From: a virus
DNA: 41,498 nt
IMG/VR virus record: IMGVR_UViG_3300042344_000264
Span: 1-41,498 of that record
Reading direction: 5' to 3' (one strand)
The translations under genes and the position numbers were made by a program. Shown piece by piece: positions 1-41,498 of the stretch. Position 1 is the stretch's first letter; each line of letters opens with the position of its first letter. The notes beneath the pieces are model-generated. The model had not been told where the DNA came from. It saw only the letters and a program-made list of their open reading frames with translations, and did no database searches.

Positions 1-666
1 CTCCAGCCCGCGAGCCGGGTGTGGCGTTTAACTTGATTCAGCGCGTCGAAGCAAGCCATGCAGCCTACTTTGGCACACTGAATGGACAAGTTGATCCTCG
101 AAAGACGCAGTTGTCTCAACAGATGATGGTCAACACTTGGCTGCTAACTTGGCGTACAATCTTTAGGCAGATGTTCAGTCTGTGCTGTCAGTACATGTCG
201 CCTGCTGAGATACAGCGCATCACTGGCGGGCAGTTGCCGCAAAGCCTGTCTGAGATCCATAACGAGTTTGATCTTACGGTCAAGTTTGACGTGATGGATT
301 TAGACAAGGATTACATTGCACAGAAGATCGACTTCCTTACCAAGGTCGCTCAACTCGACACTGGTGGAGTTTTAAACAGGAACAAGCTCACCGAGATGAT
401 GATTCAGGCGATCGCTCCAGAGGTGGCGAAAGACTTGATCCTCAATCCTCAGGACGCAAGCAAGCAGATGTTTAAGGACGTGCAGTCCGACATCGGCAAC
501 ATGCTACTTGGCAACGAAGCCCTGTACCAAGAGAACGATCCTACGGCGCAGACCAAGTTGCAGTACACACAGCAGATCATGCAGTCCAACCCCAAGGCTC
601 AAGCTGCGCTGCAACAAGATGAGAACTTCAAGGCGCTGTTTGATAACTACGTCAAGAGTTTGCAAA
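1..666. repeat. Terminal redundancy, left copy
   Basis: Bases 1-666 align without gaps to 40833-41498 (constant offset 40832). By eye there are roughly 30-35 substitutions. All that can be scored are silent, mostly third-codon changes plus a leucine TTA/CTG change. Bases 3-110 and 540-666 are identical between copies. This is assembly or genome closure with strain variation, not two separate genes. Confidence 0.9.
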
Positions 667-743
667 TGTCGATTATGCAACAGCAAAACGCGCAGATTGG
701 CCGGATTGGCGTAACTCCTGTAGCACAGCAGGCGCAACAGTAA
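1..743 (+). CDS. Portal protein, C-terminal part (5' truncated by window edge)
   Basis: This is the last 247 or so codons of the portal gene, read in the frame whose codons begin at base 3 and ending at TAA 741-743. Bases 1-666 repeat the same coding region found at 40833-41498 at the right end, where the gene is open from ATG 39458. Joining the two gives a protein of about 705 residues, a normal size for a podovirus portal. The portal ring sits at one capsid vertex, where it serves as the DNA channel and docks the terminase. This piece is helical and ends in a glutamine-rich tail (residues such as MQQQNAQ), typical of the portal barrel and C-terminus. GTG at 21 is not a real start; it is an internal valine codon. 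The capsid genes follow directly. Confidence 0.85.
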   Translation, partial: PAREPGVAFNLIQRVEASHAAYFGTLNGQVDPRKTQLSQQMMVNTWLLTWRTIFRQMFSLCCQYMSPAEIQRITGGQLPQSLSEIHNEFDLTVKFDVMDLDKDYIAQKIDFLTKVAQLDTGGVLNRNKLTEMMIQAIAPEVAKDLILNPQDASKQMFKDVQSDIGNMLLGNEALYQENDPTAQTKLQYTQQIMQSNPKAQAALQQDENFKALFDNYVKSLQMSIMQQQNAQIGRIGVTPVAQQAQQ

Positions 744-744
744 T

Positions 745-996
745 ATGACGGAAAATCAAAAGGCGGCCTTTGGCTTTTCAGGGAAAAACATTGTTTGGTC
801 AGAAATTTGTGAACTTATTCAGCAGCTACAAGAGCAGCATTGGATGATTGCCATAAGTAAAGACTGCAAAGGAGAAGACAGAATACATACAGCAGGGCAA
901 GCTGATGGGATTAATTTAGTTTTGAGCACACTTATTGAATTAAGAAAACAAGCTAGACAATTAAATGGCTTGACTCCTGAAGAAGATTTGGCATAA
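745..996 (+). CDS. Small hypothetical protein between portal and scaffold
   Basis: Eighty-three residues beginning MTENQKAAFG, starting one base after the portal stop, so probably translated from the same message. The middle is helical and amphipathic (EICELIQQLQEQ, LSTLIELRKQAR). I do not recognise a family. Its position between portal and scaffold suggests a small virion assembly or late protein, but nothing in the sequence proves this. Codon usage is AT-richer than in the portal. No Shine-Dalgarno is seen apart from the translational coupling. Confidence 0.6.
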   Translation: MTENQKAAFGFSGKNIVWSEICELIQQLQEQHWMIAISKDCKGEDRIHTAGQADGINLVLSTLIELRKQARQLNGLTPEEDLA

Positions 997-1060
997 AGCC
1001 ACTAACGGGCCTTCCAGCGTTACTGGATTGATTAAATAAAGGGCTTGCTACCGTTATAGC

Positions 1061-2056
1061 ATGAATAACACAAATACACAGCCTGACGCCGGGAGTCAGG
1101 AGGCAGAAAGTACACCCGTTGCAAATAACCTCGGAAGGGTTGACGAGCACAGCCTAGCTGATTTCGTTAAATCCAATTTCCTAAACGAGGAGGAGGCGGC
1201 TCCAGCCAAAGAGGAGCAGGCAAAGGCTGACGTAGACACTGAGGAGCCAATTACGGACTCGGAAGTGGAAGCTGAAGCGGAAGCCGATCAGTCCACCGAT
1301 GAAGAAGGTGAGCCTGAAGAGAGTTCTTTGAGCCGAGGCGTCCAGAAGCGTATCAACAAATTAGTTGCTGCGAAGAAAGCCGCTCAGGCACAACTTGAAG
1401 AGAGAGAAGCCAGATTAGCGCAGATGGAGCGCGAGATGCAGGCGTTAAAGTCTGTTCCGCAAACCAGTGCGCCAACCGTATCTGACGCTATTGAGGCGCT
1501 TAGTTCCGTTCAGGAAGTAAACGCTGAATTTCAGCGAGCATTATATGTGTTGGATTGGTGCGAAGATAATCCAGATGGCGGTGTAATTACTGATCCGCAA
1601 GGTAATCAGGTTGAATTAGACAACCATCAGGTTCGCGACATGAGAAAGCTGGCTAGACGTAGAAAGGAAATTGAGTTGCCAGCAAGGCTTCAATATTTGA
1701 ACCAAAAGTCTCAAATTGAGCCAGTGCTGACAGCTAAACATCCTTGGATGCGTAAGCCGGAAAGCGAAGAATACAGGGTAGCGCAGCAAGTATTGCGTGA
1801 TTTTCCTGAAGTAAAGCGCCGCCCGGACCACATGCATCTGGTTGCCGCATTGATTGAGGGACTGAAGGTATTTGCAGAACGAGATTCTGGAAAGGCCAAA
1901 GTCGCGCCAATTAAGCGAGCGCCAGCACAGCCAAGCGTCAAAGCTCCTCCTAAAGTTGATAAGGATGAATCTTCTAAAGCACAAAAGTCCTTTCTTAAGG
2001 ATACTTCAAGCAGAGATGGATTGAGTGACCTAGTAAAAGCAATGGGGTTTGTGTAA
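1061..2056 (+). CDS. Capsid scaffolding protein (putative)
   Basis: 331 residues placed between portal and major capsid protein, where tailed phages keep their scaffold. Residues 1-95 are very acidic and disordered (runs of Glu, Asp, Ala). Residues about 100-135 form a charged coiled coil (RINKLVAAKKAAQAQLEERE). The C-terminal part is lysine-rich (residues about 275-320) and ends in a short helix, LSDLVKAMGFV, a layout typical of scaffolds whose basic C-terminus binds coat protein. Homology could not be tested. ATG 1061 is the first start in frame, without a clear ribosome site. Third-base composition shifts from GC-rich to AT-rich around 1500. Function is inferred from place and composition. 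Confidence 0.7.
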   Translation: MNNTNTQPDAGSQEAESTPVANNLGRVDEHSLADFVKSNFLNEEEAAPAKEEQAKADVDTEEPITDSEVEAEAEADQSTDEEGEPEESSLSRGVQKRINKLVAAKKAAQAQLEEREARLAQMEREMQALKSVPQTSAPTVSDAIEALSSVQEVNAEFQRALYVLDWCEDNPDGGVITDPQGNQVELDNHQVRDMRKLARRRKEIELPARLQYLNQKSQIEPVLTAKHPWMRKPESEEYRVAQQVLRDFPEVKRRPDHMHLVAALIEGLKVFAERDSGKAKVAPIKRAPAQPSVKAPPKVDKDESSKAQKSFLKDTSSRDGLSDLVKAMGFV

Positions 2057-2099
2057 GCCCCAATTTAACTCAGTAACTTAACTCAACTTATTTAGTATT

Positions 2100-3152
2100 A
2101 TGGCACTTCTAACTGAACCTAATCTTAGTGGTCGCGGTAAACGCGAAGATCTGATGGACATGATTGCGCTTGTCGATGCAAAAGACACGCCGTTCACGTC
2201 TATGGCTCGTAAAGGCAGCAAGCCCGGGAATATGTATTTCCGCTGGCAGGCTGATAGCAATCCTGCGCCTCAAGTAGGCGGCACGGTTGACGGCACGGAC
2301 GTTAGCGCATACACCAACTGGGACGTGGGATACCGCGCCGAATTGGCAAACTACGCGCAGGTGTTCCGTATGCCTGCTGTCCGTGTGTCTAAGCTGTCTA
2401 CTGACATTGCCCAAGTGGCTGGTGTCCGTGATGAGCTGGCATACAACGTTAGCAAGTCTATCCTTCAGGCTAAACGCTCGATTGAGACGACTCTCTGCTC
2501 GAACCAGACTGCACAGCAGGATAACGGATCTGTTCCTTACCTCACGGCAGGGATTCAGACCTGGATCAGCACTACTGGTACTGGCACCCCAACTCCCGGC
2601 GACATCCCTTCGCAGTTTCGTACTCCTACGGACTCGATCTTGACTGGAGCAGCCAGCAGTTTGACCGACGTGGATGTGCAGGGTTTGCTTAAGAGTATCT
2701 ACAATCAGACTGGTCAGTACCGCTCGTTCGACGCCATTGTTGGCACCGACCTGAAGCGTGCATTCACCAGCCTGCTTGGCACAACTCAGTTGACTACGAC
2801 CTCCACTGCTGGAGTTCTTGGTGCAGGCGCAACGAAGGTGCAGACCTTCCAGCGCGATGCTGCTGCTGAGACGTACATCCAGTCCGTGGACGTGTTCCAG
2901 GGTGACTTTGGTACGGTCAAGCTGCACCCCACGGTGTTCCTTGGCACGATTAGCTCTGGTACATGGACTGTCACCCCGTACAAAGGTCTTGTCCTGAACA
3001 TGGACTTGATCGAAGTTCGCTACGGTGGAAACGTCGCCGCTGTGCAGTCACTGCCTGACTTCGGTGGCGGTCCTGCTCGCGTCGTAGAAGCCGTCTGCGG
3101 TCTAGTTGTTGGGAACCCATTGGGTCTTGGCAAGTTTGACTTCAGCTCGTAG
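2100..3152 (+). CDS. Major capsid protein, SU10/DUF5309-like HK97 fold
   Basis: 350 residues. The N-terminal stretch GRGKREDLMDMIALVDAKDT-PF, the following WQAD segment, the NYAQVFR and VRDELAYNVSKSI helices and the late LVLNMDLIEVRYGG segment match the pattern of the DUF5309/SU10 major capsid family, whose members have similar length. In that family the protein adopts the HK97 fold and forms the icosahedral shell. It follows the scaffold after a 43-base AT-rich gap without a Shine-Dalgarno. It is followed by a long structured intergenic region, consistent with high separate expression. The family assignment is from recognised pattern, not a search. Confidence 0.88.
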   Translation: MALLTEPNLSGRGKREDLMDMIALVDAKDTPFTSMARKGSKPGNMYFRWQADSNPAPQVGGTVDGTDVSAYTNWDVGYRAELANYAQVFRMPAVRVSKLSTDIAQVAGVRDELAYNVSKSILQAKRSIETTLCSNQTAQQDNGSVPYLTAGIQTWISTTGTGTPTPGDIPSQFRTPTDSILTGAASSLTDVDVQGLLKSIYNQTGQYRSFDAIVGTDLKRAFTSLLGTTQLTTTSTAGVLGAGATKVQTFQRDAAAETYIQSVDVFQGDFGTVKLHPTVFLGTISSGTWTVTPYKGLVLNMDLIEVRYGGNVAAVQSLPDFGGGPARVVEAVCGLVVGNPLGLGKFDFSS

Positions 3153-3340
3153 GCTTAGTATATGTGACCGTTCCCGCAGTATACTAGGACGGATCGAACG
3201 CCGGAAGCCCGCTAGGCGTGACACTCTGGAGAGACAGGGACAATTTTGCGACACCTGCCATTCTGTGTAACGGAATGCATGGTCTGGGAATTCCCGGACG
3301 GCGAGTGGTGTGACTGTTCGGAGAGTGAGAACACCATTTT
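3153..3340 (+). promoter_or_regulatory. Structured intergenic leader with repeated GTGACACT/GAGAGAC element
   Basis: This 188-base gap after the capsid gene has no ORF and several hairpins. TAGTATA 3156-3162 pairs with TATACTA 3180-3186. ACGCC 3198-3202 pairs with GGCGT 3215-3219, running into GTGACACT 3218-3225 and GAGAGAC 3229-3235. The block TTTTGCGACACCTGCC (3244-3259) recurs almost exactly at 27097-27112. A last hairpin pairs GGTGT near 3306 with ACACC just before the ATG at 3341. It lacks a terminator T-tract, so a cis-acting RNA leader or processing region is more likely than a simple terminator. Its role is unknown. Confidence 0.55.
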
Positions 3341-3688
3341 ATGATTGATATCGACCCTAGTCTAATTCCTGCAATGGAAACAGAGTTTCGTCGCGGCTGG
3401 CAAATGAATCGTATTCAGGCGGAGATTGATTCCAAGAACTCTGCCAAGTTTACAAAGATGCGCCACAAGTCGATTGACGGCATTGGCCAGAAGGTTGGCA
3501 GCATTCCTGGGCAAGCGTACCACTTTTGGGGACATAAACTCGGATACCAATGCTGGGATGACGAAAAGTTTCTTGCTGAATTCTGGAGAGATAATCCTCA
3601 GTGCAAAGTTAATTCTGGCGGCACAAAAGAAATTAGTGTAGGTTGGGTTCCATCCACTAACGTAAGATCCCGTACTGTCTACGCATGA
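3341..3688 (+). CDS. Hypothetical head or connector protein
   Basis: 115 residues starting MIDIDPSLIP. The middle (GQAYHFWGHKLGYQCWDDEKF) is rich in aromatics and looks like a compact soluble domain. The start at 3341 follows an AT-rich TTTT leader and the structured intergenic region. Its stop overlaps the next start by four bases (ATGA at 3685). I do not recognise a family. The gene lies just after the capsid gene and is coupled to a probable head-tail protein, so a structural or capsid-associated role is likely but inferred. Confidence 0.65.
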   Translation: MIDIDPSLIPAMETEFRRGWQMNRIQAEIDSKNSAKFTKMRHKSIDGIGQKVGSIPGQAYHFWGHKLGYQCWDDEKFLAEFWRDNPQCKVNSGGTKEISVGWVPSTNVRSRTVYA

Positions 3689-4896
3689 AAGCTGTTCCAT
3701 TTAGCGACATCTTGTCTGAAGTTTGCCAATTAATTGGATTGGACAAAAGCACGCTAAATAACAAGAGTTTTAACTCTATTCGAGATTTTACGTCCCGCAG
3801 AATAGGAACAATATGGGATCGCGAAGAATGGCCGGATACAAATAGGTTTATTAAAACTTTTCCAGGCAATCCTATTTTATTAAATGCTTTAGTTGATTTT
3901 CCAGCAATACAGACAGAAACAGAAGACGATCTTCTTGCTCAAAATAATTCTCCATTGTGGGTGCAGGCTAGTGATAACACGCAGCAATTAGAACTCAAGT
4001 TAGACACTAATTTTCCAAGAGTTTACCTCGCTGATTTTTCTGGAGACGCTTACAGGCTTGGAACTATCGTTAAGTCTCAAATAGAAATTCAGAACCCGTT
4101 TTATTACACCTATAACGGGGAAACCAAAAGCATAGCTGACATTAAAGAAATGTCTTCCTATGCCACTTTGACTGATACAATTGGAGAATATATTTCTTCT
4201 GTTTTTATAGTTTTGCCTTATGGAAGCGTTTTAAGTTTTCCTTCAGTTTATGAAGGGGCAAATGGAAAGCTTACAAGCACGATTACGTTCGACAAAAACC
4301 CACAGCGCCTTGTTCAAATGCCAACAGGATCCTTGCAGGGACTTGCGGCTTGGCAGCGAGATCCACGGCTAACCACACGAGTTGTGCCTGTAGACTTCAC
4401 TGTGGAGGATATAGACGACATTCCGTCTACTACAAAAACTGTAGATGTCACTTATCTTCGCTTTTTGCAGAATGGAGAAAAACACATACAGTACAGACTT
4501 GATGCTCCAAGGTTGACTGGCAATCAATTTGAAAACGCAATTGCTTACGCTGTTGGTTCTCAAGTCTATTACGACACGCTTCAATTTTCTTCAGCATACG
4601 AACCAACAAATGCAGGACGCGGGACTAAGGCTAACTTCTGGAACTCTGTAGTTGCTTCAAGTTCTGTTGCTCCAGCAGATCCGCCTAATCAGTACTGGGA
4701 GGTTGTTGCGATTCCATACAGGTTTAAGGACTTCTTGGTAAACGGCGTTAGCTCAGACTTTTTAAAGTCAGAAGGAAGAACGGATGAAGCAGTTGTTTTT
4801 GACCAAATTGCTGAGATGGCCGTACAGCAGCAGATTGATGTTCTTATTCGCCAGCAGGGTCAAGTTCAGAAAATAAACATGGCCTACACATACTAA
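3685..4896 (+). CDS. Probable head-tail connector / tail adaptor protein
   Basis: 403 residues, mostly predicted beta-rich after an N-terminal helical region (ILSEVCQLIGLDKSTLNNKS). This mixed layout, and its place after the capsid gene and before the fibres, suit a head-tail adaptor or tail tube-like protein of podoviruses. No catalytic motif is visible. The C-terminal region (DEAVVFDQIAEMAVQQQIDVL) is helical. It overlaps the preceding gene by four bases (ATGA) and is followed two bases later by the next start, so it sits in a tightly packed late operon. Codon usage is strongly AT-ending. The exact connector type cannot be decided from the sequence. Confidence 0.6.
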   Translation: MKAVPFSDILSEVCQLIGLDKSTLNNKSFNSIRDFTSRRIGTIWDREEWPDTNRFIKTFPGNPILLNALVDFPAIQTETEDDLLAQNNSPLWVQASDNTQQLELKLDTNFPRVYLADFSGDAYRLGTIVKSQIEIQNPFYYTYNGETKSIADIKEMSSYATLTDTIGEYISSVFIVLPYGSVLSFPSVYEGANGKLTSTITFDKNPQRLVQMPTGSLQGLAAWQRDPRLTTRVVPVDFTVEDIDDIPSTTKTVDVTYLRFLQNGEKHIQYRLDAPRLTGNQFENAIAYAVGSQVYYDTLQFSSAYEPTNAGRGTKANFWNSVVASSSVAPADPPNQYWEVVAIPYRFKDFLVNGVSSDFLKSEGRTDEAVVFDQIAEMAVQQQIDVLIRQQGQVQKINMAYTY

Positions 4897-4898
4897 GT

Positions 4899-5108
4899 AT
4901 GATTGGAAAATTTCTCATCAAAAGAAACGGCACGCCAGCAGCTCCTGGAGCAAAGATTGTTTCGCGTATAAGCGTGAATGGAAGCAAGGAAACTTTTAAG
5001 TTTCGCAAACAAGCCGTCATTCCTGGTCCAGTTACTACATATAGAGTATTGACTGAAGCCGGAAATTATCTTAACAACGAAGAAAGCAAGCGTATCACCA
5101 CAGGTTAA
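4899..5108 (+). CDS. Small basic hypothetical protein
   Basis: 69 residues, MIGKFLIKRNGT onward, with alternating hydrophobic and basic residues and a probable small beta fold. It is squeezed between the putative connector (2-base gap) and the first fibre gene (2-base gap). Small proteins at this place in related phages are usually minor structural proteins, but I do not recognise this one and give no function. Confidence 0.6.
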   Translation: MIGKFLIKRNGTPAAPGAKIVSRISVNGSKETFKFRKQAVIPGPVTTYRVLTEAGNYLNNEESKRITTG

Positions 5109-5110
5109 TT

Positions 5111-6649
5111 ATGGGCATTAGAATCACAGATTTAACTTCAGCGTCAACGGTCGCGCTCACCGACACGCTTGTTCTTGTCCAGAGTGGCACAACTAAAAAA
5201 TGCGATGTCTCGCAGGTAAAAACACTCAACGCTTCTGAGCTTACTAGCGGTACACTAGGAACTGCTAGGTTGCCTGTTGTCCCTGTAGCGAGTGGCGGAA
5301 CTGGATCGACCAGCGCGACGGCAGCTTTAGCGGCACTTAACGCACAACCTGCACTTACTTCTGCATCTCCACTTGCAATTTCAAATGGAGGAACTGGGGC
5401 AACCACAGCCGCTGCTGCGTTGTCTAATCTTGGTGGAGTTACATCAGAAAATGTGCCCGCTCTTGTGACTGCGCAGTTGTCTGCGTACACGCTCCTGACA
5501 ACGTCTGCGGCTTTTCAGAATAGCGCACAGGTCTTGGCGTTAGCATCCGAGCAAATCGCTGCAATTACTCCAGCTTCCATTGGAGCTTTAGCTACAAGTC
5601 AAGTTTCTGGATTTGCCACCACTACACAGATTGCGGGAATCGCTAACACGTCACAGCTAGCTGCGCTTCAAAACAGTGCGCAAGTAATGGCTTTGACTAC
5701 AGCTCAACTTAATGCAATTAGCATTAACTCTGGCAGTGGCTTAACTGGCGGCGGAACAATTGCTCAAAGTCGCACAATTGCGCTTCAGACTTCTGGAGTT
5801 GTTTCAAATGTTTACGGCAGCAATTCTACGATTCCAATTATAAGTGTAGATGCTTTTGGCCGAATTACGGCAGCTACTAGCGTTGGCGTGTCTAGTACTG
5901 CTGGCGGAACTGTGACATCTGTTGGGGCCACATCCAGCACGTTGGCTATCTCTAACAGCCCAATACTTGTTTCTGGAGCACTTCAAATTGATTTGGCAAC
6001 AACTGGCATTTCAGCGATTACAGTTGGATCCAGTACTCAGTGCCCCGTCATTACAGTTGACACATACGGTCGAGTCACTGCACTTACGACGACTGCAATT
6101 AATTCGCTTACCCCAAGCGGAGTTACTCCTGGAACCTACGGAACAGCATCGCAAATCCCTGCGCTTACTGTGGATCAGTTTGGTAGAGTTACCTCAGGCA
6201 CAAATAACTCAATTTCTTTAATTGGAGCAACGCTTTCGTCAATCAAAGAAAACATTACTGTAAGCGCGACTGCTGCTTCAGCTGCATCTATAATTCAATT
6301 TGATGCGGCAACGCAAAATGTATTGTATTACACGTTGCCAGCCACAGGAACGTTCAGATTAAACATACGAGGAAATTCGTCAACGACTTTAAGTGACTAC
6401 ATGTCAATTGGGCAGTCAATTCAAATTGCATTTTTGACTGAAACTGGCAATCCAACATACGGAATAAACCCAAGCGGCCCAATCACTATTGATGATAATT
6501 TTTTGGAATTTCCAGTAAAATGGGTTAATTCGACATTTCCAGTTCCTACTACAAATGCAATAAATGCGTATTTATTTACAATTATAAAAGTTGGAAATGG
6601 GGTTAGCGGGTGGAGAATGCTTGGTGAAATGATTTCTTACAAAGCGTAA
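5111..6649 (+). CDS. Tail fibre protein 1 (repetitive)
   Basis: 512 residues. The N-terminus (MGIRITDLTSASTVALTDTL) is the usual short domain of phage fibres that carry NGGTGAT-type repeats. The modules ASGGTGSTSATAALAALN and SNGGTGATTAAAALSNLGG lie near residues 60-110, followed by AQVLALASEQIAAITPASIG-type repeats and VDAFGRITAATSV-type repeats up to about residue 380. A non-repetitive C-terminal domain (about 390-512) has the profile of a beta-sandwich tip. The protein probably forms an elongated trimeric fibre for host attachment. It shares repeat types with the 1441-residue and 492-residue fibres. The start follows a TAATT leader without a Shine-Dalgarno. The host receptor cannot be inferred. 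Confidence 0.82.
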   Translation: MGIRITDLTSASTVALTDTLVLVQSGTTKKCDVSQVKTLNASELTSGTLGTARLPVVPVASGGTGSTSATAALAALNAQPALTSASPLAISNGGTGATTAAAALSNLGGVTSENVPALVTAQLSAYTLLTTSAAFQNSAQVLALASEQIAAITPASIGALATSQVSGFATTTQIAGIANTSQLAALQNSAQVMALTTAQLNAISINSGSGLTGGGTIAQSRTIALQTSGVVSNVYGSNSTIPIISVDAFGRITAATSVGVSSTAGGTVTSVGATSSTLAISNSPILVSGALQIDLATTGISAITVGSSTQCPVITVDTYGRVTALTTTAINSLTPSGVTPGTYGTASQIPALTVDQFGRVTSGTNNSISLIGATLSSIKENITVSATAASAASIIQFDAATQNVLYYTLPATGTFRLNIRGNSSTTLSDYMSIGQSIQIAFLTETGNPTYGINPSGPITIDDNFLEFPVKWVNSTFPVPTTNAINAYLFTIIKVGNGVSGWRMLGEMISYKA

Positions 6650-6672
6650 GTTTGGTTTAATTAGTTAATTGT

Positions 6673-9600
6673 ATGCCTGACATTAAAATTTCTGCTCTTC
6701 CTACAGCATCAATTGTAAACGATGCTGATATTGTTGTTTTAAACCAAGGTGGACAGACTAAGACTGCTACAAAGAGCTTGATTGTTGCGGGATTGGCAAA
6801 CACCACACAAGTATCTGCGCTTATTACGCAACAGATTGCCGGTATTACCCCAGCATCTATTGGAGCAGTTGCAACCAGCGATGTCATTGCCATCAGCAAC
6901 GGTGGAACCGGGGCAACCGACGCTGTCAGCGCGTTGACCAACCTTGGGGGGATTACTTCAGCTCAAGTGCCTGCGTTTGATACATCGCAGTTGTCTGCGT
7001 ATGTACAAAAGGCTGGGGGCACAATGGAAGGTCGCCTTATTATGGCGGCTACGACTGACCAAGCCAAGGCAAACATTGGTGGGGCTCTTGCTGGCGTTGC
7101 CGCTCCAGCGTCTTCAATTGCAGGCGACGTTTGGGTCAGCAACCAAAGTAAGCTGACATTTTCTCCATCTACAGGCACGGCAGTTACGCTCGCTGGGCTT
7201 TCTCAGCAAAATACATTTAATCAAACTCAAACAATTGGAGTTGGCGGAGCTGTAAGCTCGCTTGTGGTTAGTAACAACGGCACTGGCCGGGCTGCTACGT
7301 TTGCAGCCAACTCTACTGCCGCTGCCGTTACGATTACGCAGACTGGGACTGGCGCTGCACTTTCCGTGGACAGTAAGGGAATACTGTTCTACGACAACAC
7401 AACACAATCTGGCGCAACAAGTCACCTTGCGGTGGATTTAGCTGCAATCGTTAACCAGGCAGGAACATTAAACACTGGAGTAACGCCAAACACGTTTACA
7501 TACGCTACATTTGGTGGGGTTCAACTTGATGGAAATGCAATTGGAGTTGGAACCACAGCCATCTTTACGACTCAAGCTGATGCAAGGCAGAATGGGCCAT
7601 GGATTGTTACTCAAGCAAATAGTGGCAGCTCTGGATTTGTTTTAACTCGTCCAACCTGGTTTAGTGGAACAATCCGGCAAGGCGCAACAGTTAGCATTGG
7701 CACTGGCAATACAAGAAGTGGGTATATTTATAATGTAGGCAAAAGCACAAGCGGATTTGTTACAGTTGGAGCAGACAACATTGCTGTTTCAGTTTTAAAC
7801 TACAACCAAAACGCGCTTACGACTGCGCAAATTAGTGGGTTTGCAACTACCACTCAGCTTGGTGGGTATGCGACTACGTCACAAATTGTTGGAATTGCAA
7901 CCACGTCTCAACTTAGCGGGTTTGCCACAACTGAACAGCTTGATGGCTACGCAACAACGACTCAAATTAGCACGTTGCAGCCTGCGCTAACGTCTTCTGC
8001 ACCGTTAGCAATTAGCGGTGGTGGCACAGGCGCTACAACTGCTGTGGCTGCGTTAACAAGCCTTGGGGCTATGTCAGCAACACAGGCTGCTGGAGGCGAC
8101 TTGTCTGGCAACTTGCCAAACCCAACGGTGGCAAAACTGCAAGGCATCTCTGTCACAAACGTGACGCCGCTTGATGGTCAAGTATTGCAATACGACACGG
8201 CAACATCTTCTTGGGTGGCAGGGGCAGTGCCTAACGGTGGATCCGGCGGTGGAGGACAGATGTTCTTTTTCAACTACAATACTGCTGCTGATGCTCCGAC
8301 GACTGGGCTTCCCACAACGCCAACAATTGTTAAAGAACTGGGCCGCGTATCAGACACGACTGGAACTAGTTATACATCTGGTGATTTGCCTACAACTGGA
8401 TATGACTTAGTAGTCCATTTTGTCACTGATGTCCTAGACCCGAATATTACAGCCATCCCAGCTGGGCTGTTTGACTTCAACTTCTGGGCGTCCTCAACTG
8501 GAACTACGTCAAATGAGACAATCGTCCAGCTTAAGGTGTTCAAGTACGACGGAACAACTGCCACGCTAATTGCTACCTCGGATGATATTTCGATCTACGA
8601 CCCTGCAGTGTCTGCGCAGTACATTGCCTCTGTGGTTGTGCCACAGACAACTGTTGCGCTCAACGATCGTCTGTATATCCAGCTTTTGGCTAAAGGCACT
8701 ACAAACAATCGAACGATTACGTTTAATTTTGGTGCAACCAAGCCTTCGCACGTTCACACGACCATCCCTTCCGTGGGTGGCAGTGGCCTTGTAAAGGTCA
8801 TTAACGGCGTGTTCCAGTCTCCAGCATCGAAGCTGCTGAACGAAGACGTTGCGACTAACGCGGCTATCTCGCTAAGTAAGCTGGCAATGTCTGAGGTAAG
8901 CGTTCTTGCTGGAGATGGATTGACTGGCGGAGGCGACCTATCAACAAGCCGCACCATCGCACTGCAAACCACCGGGATCGCTGCTATCACCGCAGGCTCA
9001 TCTTCAGTAGTGCCAGTTATCACGACCAATATTTACGGTCAAATCACTGCGCTTACGACGGAAGCTATTCCAGCAGGCACATCTGGCACTGTAACCTCGA
9101 TTACAGCCGGCACGGGCCTTACAGGTGGCACCATCACCAGCGACGGGATTATTGCTCTTGAGACTGCTGGGCCGGGGGTGCTAACAAACGTAGGCTCTAG
9201 CGCAGCTGTGCCAGTCATCAGCGTAGATGCTTATGGCCGCATTAGCGCGCTTGAGACCGCTTCATTGTCTGGGCTTGGAACAGTAACAAGCATTGCGATG
9301 ACGAGCCAGGTGTCCGGGCTGTCATTTACGCCAACTAGCGCAATTACCAGCAATGGCACGTTCAACCTGACTGGTACGCTCGATGTTTCCAATGGCGGCA
9401 CAGGCGCAACTGACGCTCCATCGGCGTTGAACAACCTTGGTGGGATCACATCTGCGGCACTGAACGGCTACGCGGTCACTTCGCAGTTGGCTGCTTTTCA
9501 AAACAGTGCTCAAGTTCAGTCTTTGGCTTCTGCTCAGATTGCCGCTATTACGCCTGCGTCAATTGGGGCTGTGGCAACAAGTGACATTATTGGCATCAGT

Positions 9601-10998
9601 AAGGGCGGAACTGGAGCAACAGATGCCACGACTGCGTTAACAAACCTTGGAGCAGGAACGGTGACATCCGTTTCAGCGGGAACTGGATTAACTGGTGGAA
9701 CCATTACAACCAGCGGTACCATTGCGCTGTCGACAGCAGGGCCTGGAGCAATAACGGCAGGATCAAGTGCGGCTGTACCAGTCATTACGCTTGATGAATA
9801 TGGTCGAGTAAGTGCGCTTACAACAGCGCCCATTTCAGGAGGCGGAGGTGGTGGCACAGGAGAAGGGATGCAGTTTGCGGTTGTGCGTCATAATACGCAG
9901 GTTATTCCGGCCAGCGCTGGAACTGTAAACTTAAGCGCGTGGTCCAGCGGAGCAACAACCATTAATTTTTCTGCAACGCCTGCGTTTACGCTTGTTCCGG
10001 GAATGGTTATTAATGCAACCGGACTTAATACGATCGCAATCAGAACCGTAAACAGTCCGACGCAAGTTGTTTTGGCAAGTGGAGCAACTGCTGCCGGAGG
10101 TGCAGCAAGTAATGTTGCAGTTCAAAACACTACAACAACAACATTTAGAGTAACTGCTGGTGCTCTTCCCACATACGACGGAAGAACGCTTCAAGTTAAT
10201 GATGTTGTTTTTTTAAGCGCACAAGGCTCGGCTGGGGCAACAACGCCAACTGCTCAAAACGGCCCTTGGGTAGTAACAAGCCTTGGAGCAACAGGTGTAT
10301 CTGCTGTATTTACTCGTCCAAGTTGGTTTACAGGAACTATTAGTGGACCAAGATCAATCGGCATTACTGGAGGCACATCCAATTACGGATACACACTTAG
10401 TATTACTGGAAACATTGCAGGAAATACATCCTATCTTGTGGGTGTAGATCCGTTAATTACGACTGTAATTGTAAGCAGAGCTACGCTTGCAGTCCTTAAT
10501 GCGCAGAGCTTTGTTGGAAGACAAACATTTGCAGCAAACACAACAACGGTTAACCCGTTTAGCTTCTCCGCCACCGCCAGCCAAGCGCTATTGTCAAGCA
10601 CTGCAGTAGGTGCTGTCGAGTGGGATACCCAGCAAATGTATGTCACTAGCTTGACTGGCGCTGGGCAAACTCGCAATCCCATTGCGACATCAATGCTGAT
10701 AATAAACAGTCAAGCTGCAAGTTACTCACTTGTGCTTGGCGACGCAGGTAAGATGATCCTTGTAACCAGTTCATCTGCCACAACAATAACCATTCCGCCT
10801 TCAAGCGCTCACAACTTTTCAATAGGCACTCAAATTCTTGTTATGCAATATGGAACTGCTCAGGTAACTATTGCAGCAGCAAGTGGAGTTACTTTAAACT
10901 TCAAAAATGGCTTTACCACATCCGGGCAATACGCTGTAATTTCGCTAATTAAAATTGGCACAGATACTTGGGTTGTTGCAGGAGACGCCACTTTATGA
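6673..10998 (+). CDS. Giant tail fibre protein 2 (1441 residues)
   Basis: The largest gene here. The N-terminus (MPDIKISALPTASIVNDAD) is the attachment-type domain also seen in fibre 1. NGGTGATDAVSALTNLGG-like modules occur near 6889, 8006, 9385 and 9595. ITPASIG and VPVITLDEYGRVSALTT-like modules alternate between them. A domain with QNGPWVVT and TRPSWFTGTI signatures is present twice, about 7430-7790 and 10100-10450. A unique beta-rich insertion lies at about 8260-8760. The C-terminal part resembles a collar or trimer-tip domain. The role is a host-binding fibre. The gene overlaps the glycine-rich protein gene by four bases. By eye, codons at 8160-9560 end more often in G or C than the flanks, suggesting domain-level mosaicism. 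Confidence 0.85.
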   Translation: MPDIKISALPTASIVNDADIVVLNQGGQTKTATKSLIVAGLANTTQVSALITQQIAGITPASIGAVATSDVIAISNGGTGATDAVSALTNLGGITSAQVPAFDTSQLSAYVQKAGGTMEGRLIMAATTDQAKANIGGALAGVAAPASSIAGDVWVSNQSKLTFSPSTGTAVTLAGLSQQNTFNQTQTIGVGGAVSSLVVSNNGTGRAATFAANSTAAAVTITQTGTGAALSVDSKGILFYDNTTQSGATSHLAVDLAAIVNQAGTLNTGVTPNTFTYATFGGVQLDGNAIGVGTTAIFTTQADARQNGPWIVTQANSGSSGFVLTRPTWFSGTIRQGATVSIGTGNTRSGYIYNVGKSTSGFVTVGADNIAVSVLNYNQNALTTAQISGFATTTQLGGYATTSQIVGIATTSQLSGFATTEQLDGYATTTQISTLQPALTSSAPLAISGGGTGATTAVAALTSLGAMSATQAAGGDLSGNLPNPTVAKLQGISVTNVTPLDGQVLQYDTATSSWVAGAVPNGGSGGGGQMFFFNYNTAADAPTTGLPTTPTIVKELGRVSDTTGTSYTSGDLPTTGYDLVVHFVTDVLDPNITAIPAGLFDFNFWASSTGTTSNETIVQLKVFKYDGTTATLIATSDDISIYDPAVSAQYIASVVVPQTTVALNDRLYIQLLAKGTTNNRTITFNFGATKPSHVHTTIPSVGGSGLVKVINGVFQSPASKLLNEDVATNAAISLSKLAMSEVSVLAGDGLTGGGDLSTSRTIALQTTGIAAITAGSSSVVPVITTNIYGQITALTTEAIPAGTSGTVTSITAGTGLTGGTITSDGIIALETAGPGVLTNVGSSAAVPVISVDAYGRISALETASLSGLGTVTSIAMTSQVSGLSFTPTSAITSNGTFNLTGTLDVSNGGTGATDAPSALNNLGGITSAALNGYAVTSQLAAFQNSAQVQSLASAQIAAITPASIGAVATSDIIGISKGGTGATDATTALTNLGAGTVTSVSAGTGLTGGTITTSGTIALSTAGPGAITAGSSAAVPVITLDEYGRVSALTTAPISGGGGGGTGEGMQFAVVRHNTQVIPASAGTVNLSAWSSGATTINFSATPAFTLVPGMVINATGLNTIAIRTVNSPTQVVLASGATAAGGAASNVAVQNTTTTTFRVTAGALPTYDGRTLQVNDVVFLSAQGSAGATTPTAQNGPWVVTSLGATGVSAVFTRPSWFTGTISGPRSIGITGGTSNYGYTLSITGNIAGNTSYLVGVDPLITTVIVSRATLAVLNAQSFVGRQTFAANTTTVNPFSFSATASQALLSSTAVGAVEWDTQQMYVTSLTGAGQTRNPIATSMLIINSQAASYSLVLGDAGKMILVTSSSATTITIPPSSAHNFSIGTQILVMQYGTAQVTIAAASGVTLNFKNGFTTSGQYAVISLIKIGTDTWVVAGDATL

Positions 10999-11840
10999 TT
11001 GCACTTTTAGGTTCACTAAAGCCAATTTCTATACCTCCGCCTCCGGTATCTCCGTTTAATTTAGATTATCTTGTTGTTGCAGGCGGAGGTGGGGGAGGAG
11101 GCGCGTTTCCAGGAAATAATTTTGCAAGTGGCGGTGGTGGCGCAGGTGGATATTTATCTGCGACTGCAACATTAAGCAACTTATTAACTTTTAGTGTAAT
11201 TGTAGGAGCTGGAGGGACAACGGCAACTCTTGCTCAAACTAATGGATTTAGTGGATCAAATAGTATTTTTAAATCTTCTCTTTTATCTGTAACTTCAACT
11301 GGTGGAGGTGGGGGAGGATTAAATGGAGGATCTGGTGGCGGAAATTATGCCGATAATGCAGCAGGCACTGGCGTTTCTGGGCAGGGGTTTAATGGAGCAA
11401 ATGGGCCTGGACCGGGTGAATGTGGTGCAGGTGGGGGTGCTGGAGAGGCTGGTGGATCTGGCGCAACAACAGCAAAGGGTGGCGACGGGTTAACTTGGCT
11501 TGATGGGATAACAAGAGCAGGCGGGGGAGGAGGAAGCAGATACGCTCTTTCAGTAGGTGGAGCACTTAGTGGACCCGGTGGAGCTGGTGGCGGAGGAAGA
11601 GGTGCAAATTCGGATGTTGTTCCAGCGGTTACTTCTATTGCAGGAACAGTAAATACAGGATCTGGCGGAGGTGTTGGATGGCCAGTTGGGGGTTATGAAA
11701 ATGGAGCAGCGGGTGGCTCTGGCATTGTAAAAGTCCGCTATGTTGGAACTCCACGCGCAACTGGCGGCACGATTACTCAAAGTGGCGGATTTACATATCA
11801 CGAGTTTACATCTTCTGGCAGATTGATATTTACTTCTTAA
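10995..11840 (+). CDS. Glycine-rich tail tip / receptor-binding protein A
   Basis: 281 residues from ATG 10995, which overlaps the fibre stop as ATGA. A longer in-frame start upstream would overlap the fibre gene and is not favoured. After a short N-terminus, LDYLVVAGGGGGGG opens a long region of GGGGAGG-type runs, as in glycine-rich phage adhesins of the T4 gp38-like type that fold as polyglycine II bundles. The C-terminus FTYHEFTSSGRLIFTS is the usual strand motif that closes this domain. In that family the protein sits at the fibre tip and determines host range. The direct coupling to the giant fibre supports this. The gene at 16658 is a clear relative. Confidence 0.75.
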   Translation: MIALLGSLKPISIPPPPVSPFNLDYLVVAGGGGGGGAFPGNNFASGGGGAGGYLSATATLSNLLTFSVIVGAGGTTATLAQTNGFSGSNSIFKSSLLSVTSTGGGGGGLNGGSGGGNYADNAAGTGVSGQGFNGANGPGPGECGAGGGAGEAGGSGATTAKGGDGLTWLDGITRAGGGGGSRYALSVGGALSGPGGAGGGGRGANSDVVPAVTSIAGTVNTGSGGGVGWPVGGYENGAAGGSGIVKVRYVGTPRATGGTITQSGGFTYHEFTSSGRLIFTS

Positions 11841-11843
11841 CCT

Positions 11844-12182
11844 ATGGCACACTTTGCTGAAATAATTGACGGCGTAGTGCAGCGAGTTATCGTTGCTGAA
11901 CAAGACTTCATTGACTCTGGCGTTTTGTCTGGAACATGGGTGCAGACAAGCTACAACACTCACGCTGGACAACATCCAGAAGGCCGACCATTGCGTAAGA
12001 ACTACGCTGGCGCTGGCTGTGTCTACGACAGTGTTCGTGACGCCTTCTATGCGCCACAGCCGTATCCGTCTTGGGTGCTAGACGAAGACACTTGTTTGTG
12101 GCAAGCTCCAGTTGCGTATCCAGCAGACAACGGACAGTATAGCTGGAATGAAGAGTCCTTGTCTTGGGTTGCGATGTCTTAA
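11844..12182 (+). CDS. Conserved small structural protein (NYAG..YD..RDAF type)
   Basis: 112 residues. The pattern IDGVVQRVIVAEQDFID, WVQTSYNT, RKNYAGAGCVYDSVRDAFY and PYPSWVLDEDTCLWQAPV belongs to a small protein seen widely in marine and freshwater phages, usually near fibre genes and often detected in virions. No enzyme motif is visible. It probably is a minor fibre or baseplate-associated protein. It follows the glycine-rich gene after three bases and precedes the lysis cassette. Confidence 0.68.
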   Translation: MAHFAEIIDGVVQRVIVAEQDFIDSGVLSGTWVQTSYNTHAGQHPEGRPLRKNYAGAGCVYDSVRDAFYAPQPYPSWVLDEDTCLWQAPVAYPADNGQYSWNEESLSWVAMS

Positions 12183-12186
12183 TCTT

Positions 12187-12366
12187 ATGGACCATGTAAT
12201 GGAGACGGTTATTTCAAAGGTTATGGAACAAGGATTTTCCGTCTTTGTTTTGGCAATTGCACTCTGGTATTTACACATCAAATTGACTAAAGTAGAAAAC
12301 AAAATCACAGAGTGCGAGCAGGATAGACTTAAGCTTTGGGAAAAGATTGCTCAAATCCACAACTAA
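12187..12366 (+). CDS. Holin-like small membrane protein 1
   Basis: 59 residues from ATG 12187; longer in-frame starts overlap the gene upstream. One membrane helix (about residues 17-34, FSVFVLAIALWYLHIKL) is followed by a charged coiled coil (TKVENKITECEQDRLKLWEKI). This topology resembles BhlA/UviB-type holins and also some small inner-membrane spanins. It stands at the head of a lysis cassette with another small membrane protein and an endolysin, which supports a role in permeabilising the inner membrane at the end of infection. Family membership is inferred from topology only. Confidence 0.62.
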   Translation: MDHVMETVISKVMEQGFSVFVLAIALWYLHIKLTKVENKITECEQDRLKLWEKIAQIHN

Positions 12367-12367
12367 T

Positions 12368-12523
12368 ATGAAAGAGTACCTAAAACAACCATCAACATGG
12401 CTCGGGCTTCTTAAGTGGGTTCTGGCCGGATTTGGAGTAAAGACTGGCCACGTTGACGCTGTAGGCGCTGCTGCGTTGACCATCATTGGCACATACGACA
12501 TTATCCGCAACGAGAAGCGATGA
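12368..12523 (+). CDS. Holin-like small membrane protein 2
   Basis: 51 residues, MKEYLKQPSTWLGLLKWVLA onward. There are two short hydrophobic segments: about 11-23 (WLGLLKWVLAGFG) and 32-44 (VGAAALTIIGTYD). The charged end is NEKR. The PSTW-L-GLL beginning is common in small phage holins. The gene starts one base after the previous stop and its TGA overlaps the endolysin start (ATGA at 12520), so the cassette is translationally coupled. It may be the holin with the preceding protein as antiholin or spanin, or the reverse. Confidence 0.66.
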   Translation: MKEYLKQPSTWLGLLKWVLAGFGVKTGHVDAVGAAALTIIGTYDIIRNEKR

Positions 12524-12996
12524 TCGACGAACGGTCAGCTAAACACTTGGACTCGCTACTCCCTGAAGTACAAGACGCATTTGCTGACTTTTTGATCGAG
12601 GCCAAGGAGCTGGTTGCCAAAGAAGGACTAGACTACAAGATCATTTGCGGCACTCGCACTTGGGAGCAGCAAGAGGCGCTGTACGCCAAAGGACGCACTG
12701 CTCCGGGGCCAAAGGTGACCAACGCCAAACCCGGCTCAAGTATGCACAACTTTGGTATAGCCATCGATTGTGGCGTCTTTAAGGGTAAGGTGTACATGGA
12801 TGATAGCACGCCGGCGGACAAGAAGATTGCTGACATGATGCACAAGCAAGCCTCGACACTAGCCGCAAAGCACAAGCTACGCTGGGGTGGCAACTTTAAA
12901 TCCATTTACGATGCGCCTCATTTTGAGTACAATACTCCTTACACTCTTGCTGATCTGTGTGTTCGCAGGGAAAAAGGACAATCTTTAATCGCCTAA
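12520..12996 (+). CDS. Endolysin, M15-family peptidase (L-alanyl-D-glutamate endopeptidase-like)
   Basis: 158 residues. The zinc-binding and catalytic pattern of VanY/Ply500-type M15 peptidases is visible: TRTWEQQEALYAKGR (about 45-59), SSMHNFGIAID (73-83, with His76 and Asp83), and WGGNFKSIYDAPHFEY (122-137, with His134). These enzymes cleave peptide cross-bridges or stem peptides in peptidoglycan. There is no signal peptide, so release would depend on the holin-like proteins directly upstream, one of which overlaps it by four bases. Length is normal for a single-domain M15 endolysin. No separate cell wall-binding domain is seen. Confidence 0.9.
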   Translation: MIDERSAKHLDSLLPEVQDAFADFLIEAKELVAKEGLDYKIICGTRTWEQQEALYAKGRTAPGPKVTNAKPGSSMHNFGIAIDCGVFKGKVYMDDSTPADKKIADMMHKQASTLAAKHKLRWGGNFKSIYDAPHFEYNTPYTLADLCVRREKGQSLIA

Positions 12997-13000
12997 CTAT

Positions 13001-13267
13001 ATGCCCAAGACCGACGCTAAAACACTATTGATGATCCTTGGAAGCCCGATGGGCAGCAAGAAGGGGAAGTCCTGCCCTGAATGTGAATCTCCACTTGAGT
13101 CCGACGGCTGCTGCTCTGAGTGCGGGTACGGCGAAGAAGAGGACGACATGGGCGAAATGGAAGACACGGGCGAAGATGAGGGTGAAGACATGCACAATGA
13201 GCGCATGATTGAGTTGCGCGATGATCTTCAGCGGGTTGTAGACAAGCTCAGTAAGCTTATTTCTTAA
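13001..13267 (+). CDS. Zinc-ribbon acidic small protein
   Basis: 88 residues. Four cysteines in CPEC (about 25-28) and CSECG (about 38-42) form a probable zinc ribbon. An acidic stretch of Glu, Asp and Met follows, then a C-terminal helix (ELRDDLQRVVDKLSKLI). The stop overlaps the start of the 635-residue tail protein (A shared at 13267). Similar small CxxC proteins occur in many phages without known function. The link to the tail gene suggests a late role. Confidence 0.65.
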   Translation: MPKTDAKTLLMILGSPMGSKKGKSCPECESPLESDGCCSECGYGEEEDDMGEMEDTGEDEGEDMHNERMIELRDDLQRVVDKLSKLIS

Positions 13268-15174
13268 TGCCTTCACAGCAGCAAGCTGAATCGGACAATA
13301 GCTACACTGGATTTGCCAGTAGGCTTGACCCTGCAAACTTGCCGCCCGGCATTCTTCAGGCTGCTCAGAACGTAAGGCTACAGCGAGGTATTGCACAGCC
13401 AAGAAAGGGCTGTCAGCGGCTTACAGACACCACTCTTAACAGCCTGACAATGGTTGGGTCTGGGGTGTGGATAGACTCACTTGGCCGCGACAACATAGTG
13501 CTGGTCTTTTCCGGCAGCATGTACCTGTATCGGCCTGAACAGATCGGCTATCCAGAGGCAACTCTTGGCCCGTACACTTATCCCACAGGGCGATTTGTGT
13601 CTGCCAGCATCATTGTGGAGCCTATACAGGCGCTGGACAAAATTATCATCTTTAGAGGTCAGTACGACGACGCGGAGTACAATGCCACTATTTCAAATGC
13701 CTCCATTTCCAACGGAGCAACTGGCACAATCACTGTCACAACTTCCGTGGCACATGGGTATACCACTGGGGATGAGGTTACCGTAAGATCAACTACTTTT
13801 AGAACTCAGTCAGCACTGGATGGCAACTACGTCATTACGGTAACCGGGGCAAATACGTTTACTTACCAGTTCACAAACACAACTGGGGTTTCATTTGATG
13901 CCAATACAGGTCTTACTGGGTTCACGACCGTTAGGGGCAAGCCTCCGCTAATTTGGGACTCCGCAACAACACAATTTATTGCGGCAGATCAAAGATACGT
14001 CAATCCAAGCAGCGGGACGGCATTGACCTACATTACAAATTCGCTTACGCCTGCTGAGTTTGGGTTTTACTACCAGAATAGAGTCGTCTCAAAGTACACA
14101 AACCATCAATTGGTTGTAAGTGATATTATTTCATTTCAAACTGATGTAAGGTTTAACGCATTTACCGTAAATCAAGGTGGCAATGATATTATTGTTGGAT
14201 GCTTGCCGTGGATTGAAAATAAGTTTTTGGTGTTCATGCGAAACTCCATATACATGGCGTTTCTTGATCCAAGATTTGATATTACAGCCGCAGACGCAAG
14301 TGAAATAACGGTAATCACCACAGAGCTTGGCTGCTTAGCTAGAAGGACAATCGTAAACGCCGGACAGTACGTCATGTTCCTTTCTAGTAAGGGAATTTAC
14401 CTGCTTACTCCGCAATTGGACCTTAAGGTTATCGGGAACACAATGCCGCTGTCTGAGGCAATTTCTGACTTTTTTGAAGGTCTAGATTATTCAATTGTCA
14501 GCAACTCAGTTGCAACATACTACGACAATAGATTTTTTATAGCACTTTCAATTAATGATCTTGCTAATCCAACAGCAAGAAACAATAGAATTGTAATTTA
14601 CAACAATTTAAACAAAAACTGGGAAAGCATAGATGTTTATCCAGCAGGCCTTAATGTAGACAATCTTGTTGTTGCTTCGTATAAGTTTCAAAAAAGGCTA
14701 TTTATCCTCACCAACTTTACTGGCGCATTGCAGTTTGGGGGAGTCTTTTTAACTGAAGAGCTTGAGGATGGAGACTTCTACACCAACGCTGCCGCAGGCG
14801 TGACGCTGCCATTTGCATTGCCAGTAGACTTGAACGTCGGCAGTCAGCTTATACCGATTGTTTCGTTTGTGCGTACTCGTGAGTTTACGATGGAGTCGCT
14901 GTCTGAAAAACGATTCAGCCGTGGAGAGTTTCAGTTCAACAATGTGCAGCAAGATGCAGTTGCTATCACTGCTAGCGCGCATGATCCAGACGCTACTCAA
15001 GAAATCCTTGGGTATCAGTTTTCCGGCAACTCAGACGGCACATTGCGGCCTCGTGTTGCAATGCGTGGATCGGGGATTGACTTTACGATACAATTTTCTT
15101 CTGGAAGACCTGCGTTAAAAGGTGTAACAATTTATGGTATTGGCGCAAATCGGCCAATGGTTAGTCAGGAGTAA
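13267..15174 (+). CDS. Tail nozzle / tail tubular-like protein
   Basis: 635 residues. The N-terminal signature (SRLDPANLPPGILQAAQNVRL, then GIAQPRKGCQRL) is characteristic of large beta-rich podovirus tail proteins of the nozzle or P22 gp10-like type. Most of the rest is beta-strand repeats, as in a beta-propeller, and a fibronectin-like insert rich in Thr and Gly lies at about residues 135-220. In such phages a hexamer extends the portal-adaptor tube to the outside. The position between lysis cassette and second fibre module is unusual but still within the tail block. There is no catalytic motif. Confidence 0.7.
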   Translation: MPSQQQAESDNSYTGFASRLDPANLPPGILQAAQNVRLQRGIAQPRKGCQRLTDTTLNSLTMVGSGVWIDSLGRDNIVLVFSGSMYLYRPEQIGYPEATLGPYTYPTGRFVSASIIVEPIQALDKIIIFRGQYDDAEYNATISNASISNGATGTITVTTSVAHGYTTGDEVTVRSTTFRTQSALDGNYVITVTGANTFTYQFTNTTGVSFDANTGLTGFTTVRGKPPLIWDSATTQFIAADQRYVNPSSGTALTYITNSLTPAEFGFYYQNRVVSKYTNHQLVVSDIISFQTDVRFNAFTVNQGGNDIIVGCLPWIENKFLVFMRNSIYMAFLDPRFDITAADASEITVITTELGCLARRTIVNAGQYVMFLSSKGIYLLTPQLDLKVIGNTMPLSEAISDFFEGLDYSIVSNSVATYYDNRFFIALSINDLANPTARNNRIVIYNNLNKNWESIDVYPAGLNVDNLVVASYKFQKRLFILTNFTGALQFGGVFLTEELEDGDFYTNAAAGVTLPFALPVDLNVGSQLIPIVSFVRTREFTMESLSEKRFSRGEFQFNNVQQDAVAITASAHDPDATQEILGYQFSGNSDGTLRPRVAMRGSGIDFTIQFSSGRPALKGVTIYGIGANRPMVSQE

Positions 15175-15176
15175 TT

Positions 15177-16655
15177 ATGGCTCAGATCAACAAAGGCACA
15201 GTTTATTCAACGACAAATTCGACGGTTTCTGTAACGAACCTTAACGCACATGTGGACAACGCCACATTGCTGCCGGGTTCCATATCAGATCAAGTTGACC
15301 TTGGCGCAAATGTTGATCCTAGTTCTCTTCAGATTTCCGTTTTGTCTGGTGCGCTTCTTAGGAAGGCAACCGTCCTGCAAGCACTTGGAGGAATTAGCCC
15401 TTCAAGTTTGGCCGTAAAGGCAAACAACTTATCTGACCTTGCAAACGCAACTACAGCTAGAGTAAATCTTGGGCTTAGTAACGTAGAAAACAAGTCGTCT
15501 GCAACTATCCGATCCGAGATAACCAGCGCCAACCTTACGTCGCTGTCTGCCGCAAACGTAACAGCAGCTCTTGGATATACACCAGCAGCGGGAGGAGGAA
15601 CTGTAAGCGCGGCAAACGTACTGCCAGGATTAACGTCTGCGCAGATTACTGGCTTGTCCGCTTCCCAGATTGCACCCGGCATTACCTCTGCGCAAGTCTC
15701 TAGCATTGCATCTGCTGCTCTTCCAGCTTCTGGGGCTTCTGGTGGCGTTTATGGCAGCAATGTAAACATACCACAAATTACAGTAGACGCTCTTGGACGG
15801 ATCACTTCTGTAACTAATGTGGGTATTTCTGGAGCCGCAGGCGGCACAGTTACTTCAGTTGGAGTGGCATCAACCACGCTTGCTGTCACAAATAGCCCGG
15901 TTACGTCCAACGGTCAAATAGGCGTGAATTTGCAGGCCTCTGGCGTAACTGCCGGGACTTACGGAACCGCAGCTTCAGTGCCTGTAGTGGCAGTAAATGG
16001 GAATGGAGTTATTACTGGCGCAAGTAGCCAACCTGTTTTGATCGGTGCAAATCAAATACTATCAGGCATTACATCCGCTCAAGTTGTTGGCTTGTCTGCT
16101 AATCAAATTAGCTCTGGAATTACAGCGGGTCAAATTACTGGAATTGCTGCTGGGCAAGTTGGAGTTGGAATTACAAATAGTCAAATTTCTACTTTAAGCG
16201 TAACCAAACTTAGCGACCTTGCCGCTAACGTATCTCCATTTTTGCAGACACCATCTAGTGCAAACCTTCGATCTGCGCTTACCGACAAGACAGGAACCGG
16301 GTTAGCGGTGTTTCAGGGGGATCCTACAATTAATGGATACACTGAAGGGGTGCAAACAATAGCTGCTGCCGGGTCAGCGCAGACGCTAGACATCAGTAGC
16401 TCAACGGTAATTGTTGCAACACTAACTCCGTCTACAAATTGCACCTTTACAATGCCAGCCGCAACTGCTGGAAAGTCGTTTACTGTTTACGTTAAGCAAC
16501 CTGCTGCCGCAGTAGCGCAAGCTACATTTACAGGAGTTTCTTTTCCCGGCGGAGTAACCCCAGTTTTGACTGCAACCGTAAATAGAACTGATATATTCTC
16601 TTTTGTATCTGATGGAACAAAGTGGTACGGGAACGTGTCTAAAAATTACATTTAG
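15177..16655 (+). CDS. Tail fibre protein 3 (repetitive)
   Basis: 492 residues. After an N-terminal attachment region, LSDLANATTARVNLGLSNVENKS is the well-known fibre motif of many phages. Residues about 150-180 and 285-345 carry repeats of ITSAQVTGLSANQISSGI type. VYGSNVNIPQITVDALGRITSV and TYGTAASVPVVAVNGNGVI modules match those in fibre 1. A C-terminal beta domain (about 390-492) ends the protein. It starts two bases after the nozzle gene and is followed by a second glycine-rich gene, repeating the fibre-plus-glycine-rich order seen at 6673-11840. It is a probable second host-binding fibre. Confidence 0.8.
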   Translation: MAQINKGTVYSTTNSTVSVTNLNAHVDNATLLPGSISDQVDLGANVDPSSLQISVLSGALLRKATVLQALGGISPSSLAVKANNLSDLANATTARVNLGLSNVENKSSATIRSEITSANLTSLSAANVTAALGYTPAAGGGTVSAANVLPGLTSAQITGLSASQIAPGITSAQVSSIASAALPASGASGGVYGSNVNIPQITVDALGRITSVTNVGISGAAGGTVTSVGVASTTLAVTNSPVTSNGQIGVNLQASGVTAGTYGTAASVPVVAVNGNGVITGASSQPVLIGANQILSGITSAQVVGLSANQISSGITAGQITGIAAGQVGVGITNSQISTLSVTKLSDLAANVSPFLQTPSSANLRSALTDKTGTGLAVFQGDPTINGYTEGVQTIAAAGSAQTLDISSSTVIVATLTPSTNCTFTMPAATAGKSFTVYVKQPAAAVAQATFTGVSFPGGVTPVLTATVNRTDIFSFVSDGTKWYGNVSKNYI

Positions 16656-16657
16656 TA

Positions 16658-17539
16658 ATGTTTTCAAAAGCTTTAAACTTTCTTTCTTCATCTTCTTCCT
16701 TAAGCGCGGCTACTAACATTTTACTTGTAGCAGGAGGAGGGGGAGGCGGAGCGCGTCTTGGCGGGGGAGGCGGAGGTGGGGGAGGGTTTGTCTCACAGTC
16801 TGGAGTTCAATTTGACGTTGGGTTTTCGTATCCTGTGATCGTTGGAAGCGGTGGTGCCGCATCTGGCGGTTTAGGCAATAGTGGAACAAGTTCTGAGGTT
16901 AATGGGTATTCATCCGCTGGAGGAGGTGGCGGGGCTATTGGCCAATTTGACGCTTCAGGCGCAAATGGGCTAAATGGTGGATGTGGTGGAGGTGGAGCCA
17001 CTGAATCTACCATTGTTGGAAATGGAGGTTTTGGAAACACTCCATTCTTAGTTTCAATTCAAGGATACAATGGCGGCACTGGAGCGGTTTTATCTACTAA
17101 CTATTTTGGCGGCGGTGGAGGAGGAGCAGGGGCTATTGGAGGAAATGCTACAACTACCGTAGCTGGAACTGGAGGAGCAGGCCGTTCTATTTCAGTTGCA
17201 GGTGGAGCTGCTGTGATTTATGGCGGAGGAGGAGGTGGCGGAAGAACCACAGCCGGGGGTGGGCGTGCCGCTGGCGGAACAGGCGGAGGTGGTGGCGGAG
17301 GATATGCTGGTCCGGGAGGCACTGGAGATGGAGTAAACGGAACCGTAAATCTTGGCGGGGGAGGCGGAGGTGGGGGATATTTATCTACTGGTGGAAGTGG
17401 CGGCTCAGGTATAATAAAAATTTGGTACACATCTCCATCTAGGGCTACAATCACTGGCACTGGCAACACAACAGCAGCAGTTGGCGGATTTACGGTGCAC
17501 ACATTTATCACTTCAGGAACCATTACGTTTTCTGCTTAG
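16658..17539 (+). CDS. Glycine-rich tail tip / receptor-binding protein B
   Basis: 293 residues. A short N-terminus leads to ILLVAGGGGGGARLGGGGGG and many more polyglycine runs. The protein ends VGGFTVHTFITSGTITFSA, the same closing motif as the 10995 gene product. Several inner phrases (SYPVIVGSGG, GGSGIIKIWY) also have counterparts in that protein (FSVIVGAGG, GGSGIVKVRY), so the two are paralogues. The expected fold is a polyglycine II bundle with exposed variable loops, as in gp38-type adhesins. It lies two bases after fibre 3, with no Shine-Dalgarno. Confidence 0.75.
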   Translation: MFSKALNFLSSSSSLSAATNILLVAGGGGGGARLGGGGGGGGGFVSQSGVQFDVGFSYPVIVGSGGAASGGLGNSGTSSEVNGYSSAGGGGGAIGQFDASGANGLNGGCGGGGATESTIVGNGGFGNTPFLVSIQGYNGGTGAVLSTNYFGGGGGGAGAIGGNATTTVAGTGGAGRSISVAGGAAVIYGGGGGGGRTTAGGGRAAGGTGGGGGGGYAGPGGTGDGVNGTVNLGGGGGGGGYLSTGGSGGSGIIKIWYTSPSRATITGTGNTTAAVGGFTVHTFITSGTITFSA

Positions 17540-17557
17540 CTTTAATTAATATATTGT

Positions 17558-20119
17558 ATGGCTCAACAACAACTCAGAGAAGGTGATGTATCGTACGATG
17601 GACAATACATTTACGATGGACTTAAGTGGGCTACAAAAAAAGAGTACGCTGCTAGGCAGGCAACACTTCAGCAAGATGAGTCTAGCCGTAAGCTTAAAGA
17701 GGAGTTCTCTAATTTAGTTTTAGATGATTTAAGTTCTGAAGACGCAAGAAATGGTGCAGTTTTAACAGACTGGAACAATTCGTATCTTAATACAAAGAAT
17801 AGGCTTAATGCCATTATTGCCGATTCTGGAACTTACTCAGCAGTTGCCAGAAACGAAGCCAGCCTAAAACTTAAAGCGCTAGAAGCTAAGTACGCAACAG
17901 GAAGCAAAACTGCGTATGCTGCTTTAGGAAAATCTCCAAAAGACAAAGACACGCCAACTATTGGGCAGTTGGCAGTATACGCTAAGTCTCAGCAGCCTCC
18001 AGACACAAGGGCGGTTCTTCAAGAGAACGTAGAAGCCATGAAGTCTGTCCTAGGAGAGGCGGCAAATCTTGAACTTCAGTACGCTCCGCAACTCGCAGAA
18101 GTTACTGGCCAGTCTCAGCGCGAGCAGATGCTTAAGAACATTCAGGCTGCCACCGACACGCCTGAGATTAGCGCACTTCGCAGTAAGCAAGACTTGACGG
18201 CTGAAGAGCAGCAAAAGCTAGCTGCTTACGACGCGCAGTATGCAAACATCCCAACTGCCGAACTAGCCGCTCGTACAGACACACTTTTTAATCAGGCAAT
18301 CCAGCGTGGAAAGCTTGATCAGTACAAAGAGTTGATGCCTCAGTATCAACAGCAGTACCTAGATCAGATGCCGGGCGCTGAGCAAACACTTGGATCCCTT
18401 GGGCAACTTGGGACGCAGATGGCAAATCGAGCCAATACTGCCCCAGAGCTTACAGCTTTCGAGCAGCAGGTTGGTGGGCCAACTTACGGCCAAGAATTAG
18501 GGCAAATTCAGGGGCCAACAGCCGGCCAAGAACTCGCACAAGTTCAAGGACCAGTTTACGGACAAGAGTTAGGTCAAGTACAAGGTCCAGTCTCTGGTCA
18601 ATACTTGTCTCAAGTTGCAGGACCAACCGCAGACATGTCCCTTGGCGGGATGCAGGCATACAGGCCCGGCGAATACACTTCAAGTGTTGCTGGCCCTGAG
18701 CTTCAATCTGCTCTTGGTAATATTGACCAAAACCTTGTATCCCAATACATGGGCGTAATGCCCGGAGTTCAAGAAGGAGCTGCAATGCTGGCACAACAGG
18801 CCAATGCAGACCTAGCTGCTGGCAGATCGCTAACTCCAGAGCAAGAAAGGATGGCAACTCAGGCTGCTCGTCAGGCTTACGCGGACAGAGGCATGGCACT
18901 TGGGCCACAGGCTATCACTGCTGAAGTTCTTGGTAGGGAAGAGTTGGCAAATCAGCGATACCTGCAACGTCAGGCATCCGCCCAGCAAGCTCTAGGAACA
19001 ATTTCTAACCTATATCAGCCAGCACTGGCGCAGACATACGCTAGACAAGTTGGAGCCGAGCAGTACGGCCTTGGAGCGCAAGCTCAGATGTTTGGGCAAG
19101 GGATGGCTCAGGAAGACTTACAGAGAACTGCTCAAGCTCAAGAGTACCAGCAGCGGCTCGGCTTGCAGCAGTTTGGCCTTGGCCTTCAAGCGCAACAATA
19201 TCAGCAGGCACTGGGGCAGGAACAGCTTGGGCTGTCAACTCAGGCGCAGCAGTTTGGTCAAGCTGCAACTAAAGAGCAGCAACAGGCCGCAGTTCAGGGG
19301 CAGCAATACCAGCAGGCTTTAGGCAAAGAACAACTTGGCCTCAGTACGCAGGCGCAACAATTTGGACAAGCTGCGACACGAGAACAACAAGCTGCCACGA
19401 TTCAAGGCCAGCAGTTCAATCAAGCTCTTGCTAGAGGGGATGCCGAAAGCAGTAGACTTCAAGCTGCAAATACACTGCAAGCAAATCAAGCCCAGATTGC
19501 CGCAAGTATACTTGGAACACAGCAGCAAGCAATGGGGCCAGCAATGTCTGCGTACTTTAATGTGCCTCCAACTCAAGGAGCCTACGGGACGGCTGCAAAT
19601 CAAGCTACAAATCAGTACGCTCAAGCTGGGCTCAATATTGCCAACCCAACTAATCCTGTGATTACCGGGCTAAATATGTTGCCGTATCAGAGTGCAATGA
19701 GCCAATATAGCAACCAAGCAAACTTTGCTGCTTCGTACTTACAGGGCAAGGCAAGTCAGCCTGCCCAAAGCGGTGGTGGTGGTGGCCTATGCTGCTTTAT
19801 CATGCTAGAAGCCCGCTACGGCAACGGGGTAATGGACGAGGTTGTACGCCGTTACAGGGATGAGCATGTCACGCCACGCAATCAGCGCGGATACTACAAG
19901 CTGGCTGAAGTATTTGTTCCCTTGATGCGCAAGTCTAAATTGTTTAAGTTTGCCGTGTCTAAACTGTTTGCAGATCCGGCTGTGTCGTATGCTAAATGGT
20001 ACTACGGACAGAACAAGCACGGCTGGCTATTTAAGCCAGTTCAGGCATTCTGGATGAAAATATTTAATTTGCTTGGCGAAGATGTGCCGTTCATCCGCGA
20101 AAACGGCGAAGTTGTTTAA
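17558..20119 (+). CDS. Glutamine-rich internal virion (ejection-type) protein, 853 residues
   Basis: Residues 1-300 are helical and charged. Residues about 307-366 hold five 12-residue repeats of GPxxGQELxQVQ type. Residues about 500-625 are extremely Gln/Ala-rich and include two exact-length 36-residue repeats (19199-19306 and 19307-19414). A distinct C-terminal domain of about 108 residues begins at CCFIMLEARYGNGVMDEVVRRYRDE. It is rich in aromatics and basic residues and resembles a domain found at the end of other phage virion proteins. The size, composition and position ahead of three more internal-type proteins suggest an inner-core or DNA-ejection protein. The start is in an AT-rich ATATATTGT leader. 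Confidence 0.62.
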   Translation: MAQQQLREGDVSYDGQYIYDGLKWATKKEYAARQATLQQDESSRKLKEEFSNLVLDDLSSEDARNGAVLTDWNNSYLNTKNRLNAIIADSGTYSAVARNEASLKLKALEAKYATGSKTAYAALGKSPKDKDTPTIGQLAVYAKSQQPPDTRAVLQENVEAMKSVLGEAANLELQYAPQLAEVTGQSQREQMLKNIQAATDTPEISALRSKQDLTAEEQQKLAAYDAQYANIPTAELAARTDTLFNQAIQRGKLDQYKELMPQYQQQYLDQMPGAEQTLGSLGQLGTQMANRANTAPELTAFEQQVGGPTYGQELGQIQGPTAGQELAQVQGPVYGQELGQVQGPVSGQYLSQVAGPTADMSLGGMQAYRPGEYTSSVAGPELQSALGNIDQNLVSQYMGVMPGVQEGAAMLAQQANADLAAGRSLTPEQERMATQAARQAYADRGMALGPQAITAEVLGREELANQRYLQRQASAQQALGTISNLYQPALAQTYARQVGAEQYGLGAQAQMFGQGMAQEDLQRTAQAQEYQQRLGLQQFGLGLQAQQYQQALGQEQLGLSTQAQQFGQAATKEQQQAAVQGQQYQQALGKEQLGLSTQAQQFGQAATREQQAATIQGQQFNQALARGDAESSRLQAANTLQANQAQIAASILGTQQQAMGPAMSAYFNVPPTQGAYGTAANQATNQYAQAGLNIANPTNPVITGLNMLPYQSAMSQYSNQANFAASYLQGKASQPAQSGGGGGLCCFIMLEARYGNGVMDEVVRRYRDEHVTPRNQRGYYKLAEVFVPLMRKSKLFKFAVSKLFADPAVSYAKWYYGQNKHGWLFKPVQAFWMKIFNLLGEDVPFIRENGEVV
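18476..18655 (+). repeat. Five 36-base in-frame repeats (12-residue units)
   Basis: Units beginning GPTYGQELGQIQ, GPTAGQELAQVQ, GPVYGQELGQVQ and GPVSGQYLSQVA, with a degenerate fifth, occupy successive 36-base steps inside the 853-residue gene. The DNA copies differ at third positions, so the repeat is held at protein level. Confidence 0.85.
19199..19414 (+). repeat. Two 108-base in-frame repeats (36-residue units)
   Basis: Unit one starts YQQALGQEQLGLSTQAQQFG at 19199. Unit two starts YQQALGKEQLGLSTQAQQFG exactly 108 bases later at 19307, and a third degenerate start (FNQALARG) follows at 19415. Protein identity is high while many codons differ, so the duplication is not very recent. Confidence 0.88.
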
Positions 20120-20131
20120 CCTATCACTTAT

Positions 20132-21154
20132 ATGCAAGGATTTTCACAAGTTAACGCTGGAGATTATTTCCCGCAAGAAATTGCCAATCAAATTACCGAC
20201 GCGTACTCAAAGATGGGTGGCGCTCAGGCTGAGATTGAATACAAACGAGAACAAGAAGAGGAGCGAAAGCGCCAGCAAAAGAAAATGCTCAAAAACATGG
20301 GCATCATGCTTGGAGCAACCGCTTTAACTGGCGGTGCGGCAGCATTGGCGGCTCCCGGAGCACTGGCCGGTGGCCTTGGCGCTGGCTTGGGAACTTTTGG
20401 CAAAGGAGCGCTTGGGGCTTTTACCGGAGCAGGATCAGTTGCTCCTGGCGTTAAAGGACTTGCTGGCGGGCTTAACACTGTCGCTGGCGCTTTAGGAGGA
20501 CAAGCTACAAGCTCATTAATGGGCGGCGCAATGGGAGCAATGGGCGGGGGTGGTGCAGGTGGAGGAATGATGGGAGGAGCCGCAGGGATGGGTGGTGGCG
20601 GCATGGATGCTGGGCAAATGGCTATGGGCGCACTTGGGTCGTACCTCAAAGACAGTCAGGCCGCTAATAAGAGTAATCGTATTTTAGAAGGCACGCTTAC
20701 CGATCCGACGGTGCGTGCGGCGTTATATCCAGGAGTGGGACAAGAACAAGTTGATGCATTATTGAAGTACAAGAAGGATAATTTTGGAAACATTGAAGGA
20801 GCGCAATTCTTGCAACAGGCACTGCCAATGCTATCGCGAGTTGGTGCTGGCAATGTAGACTTTGACAGGCAGGTGCAAATGCAAAACCTACGCAACGCGC
20901 CAGACTACGCAAGAATACAGGCTTCTCAAAAATCGCCAATTGATATTTCTGGAATGGCATCTGGCCTTAAAGGCGCAATTGCCACGCCTGCTCCTGCTTT
21001 TGCAACTCCTGCTCCAATGCCCGGGTCTGAACTTGATCTGCCAGGAGCTGTTGGAAAACTTGAATCCTTTATGATTCAAAAATACGGGCCAAATTATAAG
21101 GCAAGAAGAATAAGTCCAACGCAAAAAGACATGGACGAATTTGGGATGCAATGA
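20132..21154 (+). CDS. Gly/Ala/Met-rich putative internal virion protein
   Basis: 340 residues. A charged helix (EIEYKREQEEERKRQQKKML, about 35-54) precedes a long hydrophobic, small-residue region (about 57-175) with GAxxxGG and GGMMGG patterns that could insert into membranes. The C-terminal half is a soluble region containing VGQEQVDALLKYKKDNFGN and a Pro/Ala-rich linker. This is the expected style of a podovirus ejection protein that forms part of a channel across the cell envelope, but no family is recognised. It starts 12 bases after the 853-residue gene, in a TATATG context without Shine-Dalgarno. Confidence 0.58.
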   Translation: MQGFSQVNAGDYFPQEIANQITDAYSKMGGAQAEIEYKREQEEERKRQQKKMLKNMGIMLGATALTGGAAALAAPGALAGGLGAGLGTFGKGALGAFTGAGSVAPGVKGLAGGLNTVAGALGGQATSSLMGGAMGAMGGGGAGGGMMGGAAGMGGGGMDAGQMAMGALGSYLKDSQAANKSNRILEGTLTDPTVRAALYPGVGQEQVDALLKYKKDNFGNIEGAQFLQQALPMLSRVGAGNVDFDRQVQMQNLRNAPDYARIQASQKSPIDISGMASGLKGAIATPAPAFATPAPMPGSELDLPGAVGKLESFMIQKYGPNYKARRISPTQKDMDEFGMQ

Positions 21155-21160
21155 TTTTTT

Positions 21161-22120
21161 ATGCCGTATACACCTGAACAGCTTAATCAAATCTTAAAGG
21201 CGTTTAATTCGCCTGTAGCTGAAGCTGCGCCTGACACAAGCGTTCGCGATCTGCGTGCGCCTGTTGAGCCTTCTGCGCAAGAAAGCGTGGAAGCGCCGCC
21301 GCCATCTGTATATGATGAGTATCAAAAGAAATATTTGGATACGCAAAAAAAGCGAGCTGCTGGAGAGTTGTATATTGCGCAGCAAATGCTTGCAAACCCA
21401 AGCCAGCAAGAAGCAATAGATAAGGCTCTTAAAAGAGTTTTAAATGCAGATGTTCCAGAAATGGCGGCATTTGAACAAACCGAGCCTGCAAAGAAAATAA
21501 TGGAGCGTTTGCCAGCTTTTGCAAACAAAGATTATGTAATTAAAAACATCAAAAAAGAGCTTGATGCTGCTGCTAAAATTGAAGATTCGCAAGAAAAGAT
21601 GCAGCGCATTTTTACAATCTTGCCAAAAATGATTCAATCTGCCGGAACTGGTGGCACAGACGCGTTGCAACCTGCTGAAATTATTCTTGGATTGCCTGAG
21701 GCTCAAACGATTTTTACATGGGCAACTGCTAACAAAAAAGACTTAACCTCTCCAACGACATGGTTGGAAATTACAACCGACCCAGTTTTAAAAAATACAT
21801 TTAGCGCAAATCCAGATGCCTACCTTAAAAAGGCAAGAGGTGCTTACAATACAATTTCATCTACTCGTAATGAAGAGTTGAATCAGTTTGAGCGCATGTC
21901 TTCGAGGGATTGGGTTCGCAGAAATACAGGACTGCAATTACTTGAACAATATCAAGATGACGACTTGCAGCGCGTCGCGCCTCGCCAATCTACGGCTGCA
22001 GCATTTACAACTGGTCCGGGCGGCGCAGTGAACAGAACTGAAGCTGCGCCATCTGTTCAAGGCACCGGAACATTTAAAAAGGCATACTATAATGCCGCTG
22101 GTAAACTCGTAATTCCTTAG
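21161..22120 (+). CDS. Putative internal virion protein, 319 residues
   Basis: Mainly helical protein. Residues about 45-180 contain lysine-rich and Glu-rich helices (YQKKYLDTQKKRAAGELYIAQ, KIMERLPAFANKDYVIKNIKK). The C-terminal 60 residues are disordered. It lies six bases from its neighbours on both sides, between two larger virion-type proteins, so it is probably part of the internal core. I do not recognise a family. Codons are clearly more AT-ending than in the adjoining genes. The leader is GATTTTTT with no ribosome site. Confidence 0.55.
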   Translation: MPYTPEQLNQILKAFNSPVAEAAPDTSVRDLRAPVEPSAQESVEAPPPSVYDEYQKKYLDTQKKRAAGELYIAQQMLANPSQQEAIDKALKRVLNADVPEMAAFEQTEPAKKIMERLPAFANKDYVIKNIKKELDAAAKIEDSQEKMQRIFTILPKMIQSAGTGGTDALQPAEIILGLPEAQTIFTWATANKKDLTSPTTWLEITTDPVLKNTFSANPDAYLKKARGAYNTISSTRNEELNQFERMSSRDWVRRNTGLQLLEQYQDDDLQRVAPRQSTAAAFTTGPGGAVNRTEAAPSVQGTGTFKKAYYNAAGKLVIP

Positions 22121-22126
22121 CATTTT

Positions 22127-24508
22127 ATGGCGCAACAAGTACAGCTTCCAGATGGCAGTATCGTTGAGTTTCCAGACAACGCAACAAACGAAGATATTAC
22201 GTCTGCGTTAAATGAGTACAAGCCTGGCCAACAAGAGGGCGTACCATCACTTTCGCAGCGTGCGCTAGAAGCTGCTGCGCCGTACATTCGCGGAGCTGGC
22301 CCAACTGCATCTGCGGCACTGGCAGGAGCCGCCCTTGGCAGTGTAGTGCCGGGGCTGGGCACACTTGCAGGTGCAGGCTTAGGCGCAGCTTCATCAGAAA
22401 TTACTCAAGTACTTGGTGATCCAGCAGTGCTTGTGCTTAATAAATACCTTGGCACTAATTATACACCGCCAAGCCAATCTATTCAGTCGTTTTTGTCGCA
22501 GATAGGAGTGCCGGAAAGCAAGACCCAGCAAGCCAAAATGACGGAGGCTGTAGCAAGAGGAACAGCCGGGGCACTGGCCACAGCAGGACTGGGGACGGGA
22601 TTGAAGGCATTAACTGCAACCACAACAGGTGAACGTAGTGTGGCAGCGGAAGTTGGGAGAATGCTTGCGGATCAACCCGGCAGACAGGCTGTTGCTGGAG
22701 CAACTGGTGGAGCGGCATCGGAAGCCACAAGGCAGGCACTTGAAGGCAAGCAAGCTCCAGAGTGGATGAAGGAGTACATATTCCCTGTGCTGGAAATGGG
22801 AGCGGGAATGGTTGGTGGAGCAGGCGGGTCTTATCTTGCCGGGAAGGCTCAAGCCGCTGCATCAATGCGAAGTGGCACATACCCTGGAGCGCCCGGACTA
22901 ACGCCAGAACAAACAGCACTTGGCGTGCAGGAGCTGGAAGCCAAGGGGCAACAGATTCCGACTTCGTATTTATTCCCACCAAAAGGTCCAGTAGGGAAAA
23001 CGCTTCAACGGCTTGCTAGAGCTGGAACTGCCGGAGAACTGGATCAAGAGCTTATTGCTTTTAGGAATCAGGAGATTGAGAAGTTCTTTGCTGATAAGGG
23101 AATTACCCCTGGGCAGGCATCACTTGCAAAAGTTACAGAAGATTTAAATGCGACTAGAACAGCAAATGTAAGACGGCTGTCAGGGATTAATGATGAAATC
23201 ATTAAGGACGCAGACAAAACAATTAAAACAGTTCCTGTTCAAAAGTCGCTTGCTGCAATTGACAAAGAGATTGAAACTCTAAAAAAGAAGTACCCAACTG
23301 ATCACATTGTAATTACAGATAAGTTGGAAAAAATTAAAGACGGAATTGCAGGTGCGCCTATTAAGCCTCCAGTTCTACTTGATCAGTTTGGAAACGAAAT
23401 AAATAGACAACCAATAAGACAAGGGCAGTCATTTTCATCTGTTGATGCAAATAGAGATAAAGTTGGTGCTATTACAAAAGATCCATCTTTGGCTGCAATA
23501 AAGCAAGATGAGCTTAAAAGAATATCTACAAAAATTTACGGCATCATTAAAGATGACATGCGTAACTTTTTAAAAGACAACAATCTGAAAGCTGACTTAT
23601 GGGATTCCACTACAGCAGAACTGTATGAGTCTGCTGGGCAATTAGACGTCAGCGGATTGCGCCATATATTAAACATGGGAGATGTTCAGCCAGAGGCTGC
23701 ATCGAGGCTGTTGTTTAGCGTCAAGCCGAGTGAGGTTAAATTGGTGTATGACAATCTCAGCCCAGAAGGCAAGCGCAACGCTCAGTATGCAATGCTTGAA
23801 AAGGCTTTGAGTGATTCGATCAATCAAACTACACTAGAACCTAGCGCGGCTCTAGTGGAGAAAAGACTCAACCAACTTAAAAAGGATTCCAACATCTTCT
23901 TTAAGAACACACTTCAAAGAGACGAAATTGAAGGGTTGACTCGGATGCTTCGCCTGACATCGCCTGCTGTAGAGTTACAAGCAGATCCTAACACTGGGCA
24001 GCGAGCAGTTGCGCCTATGGTAGCCATGGCAGCAATGGCCGCTCAAGGAGCAGGCAAGACAATTGCAAAAGCAATGCTATTGGATCGAGTTGCTAGTTTT
24101 TACGAGTCGCCAGTTGCACGCAAAATCTTAAAGGCTATTCCTAAAGCGCCAAAAGATTCCCCAGAAGAATTTGCGCTGACTAAACGGTTCATGAATGCAT
24201 TTGAGATTCACAACGACCAGAAGTCCGTTGAGGATCTTGAAAAAAAGCGTATTGCAATGGCGTTTTTGCCAGATAATACAACAAATGAACAAATGCCAAA
24301 CGGCAGCTTCATTAAGGTGGACAACAGTCTTGGCTACAAAATGATCAAGCCAGCAGATGGCGGCATTAAACTATTTGATAAAACTGGGACTCAAGTGCCT
24401 GGGATTTTTGCAGATGAAAAAACAGCCATCAAAAAGGCTACAAATTTAACGTACCGCGAAGTCATTCAACAAATTCGAGCAAAAGAAAAAGCATATGCCT
24501 CTGAATAA
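22127..24508 (+). CDS. Large internal virion / ejection protein, 793 residues
   Basis: The N-terminus (MAQQVQLPDGSIVEFPDNAT, then NEDITSALNEY) is a short domain common at the start of phage internal virion proteins. Residues about 50-90 are Ala/Gly-rich and hydrophobic (ASAALAGAALGSVVPGLGTL), followed by a second Gly/Ala-rich stretch (about 135-250). Residues about 290-640 form a long helical region with many charged residues. The C-terminus carries NGSFIKVDNSLGYKMIKPADGG. There is no lytic transglycosylase motif that I can see. It is the last large gene of the late block. Its 3' end overlaps a small gene in another frame by 14 bases. Confidence 0.65.
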   Translation: MAQQVQLPDGSIVEFPDNATNEDITSALNEYKPGQQEGVPSLSQRALEAAAPYIRGAGPTASAALAGAALGSVVPGLGTLAGAGLGAASSEITQVLGDPAVLVLNKYLGTNYTPPSQSIQSFLSQIGVPESKTQQAKMTEAVARGTAGALATAGLGTGLKALTATTTGERSVAAEVGRMLADQPGRQAVAGATGGAASEATRQALEGKQAPEWMKEYIFPVLEMGAGMVGGAGGSYLAGKAQAAASMRSGTYPGAPGLTPEQTALGVQELEAKGQQIPTSYLFPPKGPVGKTLQRLARAGTAGELDQELIAFRNQEIEKFFADKGITPGQASLAKVTEDLNATRTANVRRLSGINDEIIKDADKTIKTVPVQKSLAAIDKEIETLKKKYPTDHIVITDKLEKIKDGIAGAPIKPPVLLDQFGNEINRQPIRQGQSFSSVDANRDKVGAITKDPSLAAIKQDELKRISTKIYGIIKDDMRNFLKDNNLKADLWDSTTAELYESAGQLDVSGLRHILNMGDVQPEAASRLLFSVKPSEVKLVYDNLSPEGKRNAQYAMLEKALSDSINQTTLEPSAALVEKRLNQLKKDSNIFFKNTLQRDEIEGLTRMLRLTSPAVELQADPNTGQRAVAPMVAMAAMAAQGAGKTIAKAMLLDRVASFYESPVARKILKAIPKAPKDSPEEFALTKRFMNAFEIHNDQKSVEDLEKKRIAMAFLPDNTTNEQMPNGSFIKVDNSLGYKMIKPADGGIKLFDKTGTQVPGIFADEKTAIKKATNLTYREVIQQIRAKEKAYASE

Positions 24509-24650
24509 ATCCGCCTCCGACAAAGCTTTCACTGAAAACCTCCGGCGCGAGATTGGCGCTGGCAAGCCACAGAAGCAGGCTGTGGCAATCGCTTATCGCG
24601 TACAGAAGGACGCTGCTCGTCAGCAGGCCGCTGCTAAGCGCAAAAAATAG
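24495..24650 (+). CDS. Small basic conserved phage protein (GKPQKQAVAIAY type)
   Basis: 51 residues from ATG 24495, overlapping the last codons of the 793-residue gene in another frame. The core ENLRREIGAGKPQKQAVAIAY is a motif repeated in many short phage proteins of unknown function. The C-terminus is strongly basic (DAARQQAAAKRKK), suggesting nucleic acid binding. The next gene starts three bases after its stop. Confidence 0.72.
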   Translation: MPLNKSASDKAFTENLRREIGAGKPQKQAVAIAYRVQKDAARQQAAAKRKK

Positions 24651-24653
24651 CCT

Positions 24654-25406
24654 ATGGCTAACATAACACGGAAGTGGAAACGCTTCCTTGCAGTCTCATG
24701 CAGCCACGGCTTCATGGCCGACCAGGCTGTACTCAAGGAAGTCCTTCGCTTTCGTGCCCGATGGAAGCCTGACACGGTGCTGCATCTCGGTGATGCCATC
24801 GACATGACGTGCCTGAGGACCGGCGCACTCACCAACGACAACGCCGACTCAGCCGTCGATCCTGAGGCGGACCTGAACGACGGTCTCGCATTCATCTCAG
24901 CACTTCGTCCCCAACACTACCTGCTCGGCAACCACGAGGCCCGGCTGGTCACGCTGATGAGCCACCCCAAGGCGATCATCTCTGCGCTGGCGACTCGTGT
25001 GTACCACCAGATCCACGACCGAGCTAAGTCGATCAAGTGCAAGGTGTACGACTACAAGCTCAAGACTGGCTTCGTTGGTCTTGGCGACGCTCTCTTTCAG
25101 CATGGCTATCTCCACAGTGAGAATGCCTTGCGCGACTCCGCAGAGCGTATGTGTCACGGTAAGTACACCAAGCTTGTCATGGGTCACATCCACCGTGTAC
25201 AAATCGCTGAAGGGCGGCGCATTAAAGGAGTGACTGGCTACTCTGTGGGGTGGCTGGGAGATCCCGAAATGGCTGGCTATGCGGAGAATAGGATCGCAAC
25301 CACCGCATGGAGTCGAGGTTGGGCGTGGGGTGAATATACTGACAACGAGACAATTGTATGGCTGACAAAAGAGTTAAAGGACGGAAGCTTCAAGCTGCCA
25401 GTGTAA
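24654..25406 (+). CDS. Calcineurin-like metallophosphoesterase
   Basis: 250 residues. The order of metal-binding motifs is that of the calcineurin-like phosphoesterase family: CSHG (16-19), HLGDAID (44-50), LGNHEAR (91-97), QHGY (149-152) and MGHIH (176-180). Phage members are thought to act on nucleic acids or cyclic nucleotides during replication. The substrate cannot be read from this sequence. The first motif has Cys where the usual Asp-x-His has Asp; His18 is kept. Codons are GC-ending, unlike the late genes just before it. It overlaps the next gene by 49 bases. It probably marks the start of the replication block. Confidence 0.85.
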   Translation: MANITRKWKRFLAVSCSHGFMADQAVLKEVLRFRARWKPDTVLHLGDAIDMTCLRTGALTNDNADSAVDPEADLNDGLAFISALRPQHYLLGNHEARLVTLMSHPKAIISALATRVYHQIHDRAKSIKCKVYDYKLKTGFVGLGDALFQHGYLHSENALRDSAERMCHGKYTKLVMGHIHRVQIAEGRRIKGVTGYSVGWLGDPEMAGYAENRIATTAWSRGWAWGEYTDNETIVWLTKELKDGSFKLPV

Positions 25407-25615
25407 AAAAGGATTGGCTCACTGAACTTGCGCAGACCTTGAACATAAGGCCCGCTCCAGCAGGATGGTACACTATAACCCAGATCGCTGATCGGCTTGG
25501 AATTGGCCGCACTGCTGTGCGCACGATCCTCAGCGAGCGCAAAGCTTCCGCTCAACGTTTTTACCAAGTGACAAGTGACGGCAGGCGAGTTCTACTCACA
25601 CACTACCAACTATGA
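25358..25615 (+). CDS. Small helix-turn-helix protein
   Basis: 85 residues. After a basic N-terminus (MADKRVKGRKLQAASVKKDW), the segment YTITQIADRLGIGRTAVRTI is a clear helix-turn-helix, and a short beta wing follows (RFYQVTSDGRRVLLT). It may be a transcription regulator or DNA-binding accessory protein. It overlaps the phosphoesterase end by 49 bases, and its TGA overlaps the next start (ATGA at 25612). Confidence 0.68.
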   Translation: MADKRVKGRKLQAASVKKDWLTELAQTLNIRPAPAGWYTITQIADRLGIGRTAVRTILSERKASAQRFYQVTSDGRRVLLTHYQL

Positions 25616-25884
25616 CACCTGAAGAACGCGAGCGCCAAGCTATCATCCAGCGTGCAAAAGACATTTTGTGCGAGTACTTTGAGTGCGGAGAGATTCTAGT
25701 GCAGGCTCAAGATGAGCGCGACAACGACAACACAAACCGCTACGAAGCCGGGTGGGGCAACCGATTTGCTCGGGACATGCACATTAACCTCATGCACAAA
25801 GAGCGTGTGCTAGAGCACTCTTGGTCAGAAGAGTGTGATGACGAGGATGATGACGATGACGATGAAATTCGTGCAAAAAAGTAG
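25612..25884 (+). CDS. Small hypothetical protein with acidic tail
   Basis: 90 residues. The N-terminal half is helical (TPEERERQAIIQRAKDILCE), the middle has WGNRFARDMHINLMHKERV, and the C-terminus is a run of Asp and Glu followed by IRAKK. No family is recognised. Coupling to the HTH gene by ATGA suggests a shared message. A promoter-like sequence begins one base after its stop. Confidence 0.6.
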   Translation: MTPEERERQAIIQRAKDILCEYFECGEILVQAQDERDNDNTNRYEAGWGNRFARDMHINLMHKERVLEHSWSEECDDEDDDDDDEIRAKK

Positions 25885-25912
25885 TTGCGCGTAGAAAAGC
25901 GACGTGTAGCTT
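25885..25912 (+). promoter_or_regulatory. Promoter-like sequence ahead of the SSB-like gene
   Basis: TTGCGC (25885-25890), a 16-base spacer and TAGCTT (25907-25912) form a sigma70-like arrangement in the 71-base gap before the replication genes. TTGCGC with the same 16-base spacing recurs at 36322, and a related leftward copy lies at 35679-35707. The match to the general consensus is moderate. Confidence 0.4.
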
Positions 25913-25955
25913 GCTCGTCATTCAGCGGATGGTCCGTTGATGAAACTCAAAAACA

Positions 25956-26597
25956 ATGAAAGTAGCAACAATCGCAGACTTAGCAAACCTTGCCGACGGC
26001 AGCGTCATCGGTGAGATCAGAGTCACAATCAAGACGGTTTACCCACCCCGTACTGGTCAGGGTAAGTTTGGTGAATGGCGCGTACAGAACGCGGTAGTCC
26101 AAGATGCCACTGGCGAGTGCAAGGCCTCATTCTGGCTGCCAGACGAGATGGGAGATCTCAAAGGCCAGATGGTTACCATTAAGTCACAAGCTGGCAAGAA
26201 AGGGCTTGAGGGGCTGTCAGTAAAGACTTCCACTCATTCCGGCGAGAACGAGTTGAAGGTCACCGACAAGGCTGCCATCATTGATGATGCGAGTGGCGCG
26301 TCACCAGTGGCTGGTCCACGCAAGCCAGTGCAGGCTTCGTCGCCTATCTCACTCACAGTAGCAGACGCTAAGCGTGCGCTATATCAAGCGGCACAGCTTA
26401 TGGCAGAAGCCATCAAAGCTGCTGAGTGGGTTGGCAAGGAAGCTAAGGCGCTTTCGCCTGAGCATCTTCAGGCTATCGCTACCAGCCTGTTCATCAGCGC
26501 AGATAGGGCAGGGTATGCTAAGGCGTTTCCATCTGCGCAGGTTAAGCAGGCCAAGGAAGAAGCACCTGAGCTAGAGGAGGACGATCTCAAATGGTAA
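25956..26597 (+). CDS. OB-fold single-stranded DNA-binding-like protein
   Basis: 213 residues. Residues about 15-85 (VIGEIRVTIKTVYPP through GLSVKTST) have the beta pattern and spacing of an OB fold. A linker rich in Pro/Ser/Ala and a helical middle follow. The end is EELEEDDLKW-like: acidic residues closed by an aromatic residue, as in the C-terminal tails by which SSB proteins recruit replication partners. The likely job is coating single-stranded DNA during phage replication. It overlaps the next small HTH gene by seven bases. I cannot verify family membership; the acidic-aromatic tail is the strongest clue. Confidence 0.6.
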   Translation: MKVATIADLANLADGSVIGEIRVTIKTVYPPRTGQGKFGEWRVQNAVVQDATGECKASFWLPDEMGDLKGQMVTIKSQAGKKGLEGLSVKTSTHSGENELKVTDKAAIIDDASGASPVAGPRKPVQASSPISLTVADAKRALYQAAQLMAEAIKAAEWVGKEAKALSPEHLQAIATSLFISADRAGYAKAFPSAQVKQAKEEAPELEEDDLKW

Positions 26598-26773
26598 AGG
26601 CCAAAGATATCGCCCAGCTCGCAAACGTCTCGCTTCAGACCGTTCTGAAGTGGGCACGCGAGAACCGTATTCCTCATCACCGCATCAGCCCGCGCTGCTT
26701 GCGGTTTAGCATCGAGGAAGTCAACCACTGGCTAAAGCTTAAGCGCGATGCCCAAAATCAACAGCAGGGCTAA
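26591..26773 (+). CDS. MerR/excisionase-type HTH small protein
   Basis: 60 residues, VKAKDIAQLANVSLQTVLKW followed by RIPHHRISPRCLRFSIEEVNHWL. This is the compact winged HTH of the excisionase/MerR type, with the usual conserved arginine in the wing and W near the end. No integrase is present, so a regulatory or replication role is more likely than excision. It overlaps both neighbours (7 and 26 bases). Confidence 0.75.
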   Translation: MVKAKDIAQLANVSLQTVLKWARENRIPHHRISPRCLRFSIEEVNHWLKLKRDAQNQQQG

Positions 26774-27104
26774 AGGCTGCCGTGGAGAACGCCTCTGGCG
26801 CGACATGCTCAGGGGAGCTGGCTTCACCGCAAGGCGGGGCCAGCAATTCTCTGGGGGATCTGACAGCCCAGATGTTATCTGTGACGAACTGCGCAACCTT
26901 CACATGGAGGTTAAGTTTGTTGAATCCCTCAATCTTGAGAAAGCCTGCGAGCAGGCTGATCGGGATCGGGGAGTCAAACCTTATATTGTTGCTCACAAAA
27001 AGAGCAGAAGCTATTGGAAGGTAACAATGGATGCCCATTTCTTCTTTCAACTATTGCGAGAAGGAATGGATGCTTGCAAGGAAGAGTACCATCCTATTTT
27101 GTGA
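26748..27104 (+). CDS. PD-(D/E)XK nuclease, Holliday-junction resolvase-like
   Basis: 118 residues. GERLWRDMLRGAGF (about 13-26, Glu14), SPDVI (40-44, Asp42) and MEVKFVES (53-60, Glu54 and Lys56) give the Glu, Asp, Glu-x-Lys active site of small resolvase-type PD-(D/E)XK nucleases. A helix follows, then a beta strand YIVAHKKSRSYWKVTM. Phage enzymes of this kind resolve branched replication intermediates before packaging. Its TGA lies inside the repeated block TTTTGTGACACCTGCC at 27097-27112. Confidence 0.75.
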   Translation: MPKINSRAKGCRGERLWRDMLRGAGFTARRGQQFSGGSDSPDVICDELRNLHMEVKFVESLNLEKACEQADRDRGVKPYIVAHKKSRSYWKVTMDAHFFFQLLREGMDACKEEYHPIL

Positions 27105-27217
27105 CACCTGCCCCGCTGGTTTCCGGCGAGACAGCATAATTCTCTGACGAGAGATCGGGAACGCCGCCAAGAGTCAATGGGCGTGACACTGGGAGAGACT
27201 AGGATAAATGCAAAATT
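27097..27217 (+). promoter_or_regulatory. Second structured leader with the repeated elements
   Basis: The block TTTTGTGACACCTGCC (27097-27112) matches 3244-3259 at 15 of 16 bases. Hairpins follow: GCTGG/CCGGC near 27115-27127, TCTCT-GACG-AGAGA at 27141-27154, and ACGCC (27161-27165) pairing with GGCGT (27180-27184). This last hairpin runs into GTGACACT (27183-27190) and GGGAGAGAC (27191-27199). The order of the two blocks is reversed relative to 3153-3340. The element ends 18 bases before the ATG at 27218. Confidence 0.55.
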
Positions 27218-27373
27218 ATGACGAAACAACAAATTACAGACAACGTGCAGCGCAGAATGGCTTCATACAACAAGTTATTGGGCCAAAAGGAAATTACAGA
27301 GTTTCAATATGTTGAGATGGCTTATCGTATGCTTGATTACTGGATGAGTGTAATTCGCGATCGGATCGCGTGA
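27218..27373 (+). CDS. Small hypothetical protein flanked by two leader elements
   Basis: 51 residues: MTKQQITDNVQRRMASYNKL then LGQKEITEFQYVEMAYRMLDY and WMSVIRDRIA. It is helical, with a balanced charge pattern. Its leader contains the repeated GTGACACT element, and its own last codons and TGA form the hairpin and first bases of the next copy (27356-27377). The frame is open with ordinary codons, which supports a real gene. Function is unknown. Confidence 0.6.
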   Translation: MTKQQITDNVQRRMASYNKLLGQKEITEFQYVEMAYRMLDYWMSVIRDRIA

Positions 27374-27430
27374 CACTGAGAGAGACTTCTGCACCAATGC
27401 AGAGGCGCGACTGCACAACGCGCACAATTT
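27356..27430 (+). promoter_or_regulatory. Third copy of hairpin plus GTGACACT/GAGAGAC element
   Basis: CGCGAT (27356-27361), loop CGG and ATCGCG (27365-27370) make a perfect six-pair hairpin whose bases differ from the ACGCC/GGCGT stems of the other two copies. GTGACACT (27370-27377) and GAGAGAGAC (27378-27386) follow directly. Further hairpins TCTGCA-ccaa-TGCAGA and GCGCG/CGCGC precede the start at 27431. Confidence 0.55.
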
Positions 27431-28003
27431 ATGAACATAAGCATTAACATAACATATACATCTGGCACGAAGGTCGAACTGGTCGTCCCTCTTGAGGAGC
27501 CATGCCAGTTCGCTCAGAGTCTTATCGAGCCAGAGTCACCTGTGGCGCCCGAGCCAGTGCAGCCCGCACAGGACTTGGCAGACGCGATGGCGGGCATCCC
27601 TGTGCTTACAGACGAGGAGCGTGAATTGCTTAAGCCATCTGGCAGGCGGTACTCCTCTGTCCAAGAGATGGTCGATGAGTTTAAGCAAGATCCTGAGTCA
27701 GGCAAGACGATGAGCCTGTACGACATCACCTATGTCACTCAAGACGGCAAGGAGTGGAAGGTGCCACCGGGCTTGATGAAGGATCTCGTCATCATCTATG
27801 GCGAGAAAACCGTCGAGCAGGAACTATGGAAGGCCCATGCCTGGCTCGAGGCCGACCCTAAGCGCCGCAAGACTCAGCGCGGCATGGGACGCTACCTCAA
27901 CGGCTGGCTCTCCCGTGCATCGTCGATGGTGCGTACACCGATCAAAACCCTACTCAAGCGCGACAGCTTAATGGCTACCAATGGAACACAAGAAAGCTGG
28001 TAG
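27431..28003 (+). CDS. Replication initiator / helicase-loader-like protein
   Basis: 190 residues. The N-terminal 60 residues are Pro/Glu-rich and probably flexible. The middle contains YSSVQEMVDEFKQDPESGK. The C-terminal region (ELWKAHAWLEADPKRRKTQR, then GMGRYLNGWLSRA) is a pattern seen at the C-terminus of phage replication initiators and helicase loaders. This fits the direct overlap (23 bases) with the helicase gene downstream. The expected role is to bring the DnaB-type helicase to phage DNA. A nucleotide-binding motif is absent, so an AAA+ loader is unlikely. Confidence 0.58.
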   Translation: MNISINITYTSGTKVELVVPLEEPCQFAQSLIEPESPVAPEPVQPAQDLADAMAGIPVLTDEERELLKPSGRRYSSVQEMVDEFKQDPESGKTMSLYDITYVTQDGKEWKVPPGLMKDLVIIYGEKTVEQELWKAHAWLEADPKRRKTQRGMGRYLNGWLSRASSMVRTPIKTLLKRDSLMATNGTQESW

Positions 28004-28688
28004 ACGCAGGCCGGTAGAGCTGCCACCTGACACGGTGGTCCCAACTGCGAGTGAGGCTGAACGTGGGATCGCGTCGATTGCGCTGAACCACCCCGAGGTC
28101 TTCTTGCACCATATCAGCGAGAAGAACTTCAAGGTCAGCGACATCTTCGATCCGCTCAGCCACCGGGTATGCGAGATCATCTTGCAGCAGCAGAGCCGCA
28201 ACGCCAGCTCGGAGATCCGTGTTGTGTTCGAGAAGGTGCGCGAGACGTTGCCTAGCACTGAGTTCCACCAACTCAGCGATCTTTACACGCTCATGCCGAT
28301 CGCGTCAGCCATTGGCGACTTGGTCGAGATCGTGAAGAGTACCGCCAAGCGGCGCACCTTGCAGCATGTCGCTTACGAGACGCTTATGGCTATAGCTGAC
28401 ACGACCGTGCAGACGCCGGAGCTACTAAGCGACGTCGTGATGAAAGTCGAGGGGCTATCTCGTGAGCTAGCACCGCCTAAGGTAATGGACACTAAGGCGC
28501 TCCTGCTCAATGCACTGACACGCTACGAGACAGGCGACGACGAGTCCATGCGGATAAAGACTGGATATTCTGCTATCGACAACATCTGTCCGATCAGATA
28601 CGGAGACTTCGTAGTCATCGGTGGCGAAACCAAATCTGGCAAGACCATGCTGGCACTCAACATAATTGCAAACTTAATAAATGAATAA
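27981..28688 (+). CDS. Replicative DnaB-type helicase, N-terminal fragment (domain to Walker A)
   Basis: 235 residues. Residues about 22-110 match the DnaB N-terminal domain (SEAERGIASIALNHPEVFLH, then FDPLSHRVCEIIL). Residues about 110-190 are the linker, and residues 191-233 begin the RecA fold (RIKTGYSAIDNICP, then GETKSGKT, the Walker A loop, at 215-222). The protein stops 13 residues after Walker A with NE-stop. Those last codons are supplied by the overlapping start of the next gene (ATGAATAA at 28681). The missing half of the ATPase domain is encoded at 30015-30599. The fragment keeps the ATP phosphate-binding loop but lacks Walker B and the DNA-binding loops. The two halves probably fold together to make a working 5'-3' helicase. 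Confidence 0.88.
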   Translation: MEHKKAGRRRPVELPPDTVVPTASEAERGIASIALNHPEVFLHHISEKNFKVSDIFDPLSHRVCEIILQQQSRNASSEIRVVFEKVRETLPSTEFHQLSDLYTLMPIASAIGDLVEIVKSTAKRRTLQHVAYETLMAIADTTVQTPELLSDVVMKVEGLSRELAPPKVMDTKALLLNALTRYETGDDESMRIKTGYSAIDNICPIRYGDFVVIGGETKSGKTMLALNIIANLINE

Positions 28689-28995
28689 ACTCGTAAACCT
28701 TACCCCTCACGACATTATCATCACAGGATATGGCGTGATTGAACCCAGCGGCTACAGCGTAAAGGTGCATAGCCATCTCAGCAAGGTTGCAGACGTCGAT
28801 GGCGTACCCATCATGTGCTGCAAAGACGCTAAGGTGAGCAACCTGCCGGATCCTGTGGAGGGCGTGCTGTACATCGTGCCTGGCTATGTGCGCACGGCAC
28901 TGCTTAACAGGACAGACTTGGCTAGTCCAACAAAACTCATCCGCGACGGAGCTGGCAAGATTGTCGGCTGCGGGGCGCTTGAAATCAACCCATAA
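28681..28995 (+). CDS. NLTPH-family conserved hypothetical protein, inside the split helicase
   Basis: 104 residues. The start VNLTPHDIIITGYGVIEPSG, the middle VDGVPIMCCKDAKVSNLPDP, and the end IVPGYVRTALLNRTDLASPT then GKIVGCGALEINP follow the layout of a widespread small family of phage and bacterial proteins that begin NLTPH. The function of that family is not established. Its ATG overlaps the last codon and stop of the helicase N-fragment, so its translation is coupled to it. It is the first of three genes between the helicase halves. Confidence 0.72.
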   Translation: MNKLVNLTPHDIIITGYGVIEPSGYSVKVHSHLSKVADVDGVPIMCCKDAKVSNLPDPVEGVLYIVPGYVRTALLNRTDLASPTKLIRDGAGKIVGCGALEINP

Positions 28996-28999
28996 CAAA

Positions 29000-29779
29000 A
29001 TGAAAACAGAACTATTACAAAACCTAGAGATGACAACTTACCGTGCCATGCACGGTCTATCGAAGCACAGCCTTGACTCGTTTGCAGTCTGCCCGGCGTA
29101 CTATAAATGGAAAGAACGTCAAGAGTGGAAGCCTAGCCGCGAGATGGAGCTTGGCACACTTGTGCACAGCCTCGCTCTTGAGGGGCGCTGCGAGTACGCT
29201 ATTGCTCCAGCGTGCGATCGACGCACTAAGGAAGGTAAGCTAACGTGGGAGAACTTCTGCCAAGAGAACATTGGCAAGGTCATCCTCACCGAGGACGAAG
29301 GTGCGCGTGTGGAGGGTGCTTGTGCAGCCGTTGAGCCGCTGCTTCAGATGGTCACAGCTAAAAAGATCATCGAGGCGTCGATGTTCTGGCAACGCGACGG
29401 TGTGCAGTGTAAGGGGCGACCCGACATGATCACGGAGATTAAGGGTCGCGCAGCTATCGTCGACCTAAAGACAACAAGCGACTTCTCGAAATTCGACCAC
29501 AAGTTCTTCGGCTTTGGCTACGACAAGCAGGCCGCTTGGTACACCTACGGCCTAGAGCAGATTACCGGCCAAGAGGACATCGATTTCTATTTCCTCGTCG
29601 TCGACATGCAAGCGCCTCACTTGTCGCAGTGGGTAAAGGCGTCCACGGAACTTATCGACATTGCTAACCAGCAGCTTGATGTGACGCTATCGCAGTACAA
29701 GTTGTGCCTTGATCAAGATGTGTGGCCCGGGCCACCAACGATGCGCGTCATGTTGCCAAGAAGATGGGAGGAAGCATGA
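29000..29779 (+). CDS. RecB/exonuclease VIII-like PD-(D/E)XK nuclease
   Basis: 259 residues from ATG 29000; an upstream in-frame start would overlap the previous gene by 110 bases and is not favoured. LSKHSLDSFAVCPAYYKWKE (about 20-39), ELGTLVHSLALEG (50-62, with His56), GRPDM (139-143, Asp142), VDLKTT (154-159, Asp155 and Lys157) and YDKQAAWY (174-181) are the motifs of the DUF3799/RecE-like exonuclease group. The enzyme probably degrades or resects double-stranded DNA in recombination-dependent replication. It is in the middle of the three-gene segment between the helicase halves, and its stop overlaps the next start as ATGA. Confidence 0.85.
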   Translation: MKTELLQNLEMTTYRAMHGLSKHSLDSFAVCPAYYKWKERQEWKPSREMELGTLVHSLALEGRCEYAIAPACDRRTKEGKLTWENFCQENIGKVILTEDEGARVEGACAAVEPLLQMVTAKKIIEASMFWQRDGVQCKGRPDMITEIKGRAAIVDLKTTSDFSKFDHKFFGFGYDKQAAWYTYGLEQITGQEDIDFYFLVVDMQAPHLSQWVKASTELIDIANQQLDVTLSQYKLCLDQDVWPGPPTMRVMLPRRWEEA

Positions 29780-30018
29780 GCGACTGGGTACTCATCCGAC
29801 GCACTAACGTGCTGCAAGACGTGGAACTACCACGGCCAAAGAAGACGCAGGACATCATCGCTATCGGCGAGAAGGCTGCGCTTGGCTCGAAGATGGAGTC
29901 GCTTATGTTTCTGCCCGAGAATCAATCGACAGATCTTATCGAGGTGAAGTATGTGCTTGAACCGTACACAGGGCAGCACAGTCACACGTCTGCAAGGCCA
30001 ATGAATGGACTGCGATGA
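29776..30018 (+). CDS. Small hypothetical protein coupled to the helicase C-fragment
   Basis: 80 residues starting MSDWVLIRRTNVLQDVELPR. The start has a good Shine-Dalgarno (GGGAGGAAGC) and overlaps the nuclease stop. The protein appears to be mostly beta with a Pro-rich N-terminus, and its end is polar (GQHSHTSARPMNGLR). No family is recognised. Its TGA overlaps the ATG of the helicase C-fragment at 30015, so ribosomes that finish this gene can restart on the helicase half. Confidence 0.6.
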   Translation: MSDWVLIRRTNVLQDVELPRPKKTQDIIAIGEKAALGSKMESLMFLPENQSTDLIEVKYVLEPYTGQHSHTSARPMNGLR

Positions 30019-30599
30019 ACAAAGGAATCCTCGTCATCTCGCTTGAGATGCCAGCTAATCAAATCATCGACCGTCTCGTCGCCCGGCTGGGCAGCGTCAG
30101 CCTGCGTGCGCTCGCTGAAGGTGCCAAGCATGAGCGCGACATCAGAGGCGTCCACAGTGCCATCCAGAAGCTTAACAACAGCCGCTTGGTGGTGCGTGAC
30201 GACCTCTATGACATAGCCAACATCTGCGCCACTGCGCGAGCTATGGCGAAGTCCCCCGACGGTCTAGGCGTACTGTTTGTTGACTACATCCAGTTGATCA
30301 GGTGCGACCTAGGCAAGGACAGCAGCCGCGAGCGTGAGGTGGCTGAAGTCAGCCGGAGCCTGCGCTTACTTGGCATCGAATTGGGTTGCTTAGTGATCAG
30401 CATTACGCAACTAAATGAGCAGGGTAAAGCTCGTGAAAGTCGTGCAATCGGACAAGACGCTACAGCAGTGATGGTTGTGAAGCTGTCCGATGACCCGGAG
30501 TTCCGCGAGATTGGAATCCCCATCCAACGAAACGGCCCGTGTGGCGTAAGCACCAACTTACGTTTCACAGGCAAAACAGCAACATTTCACAATGAATAA
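30015..30599 (+). CDS. Replicative DnaB-type helicase, C-terminal fragment (Walker B onward)
   Basis: 194 residues. It begins MNKGILVISLEMP, which is exactly the strand and SLEM motif that follow Walker A in DnaB. Walker B is LFVDYIQLI (Asp90). The H3 region is RSLRLLGIELGCLVISITQLN (about 115-134), and RESRAIGQDA (140-149) corresponds to the arginine region of DnaB. QRNGPCGVSTNLRF (171-184) is the final motif. With the 235 residues of the first fragment the total is 429, a normal DnaB length. Counted across the break, the spacing from GKT to SLEM is 21 residues, close to that of intact DnaB, so nothing seems to be lost. The start overlaps the stop of the preceding gene as ATGA. Confidence 0.88.
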   Translation: MNKGILVISLEMPANQIIDRLVARLGSVSLRALAEGAKHERDIRGVHSAIQKLNNSRLVVRDDLYDIANICATARAMAKSPDGLGVLFVDYIQLIRCDLGKDSSREREVAEVSRSLRLLGIELGCLVISITQLNEQGKARESRAIGQDATAVMVVKLSDDPEFREIGIPIQRNGPCGVSTNLRFTGKTATFHNE

Positions 30600-30816
30600 A
30601 CACTACCAAAGTTACATGAAGATAGAACCCGACAACACAAACAAAGCGCTGCCGTATTTATGGGCATTTGCGTCACTTGCAGTCCTCGACGGACTAGCCA
30701 TCGCCTACTTTGCAGAGGCGCTGTGGGAAGCCATTGTCTTGTTCGTCCTATTTTGGGCGAGCGCACTGTTTGCCGTGTCAGCCATGCAAGAATACAACGG
30801 AGGTCGCAAATGGTAA
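30592..30816 (+). CDS. Small two-helix membrane protein
   Basis: 74 residues. Residues about 20-42 (LPYLWAFASLAVLDGLAIAYF) and 45-65 (ALWEAIVLFVLFWASALFAV) form two membrane helices, with a polar N-terminus. It overlaps the helicase C-fragment, and the junction repeats the bases AATGAATAAAC found at the end of the N-fragment. No family is recognised. Small membrane proteins in early operons can be exclusion or host-takeover factors, but there is no direct evidence here. Confidence 0.62.
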   Translation: MNKHYQSYMKIEPDNTNKALPYLWAFASLAVLDGLAIAYFAEALWEAIVLFVLFWASALFAVSAMQEYNGGRKW

Positions 30817-30965
30817 GTACAGGTTACCCAGGGGATAGCGATCCAAGAGACGAGCATCCAGTCTGTCACGAGTGCCGGGAAGACTTAAGTCAAGATTTTT
30901 GGGGAGACTGGTTCTGCTCAGAGTGTGATGCAAAGAAAAGCCAAAAAAATGAAGAATCCGCCTAA
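30810..30965 (+). CDS. Small zinc-ribbon protein
   Basis: 51 residues from ATG 30810. CHEC (about 19-22) and CSEC (about 37-40) make a four-cysteine zinc ribbon, and the C-terminus is lysine-rich (AKKSQKNEESA). It overlaps the preceding membrane protein gene by seven bases, with GGAGG upstream of the start. Function is unknown. Confidence 0.6.
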   Translation: MVSTGYPGDSDPRDEHPVCHECREDLSQDFWGDWFCSECDAKKSQKNEESA

Positions 30966-31035
30966 AATTCAGGTTGCTATTGTTGTGCTAAGCATCATAG
31001 CTTTGGCGCTCGGATACATCCTTGACAAAGAATGA
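30949..31035 (+). CDS. Tiny single-pass membrane protein
   Basis: 28 residues: MKNPPKIQVAIVVLSIIALA then LGYILDKE. A single membrane helix covers about residues 8-23. It overlaps the zinc-ribbon gene by 17 bases and the next gene as ATGA at 31032. Coupling on both sides and the clean membrane profile argue for a real gene, although at this length chance is possible. Confidence 0.5.
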   Translation: MKNPPKIQVAIVVLSIIALALGYILDKE

Positions 31036-31310
31036 GCATCCTAATCGACACACTCATGGAGCGCCTCCATGAACTAACAAAAGAAAACAACAAATTAAAA
31101 CATGAGAATCAGGAATACAAAAAGACAATCGAACGGCTGGGTCGCGCAGCTACGGAAGGTAGATCCACGGGAGTGGAGATCACGGATCATGGAACTGCCG
31201 GTGAAGATGCAGGTATTTGTGGCGCAGGTTGTGTGGTGGGATTACTTCGCCGACAAGATGGTGCCGGACCGTTGGCCGGAGATGGACATGTGGCTCCGCG
31301 CACATCCTAG
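31032..31310 (+). CDS. Coiled-coil small protein, possibly frameshifted into the next frame
   Basis: 92 residues. Residues 1-37 (MSILIDTLMERLHELTKENN then KLKHENQEYKKTIERLG) are a convincing coiled coil. From about residue 40 the sequence becomes Gly/Arg-rich and low in structure, as expected for reading the wrong frame of the gene at 31102. The real product may be the N-terminal part only, or the two frames may be one gene joined by a frameshift or broken by an indel. The start is coupled to the tiny membrane protein by ATGA. Confidence 0.45.
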   Translation: MSILIDTLMERLHELTKENNKLKHENQEYKKTIERLGRAATEGRSTGVEITDHGTAGEDAGICGAGCVVGLLRRQDGAGPLAGDGHVAPRTS

Positions 31311-31452
31311 CACTTTTCGCAAGGAAATGTGGCCCTCGAACGAGGAGATGGTCGAGGCGCTCATCAGCATCGGGTACGAGGATAAGACGGCATTGCGTCG
31401 CATGGGCGTTAACCAAAACACAAAATGGCACAAATACAGTCAATCCAACTAA
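31102..31452 (+). CDS. Hypothetical protein, overlapping in another frame
   Basis: 116 residues. The core MELPVKMQVFVAQVVWWDYFADKM then WLRAHPSTFRKEMWPSNEEMVEAL looks like a real folded helical protein, while the first 25 residues are basic. It overlaps the 31032 reading frame by 209 bases. The true start could be ATG 31102 or ATG 31189 (MELPVKMQ). No family is recognised. Its 3' end overlaps the next gene by 28 bases. Confidence 0.6.
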   Translation: MRIRNTKRQSNGWVAQLRKVDPREWRSRIMELPVKMQVFVAQVVWWDYFADKMVPDRWPEMDMWLRAHPSTFRKEMWPSNEEMVEALISIGYEDKTALRRMGVNQNTKWHKYSQSN

Positions 31453-31688
31453 GACAGTATATGGACGCACACAATCGACAGGCCGAGATGATCGGTAATC
31501 TTAAGGCGGATCTTATCATGCACAGGCATCTTGCCGTGCAGGCGGCATCAGCGATCGAGCAGCTCAAGCATTGCCTGCTCAAGCACTACAACGCCAACTC
31601 AGCGTTTCCAAACGACCGGGCTGCGCTGCTCGACGCTGACCTTGTGTTGGCTGAGTCGTATAAGCTGACACAAAAGGAGGGGGAATGA
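31425..31688 (+). CDS. Helical hypothetical protein
   Basis: 87 residues, helical throughout (HNRQAEMIGNLKADLIMHRH, then QAASAIEQLKHCLLKHYNAN). ATG 31425 overlaps the preceding gene by 28 bases; ATG 31461 (MDAHNRQAEM) is a plausible shorter start with less overlap. It ends four bases into the next start (ATGA at 31685). No known family. Confidence 0.55.
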   Translation: MAQIQSIQLRQYMDAHNRQAEMIGNLKADLIMHRHLAVQAASAIEQLKHCLLKHYNANSAFPNDRAALLDADLVLAESYKLTQKEGE

Positions 31689-32026
31689 CCGACAAACAAA
31701 TTAACGCAGCGATTGCCGAGGCGTGTGGCTGGACGGATATTCGCAACAGTGGAGTATGGCATAATTTTGCGCTTTGGGGTTTGCCGCCTCAAGTTAAAAG
31801 TTTAAAAGAAACCTCTTCTGATTATATTCCAGTGCCTAATTTTGTGCCAAACTACTGCGCCGACCTTAACGCCATGCATGAGGCCGAGAAAACGCTGACC
31901 ATCGAACAGTGGCATGATTATGTGGATTTTATGCCATCGCAATGGGAGTGTGCTGTCCATGCCACCGCCCGCCAACGCGCAAAAGCATTCTTGCGGACGC
32001 TAGGTAAATGGGAGGAGGCAAAATGA
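31685..32026 (+). CDS. Paralogous small protein A (INAAIAEACG family)
   Basis: 113 residues, MTDKQINAAIAEACGWTDIR onward. The sequence has three blocks shared with the next gene: the N-terminus, NYCADLNAMHEAEKTL in the middle, and ARQRAKAFLRTLGKWEEAK at the end. A similar IAxACGW start occurs in small proteins of many phages, function unknown. The start has one of the best Shine-Dalgarno sequences in the window (AAAGGAGGGGGA). It lies in a chain of overlapping early genes. Confidence 0.68.
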   Translation: MTDKQINAAIAEACGWTDIRNSGVWHNFALWGLPPQVKSLKETSSDYIPVPNFVPNYCADLNAMHEAEKTLTIEQWHDYVDFMPSQWECAVHATARQRAKAFLRTLGKWEEAK

Positions 32027-32385
32027 CCGACGAACAAATCAACGCGGCCATAGCAGAGGCCTGTGGCCGAAAACGTAGGCCAAACGGGGATTGGTACCCC
32101 GACAACGGATCAACAGTAGGCTCTCAAGCAATTCGAGACTACTGCAATTGCTTAAACGCCATGCATGAGGCTGAACAATACCTGTGGCGTAAAGATTACT
32201 ACATGCGGTACGATTATGTGGACGAACTTGGAAAGTTACAAAATCCACATAACTGGCAACGCATGGAAGCGAGCGACATGTTAGACGTTACAGCTCGCGA
32301 ACGCGCAGAGGCGTTTCTGAGGACACTAGGCAAATGGCACCAATCTGGTGACGCCACCGAAATGGTGAAGGAGGCGCAGAAGTGA
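32023..32385 (+). CDS. Paralogous small protein B (INAAIAEACG family)
   Basis: 120 residues from ATG 32023, preceded by GGGAGGAGGC. It starts MTDEQINAAIAEACGRKRRP, keeps DYCNCLNAMHEAEQYL and ends its core with ARERAEAFLRTLGKW, so it is a tandem duplicate of the gene just before it. The middle between the blocks differs in length and sequence. Its stop overlaps the GTG start of the next gene. A longer in-frame start at 32008 is not favoured because it lies in front of the Shine-Dalgarno. Confidence 0.7.
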   Translation: MTDEQINAAIAEACGRKRRPNGDWYPDNGSTVGSQAIRDYCNCLNAMHEAEQYLWRKDYYMRYDYVDELGKLQNPHNWQRMEASDMLDVTARERAEAFLRTLGKWHQSGDATEMVKEAQK

Positions 32386-32687
32386 GCGCGTTTCAGAACC
32401 GTCGTAAGCTGTGGGTGTACCGCATGGAGAAGCTGAGCGGGTGTGCTCCGTTGGACTTCAAGATGGCCCGGTACATCGAGAAGCTTAATATCCGCAGTCC
32501 CGAGCAGCTTCGCTATGCGCTTGAGCACAACCAGCAGGTTGTCTTTGTGGGGTTCAAAGCCATGAACAAGCTGCGTGAGCTAGTCGGTCTGCCACAGGTT
32601 AAGCGGGAATACTCGTGGAAGGATGAAGCTAAAAGACTGTATGCGCTTCTCGACAAGGCAGGATTAGAGTACGATAAACAAAAATGA
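32382..32687 (+). CDS. Hypothetical protein with GTG start
   Basis: 101 residues starting at GTG 32382 (reads MSAFQNRRKLWVYRMEKLSG). GAAGGAGGCGCAGAA upstream supplies a Shine-Dalgarno. The central part (YIEKLNIRSPEQLRYALEHN then QQVVFVGFKAMNKLRELVGL) resembles helix-hairpin-helix-like segments, which suggests nucleic acid binding, but this is only a resemblance. The end is basic and charged. Both neighbours overlap by four bases. Confidence 0.58.
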   Translation: MSAFQNRRKLWVYRMEKLSGCAPLDFKMARYIEKLNIRSPEQLRYALEHNQQVVFVGFKAMNKLRELVGLPQVKREYSWKDEAKRLYALLDKAGLEYDKQK

Positions 32688-32929
32688 CACCAGAAAACGC
32701 CATAGCTACAGAGATGCTACTCCTTCAGGCTGAGGAGGAGATTTCAAAATTGAAAAATGAAATTCAAATTTTAAAAAAGGAACGTGAAATTGAGGCTGAC
32801 ATTCAGCTTCGCATTGCGCTCAAGGCGGACCACTACTATATGCAGCTTCAGGCTATCCGTGAGGCTGCTTTTGGTGAGGTTCACGGCATCATGGCGGAGG
32901 ATCTGTCATTCATGAGTGAACGAGAATGA
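32684..32929 (+). CDS. Coiled-coil hypothetical protein
   Basis: 81 residues. Residues about 8-45 (LLLQAEEEISKLKNEIQIL then KKEREIEADIQLRIALKA) form a coiled coil. The DNA encoding SKLKNEIQILKK is very AT-rich and contains the phrase AAATTCAAATTTT, also found in the gene at 33512. It overlaps both neighbours by four bases. No function is recognised. Confidence 0.58.
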   Translation: MTPENAIATEMLLLQAEEEISKLKNEIQILKKEREIEADIQLRIALKADHYYMQLQAIREAAFGEVHGIMAEDLSFMSERE

Positions 32930-33507
32930 GCGAGGCACCCAAGCGCAAGAAGAGGAACGCCGTGTACCGCTCCCCTGAGAGTAGGGCACGGCAGCTTGCT
33001 GGACTGAGTGGCGTTAAAATTGAGAAGCATGTGCCTGGAGTGATACAAGAGAAGGTGAACGGATTAGGGGCGCTTGCCGGTATACCGCCGGAGATACAGA
33101 AGAAAGTGCTGGACTTGTTCATCACGGGTCAGCACTCAAGAGCCATAGCTATGCAGCTTGGCATAAGCGAGCGGAGTGTGGACGAGATCAAGGTCAGTGC
33201 GCTCGATATGGATAGCCAGTTCCGCAATGCGTACTTCAACACGAACCTGAAGGCGAAGCTGCAAAGTGTCATCGACGGAGCTGCGCAGCGGGTCATGGAG
33301 CTTATGCCGGAGATGAGCGCGAAGGACGCTGTGCTGGCGCTAGGTATCACGTTGGACAAGTATGCTAACCTAGAGAAGAACAAGACGCCGGATGCGCTGC
33401 ATCAGCATGTTCACTTGCATACGAACCAGGACATCTCAGCCGCTTTCATGGCGGCCCTTAAGCCGCCGAAAGCACAAGATCATGTTGGAACGATTGAAAA
33501 CGAGTGA
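32926..33507 (+). CDS. HTH protein, possible terminase small subunit
   Basis: 193 residues. A basic N-terminus (KRKKRNAVYRSPESRARQL) is followed by a helix-turn-helix (SRAIAMQLGISERSVDEIKV, about 73-92) and a helical region with AVLALGITLDKYANLEKNKT. HTH plus a helical oligomerisation region and the phrase LGITLDKY-like are reminiscent of terminase small subunits, which recognise phage DNA for packaging, and no other candidate for that subunit is seen. However, the large subunit is 4 kb away and on the far side of a leftward gene block. A transcription regulator is an equal alternative. Confidence 0.5.
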   Translation: MSEAPKRKKRNAVYRSPESRARQLAGLSGVKIEKHVPGVIQEKVNGLGALAGIPPEIQKKVLDLFITGQHSRAIAMQLGISERSVDEIKVSALDMDSQFRNAYFNTNLKAKLQSVIDGAAQRVMELMPEMSAKDAVLALGITLDKYANLEKNKTPDALHQHVHLHTNQDISAAFMAALKPPKAQDHVGTIENE

Positions 33508-33511
33508 TGCG

Positions 33512-33736
33512 ATGGCAGATTTGGAATCCAAAATCGAAATTCAAATTCCAAATTCAAATTTCAAAATCGAAATTCAAAATTCAAATTTGGTTTTACCGAA
33601 CGAGATTGACCTGGCCAATGAAGTCCTGGACCTGCGCGATCTTACCGAGCGGTACTGGCGCATCATCCAAGCGCAGCACGTTCGGATCGCGCTGCTAGAG
33701 AGCGACTTGCGATGTGTGACGATTGCGAAGCGTTAG
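33512..33736 (+). CDS. Small protein with an AT-rich repeat near its start
   Basis: 74 residues from ATG 33512, four bases after the preceding stop. The N-terminal part (ESKIEIQIPNSNFKIEIQNS) is encoded by an AT-rich repetitive stretch; KIEIQ recurs 11 residues apart. The rest (LANEVLDLRDLTERYWRIIQ then AQHVRIALLES) is a helical, coiled-coil-like segment with ordinary codons. The repeat looks inserted or expanded in an otherwise GC-richer gene. It overlaps the last gene of this strand by 25 bases. Confidence 0.5.
   Translation: MADLESKIEIQIPNSNFKIEIQNSNLVLPNEIDLANEVLDLRDLTERYWRIIQAQHVRIALLESDLRCVTIAKR
33530..33590 (+). repeat. AT-rich direct repeats inside the 33512 gene
   Basis: AAAATCGAAATTCAAA occurs at 33530-33545 and 33563-33578, exactly 33 bases apart, with further copies of AAATTCAAA between and after. 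A related phrase lies near 32757 in the gene two upstream. The stretch is low in complexity and would melt easily. Confidence 0.85.
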
Positions 33737-33894
33737 AAGAGGAGTCGGAGTATTATGCGAGTGAGGCCGCGAAATGGCGGAGCATGTATGAGGTATCACA
33801 TAGGCGGGAAAGGATGTTGGCGCGCCAGCTCGCTACGTTGCTCGAGAGTCTGCGTAGGGTAGCGCGTGAGGTGCGTGGGTTGGGAAGGAATTAG
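33712..33894 (+). CDS. Small helical protein ending the rightward early operon
   Basis: 60 residues: MCDDCEALEEESEYYASEAA then KWRSMYEVSHRRERMLARQL. It is a highly charged helix with CDDC at the start, possibly a spanin-like or coiled-coil oligomer but without membrane segment. It overlaps the previous gene by 25 bases. It is the last rightward gene before the convergent leftward cluster; a shared hairpin lies 12 bases after its stop. Confidence 0.5.
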   Translation: MCDDCEALEEESEYYASEAAKWRSMYEVSHRRERMLARQLATLLESLRRVAREVRGLGRN

Positions 33895-33901
33895 GGCAGA
33901 G

Positions 33902-33928
33902 AAAACCCCTAGGCGGTTAACCTAGGGG
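33902..33928 (-). terminator. Hairpin terminator of the leftward cluster
   Basis: CCCCTAGG (33906-33913) pairs perfectly with CCTAGGGG (33921-33928) around a seven-base loop. On the minus strand the stem is followed by TTTT (33905-33902), so it reads as an intrinsic terminator for the leftward genes. On the plus strand no T-run follows, so for the rightward operon it is only a weak stop or an RNA-stabilising hairpin. Confidence 0.75.
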
Positions 33929-33936
33929 CGCTCTGG

Positions 33937-34209
33937 TTAGGCGTCCATGCTGGCAAGGGATCGCTCTATTTCATCGGCGAGGAGCTCGGGGTCGTACCCA
34001 TCAAACAGGTCAGACATCGATGCAGCCGCCCCGTTTGCGTCAGCCCGCCACAAGCGCGAGAGTGCCGATTCTAGGCGCGCTGGAAGCGTGTAGGGTAGGA
34101 TGGTGAATTCGTCGTCGTCAAAGCGAAGGCGGGCCTGATAAAGCGCGCTGGATTCGCCAACGAAAATTTCCGGCTCTGTGCCTTTGGTTGTTTGGATGCG
34201 GTAGTACAT
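33937..34209 (-). CDS. Hypothetical protein, last gene of leftward cluster
   Basis: 90 residues, MYYRIQTTKGTEPEIFVGES onward. A beta-rich first half is followed by a helical acidic second half (LFDGYDPELLADEIERSLAS). Start and preceding stop overlap (TAATG), so it is coupled to the gene upstream. Its stop lies eight bases before the terminator hairpin. No family is recognised. Confidence 0.58.
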   Translation of the reverse strand: MYYRIQTTKGTEPEIFVGESSALYQARLRFDDDEFTILPYTLPARLESALSRLWRADANGAAASMSDLFDGYDPELLADEIERSLASMDA

Positions 34210-34418
34210 TAGGCCAGCTCCTCCAATAGCTCAGTGTCTACGTTCGCGCGGCCTTCCATGCGATGCGCGTCTTCTTTAGCTCCGTTGACGGCTTCGATGG
34301 CGGCCTCAAGCGATTGCAAGGCGTCTTCGATGAGGTCAACAACACTCTCGTTGTCTCGGATATGCCACAAGGCCGCCTCAAGCGCGACTTTGGTTTCAAT
34401 GAGTAATGGGGTTCTCAT
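34209..34418 (-). CDS. Small acidic helical protein
   Basis: 69 residues: MRTPLLIETKVALEAALWHI then IEDALQSLEAAIEAVNGAKE. Almost entirely acidic amphipathic helix. It is coupled on both sides, with two bases between it and the GP88-like gene and TAATG overlap downstream. Function unknown. Confidence 0.58.
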   Translation of the reverse strand: MRTPLLIETKVALEAALWHIRDNESVVDLIEDALQSLEAAIEAVNGAKEDAHRMEGRANVDTELLEELA

Positions 34419-34420
34419 GT

Positions 34421-35026
34421 TTAGTGCAGGCGGTAGGTTACAGTTTGGACGTCTTTAGACCAGCATCGGCGGCAATCGCCACACTTGTTGCCTTGTGTTG
34501 GCGCTGGGCAATCGCCAGCGGTTGACGAGACTTCGCTGGTTGTCAGCCCTAGGCCATGCGCTAAGCTGTTCGGGCCTGCTTTGTCGACCATGTAGGCGCT
34601 TAGGCGTACCGTGAGGTTGGAAGGGAATGCGCCAAATAATTCGACGTATTCTGACACGATGCCGTATTCTTTGGTTGGCAACCAGAATTGGATATTAGGC
34701 AGCGCGATTGCGATGCGAACGATACTCTTTAGCGTTTTGAGGCTCTGAAGGTCACCACTATCGAACCAACGGAAAAAGCCGCTCTTTTCCGTAGCGCGGA
34801 TCTTGGCAATCATGGCGGGTACCCATTCAGGCGACTCCATAAGCGCAAGCCGTTGCTGTAGGGCTCTTTGGACGTTGGGCATACGGTAGAAGCCGGATAG
34901 TGCGTAGCATCCGTGACATACAGAGCCTTCCACTTGAGCGAGTTTCGAGCCTGTCCTGCATGCGAGAGCGGGTACTGACCAGCCTTGGCATGGCATCTTT
35001 GATGGTTGTGAGAGAGTGAGTTGCAT
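34421..35026 (-). CDS. GP88-family protein (cysteine-rich)
   Basis: 201 residues. PSKMPCQGWSVPALACRTGS (about 8-27) and VEGSVCHGCYALSGFYRMPN (32-51) are the signature of the phage gene product 88 family. WFDSGDLQSLKTLKSIVRIA and the NIQFWLPTKEY segment follow in the same order. A cysteine cluster (DCPAP, KCGDCRRCW) closes the protein. The cysteines suggest bound metal or an iron-sulphur cluster, but the biochemical role of the family is not established. It is the largest gene of the leftward cluster. The start lies 34 bases upstream of the neighbouring small gene's stop, in a TATATATG context. Confidence 0.85.
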   Translation of the reverse strand: MQLTLSQPSKMPCQGWSVPALACRTGSKLAQVEGSVCHGCYALSGFYRMPNVQRALQQRLALMESPEWVPAMIAKIRATEKSGFFRWFDSGDLQSLKTLKSIVRIAIALPNIQFWLPTKEYGIVSEYVELFGAFPSNLTVRLSAYMVDKAGPNSLAHGLGLTTSEVSSTAGDCPAPTQGNKCGDCRRCWSKDVQTVTYRLH

Positions 35027-35060
35027 ATATCTTGTTTGTAGTGTGTTAGGTTGCTGAGTA

Positions 35061-35177
35061 TTACTTGCGAGCGTCTTTAAGGGCTGATATCCACAGTGTT
35101 GCGGTTAGCAATAGGCAGCCGGCAGCCATAAGCTGAAGGGAGAGGCGGACATAAGCTGCGTATTCGAAGGTATTCAT
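35061..35177 (-). CDS. Tiny membrane protein
   Basis: 38 residues: MNTFEYAAYVRLSLQLMAAG then CLLLTATLWISALKDARK. One membrane helix covers about residues 11-30 and the end is basic. It lies in the leftward cluster with 24 bases to the gene before it. Upstream it shares the phrase TAACCCAAT with the gene at 35202, which may be a cis element. Confidence 0.58.
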   Translation of the reverse strand: MNTFEYAAYVRLSLQLMAAGCLLLTATLWISALKDARK

Positions 35178-35201
35178 ATCGTTTGGGTTCATTGGGTTAA
35201 G

Positions 35202-35453
35202 TTAGTCTTGAGTAAAGATTCGAAGGGTTCTCAGTGCGTTGTTGAATGCTGCGCGCTCATTCACGCCGATGTCAGAGAACCACTTGCGAAGGCGCGTGCC
35301 GTTTGGAGTCGTGAAGGTTAGATCAAAGCTGCACTTGCGACCATAGGGGTAAAAAACGCCGCGATGACTATAGCGTAAGGTGTTAGTGTGCAGTGTGAAG
35401 GTGAAGGACTTTGCACCTTCGTAGATCGTGTAGGATTTATCTGTTTTTAGCAT
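35202..35453 (-). CDS. Small beta-rich hypothetical protein
   Basis: 83 residues: MLKTDKSYTIYEGAKSFTFT then LHTNTLRYSHRGVFYPYGRK. Alternating beta strands with many aromatics and a helical end (NERAAFNNALRTLRIFTQD). The start is 21 bases from the preceding stop, in a leader with TAACCCAAT. No family is recognised. Confidence 0.58.
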   Translation of the reverse strand: MLKTDKSYTIYEGAKSFTFTLHTNTLRYSHRGVFYPYGRKCSFDLTFTTPNGTRLRKWFSDIGVNERAAFNNALRTLRIFTQD

Positions 35454-35474
35454 GATGTTGAATTGGGTTAGGGG

Positions 35475-35669
35475 TTAGGCTAGCGTGACGCAAGCACGCT
35501 TTAGAACGGCGACTCTGTAAGCCATTAAAGCGTTTGTTGCGTTTAAGATACGCAGATAAGCCTCTGTAATTGGCATGCCAAGCGTGCCCGCAGTGCGGAG
35601 TGCAAGCAGCTCTGCTTGTGCTGATTGGAGCTCTGCGTTGAGGGAGTCGATTAGTGATGTGTTATTCAT
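35475..35669 (-). CDS. Small helical protein, first gene of leftward cluster
   Basis: 64 residues from the ATG whose complement is at 35667-35669 (MNNTSLIDSLNAELQSAQAE then LLALRTAGTLGMPITEAYLR). A longer in-frame extension upstream contains odd Cys/His/Arg-rich sequence and the promoter, and is rejected. The protein is helical. A promoter-like sequence ends only about ten bases before the start, so the message would be nearly leaderless. Function unknown. Confidence 0.6.
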   Translation of the reverse strand: MNNTSLIDSLNAELQSAQAELLALRTAGTLGMPITEAYLRILNATNALMAYRVAVLKRACVTLA

Positions 35670-35678
35670 ACGGGTGCA

Positions 35679-35707
35679 AAGATACGGCGCTTTGCATAAG
35701 TACGCAA
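35679..35707 (-). promoter_or_regulatory. Leftward promoter-like sequence
   Basis: On the minus strand TTGCGT (complement of 35702-35707), 17 bases and TATCTT (complement of 35679-35684) make a -35/-10 pair facing the leftward cluster. The downstream base pattern TATCTTTG also fits the TAnnTTTG element known from Bacteroidota. It lies directly ahead of the first gene of the cluster. Confidence 0.45.
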
Positions 35708-35829
35708 CAAAAAAGCGAGCATGAGCAAAGAAAAGCGATGTGCCTGGCAATAGAACGCGTGCAGCGTGCAACTCGGTGGATGCGCTGGTGACGAGCCGGT
35801 CGGAGCATGATACGGAGTGCGTGCGGCAT

Positions 35830-35859
35830 ATGTGCGGAGCGGCTCGCAAATGTGCGGAG
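35830..35859. repeat. Direct repeat pair ATGTGCGGAG
   Basis: ATGTGCGGAG occurs at 35830-35839 and 35850-35859, 20 bases apart, within a stretch of further GTGCG repeats (to about 35882). Similar spacing to the pair at 35985 suggests binding sites about two helical turns apart. Confidence 0.75.
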
Positions 35860-35895
35860 TGCGTGCGAGTGCGTGCGTGCGAAAGCGGCGGGCAA

Positions 35896-35920
35896 ATACC
35901 CTAGTGCCGTAGTAGGGTAT
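35896..35920. promoter_or_regulatory. Operator-like inverted repeat ATACCCTA / TAGGGTAT
   Basis: ATACCCTA (35896-35903) and TAGGGTAT (35913-35920) are perfect inverted copies around nine bases. There is no T-tract after it, so it is more like a protein-binding site than a terminator. Confidence 0.5.
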
Positions 35921-35984
35921 TGGATTCGTTACAGCCCCCGCGACACACGAGACGACCGCGCGTCCGCGCCTCGTGCTGCCCGCC

Positions 35985-36019
35985 GCTAAAGTCGTATGGT
36001 CGGCAGCTAAAGTCGTATG
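35985..36019. repeat. Direct repeat pair GCTAAAGTCGTATG
   Basis: The 14-base sequence GCTAAAGTCGTATG is found at 35985-35998 and again at 36006-36019, exactly 21 bases apart and identical. In a gene-free region this is iteron-like. Confidence 0.8.
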
Positions 36020-36237
36020 CCCGCGCCCCTTCGCGCCCCTCGTGCGTCCCATCGGCACGTCACAAGCGACCTCCCCGACCATCAAACGGACCATCGCGAC
36101 ACCACCAGTTTGGACTGCCCTTGCAAGCGGCTGCGGCTGAGTAGGTTGGCCATAACGCAATACAACGCATATCATATGGAATGGGTTTTTACAGAGAGAA
36201 ACGGTGAATCTACAGAGTAAAACCGGCGATAGGGGGG

Positions 36238-36299
36238 GAGGGGGATCGACAACGCCCGGCGCCGACGACGTGGACGCATAAGACCCCTCAGATTTTTTT
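36238..36299 (+). terminator. Possible intrinsic terminator
   Basis: GAGGGG (36238-36243) can pair with CCCCTC (36284-36289) around a GC-rich inner segment, and AGA then seven T (36293-36299) follows. The long loop and the lack of an obvious rightward transcript upstream lower confidence. Confidence 0.3.
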
Positions 36300-36321
36300 G
36301 CGCCAACTGGCCCCTTTGCGC

Positions 36322-36349
36322 TTGCGCATCACCGTCGCCATGCTATATT
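36322..36349 (+). promoter_or_regulatory. Promoter-like sequence for the small RNA candidate
   Basis: TTGCGC (36322-36327), 16 bases, TATATT (36344-36349). This is the best sigma70-like match seen in the intergenic region and has the same -35 and spacing as the copy at 25885. A hairpin-rich stretch with an intrinsic terminator begins about eight bases downstream. Confidence 0.5.
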
Positions 36350-36354
36350 CCCCT

Positions 36355-36438
36355 ACGTCTTGCAAGACATTTCCCAACCGTGCGCAGCGGTTGGCCGAGC
36401 CCGTTACACCGTCGTAAGTGTAGCGGGCTTTCTTCTTG
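36355..36438 (+). ncRNA. Candidate small structured RNA ending in an intrinsic terminator
   Basis: About 84 bases follow the promoter at 36322. In order they contain the self-complementary GTCTTGCAAGAC (36357-36368), a seven-pair hairpin CCAACCG / CGGTTGG (36374-36394, loop seven), and a terminator hairpin GCCCGTTACAC / GTGTAGCGGGC (36399-36428, one GU pair, loop eight) followed by TTTCTTCTT. There is no start codon with a sensible reading frame. Promoter, two hairpins and terminator in under 120 bases is the usual build of a small regulatory RNA. It could instead be the leader and terminator of an early transcript. No known RNA family is recognised. Confidence 0.5.
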
Positions 36439-36602
36439 CCCTACACCTGTAGCTTGCCCTAGCCTGCGCATGGCAGCGTGCGTACACGTTGTGCCGCTGG
36501 GTGCAATAGACGAGTTCTGTGGGGATCTTGTCGAGCGGGTGCCCGGTTAGCTGGCCCTTGTTGGGCGTAAGCTTGCGCTGCCTTTACCCTTACCTTGCAT
36601 GC

Positions 36603-36619
36603 TACACTTGGGTAGTGTA
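36603..36619. promoter_or_regulatory. Palindromic operator-like site ahead of the 36634 gene
   Basis: TACACT (36603-36608) and AGTGTA (36614-36619) are perfect inverted copies around five bases, ending 15 bases before the ATG at 36634. The position suits a repressor or translational control site. Confidence 0.45.
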
Positions 36620-36633
36620 CCGTCGCTAGTACT

Positions 36634-37041
36634 ATGACCAAGTACACACTAAGCGAGAAGACGGTTAAGCAGCACTTAGGCCCCGCGTATAGGCCACTAG
36701 CATACAAGCTTGATGAGGACTATATCGAGCGTAAAGCCTTTAAGGGCATTCGTCGTATCTATCGCAGCGACTTGCTTGATGGAACGCTTGCTTGTGAAGT
36801 GGCCGAACAGGAGCAACCTGTGGAAGAGTCTACGCCGGTAGTACCAGTGACACCTGTGCCAGAACCGCAGCAGTTACCGGTAAGTGGTGAGGTTACGGAA
36901 CAAACGATTGTCATGTTGTATCCCAATAGTCGCTGGGTAAAGACGGACTTGGAGGATAAGGTGTTTGTGGGGGCTAGAGGCTTTAACTTTCGTAAAGGTC
37001 AGAAGATCCGGGTTAAGAACAAGATCATATGCATAAGATAA
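36634..37041 (+). CDS. Hypothetical two-part protein
   Basis: 135 residues. Residues 1-60 (MTKYTLSEKTVKQHLGPAYR then YIERKAFKGIRRIYRSDLLD) look like a small helical basic domain. Residues about 63-85 are a Pro/Glu/Val linker, and residues about 90-135 (IVMLYPNSRWVKTDLEDKVF then VGARGFNFRKGQKIRVKNKI) form a second, basic, beta-rich domain. No family is recognised. It begins the segment that leads to the terminase, after a palindrome. No Shine-Dalgarno is seen. Confidence 0.6.
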   Translation: MTKYTLSEKTVKQHLGPAYRPLAYKLDEDYIERKAFKGIRRIYRSDLLDGTLACEVAEQEQPVEESTPVVPVTPVPEPQQLPVSGEVTEQTIVMLYPNSRWVKTDLEDKVFVGARGFNFRKGQKIRVKNKIICIR

Positions 37042-37232
37042 CGCTTAAGGACAAGTTAGCGGTATATGACAAGCTTGAGCAGCTTAAGTGCAAGCTTAAG
37101 TCGCTTATCATAGCACTTAGCGCAGGTTATGTTCTGCATATCGCGCTTAAGTGGGGCTTAAGCTTGGTGAATGCACAAGAGATGCAGCTTAACACGTTTG
37201 AGTTGGCTATACTCTGGATTATCTGTTCTTAA
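37029..37232 (+). CDS. Small membrane protein
   Basis: 67 residues. A lysine-rich coiled N-terminus (KDKLAVYDKLEQLKCKLK) leads to a membrane helix (about 25-45, SLIIALSAGYVLHIALKWGL) and a second hydrophobic end (TFELAILWIICS). It overlaps the previous gene by 13 bases. Topology resembles small phage membrane proteins such as antiholins, but it is far from the lysis cassette. Confidence 0.55.
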   Translation: MHKITLKDKLAVYDKLEQLKCKLKSLIIALSAGYVLHIALKWGLSLVNAQEMQLNTFELAILWIICS

Positions 37233-37359
37233 GCTAAGGCTTACTTCTTACTGCGCAGTTAAAGTTAAGCTTTATCTTGCACTCTACTTCGTGTTGCCGT
37301 TCGCACTAGGCTTTGCCCAGATGCTCACTCTCGCAGCTAAAGCTGCTCACCGGAGGTGA
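37171..37359 (+). CDS. Overlapping small membrane protein (tentative)
   Basis: Up to 62 residues in another frame, overlapping the preceding gene by 62 bases. The C-terminal half (VKLYLALYFVLPFALGFAQM) is a clear membrane helix. The stop TGA falls inside GGAGGTGAT, an almost full complement of the 16S rRNA 3' end. The true start may be internal (for example TTG near 37198). Overlapping membrane genes are common in phages, but chance is possible. Confidence 0.35.
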   Translation: MHKRCSLTRLSWLYSGLSVLKLRLTSYCAVKVKLYLALYFVLPFALGFAQMLTLAAKAAHRR

Positions 37360-37724
37360 TAAACAATCCGGCAAGAAGAGTTGCGAGTGAGCATAGTACC
37401 CCCAAGAATCAGCATTACTGCCTACGCTTGGGGGAGTACTATACAAAAAGGAGATCAACGATCCGTATAAGTGTCGTCGTTTCGTTTCGCAATTACAGTC
37501 GTGAGTGATGGCTACCCGTTCGGGAAACTCTTGCCCTTCTCGTAGGCGTGACTGTCAGCACTCTGCAACTTTGAGACCGATGCAGATGTTTAATCCAGCT
37601 CAAGAGGAATAGCTGGAACCATTTAGTCGCTCGTGCGTCCGATGTTTCAGGTGGCGCAGAAGGTACACGGTCGTTTATTTGACGACAGAGAGAATTTAGA
37701 GCATCTTCAGGGAAAGTCAACACT
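37360..37724 (+). other. Hairpin-rich leader of the terminase gene (365 bases)
   Basis: No supported gene. CCGGA pairs with TCCGG around 37351-37372. ATAGTA plus CCCCCAAG (37393-37406) pairs with CTTGGGGG and TACTAT (37427-37442) across a 20-base loop, with two bulged bases. CCCG-TT-CGGG lies near 37516. TAGGCGTGAC near 37545 repeats ten bases of the 3214 element. CCAGCT pairs with AGCTGG near 37595-37616. GTCGT and ACGAC near 37669-37685 are followed by AGAGAGA. A minus-strand frame (37493-37723) is not convincing. This looks like a structured untranslated leader. Confidence 0.5.
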
Positions 37725-39443
37725 ATGAATGAAGAAAAACAGGAAATTATCGAGAAAGTTTTAGCCTACAAGCTGGAGGAACATCCGACGTTGCCGGCGC
37801 CCGGTAAGCGGCAGCGGCTGGAGATGATCGAAAACATTGGCCCAGAGAAGGTGCTTGATCTCTTTCTGATGCGGGAGAACAAGATTAAGGCTGAGCAGAA
37901 CGATCCGATGCGCTATGGCCACGAGCTGCCGCACTGGCCAGATGCCGACAAGTTGCTCGACCGCTTTAACGAGATCGTCGTCCTTGGGGGGAACCGTAGT
38001 GGCAAGACTGAGTACGCAGCTAAACGGATGGCCCAAGCTTTTGTAGGGACTGACCTTAATGGACAAGCGCCGTCTTGGGTAAAGGACCGCTACAGCAAGC
38101 GCAACATCCGCATCTGGTGCTTTCACACTAACCACATGACCAGTGTGTCCGCCCAGCAGAACGTCTTTTATAAGTACCTTCCGCCTGAGATCCGCAACAT
38201 TAAGCGCACTAACCATACCCAGATCAGCTTTAGCCAGAAGAACGGCTTTAGCGACAATACGGCGGTGTACATGGGCAACCAGATCTGGTTCCTTAACTAC
38301 GCCCAGGACATTAAGGTCGTCGAAGGTGGTGAGGTGGACTACGTCTGGTGCGACGAACTTGTCCCGCAGAACTGGCTTGACACCCTGCGCTACCGTTTGG
38401 TCACCCGCTCGGGTAAGCTGATCGTCACCTTTACGCCGGTGCAAGGGTACACCCAGGTTGTGAAGGAGTACATCAACAGTGCCAAGGTAACGGCTACCCG
38501 TAAGTCTCCACTTTTGCCAAATAACAATGTTCTAACGGTCCCTAAAGGAGAGATGCCCTATCAGGCGGAGAACTTGTATGGTAGACATGCCTGCATTTGG
38601 TATCATACCGAGCTTAACCCGTACAACAACTGGGAGCGCATGAAGCAGGAGTTGTCAGGCCGCTCTAGCCACGACATCAAGATTCGCGCTTATGGGTGGG
38701 CTGACCAGACGGCTGGTTCCGAATTCCCCATGTTTGGTGACCATAACCTGTGGAAAGGTGACGCGGAAGAGGTTATTCCTGACGGGAGCAACTACATGGC
38801 GATCGATCCAGCAGGCGCTCGGAACTGGTTTATGCTCTGGGCTAGAGTAGACAAGCACGGTATACTATGGGTCTACCGTGAGTGGCCGGACCAAAGCTAC
38901 GGCGAATGGGCGCTTCCAAGTGACAAGGCCGACGGACGAGCTGGACCGGCACAGAAGGCTGGTGCTGGCCGTGGGGTGAATGAGTACACTGAGCTTATCT
39001 GGAGCCTAGAGACCGCCGGGGACAAGCGCGAGATGATCGTAGACCGCTGGATTGACCCTAGAACCGCCGGTACAGAGACGATCACCAAGGACGGTGGCGT
39101 TACAGTGTTAGACTTGCTTTATCAGGCTGATAATCCGCTTATATTTACGCCTTCAGCAGCCTTGCCAATTGAGGAGCGTGTAATGATTATCAATGATCTT
39201 TTGTCATGGGATAGAGAAAAACCAATGGTAATGGGTGTAAACCATCCTAAATTAATGGTTCACGAGTCTTGTCAGAACTTAATATACAGTTTAAAGGAAT
39301 GGTCTGGACAAGACGGACAAAAAGGTGCTAGTAAAGATCCAATTGACGCCTTAGGGTATATGGTGGTAATGCAGCCACAATATTTTGGAGGCGAACAATG
39401 GGAAAAGCAAGTTAAGCAAATGGCTAAATGCGGTTCCTATTAA
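37725..39443 (+). CDS. Terminase large subunit
   Basis: 572 residues. Walker A GGNRSGKT (88-95), Walker B VDYVWCDE (204-211) and a coupling motif VTFTPVQG (234-241) form the packaging ATPase. The RNase H-like nuclease begins AIDPAGARNWFMLW (359-372, Asp361), with further acidic positions at IVDRWIDP (438-445) and DPIDALGYMVV (538-548). The enzyme pumps DNA through the portal and cuts it. Length is typical. The leader before it is long and structured, and the start has no Shine-Dalgarno. Around 39100 third-base composition changes abruptly to AT-rich for the last 110 residues. The portal follows after 14 bases. Confidence 0.93.
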   Translation: MNEEKQEIIEKVLAYKLEEHPTLPAPGKRQRLEMIENIGPEKVLDLFLMRENKIKAEQNDPMRYGHELPHWPDADKLLDRFNEIVVLGGNRSGKTEYAAKRMAQAFVGTDLNGQAPSWVKDRYSKRNIRIWCFHTNHMTSVSAQQNVFYKYLPPEIRNIKRTNHTQISFSQKNGFSDNTAVYMGNQIWFLNYAQDIKVVEGGEVDYVWCDELVPQNWLDTLRYRLVTRSGKLIVTFTPVQGYTQVVKEYINSAKVTATRKSPLLPNNNVLTVPKGEMPYQAENLYGRHACIWYHTELNPYNNWERMKQELSGRSSHDIKIRAYGWADQTAGSEFPMFGDHNLWKGDAEEVIPDGSNYMAIDPAGARNWFMLWARVDKHGILWVYREWPDQSYGEWALPSDKADGRAGPAQKAGAGRGVNEYTELIWSLETAGDKREMIVDRWIDPRTAGTETITKDGGVTVLDLLYQADNPLIFTPSAALPIEERVMIINDLLSWDREKPMVMGVNHPKLMVHESCQNLIYSLKEWSGQDGQKGASKDPIDALGYMVVMQPQYFGGEQWEKQVKQMAKCGSY

Positions 39444-39457
39444 AAGTTTAATTGTCT

Positions 39458-41498
39458 ATGTATTCAGCTTCTTCAGATCCTCTAGCTATTGCAACAGCCA
39501 TCCCTGACGTTGGGGATTTGTTGAGTGAGTACAATCGCGCAATGATTAACTCGACGCAGGGTAACCTGACGACGAAGTTCGATGATGTGCGTTTTGCTCG
39601 GTGGGCTGGACAAAGTGAAGACGGAAAAAAGCATAGTAATTTACGTAACGAAGGTGATCCTGCTTGGCCGTTTGAGGGAGCTAGCGACGTTCGCAACCGA
39701 CTGATTGATTCTACCTGTAACGAGTTGTCTGCGCTGATGGTGACTGCGTTTGAGCGGGCTACCATTCGCACAAGCGGGATCGACATGAATGACATGACGA
39801 TTAGTGGCATTGCTACTACGTTGCTTCATTGGATTCGCGACAGCAAGATGCCGCTAGAGCTTCGCCGGGAAGCTGAACTTGGCGCTCAGTACGCTTTCCA
39901 GTACGGCTGGTCTGCCTTCTTTGTGGGCTGGAGACAGAACATCAGCAAGCGTGAGCAGCCTGTAACGATGAATGAGATCATGGCTTTAGCGCAACAGTCG
40001 CAAAGTCCAACGCTCATGCAGTTGCCAGACTTGATCATGCAACAGTCTGATGAAGCTGCGGCTATTCTTGAGGCGACTATTCCAGATTTAACAGCTACTG
40101 ACGCAAAACGAATGGTCAAGGAATTGGCCGAAACTGGAGCTACGACTAGAGATGAAGAATACGTTAGCAAAAACCTTCCTGAGATTATTGCTCTTAAGCC
40201 TTGGGATGAAGTTCTTGTTCCGCCTGAGACAGCGGACTTGCAACGAGCCCGTGTAATCTTCCGCCGGACTTGGATGTCTGAAGTGGAGATTCGTGAGAAG
40301 ATTACCACGGAAGGCTGGAATGCAGACTGGGTAGAGCTGGCTGTGCAGATGGCTGGCAAGAGCAGTACGATGTACAACACAAACATCCTGCCTAGCACAG
40401 AGCTATTGGTGTACAACGGCATCAACTACCAGAACATGATTGAGATCGTGTACTGCTACACCAAGAGCTTGGACGGCAAAGCTCCGTGTATCTACTACAC
40501 TGTTATCTGTCCACAAGCAGCTGTCGATCACCGGAAGGAGCAAATCTCTTATGCTATCCATGAAAGACTCGATTACGCGCACGGAGAGTATCCGTTTGTG
40601 GAGTTCCGTCGTGAGTGTATTCGCCGTGCCATTATTGATACTCGCGGCGTCCCTGAGCTTGCTCACACGGACCAAGATGAAGTCAAAGCGCAGCACGATT
40701 CCATCCGGGATTATACTGCCTTCGCGACTCTTCCCCCCATTAAAGTCGTTAAACGAATTGGAGCCATCAATCGAATTGGCCCCGGAGTATCTTTGCCAGT
40801 TGTAAACCAGAGTGACTATAGCTTCATGGAGCCACCAGCCCGCGAGCCGGGTGTGGCGTTTAACTTGATTCAGCGCGTCGAAGCAAGCCATGCAGCCTAC
40901 TTTGGCACACTGAATGGACAAGTTGATCCTCGAAAGACGCAGCTGTCTCAGCAGATGATGGTCAACACTTGGCTACTGACTTGGCGGACAATCTTTAGGC
41001 AGATGTTCAGCCTGTGCTGTCAGTACATGTCTCCTGCTGAGATACAGCGCATCACCGGCGGACAGTTGCCGCAAAGCCTGTCTGAGATCCATAACGAGTT
41101 TGATCTTACGGTCAAGTTTGACGTGATGGATCTGGATAAGGACTACATTGCACAGAAGATTGATTTCCTTACTAAAGTTGCTCAACTCGACACTGGTGGA
41201 GTTCTAAACAGGAACAAGCTCACCGAGATGATGATTCAGGCTATTGCTCCAGAAGTAGCAAAAGACTTGATCCTTAATCCGCAGGATGCAAGCAAGCAGA
41301 TGTTTAAGGATGTGCAGTCCGACATCGGCAACATGCTGCTTGGCAACGAGGCTTTGTACCAAGAGAACGACCCTACGGCGCAGACCAAGTTGCAGTACAC
41401 ACAGCAGATCATGCAGTCCAACCCCAAGGCTCAAGCTGCGCTGCAACAAGATGAGAACTTCAAGGCGCTGTTTGATAACTACGTCAAGAGTTTGCAAA
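39458..41498 (+). CDS. Portal protein (3' end runs off the window; completed at 1-743)
   Basis: 680 codons are open from ATG 39458 (MYSASSDPLAIATAIPDVGD) to the window end, and the last base is the first base of the codon that continues at base 667 on the left. The full protein would be about 705 residues. NRLIDSTCNELSALMVTAFE, GAQYAFQYGWSAFFVGWR, and the late PPIKVVKRIGAINRIGPGV region are typical of podovirus portals, as is the directly preceding terminase. The stretch from 40833 onward is the terminal redundancy. The portal forms the DNA channel at the capsid vertex. A short AT-rich leader without Shine-Dalgarno precedes it. Confidence 0.9.
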   Translation, partial: MYSASSDPLAIATAIPDVGDLLSEYNRAMINSTQGNLTTKFDDVRFARWAGQSEDGKKHSNLRNEGDPAWPFEGASDVRNRLIDSTCNELSALMVTAFERATIRTSGIDMNDMTISGIATTLLHWIRDSKMPLELRREAELGAQYAFQYGWSAFFVGWRQNISKREQPVTMNEIMALAQQSQSPTLMQLPDLIMQQSDEAAAILEATIPDLTATDAKRMVKELAETGATTRDEEYVSKNLPEIIALKPWDEVLVPPETADLQRARVIFRRTWMSEVEIREKITTEGWNADWVELAVQMAGKSSTMYNTNILPSTELLVYNGINYQNMIEIVYCYTKSLDGKAPCIYYTVICPQAAVDHRKEQISYAIHERLDYAHGEYPFVEFRRECIRRAIIDTRGVPELAHTDQDEVKAQHDSIRDYTAFATLPPIKVVKRIGAINRIGPGVSLPVVNQSDYSFMEPPAREPGVAFNLIQRVEASHAAYFGTLNGQVDPRKTQLSQQMMVNTWLLTWRTIFRQMFSLCCQYMSPAEIQRITGGQLPQSLSEIHNEFDLTVKFDVMDLDKDYIAQKIDFLTKVAQLDTGGVLNRNKLTEMMIQAIAPEVAKDLILNPQDASKQMFKDVQSDIGNMLLGNEALYQENDPTAQTKLQYTQQIMQSNPKAQAALQQDENFKALFDNYVKSLQ
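40833..41498. repeat. Terminal redundancy, right copy
   Basis: Same 666 bases as 1-666, gap-free, with about 5 percent substitution, essentially all silent. The two copies agree completely over the last 127 bases and over the first 108 after base 2. This copy has slightly different codon choice but the same protein. Confidence 0.9.

Follow-up and report, generated by a model that had tools for sequence, protein, structure and literature searches.

The window, which is the whole stretch of 41,498 nt of viral DNA analysed here, carries a major capsid protein gene followed by an untranslated gap in which two copies of a recurring element, elements A and B, stand in tandem ahead of the next gene. 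A third copy, element C, lies near 27.1 kb. The portal gene is split over both ends of the window, and the record therefore looks circularly permuted. The features discussed below are as follows.

2100–3152, + strand: major capsid protein gene, preceding the array (phrog_1328, E 2.6e-36)
3153–3340, + strand: untranslated gap between the capsid gene and the next gene (3341–3688), with elements A and B
from 3163, + strand: GTGACC, possible 5' partner of element A
3193–3241, + strand: element A, type 2 (R1 25.3 bits, E 5e-5 over 3163–3241; R2 32 bits)
3198–3202 and 3215–3219, + strand: helix P1 of element A, ACGCC/GGCGT
3220–3222, + strand: linker GAC of element A
3224–3228 and 3235–3239, + strand: hairpin P2 of element A, CTCTG/CAGGG, with loop GAGAGA at 3229–3234
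3247–3334, + strand: element B, type 1, top R1 match of the window (31.5 bits, E 1.6e-6)
3251–3255 and 3307–3311, + strand: helix P1 of element B, ACACC/GGTGT, enclosing two hairpins
3312–3314, + strand: linker GAC of element B
3315–3319 and 3329–3333, + strand: hairpin P2 of element B, TGTTC/GAACA, with the 9-nt loop GGAGAGTGA
3341, + strand: start codon of the gene downstream of element B
27100–27205, + strand: element C (R1 30.6 bits, E 2.6e-6)
27161–27165 and 27180–27184, + strand: helix P1 of element C, ACGCC/GGCGT
27189–27192 and 27199–27202, + strand: hairpin P2 of element C, CTGG/CTAG, with loop GAGAGA at 27193–27198
27218, + strand: start of the ORF downstream of element C
27356–27386, + strand: stem CGCGAT/ATCGCG plus GTGACACTGAGAGAGAC; P2 not formed in the fold (R1 6.3 bits, E 2.7)

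R1 is a covariance model built from alignment A3, which comprises 24 sequences of other contigs and none from the window; its matches at 3247–3334, 27100–27205 and 3163–3241 are not due to chance. In a whole-window search, GTGACACT and GAGAGAC occur exactly three times each and always as neighbours (3218–3235, 27183–27199 and 27370–27386), as the initial annotation had reported. That annotation regarded all three sites as copies of one element. Two of them, at 3193–3241 and 27100–27205, are real, while the site at 27356–27386 scores at background and is probably a decayed or chance copy, since its second hairpin is unpaired and its GTGA shares bases with the stop codon that ends a 51-aa ORF (27218–27373). 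The list was also incomplete: element B, a full copy, was overlooked because its loop reads GGAGAGTGA. Element A recurs with the same or nearly the same sequence in tens of relatives. Element C joins a type-1 5' half (GTGACACCTGCC) to a full type-2 element, and comparison with L006, where the two-element arrangement is intact, suggests that an internal deletion produced this form. A long untranslated stretch ahead of the terminase gene (37480–37720) contains AGGCGTGACTGTCAGC; it stays under the model threshold and may hold a diverged copy of the element or some other structured RNA. Elsewhere in the window, the ORFs at 10968–11840 and 16658–17539 both match phrog_2295, which suggests that they are paralogous virion genes.

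The elements share an architecture in which helix P1 (ACACC/GGUGU or ACGCC/GGCGU, with a variable interior) is followed by (U)GAC and then by hairpin P2. The stem of P2 varies freely, and its loop is constant, reading GAGAGA, or GAAAGA and GAAGAGA in other phages. The stem originally singled out is not the sole hairpin; the key, conserved one lies one helix further downstream, directly after GTGAC, and is closed by the GAGAGA loop. Among 134 distinct P2 instances, collected by a pattern that left the stem free and not picked for pairing, all three inner pairs are present in 116, as opposed to a mean of 20 in shuffles (maximum 31). An alignment of 147 hits is 95.1% paired, compared with at most 52% in slid controls; this alignment was fitted to the model, and the 134-instance test is the cleaner of the two. 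A selected seed agrees with the P2 covariation, its sequences having been chosen with the structure in mind. Compensatory changes in helix P1 are less numerous, yet genuine (ACACC/GGUGU to ACGCC/GGCGU); in the P2-selected set the helix is weakly supported and pairs in 22 of 103 of the matches listed (11.4 expected, maximum 23). UGAC and P2 are therefore regarded as the core, and helix P1 as variable. Taken together, a structured RNA with compensatory changes is strongly supported by these comparisons. The earlier proposal that pairing is kept while bases change holds for the element, whereas the CGCGAT/ATCGCG stem offered as its example comes from a poor member. Just upstream of the element in phage P1, cdtI, mEp390, phiV10 and many E. 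coli prophages lies a second conserved RNA domain, GGCACAUGnnnCG..AGCGG..CCGGAAUGUGCAAG, with covarying pairs of its own (L410 2355–2532; also L411, L715 and other enterobacterial loci).

A capsid-protein search of IMG/VR yielded 243 relatives. Their post-capsid gaps are mosaics built from modules that read GCGACACCTGC-[variable hairpins]-AGTGGTGTGAC-[stem]-GGAGAGAC-[stem'] or, alternatively, contain AACGCC..GGCGTGAC. The 59 delimited gaps contain 26 distinct arrays with zero to four modules each by strict pattern, and two phages can carry different arrays even at a capsid-gene identity as high as 99.7%. Of the 16 related whole records searched, one being that of the window, none lacks a copy; the gap homologous to 3153–3340 contains the element in these records, and all 45 copies share the strand of the capsid gene of their record. 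Around copies in unrelated contigs, the main ORF downstream reads in sense orientation in 58 cases and antisense in 8. The initial annotation had left the choice between an RNA and a DNA cruciform open; since copies follow the capsid-gene strand and are sense to downstream ORFs, the cruciform is disfavoured and the RNA level indicated.

Further copies were found both in relatives and in unrelated phages, and the two outcomes that, according to the original observation, could have told against the element, an absence of more copies and an absence of covariation, were clearly not what was found. The pattern GTGGTGTGAC-N4-6-GGAGAGAC and the exact 22-mer TGACAGCCGGGARAGACCGGCA each have at least 120 matches in IMG/VR. 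The 22-mer occurs in at least 103 clearly different, unrelated flanking contexts, and its constancy in these flanks suggests a conserved host partner. Annotated carriers include mEp390, phage P1 and its relatives, cdtI and phiV10, together with phages of Klebsiella, Cronobacter, Stenotrophomonas, Acinetobacter, Pseudomonas, Phaeobacter and Vibrio, phages recorded from cyanobacteria, phage-plasmids and MOBP conjugative plasmids. The enterobacterial version, which has an extra 5' domain, was detected by blastn with the phage P1 sequence as query, and 1816 of the 5426 complete E. coli genomes carry it. Surveys in which few candidates were scored per genome found the element in 3 of 274 gammaproteobacterial and 3 of 240 alphaproteobacterial genomes and in 0 of 247 and 0 of 249 genomes of the phyla of Emticicia and Faecalicatena, zeros that weigh little because of this low number of candidates. 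A pattern scan of genome contigs returned mostly chance matches, with a P2 of at least 4 bp in 15 of 119 stretches, only some of them convincing.

The elements occupy untranslated gaps on the coding strand, often in tandem. These gaps lie between the major capsid protein gene and the next gene, between lysis and terminase genes, within tRNA arrays and in early leaders. A tRNA is found within 500 nt of 17 of 98 elements (5.9 expected), in all 17 cases on the strand of the element. Phage P1 carries a copy in the leader ahead of ban, other copies precede terminase genes, and in several phages, cdtI included, leader copies adjoin the repressor gene. Positions resembling nutL, putL or nutR are occupied in mEp390, P7641, ST147phi7.2, BUCT708, Medea1, Cruim01 and E. 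coli prophages. The downstream genes (ban, terminase, tRNAs, replication genes, plasmid genes) are unrelated to each other, which argues against gene-specific control, and the distance from the element to the start codon ranges from about 20 to more than 400 nt. Within the window, the initial annotation had pointed to the missing Shine-Dalgarno sequence of the genes behind each copy. This argument is uninformative, because the absence is a genome-wide feature: such a sequence was seen in only 4 of 38 genes checked, 34 lacking one, and gene starts are AT-rich.

The early leaders exhibit a recurrent order of promoter, element and terminator, which is found in cdtI, phiV10, mEp390, Medea1 and other loci and not in the window, where the stretch from the array to the next gene showed no intrinsic terminator. 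In cdtI, the cI gene is followed by a terminator, a TTGACA/CATAAT promoter, the element, a terminator hairpin and the first gene. Here the element lies about 50 nt after the near-consensus promoter, and the terminator (GGCGGTACCAG..CTGGTACCGCT+CTTTTT) lies 235 nt downstream of the element. The same placement, between a pL-like promoter and a terminator before the first gene, is found in mEp390 and similar phages. Of 17 annotated loci, 7 have an intrinsic terminator between the element and the gene that follows, where 0.3 would be expected; among distinct enterobacterial loci the figure is 7 of 18, with an expectation of 0.4. These leader terminators lie mostly 226–309 nt downstream of the element, and their stems differ yet stay complementary. 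One terminator hairpin, GGCGGU..ACCGCC + CTTTTT, recurs about 230 nt downstream with inner stems that change and remain complementary (L715, about 2864–2908; also L716, L593, L596 and L633). A pooled scan of 98 loci counted 18 sense terminators downstream and 6 upstream, as opposed to 16 and 5 antisense, and thus no sense-specific enrichment. The association with terminators therefore holds for early leaders and may not extend to late-gene copies such as those in the window.

With moderate confidence, the element is best explained as a cis-acting RNA antitermination element of put-like design that is not a put homologue, a reading based on sequence comparison. It is favoured by the P2 covariation, by the strand bias, by the order of promoter, element and terminator, with the terminator too far away for folding competition, and by the invariance of the hairpin in unrelated phages, together with its occurrence in tRNA arrays and other untranslated gaps. 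The element would be made as part of phage operon transcripts, and the nascent folded RNA, probably P2 and UGAC, would be recognised by RNA polymerase itself or by some other conserved factor of the host. The elongating polymerase would thereby be converted to a form resistant to termination and pausing and could then pass terminators and Rho-prone untranslated gaps such as those in pL leaders, tRNA arrays, lysis-terminase junctions and post-capsid regions. In the window, elements A and B may sustain transcription past the capsid gene and into the structural genes behind it, and element C may carry the polymerase through the early region. Against it stand the pooled scan without sense-specific enrichment, the window gap in which no intrinsic terminator follows the array, the weak pairing of helix P1 in the P2-selected set and the lack of similarity to put. 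Further counter-evidence comes from PS3 and Alexa (L412 2501–2583 and L422 1789–2150, respectively), where the element lies behind the integrase gene and is followed by a terminator and genes in convergent orientation, an arrangement reminiscent of lambda int-sib. Tentatively, the proposal can be taken further: the antiterminator RNA would need no protein, would have no relation to put, would act on host RNA polymerase directly and would be common to phages, phage-plasmids and conjugative plasmids of many proteobacteria, phage P1 included.

An unlikely alternative, though the best of those considered, is a role in RNA processing or mRNA stability, with hairpins that mark or protect transcript ends in an RNase E, RNase III or RNase P context and so set apart tRNAs or a strongly expressed capsid mRNA from the remaining transcript. 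The stable tandem hairpins and their location directly after the capsid gene and inside tRNA arrays fit this reading, but it requires neither an invariant loop nor UGAC and leaves the promoter-element-terminator leaders unexplained. Rather less credence is given to an operator for a widespread RNA-binding protein that controls transcription or translation of the next gene, including an N-like antiterminator acting on a non-lambda boxB-like hairpin. Its 5-bp stem and purine loop are of boxB-like size and the positions are nut-like, but start codons follow at widely varying distances, the next genes are unrelated, and the boxA consensus YGCTCTTW lies within 100 nt of only 4 of 98 elements (0.75 expected); moreover, an exact P2 common to unrelated phages speaks against a phage-specific protein. 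A new self-cleaving ribozyme or ligand-binding aptamer, although in keeping with the compact two-helix fold, the invariant unpaired bases and the tandem copies, is improbable given that no Rfam ribozyme or riboswitch matches and the downstream genes have no common pathway. A DNA-level module exchanged between phages, such as a recombination, packaging or origin hairpin, would account for the swaps between phages with near-identical capsid genes and is nevertheless very improbable in view of the strict strand bias with transcription.

To our knowledge, RNA-only processive antitermination in phages is known essentially from HK022 put. If the antitermination reading is correct, HK022 would be no special case: RNA-mediated antitermination would be widespread, and its common form would be a short hairpin present in prophages or phage-plasmids of about a third of complete E. 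coli genomes, in phage P1 and in many environmental phages. For phage P1, antiterminators are strongly suspected and no protein is known (PMC10695390); the element could explain how this phage antiterminates. It is also a short, portable part with a clear consensus. In any case, it constitutes an undescribed phage RNA family of the Rfam type, and, should the mechanism be confirmed, it would be a form of RNA-mediated antitermination that is new and much more widely distributed. No description of the element was found by motif letters or topic, and subscription papers could hold one.

Comparison with known systems supports the absence of a known family noted at the outset: Rfam 15 gives no match in the window at E<=1 and none at the element loci in relatives, which rejects its families, including ribozymes, riboswitches, C4 and isrK. 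The prophage RNAs isrK and C4 antisense RNA (RF01394 and RF01695) do lie within a few kb of an enterobacterial element on the opposite strand (L599 2965–3153; L602 3354–3539), but these are separate loci and the element itself matches neither. GTGACACT resembles a T7/SP6-like promoter, a reading rejected in view of the compensatory stem changes and because a scan of the window proteins other than small ORFs turned up no phage RNA polymerase. P2 was likewise rejected as an intrinsic terminator, a U-run directly following the hairpin in only 13 of 98 cases. The Bacillus EAR and LoaP-type processive antitermination RNAs are leader RNAs before long operons; they differ from the element, which has no Rfam match, in hosts and structure. 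The lambda nut site (boxA-boxB, bound by N) resembles the element in its leader position and small purine-loop hairpin, whereas the element has a 6–7 nt loop and an adjoining helix P1. No N-like gene is annotated in the cdtI leader, and a lambda-type nut site is rejected, as boxA does not regularly accompany the hairpin. HK022 put acts on RNA polymerase, through the beta' zinc-binding domain, without a phage protein. It is a cis RNA of about 70 nt with two stem-loops that lies immediately behind early promoters and ahead of terminators, in a phage that lacks an N-type factor (PMC9378689). The element likewise has two stem-loops, helix P1 and P2, between an early promoter and terminators. Homology to put is not supported, as neither R1 nor R2 has a match at E<=1 in the HK022 genome; in contrast to put, the invariant part of the element is UGAC with a GAGAGA-type loop, and the element ranges over many groups of phages, frequently as tandem copies, with late operons and tRNA arrays among its sites. 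HK022 put thus serves as the functional model for the proposed action, which the element would achieve via a different RNA.
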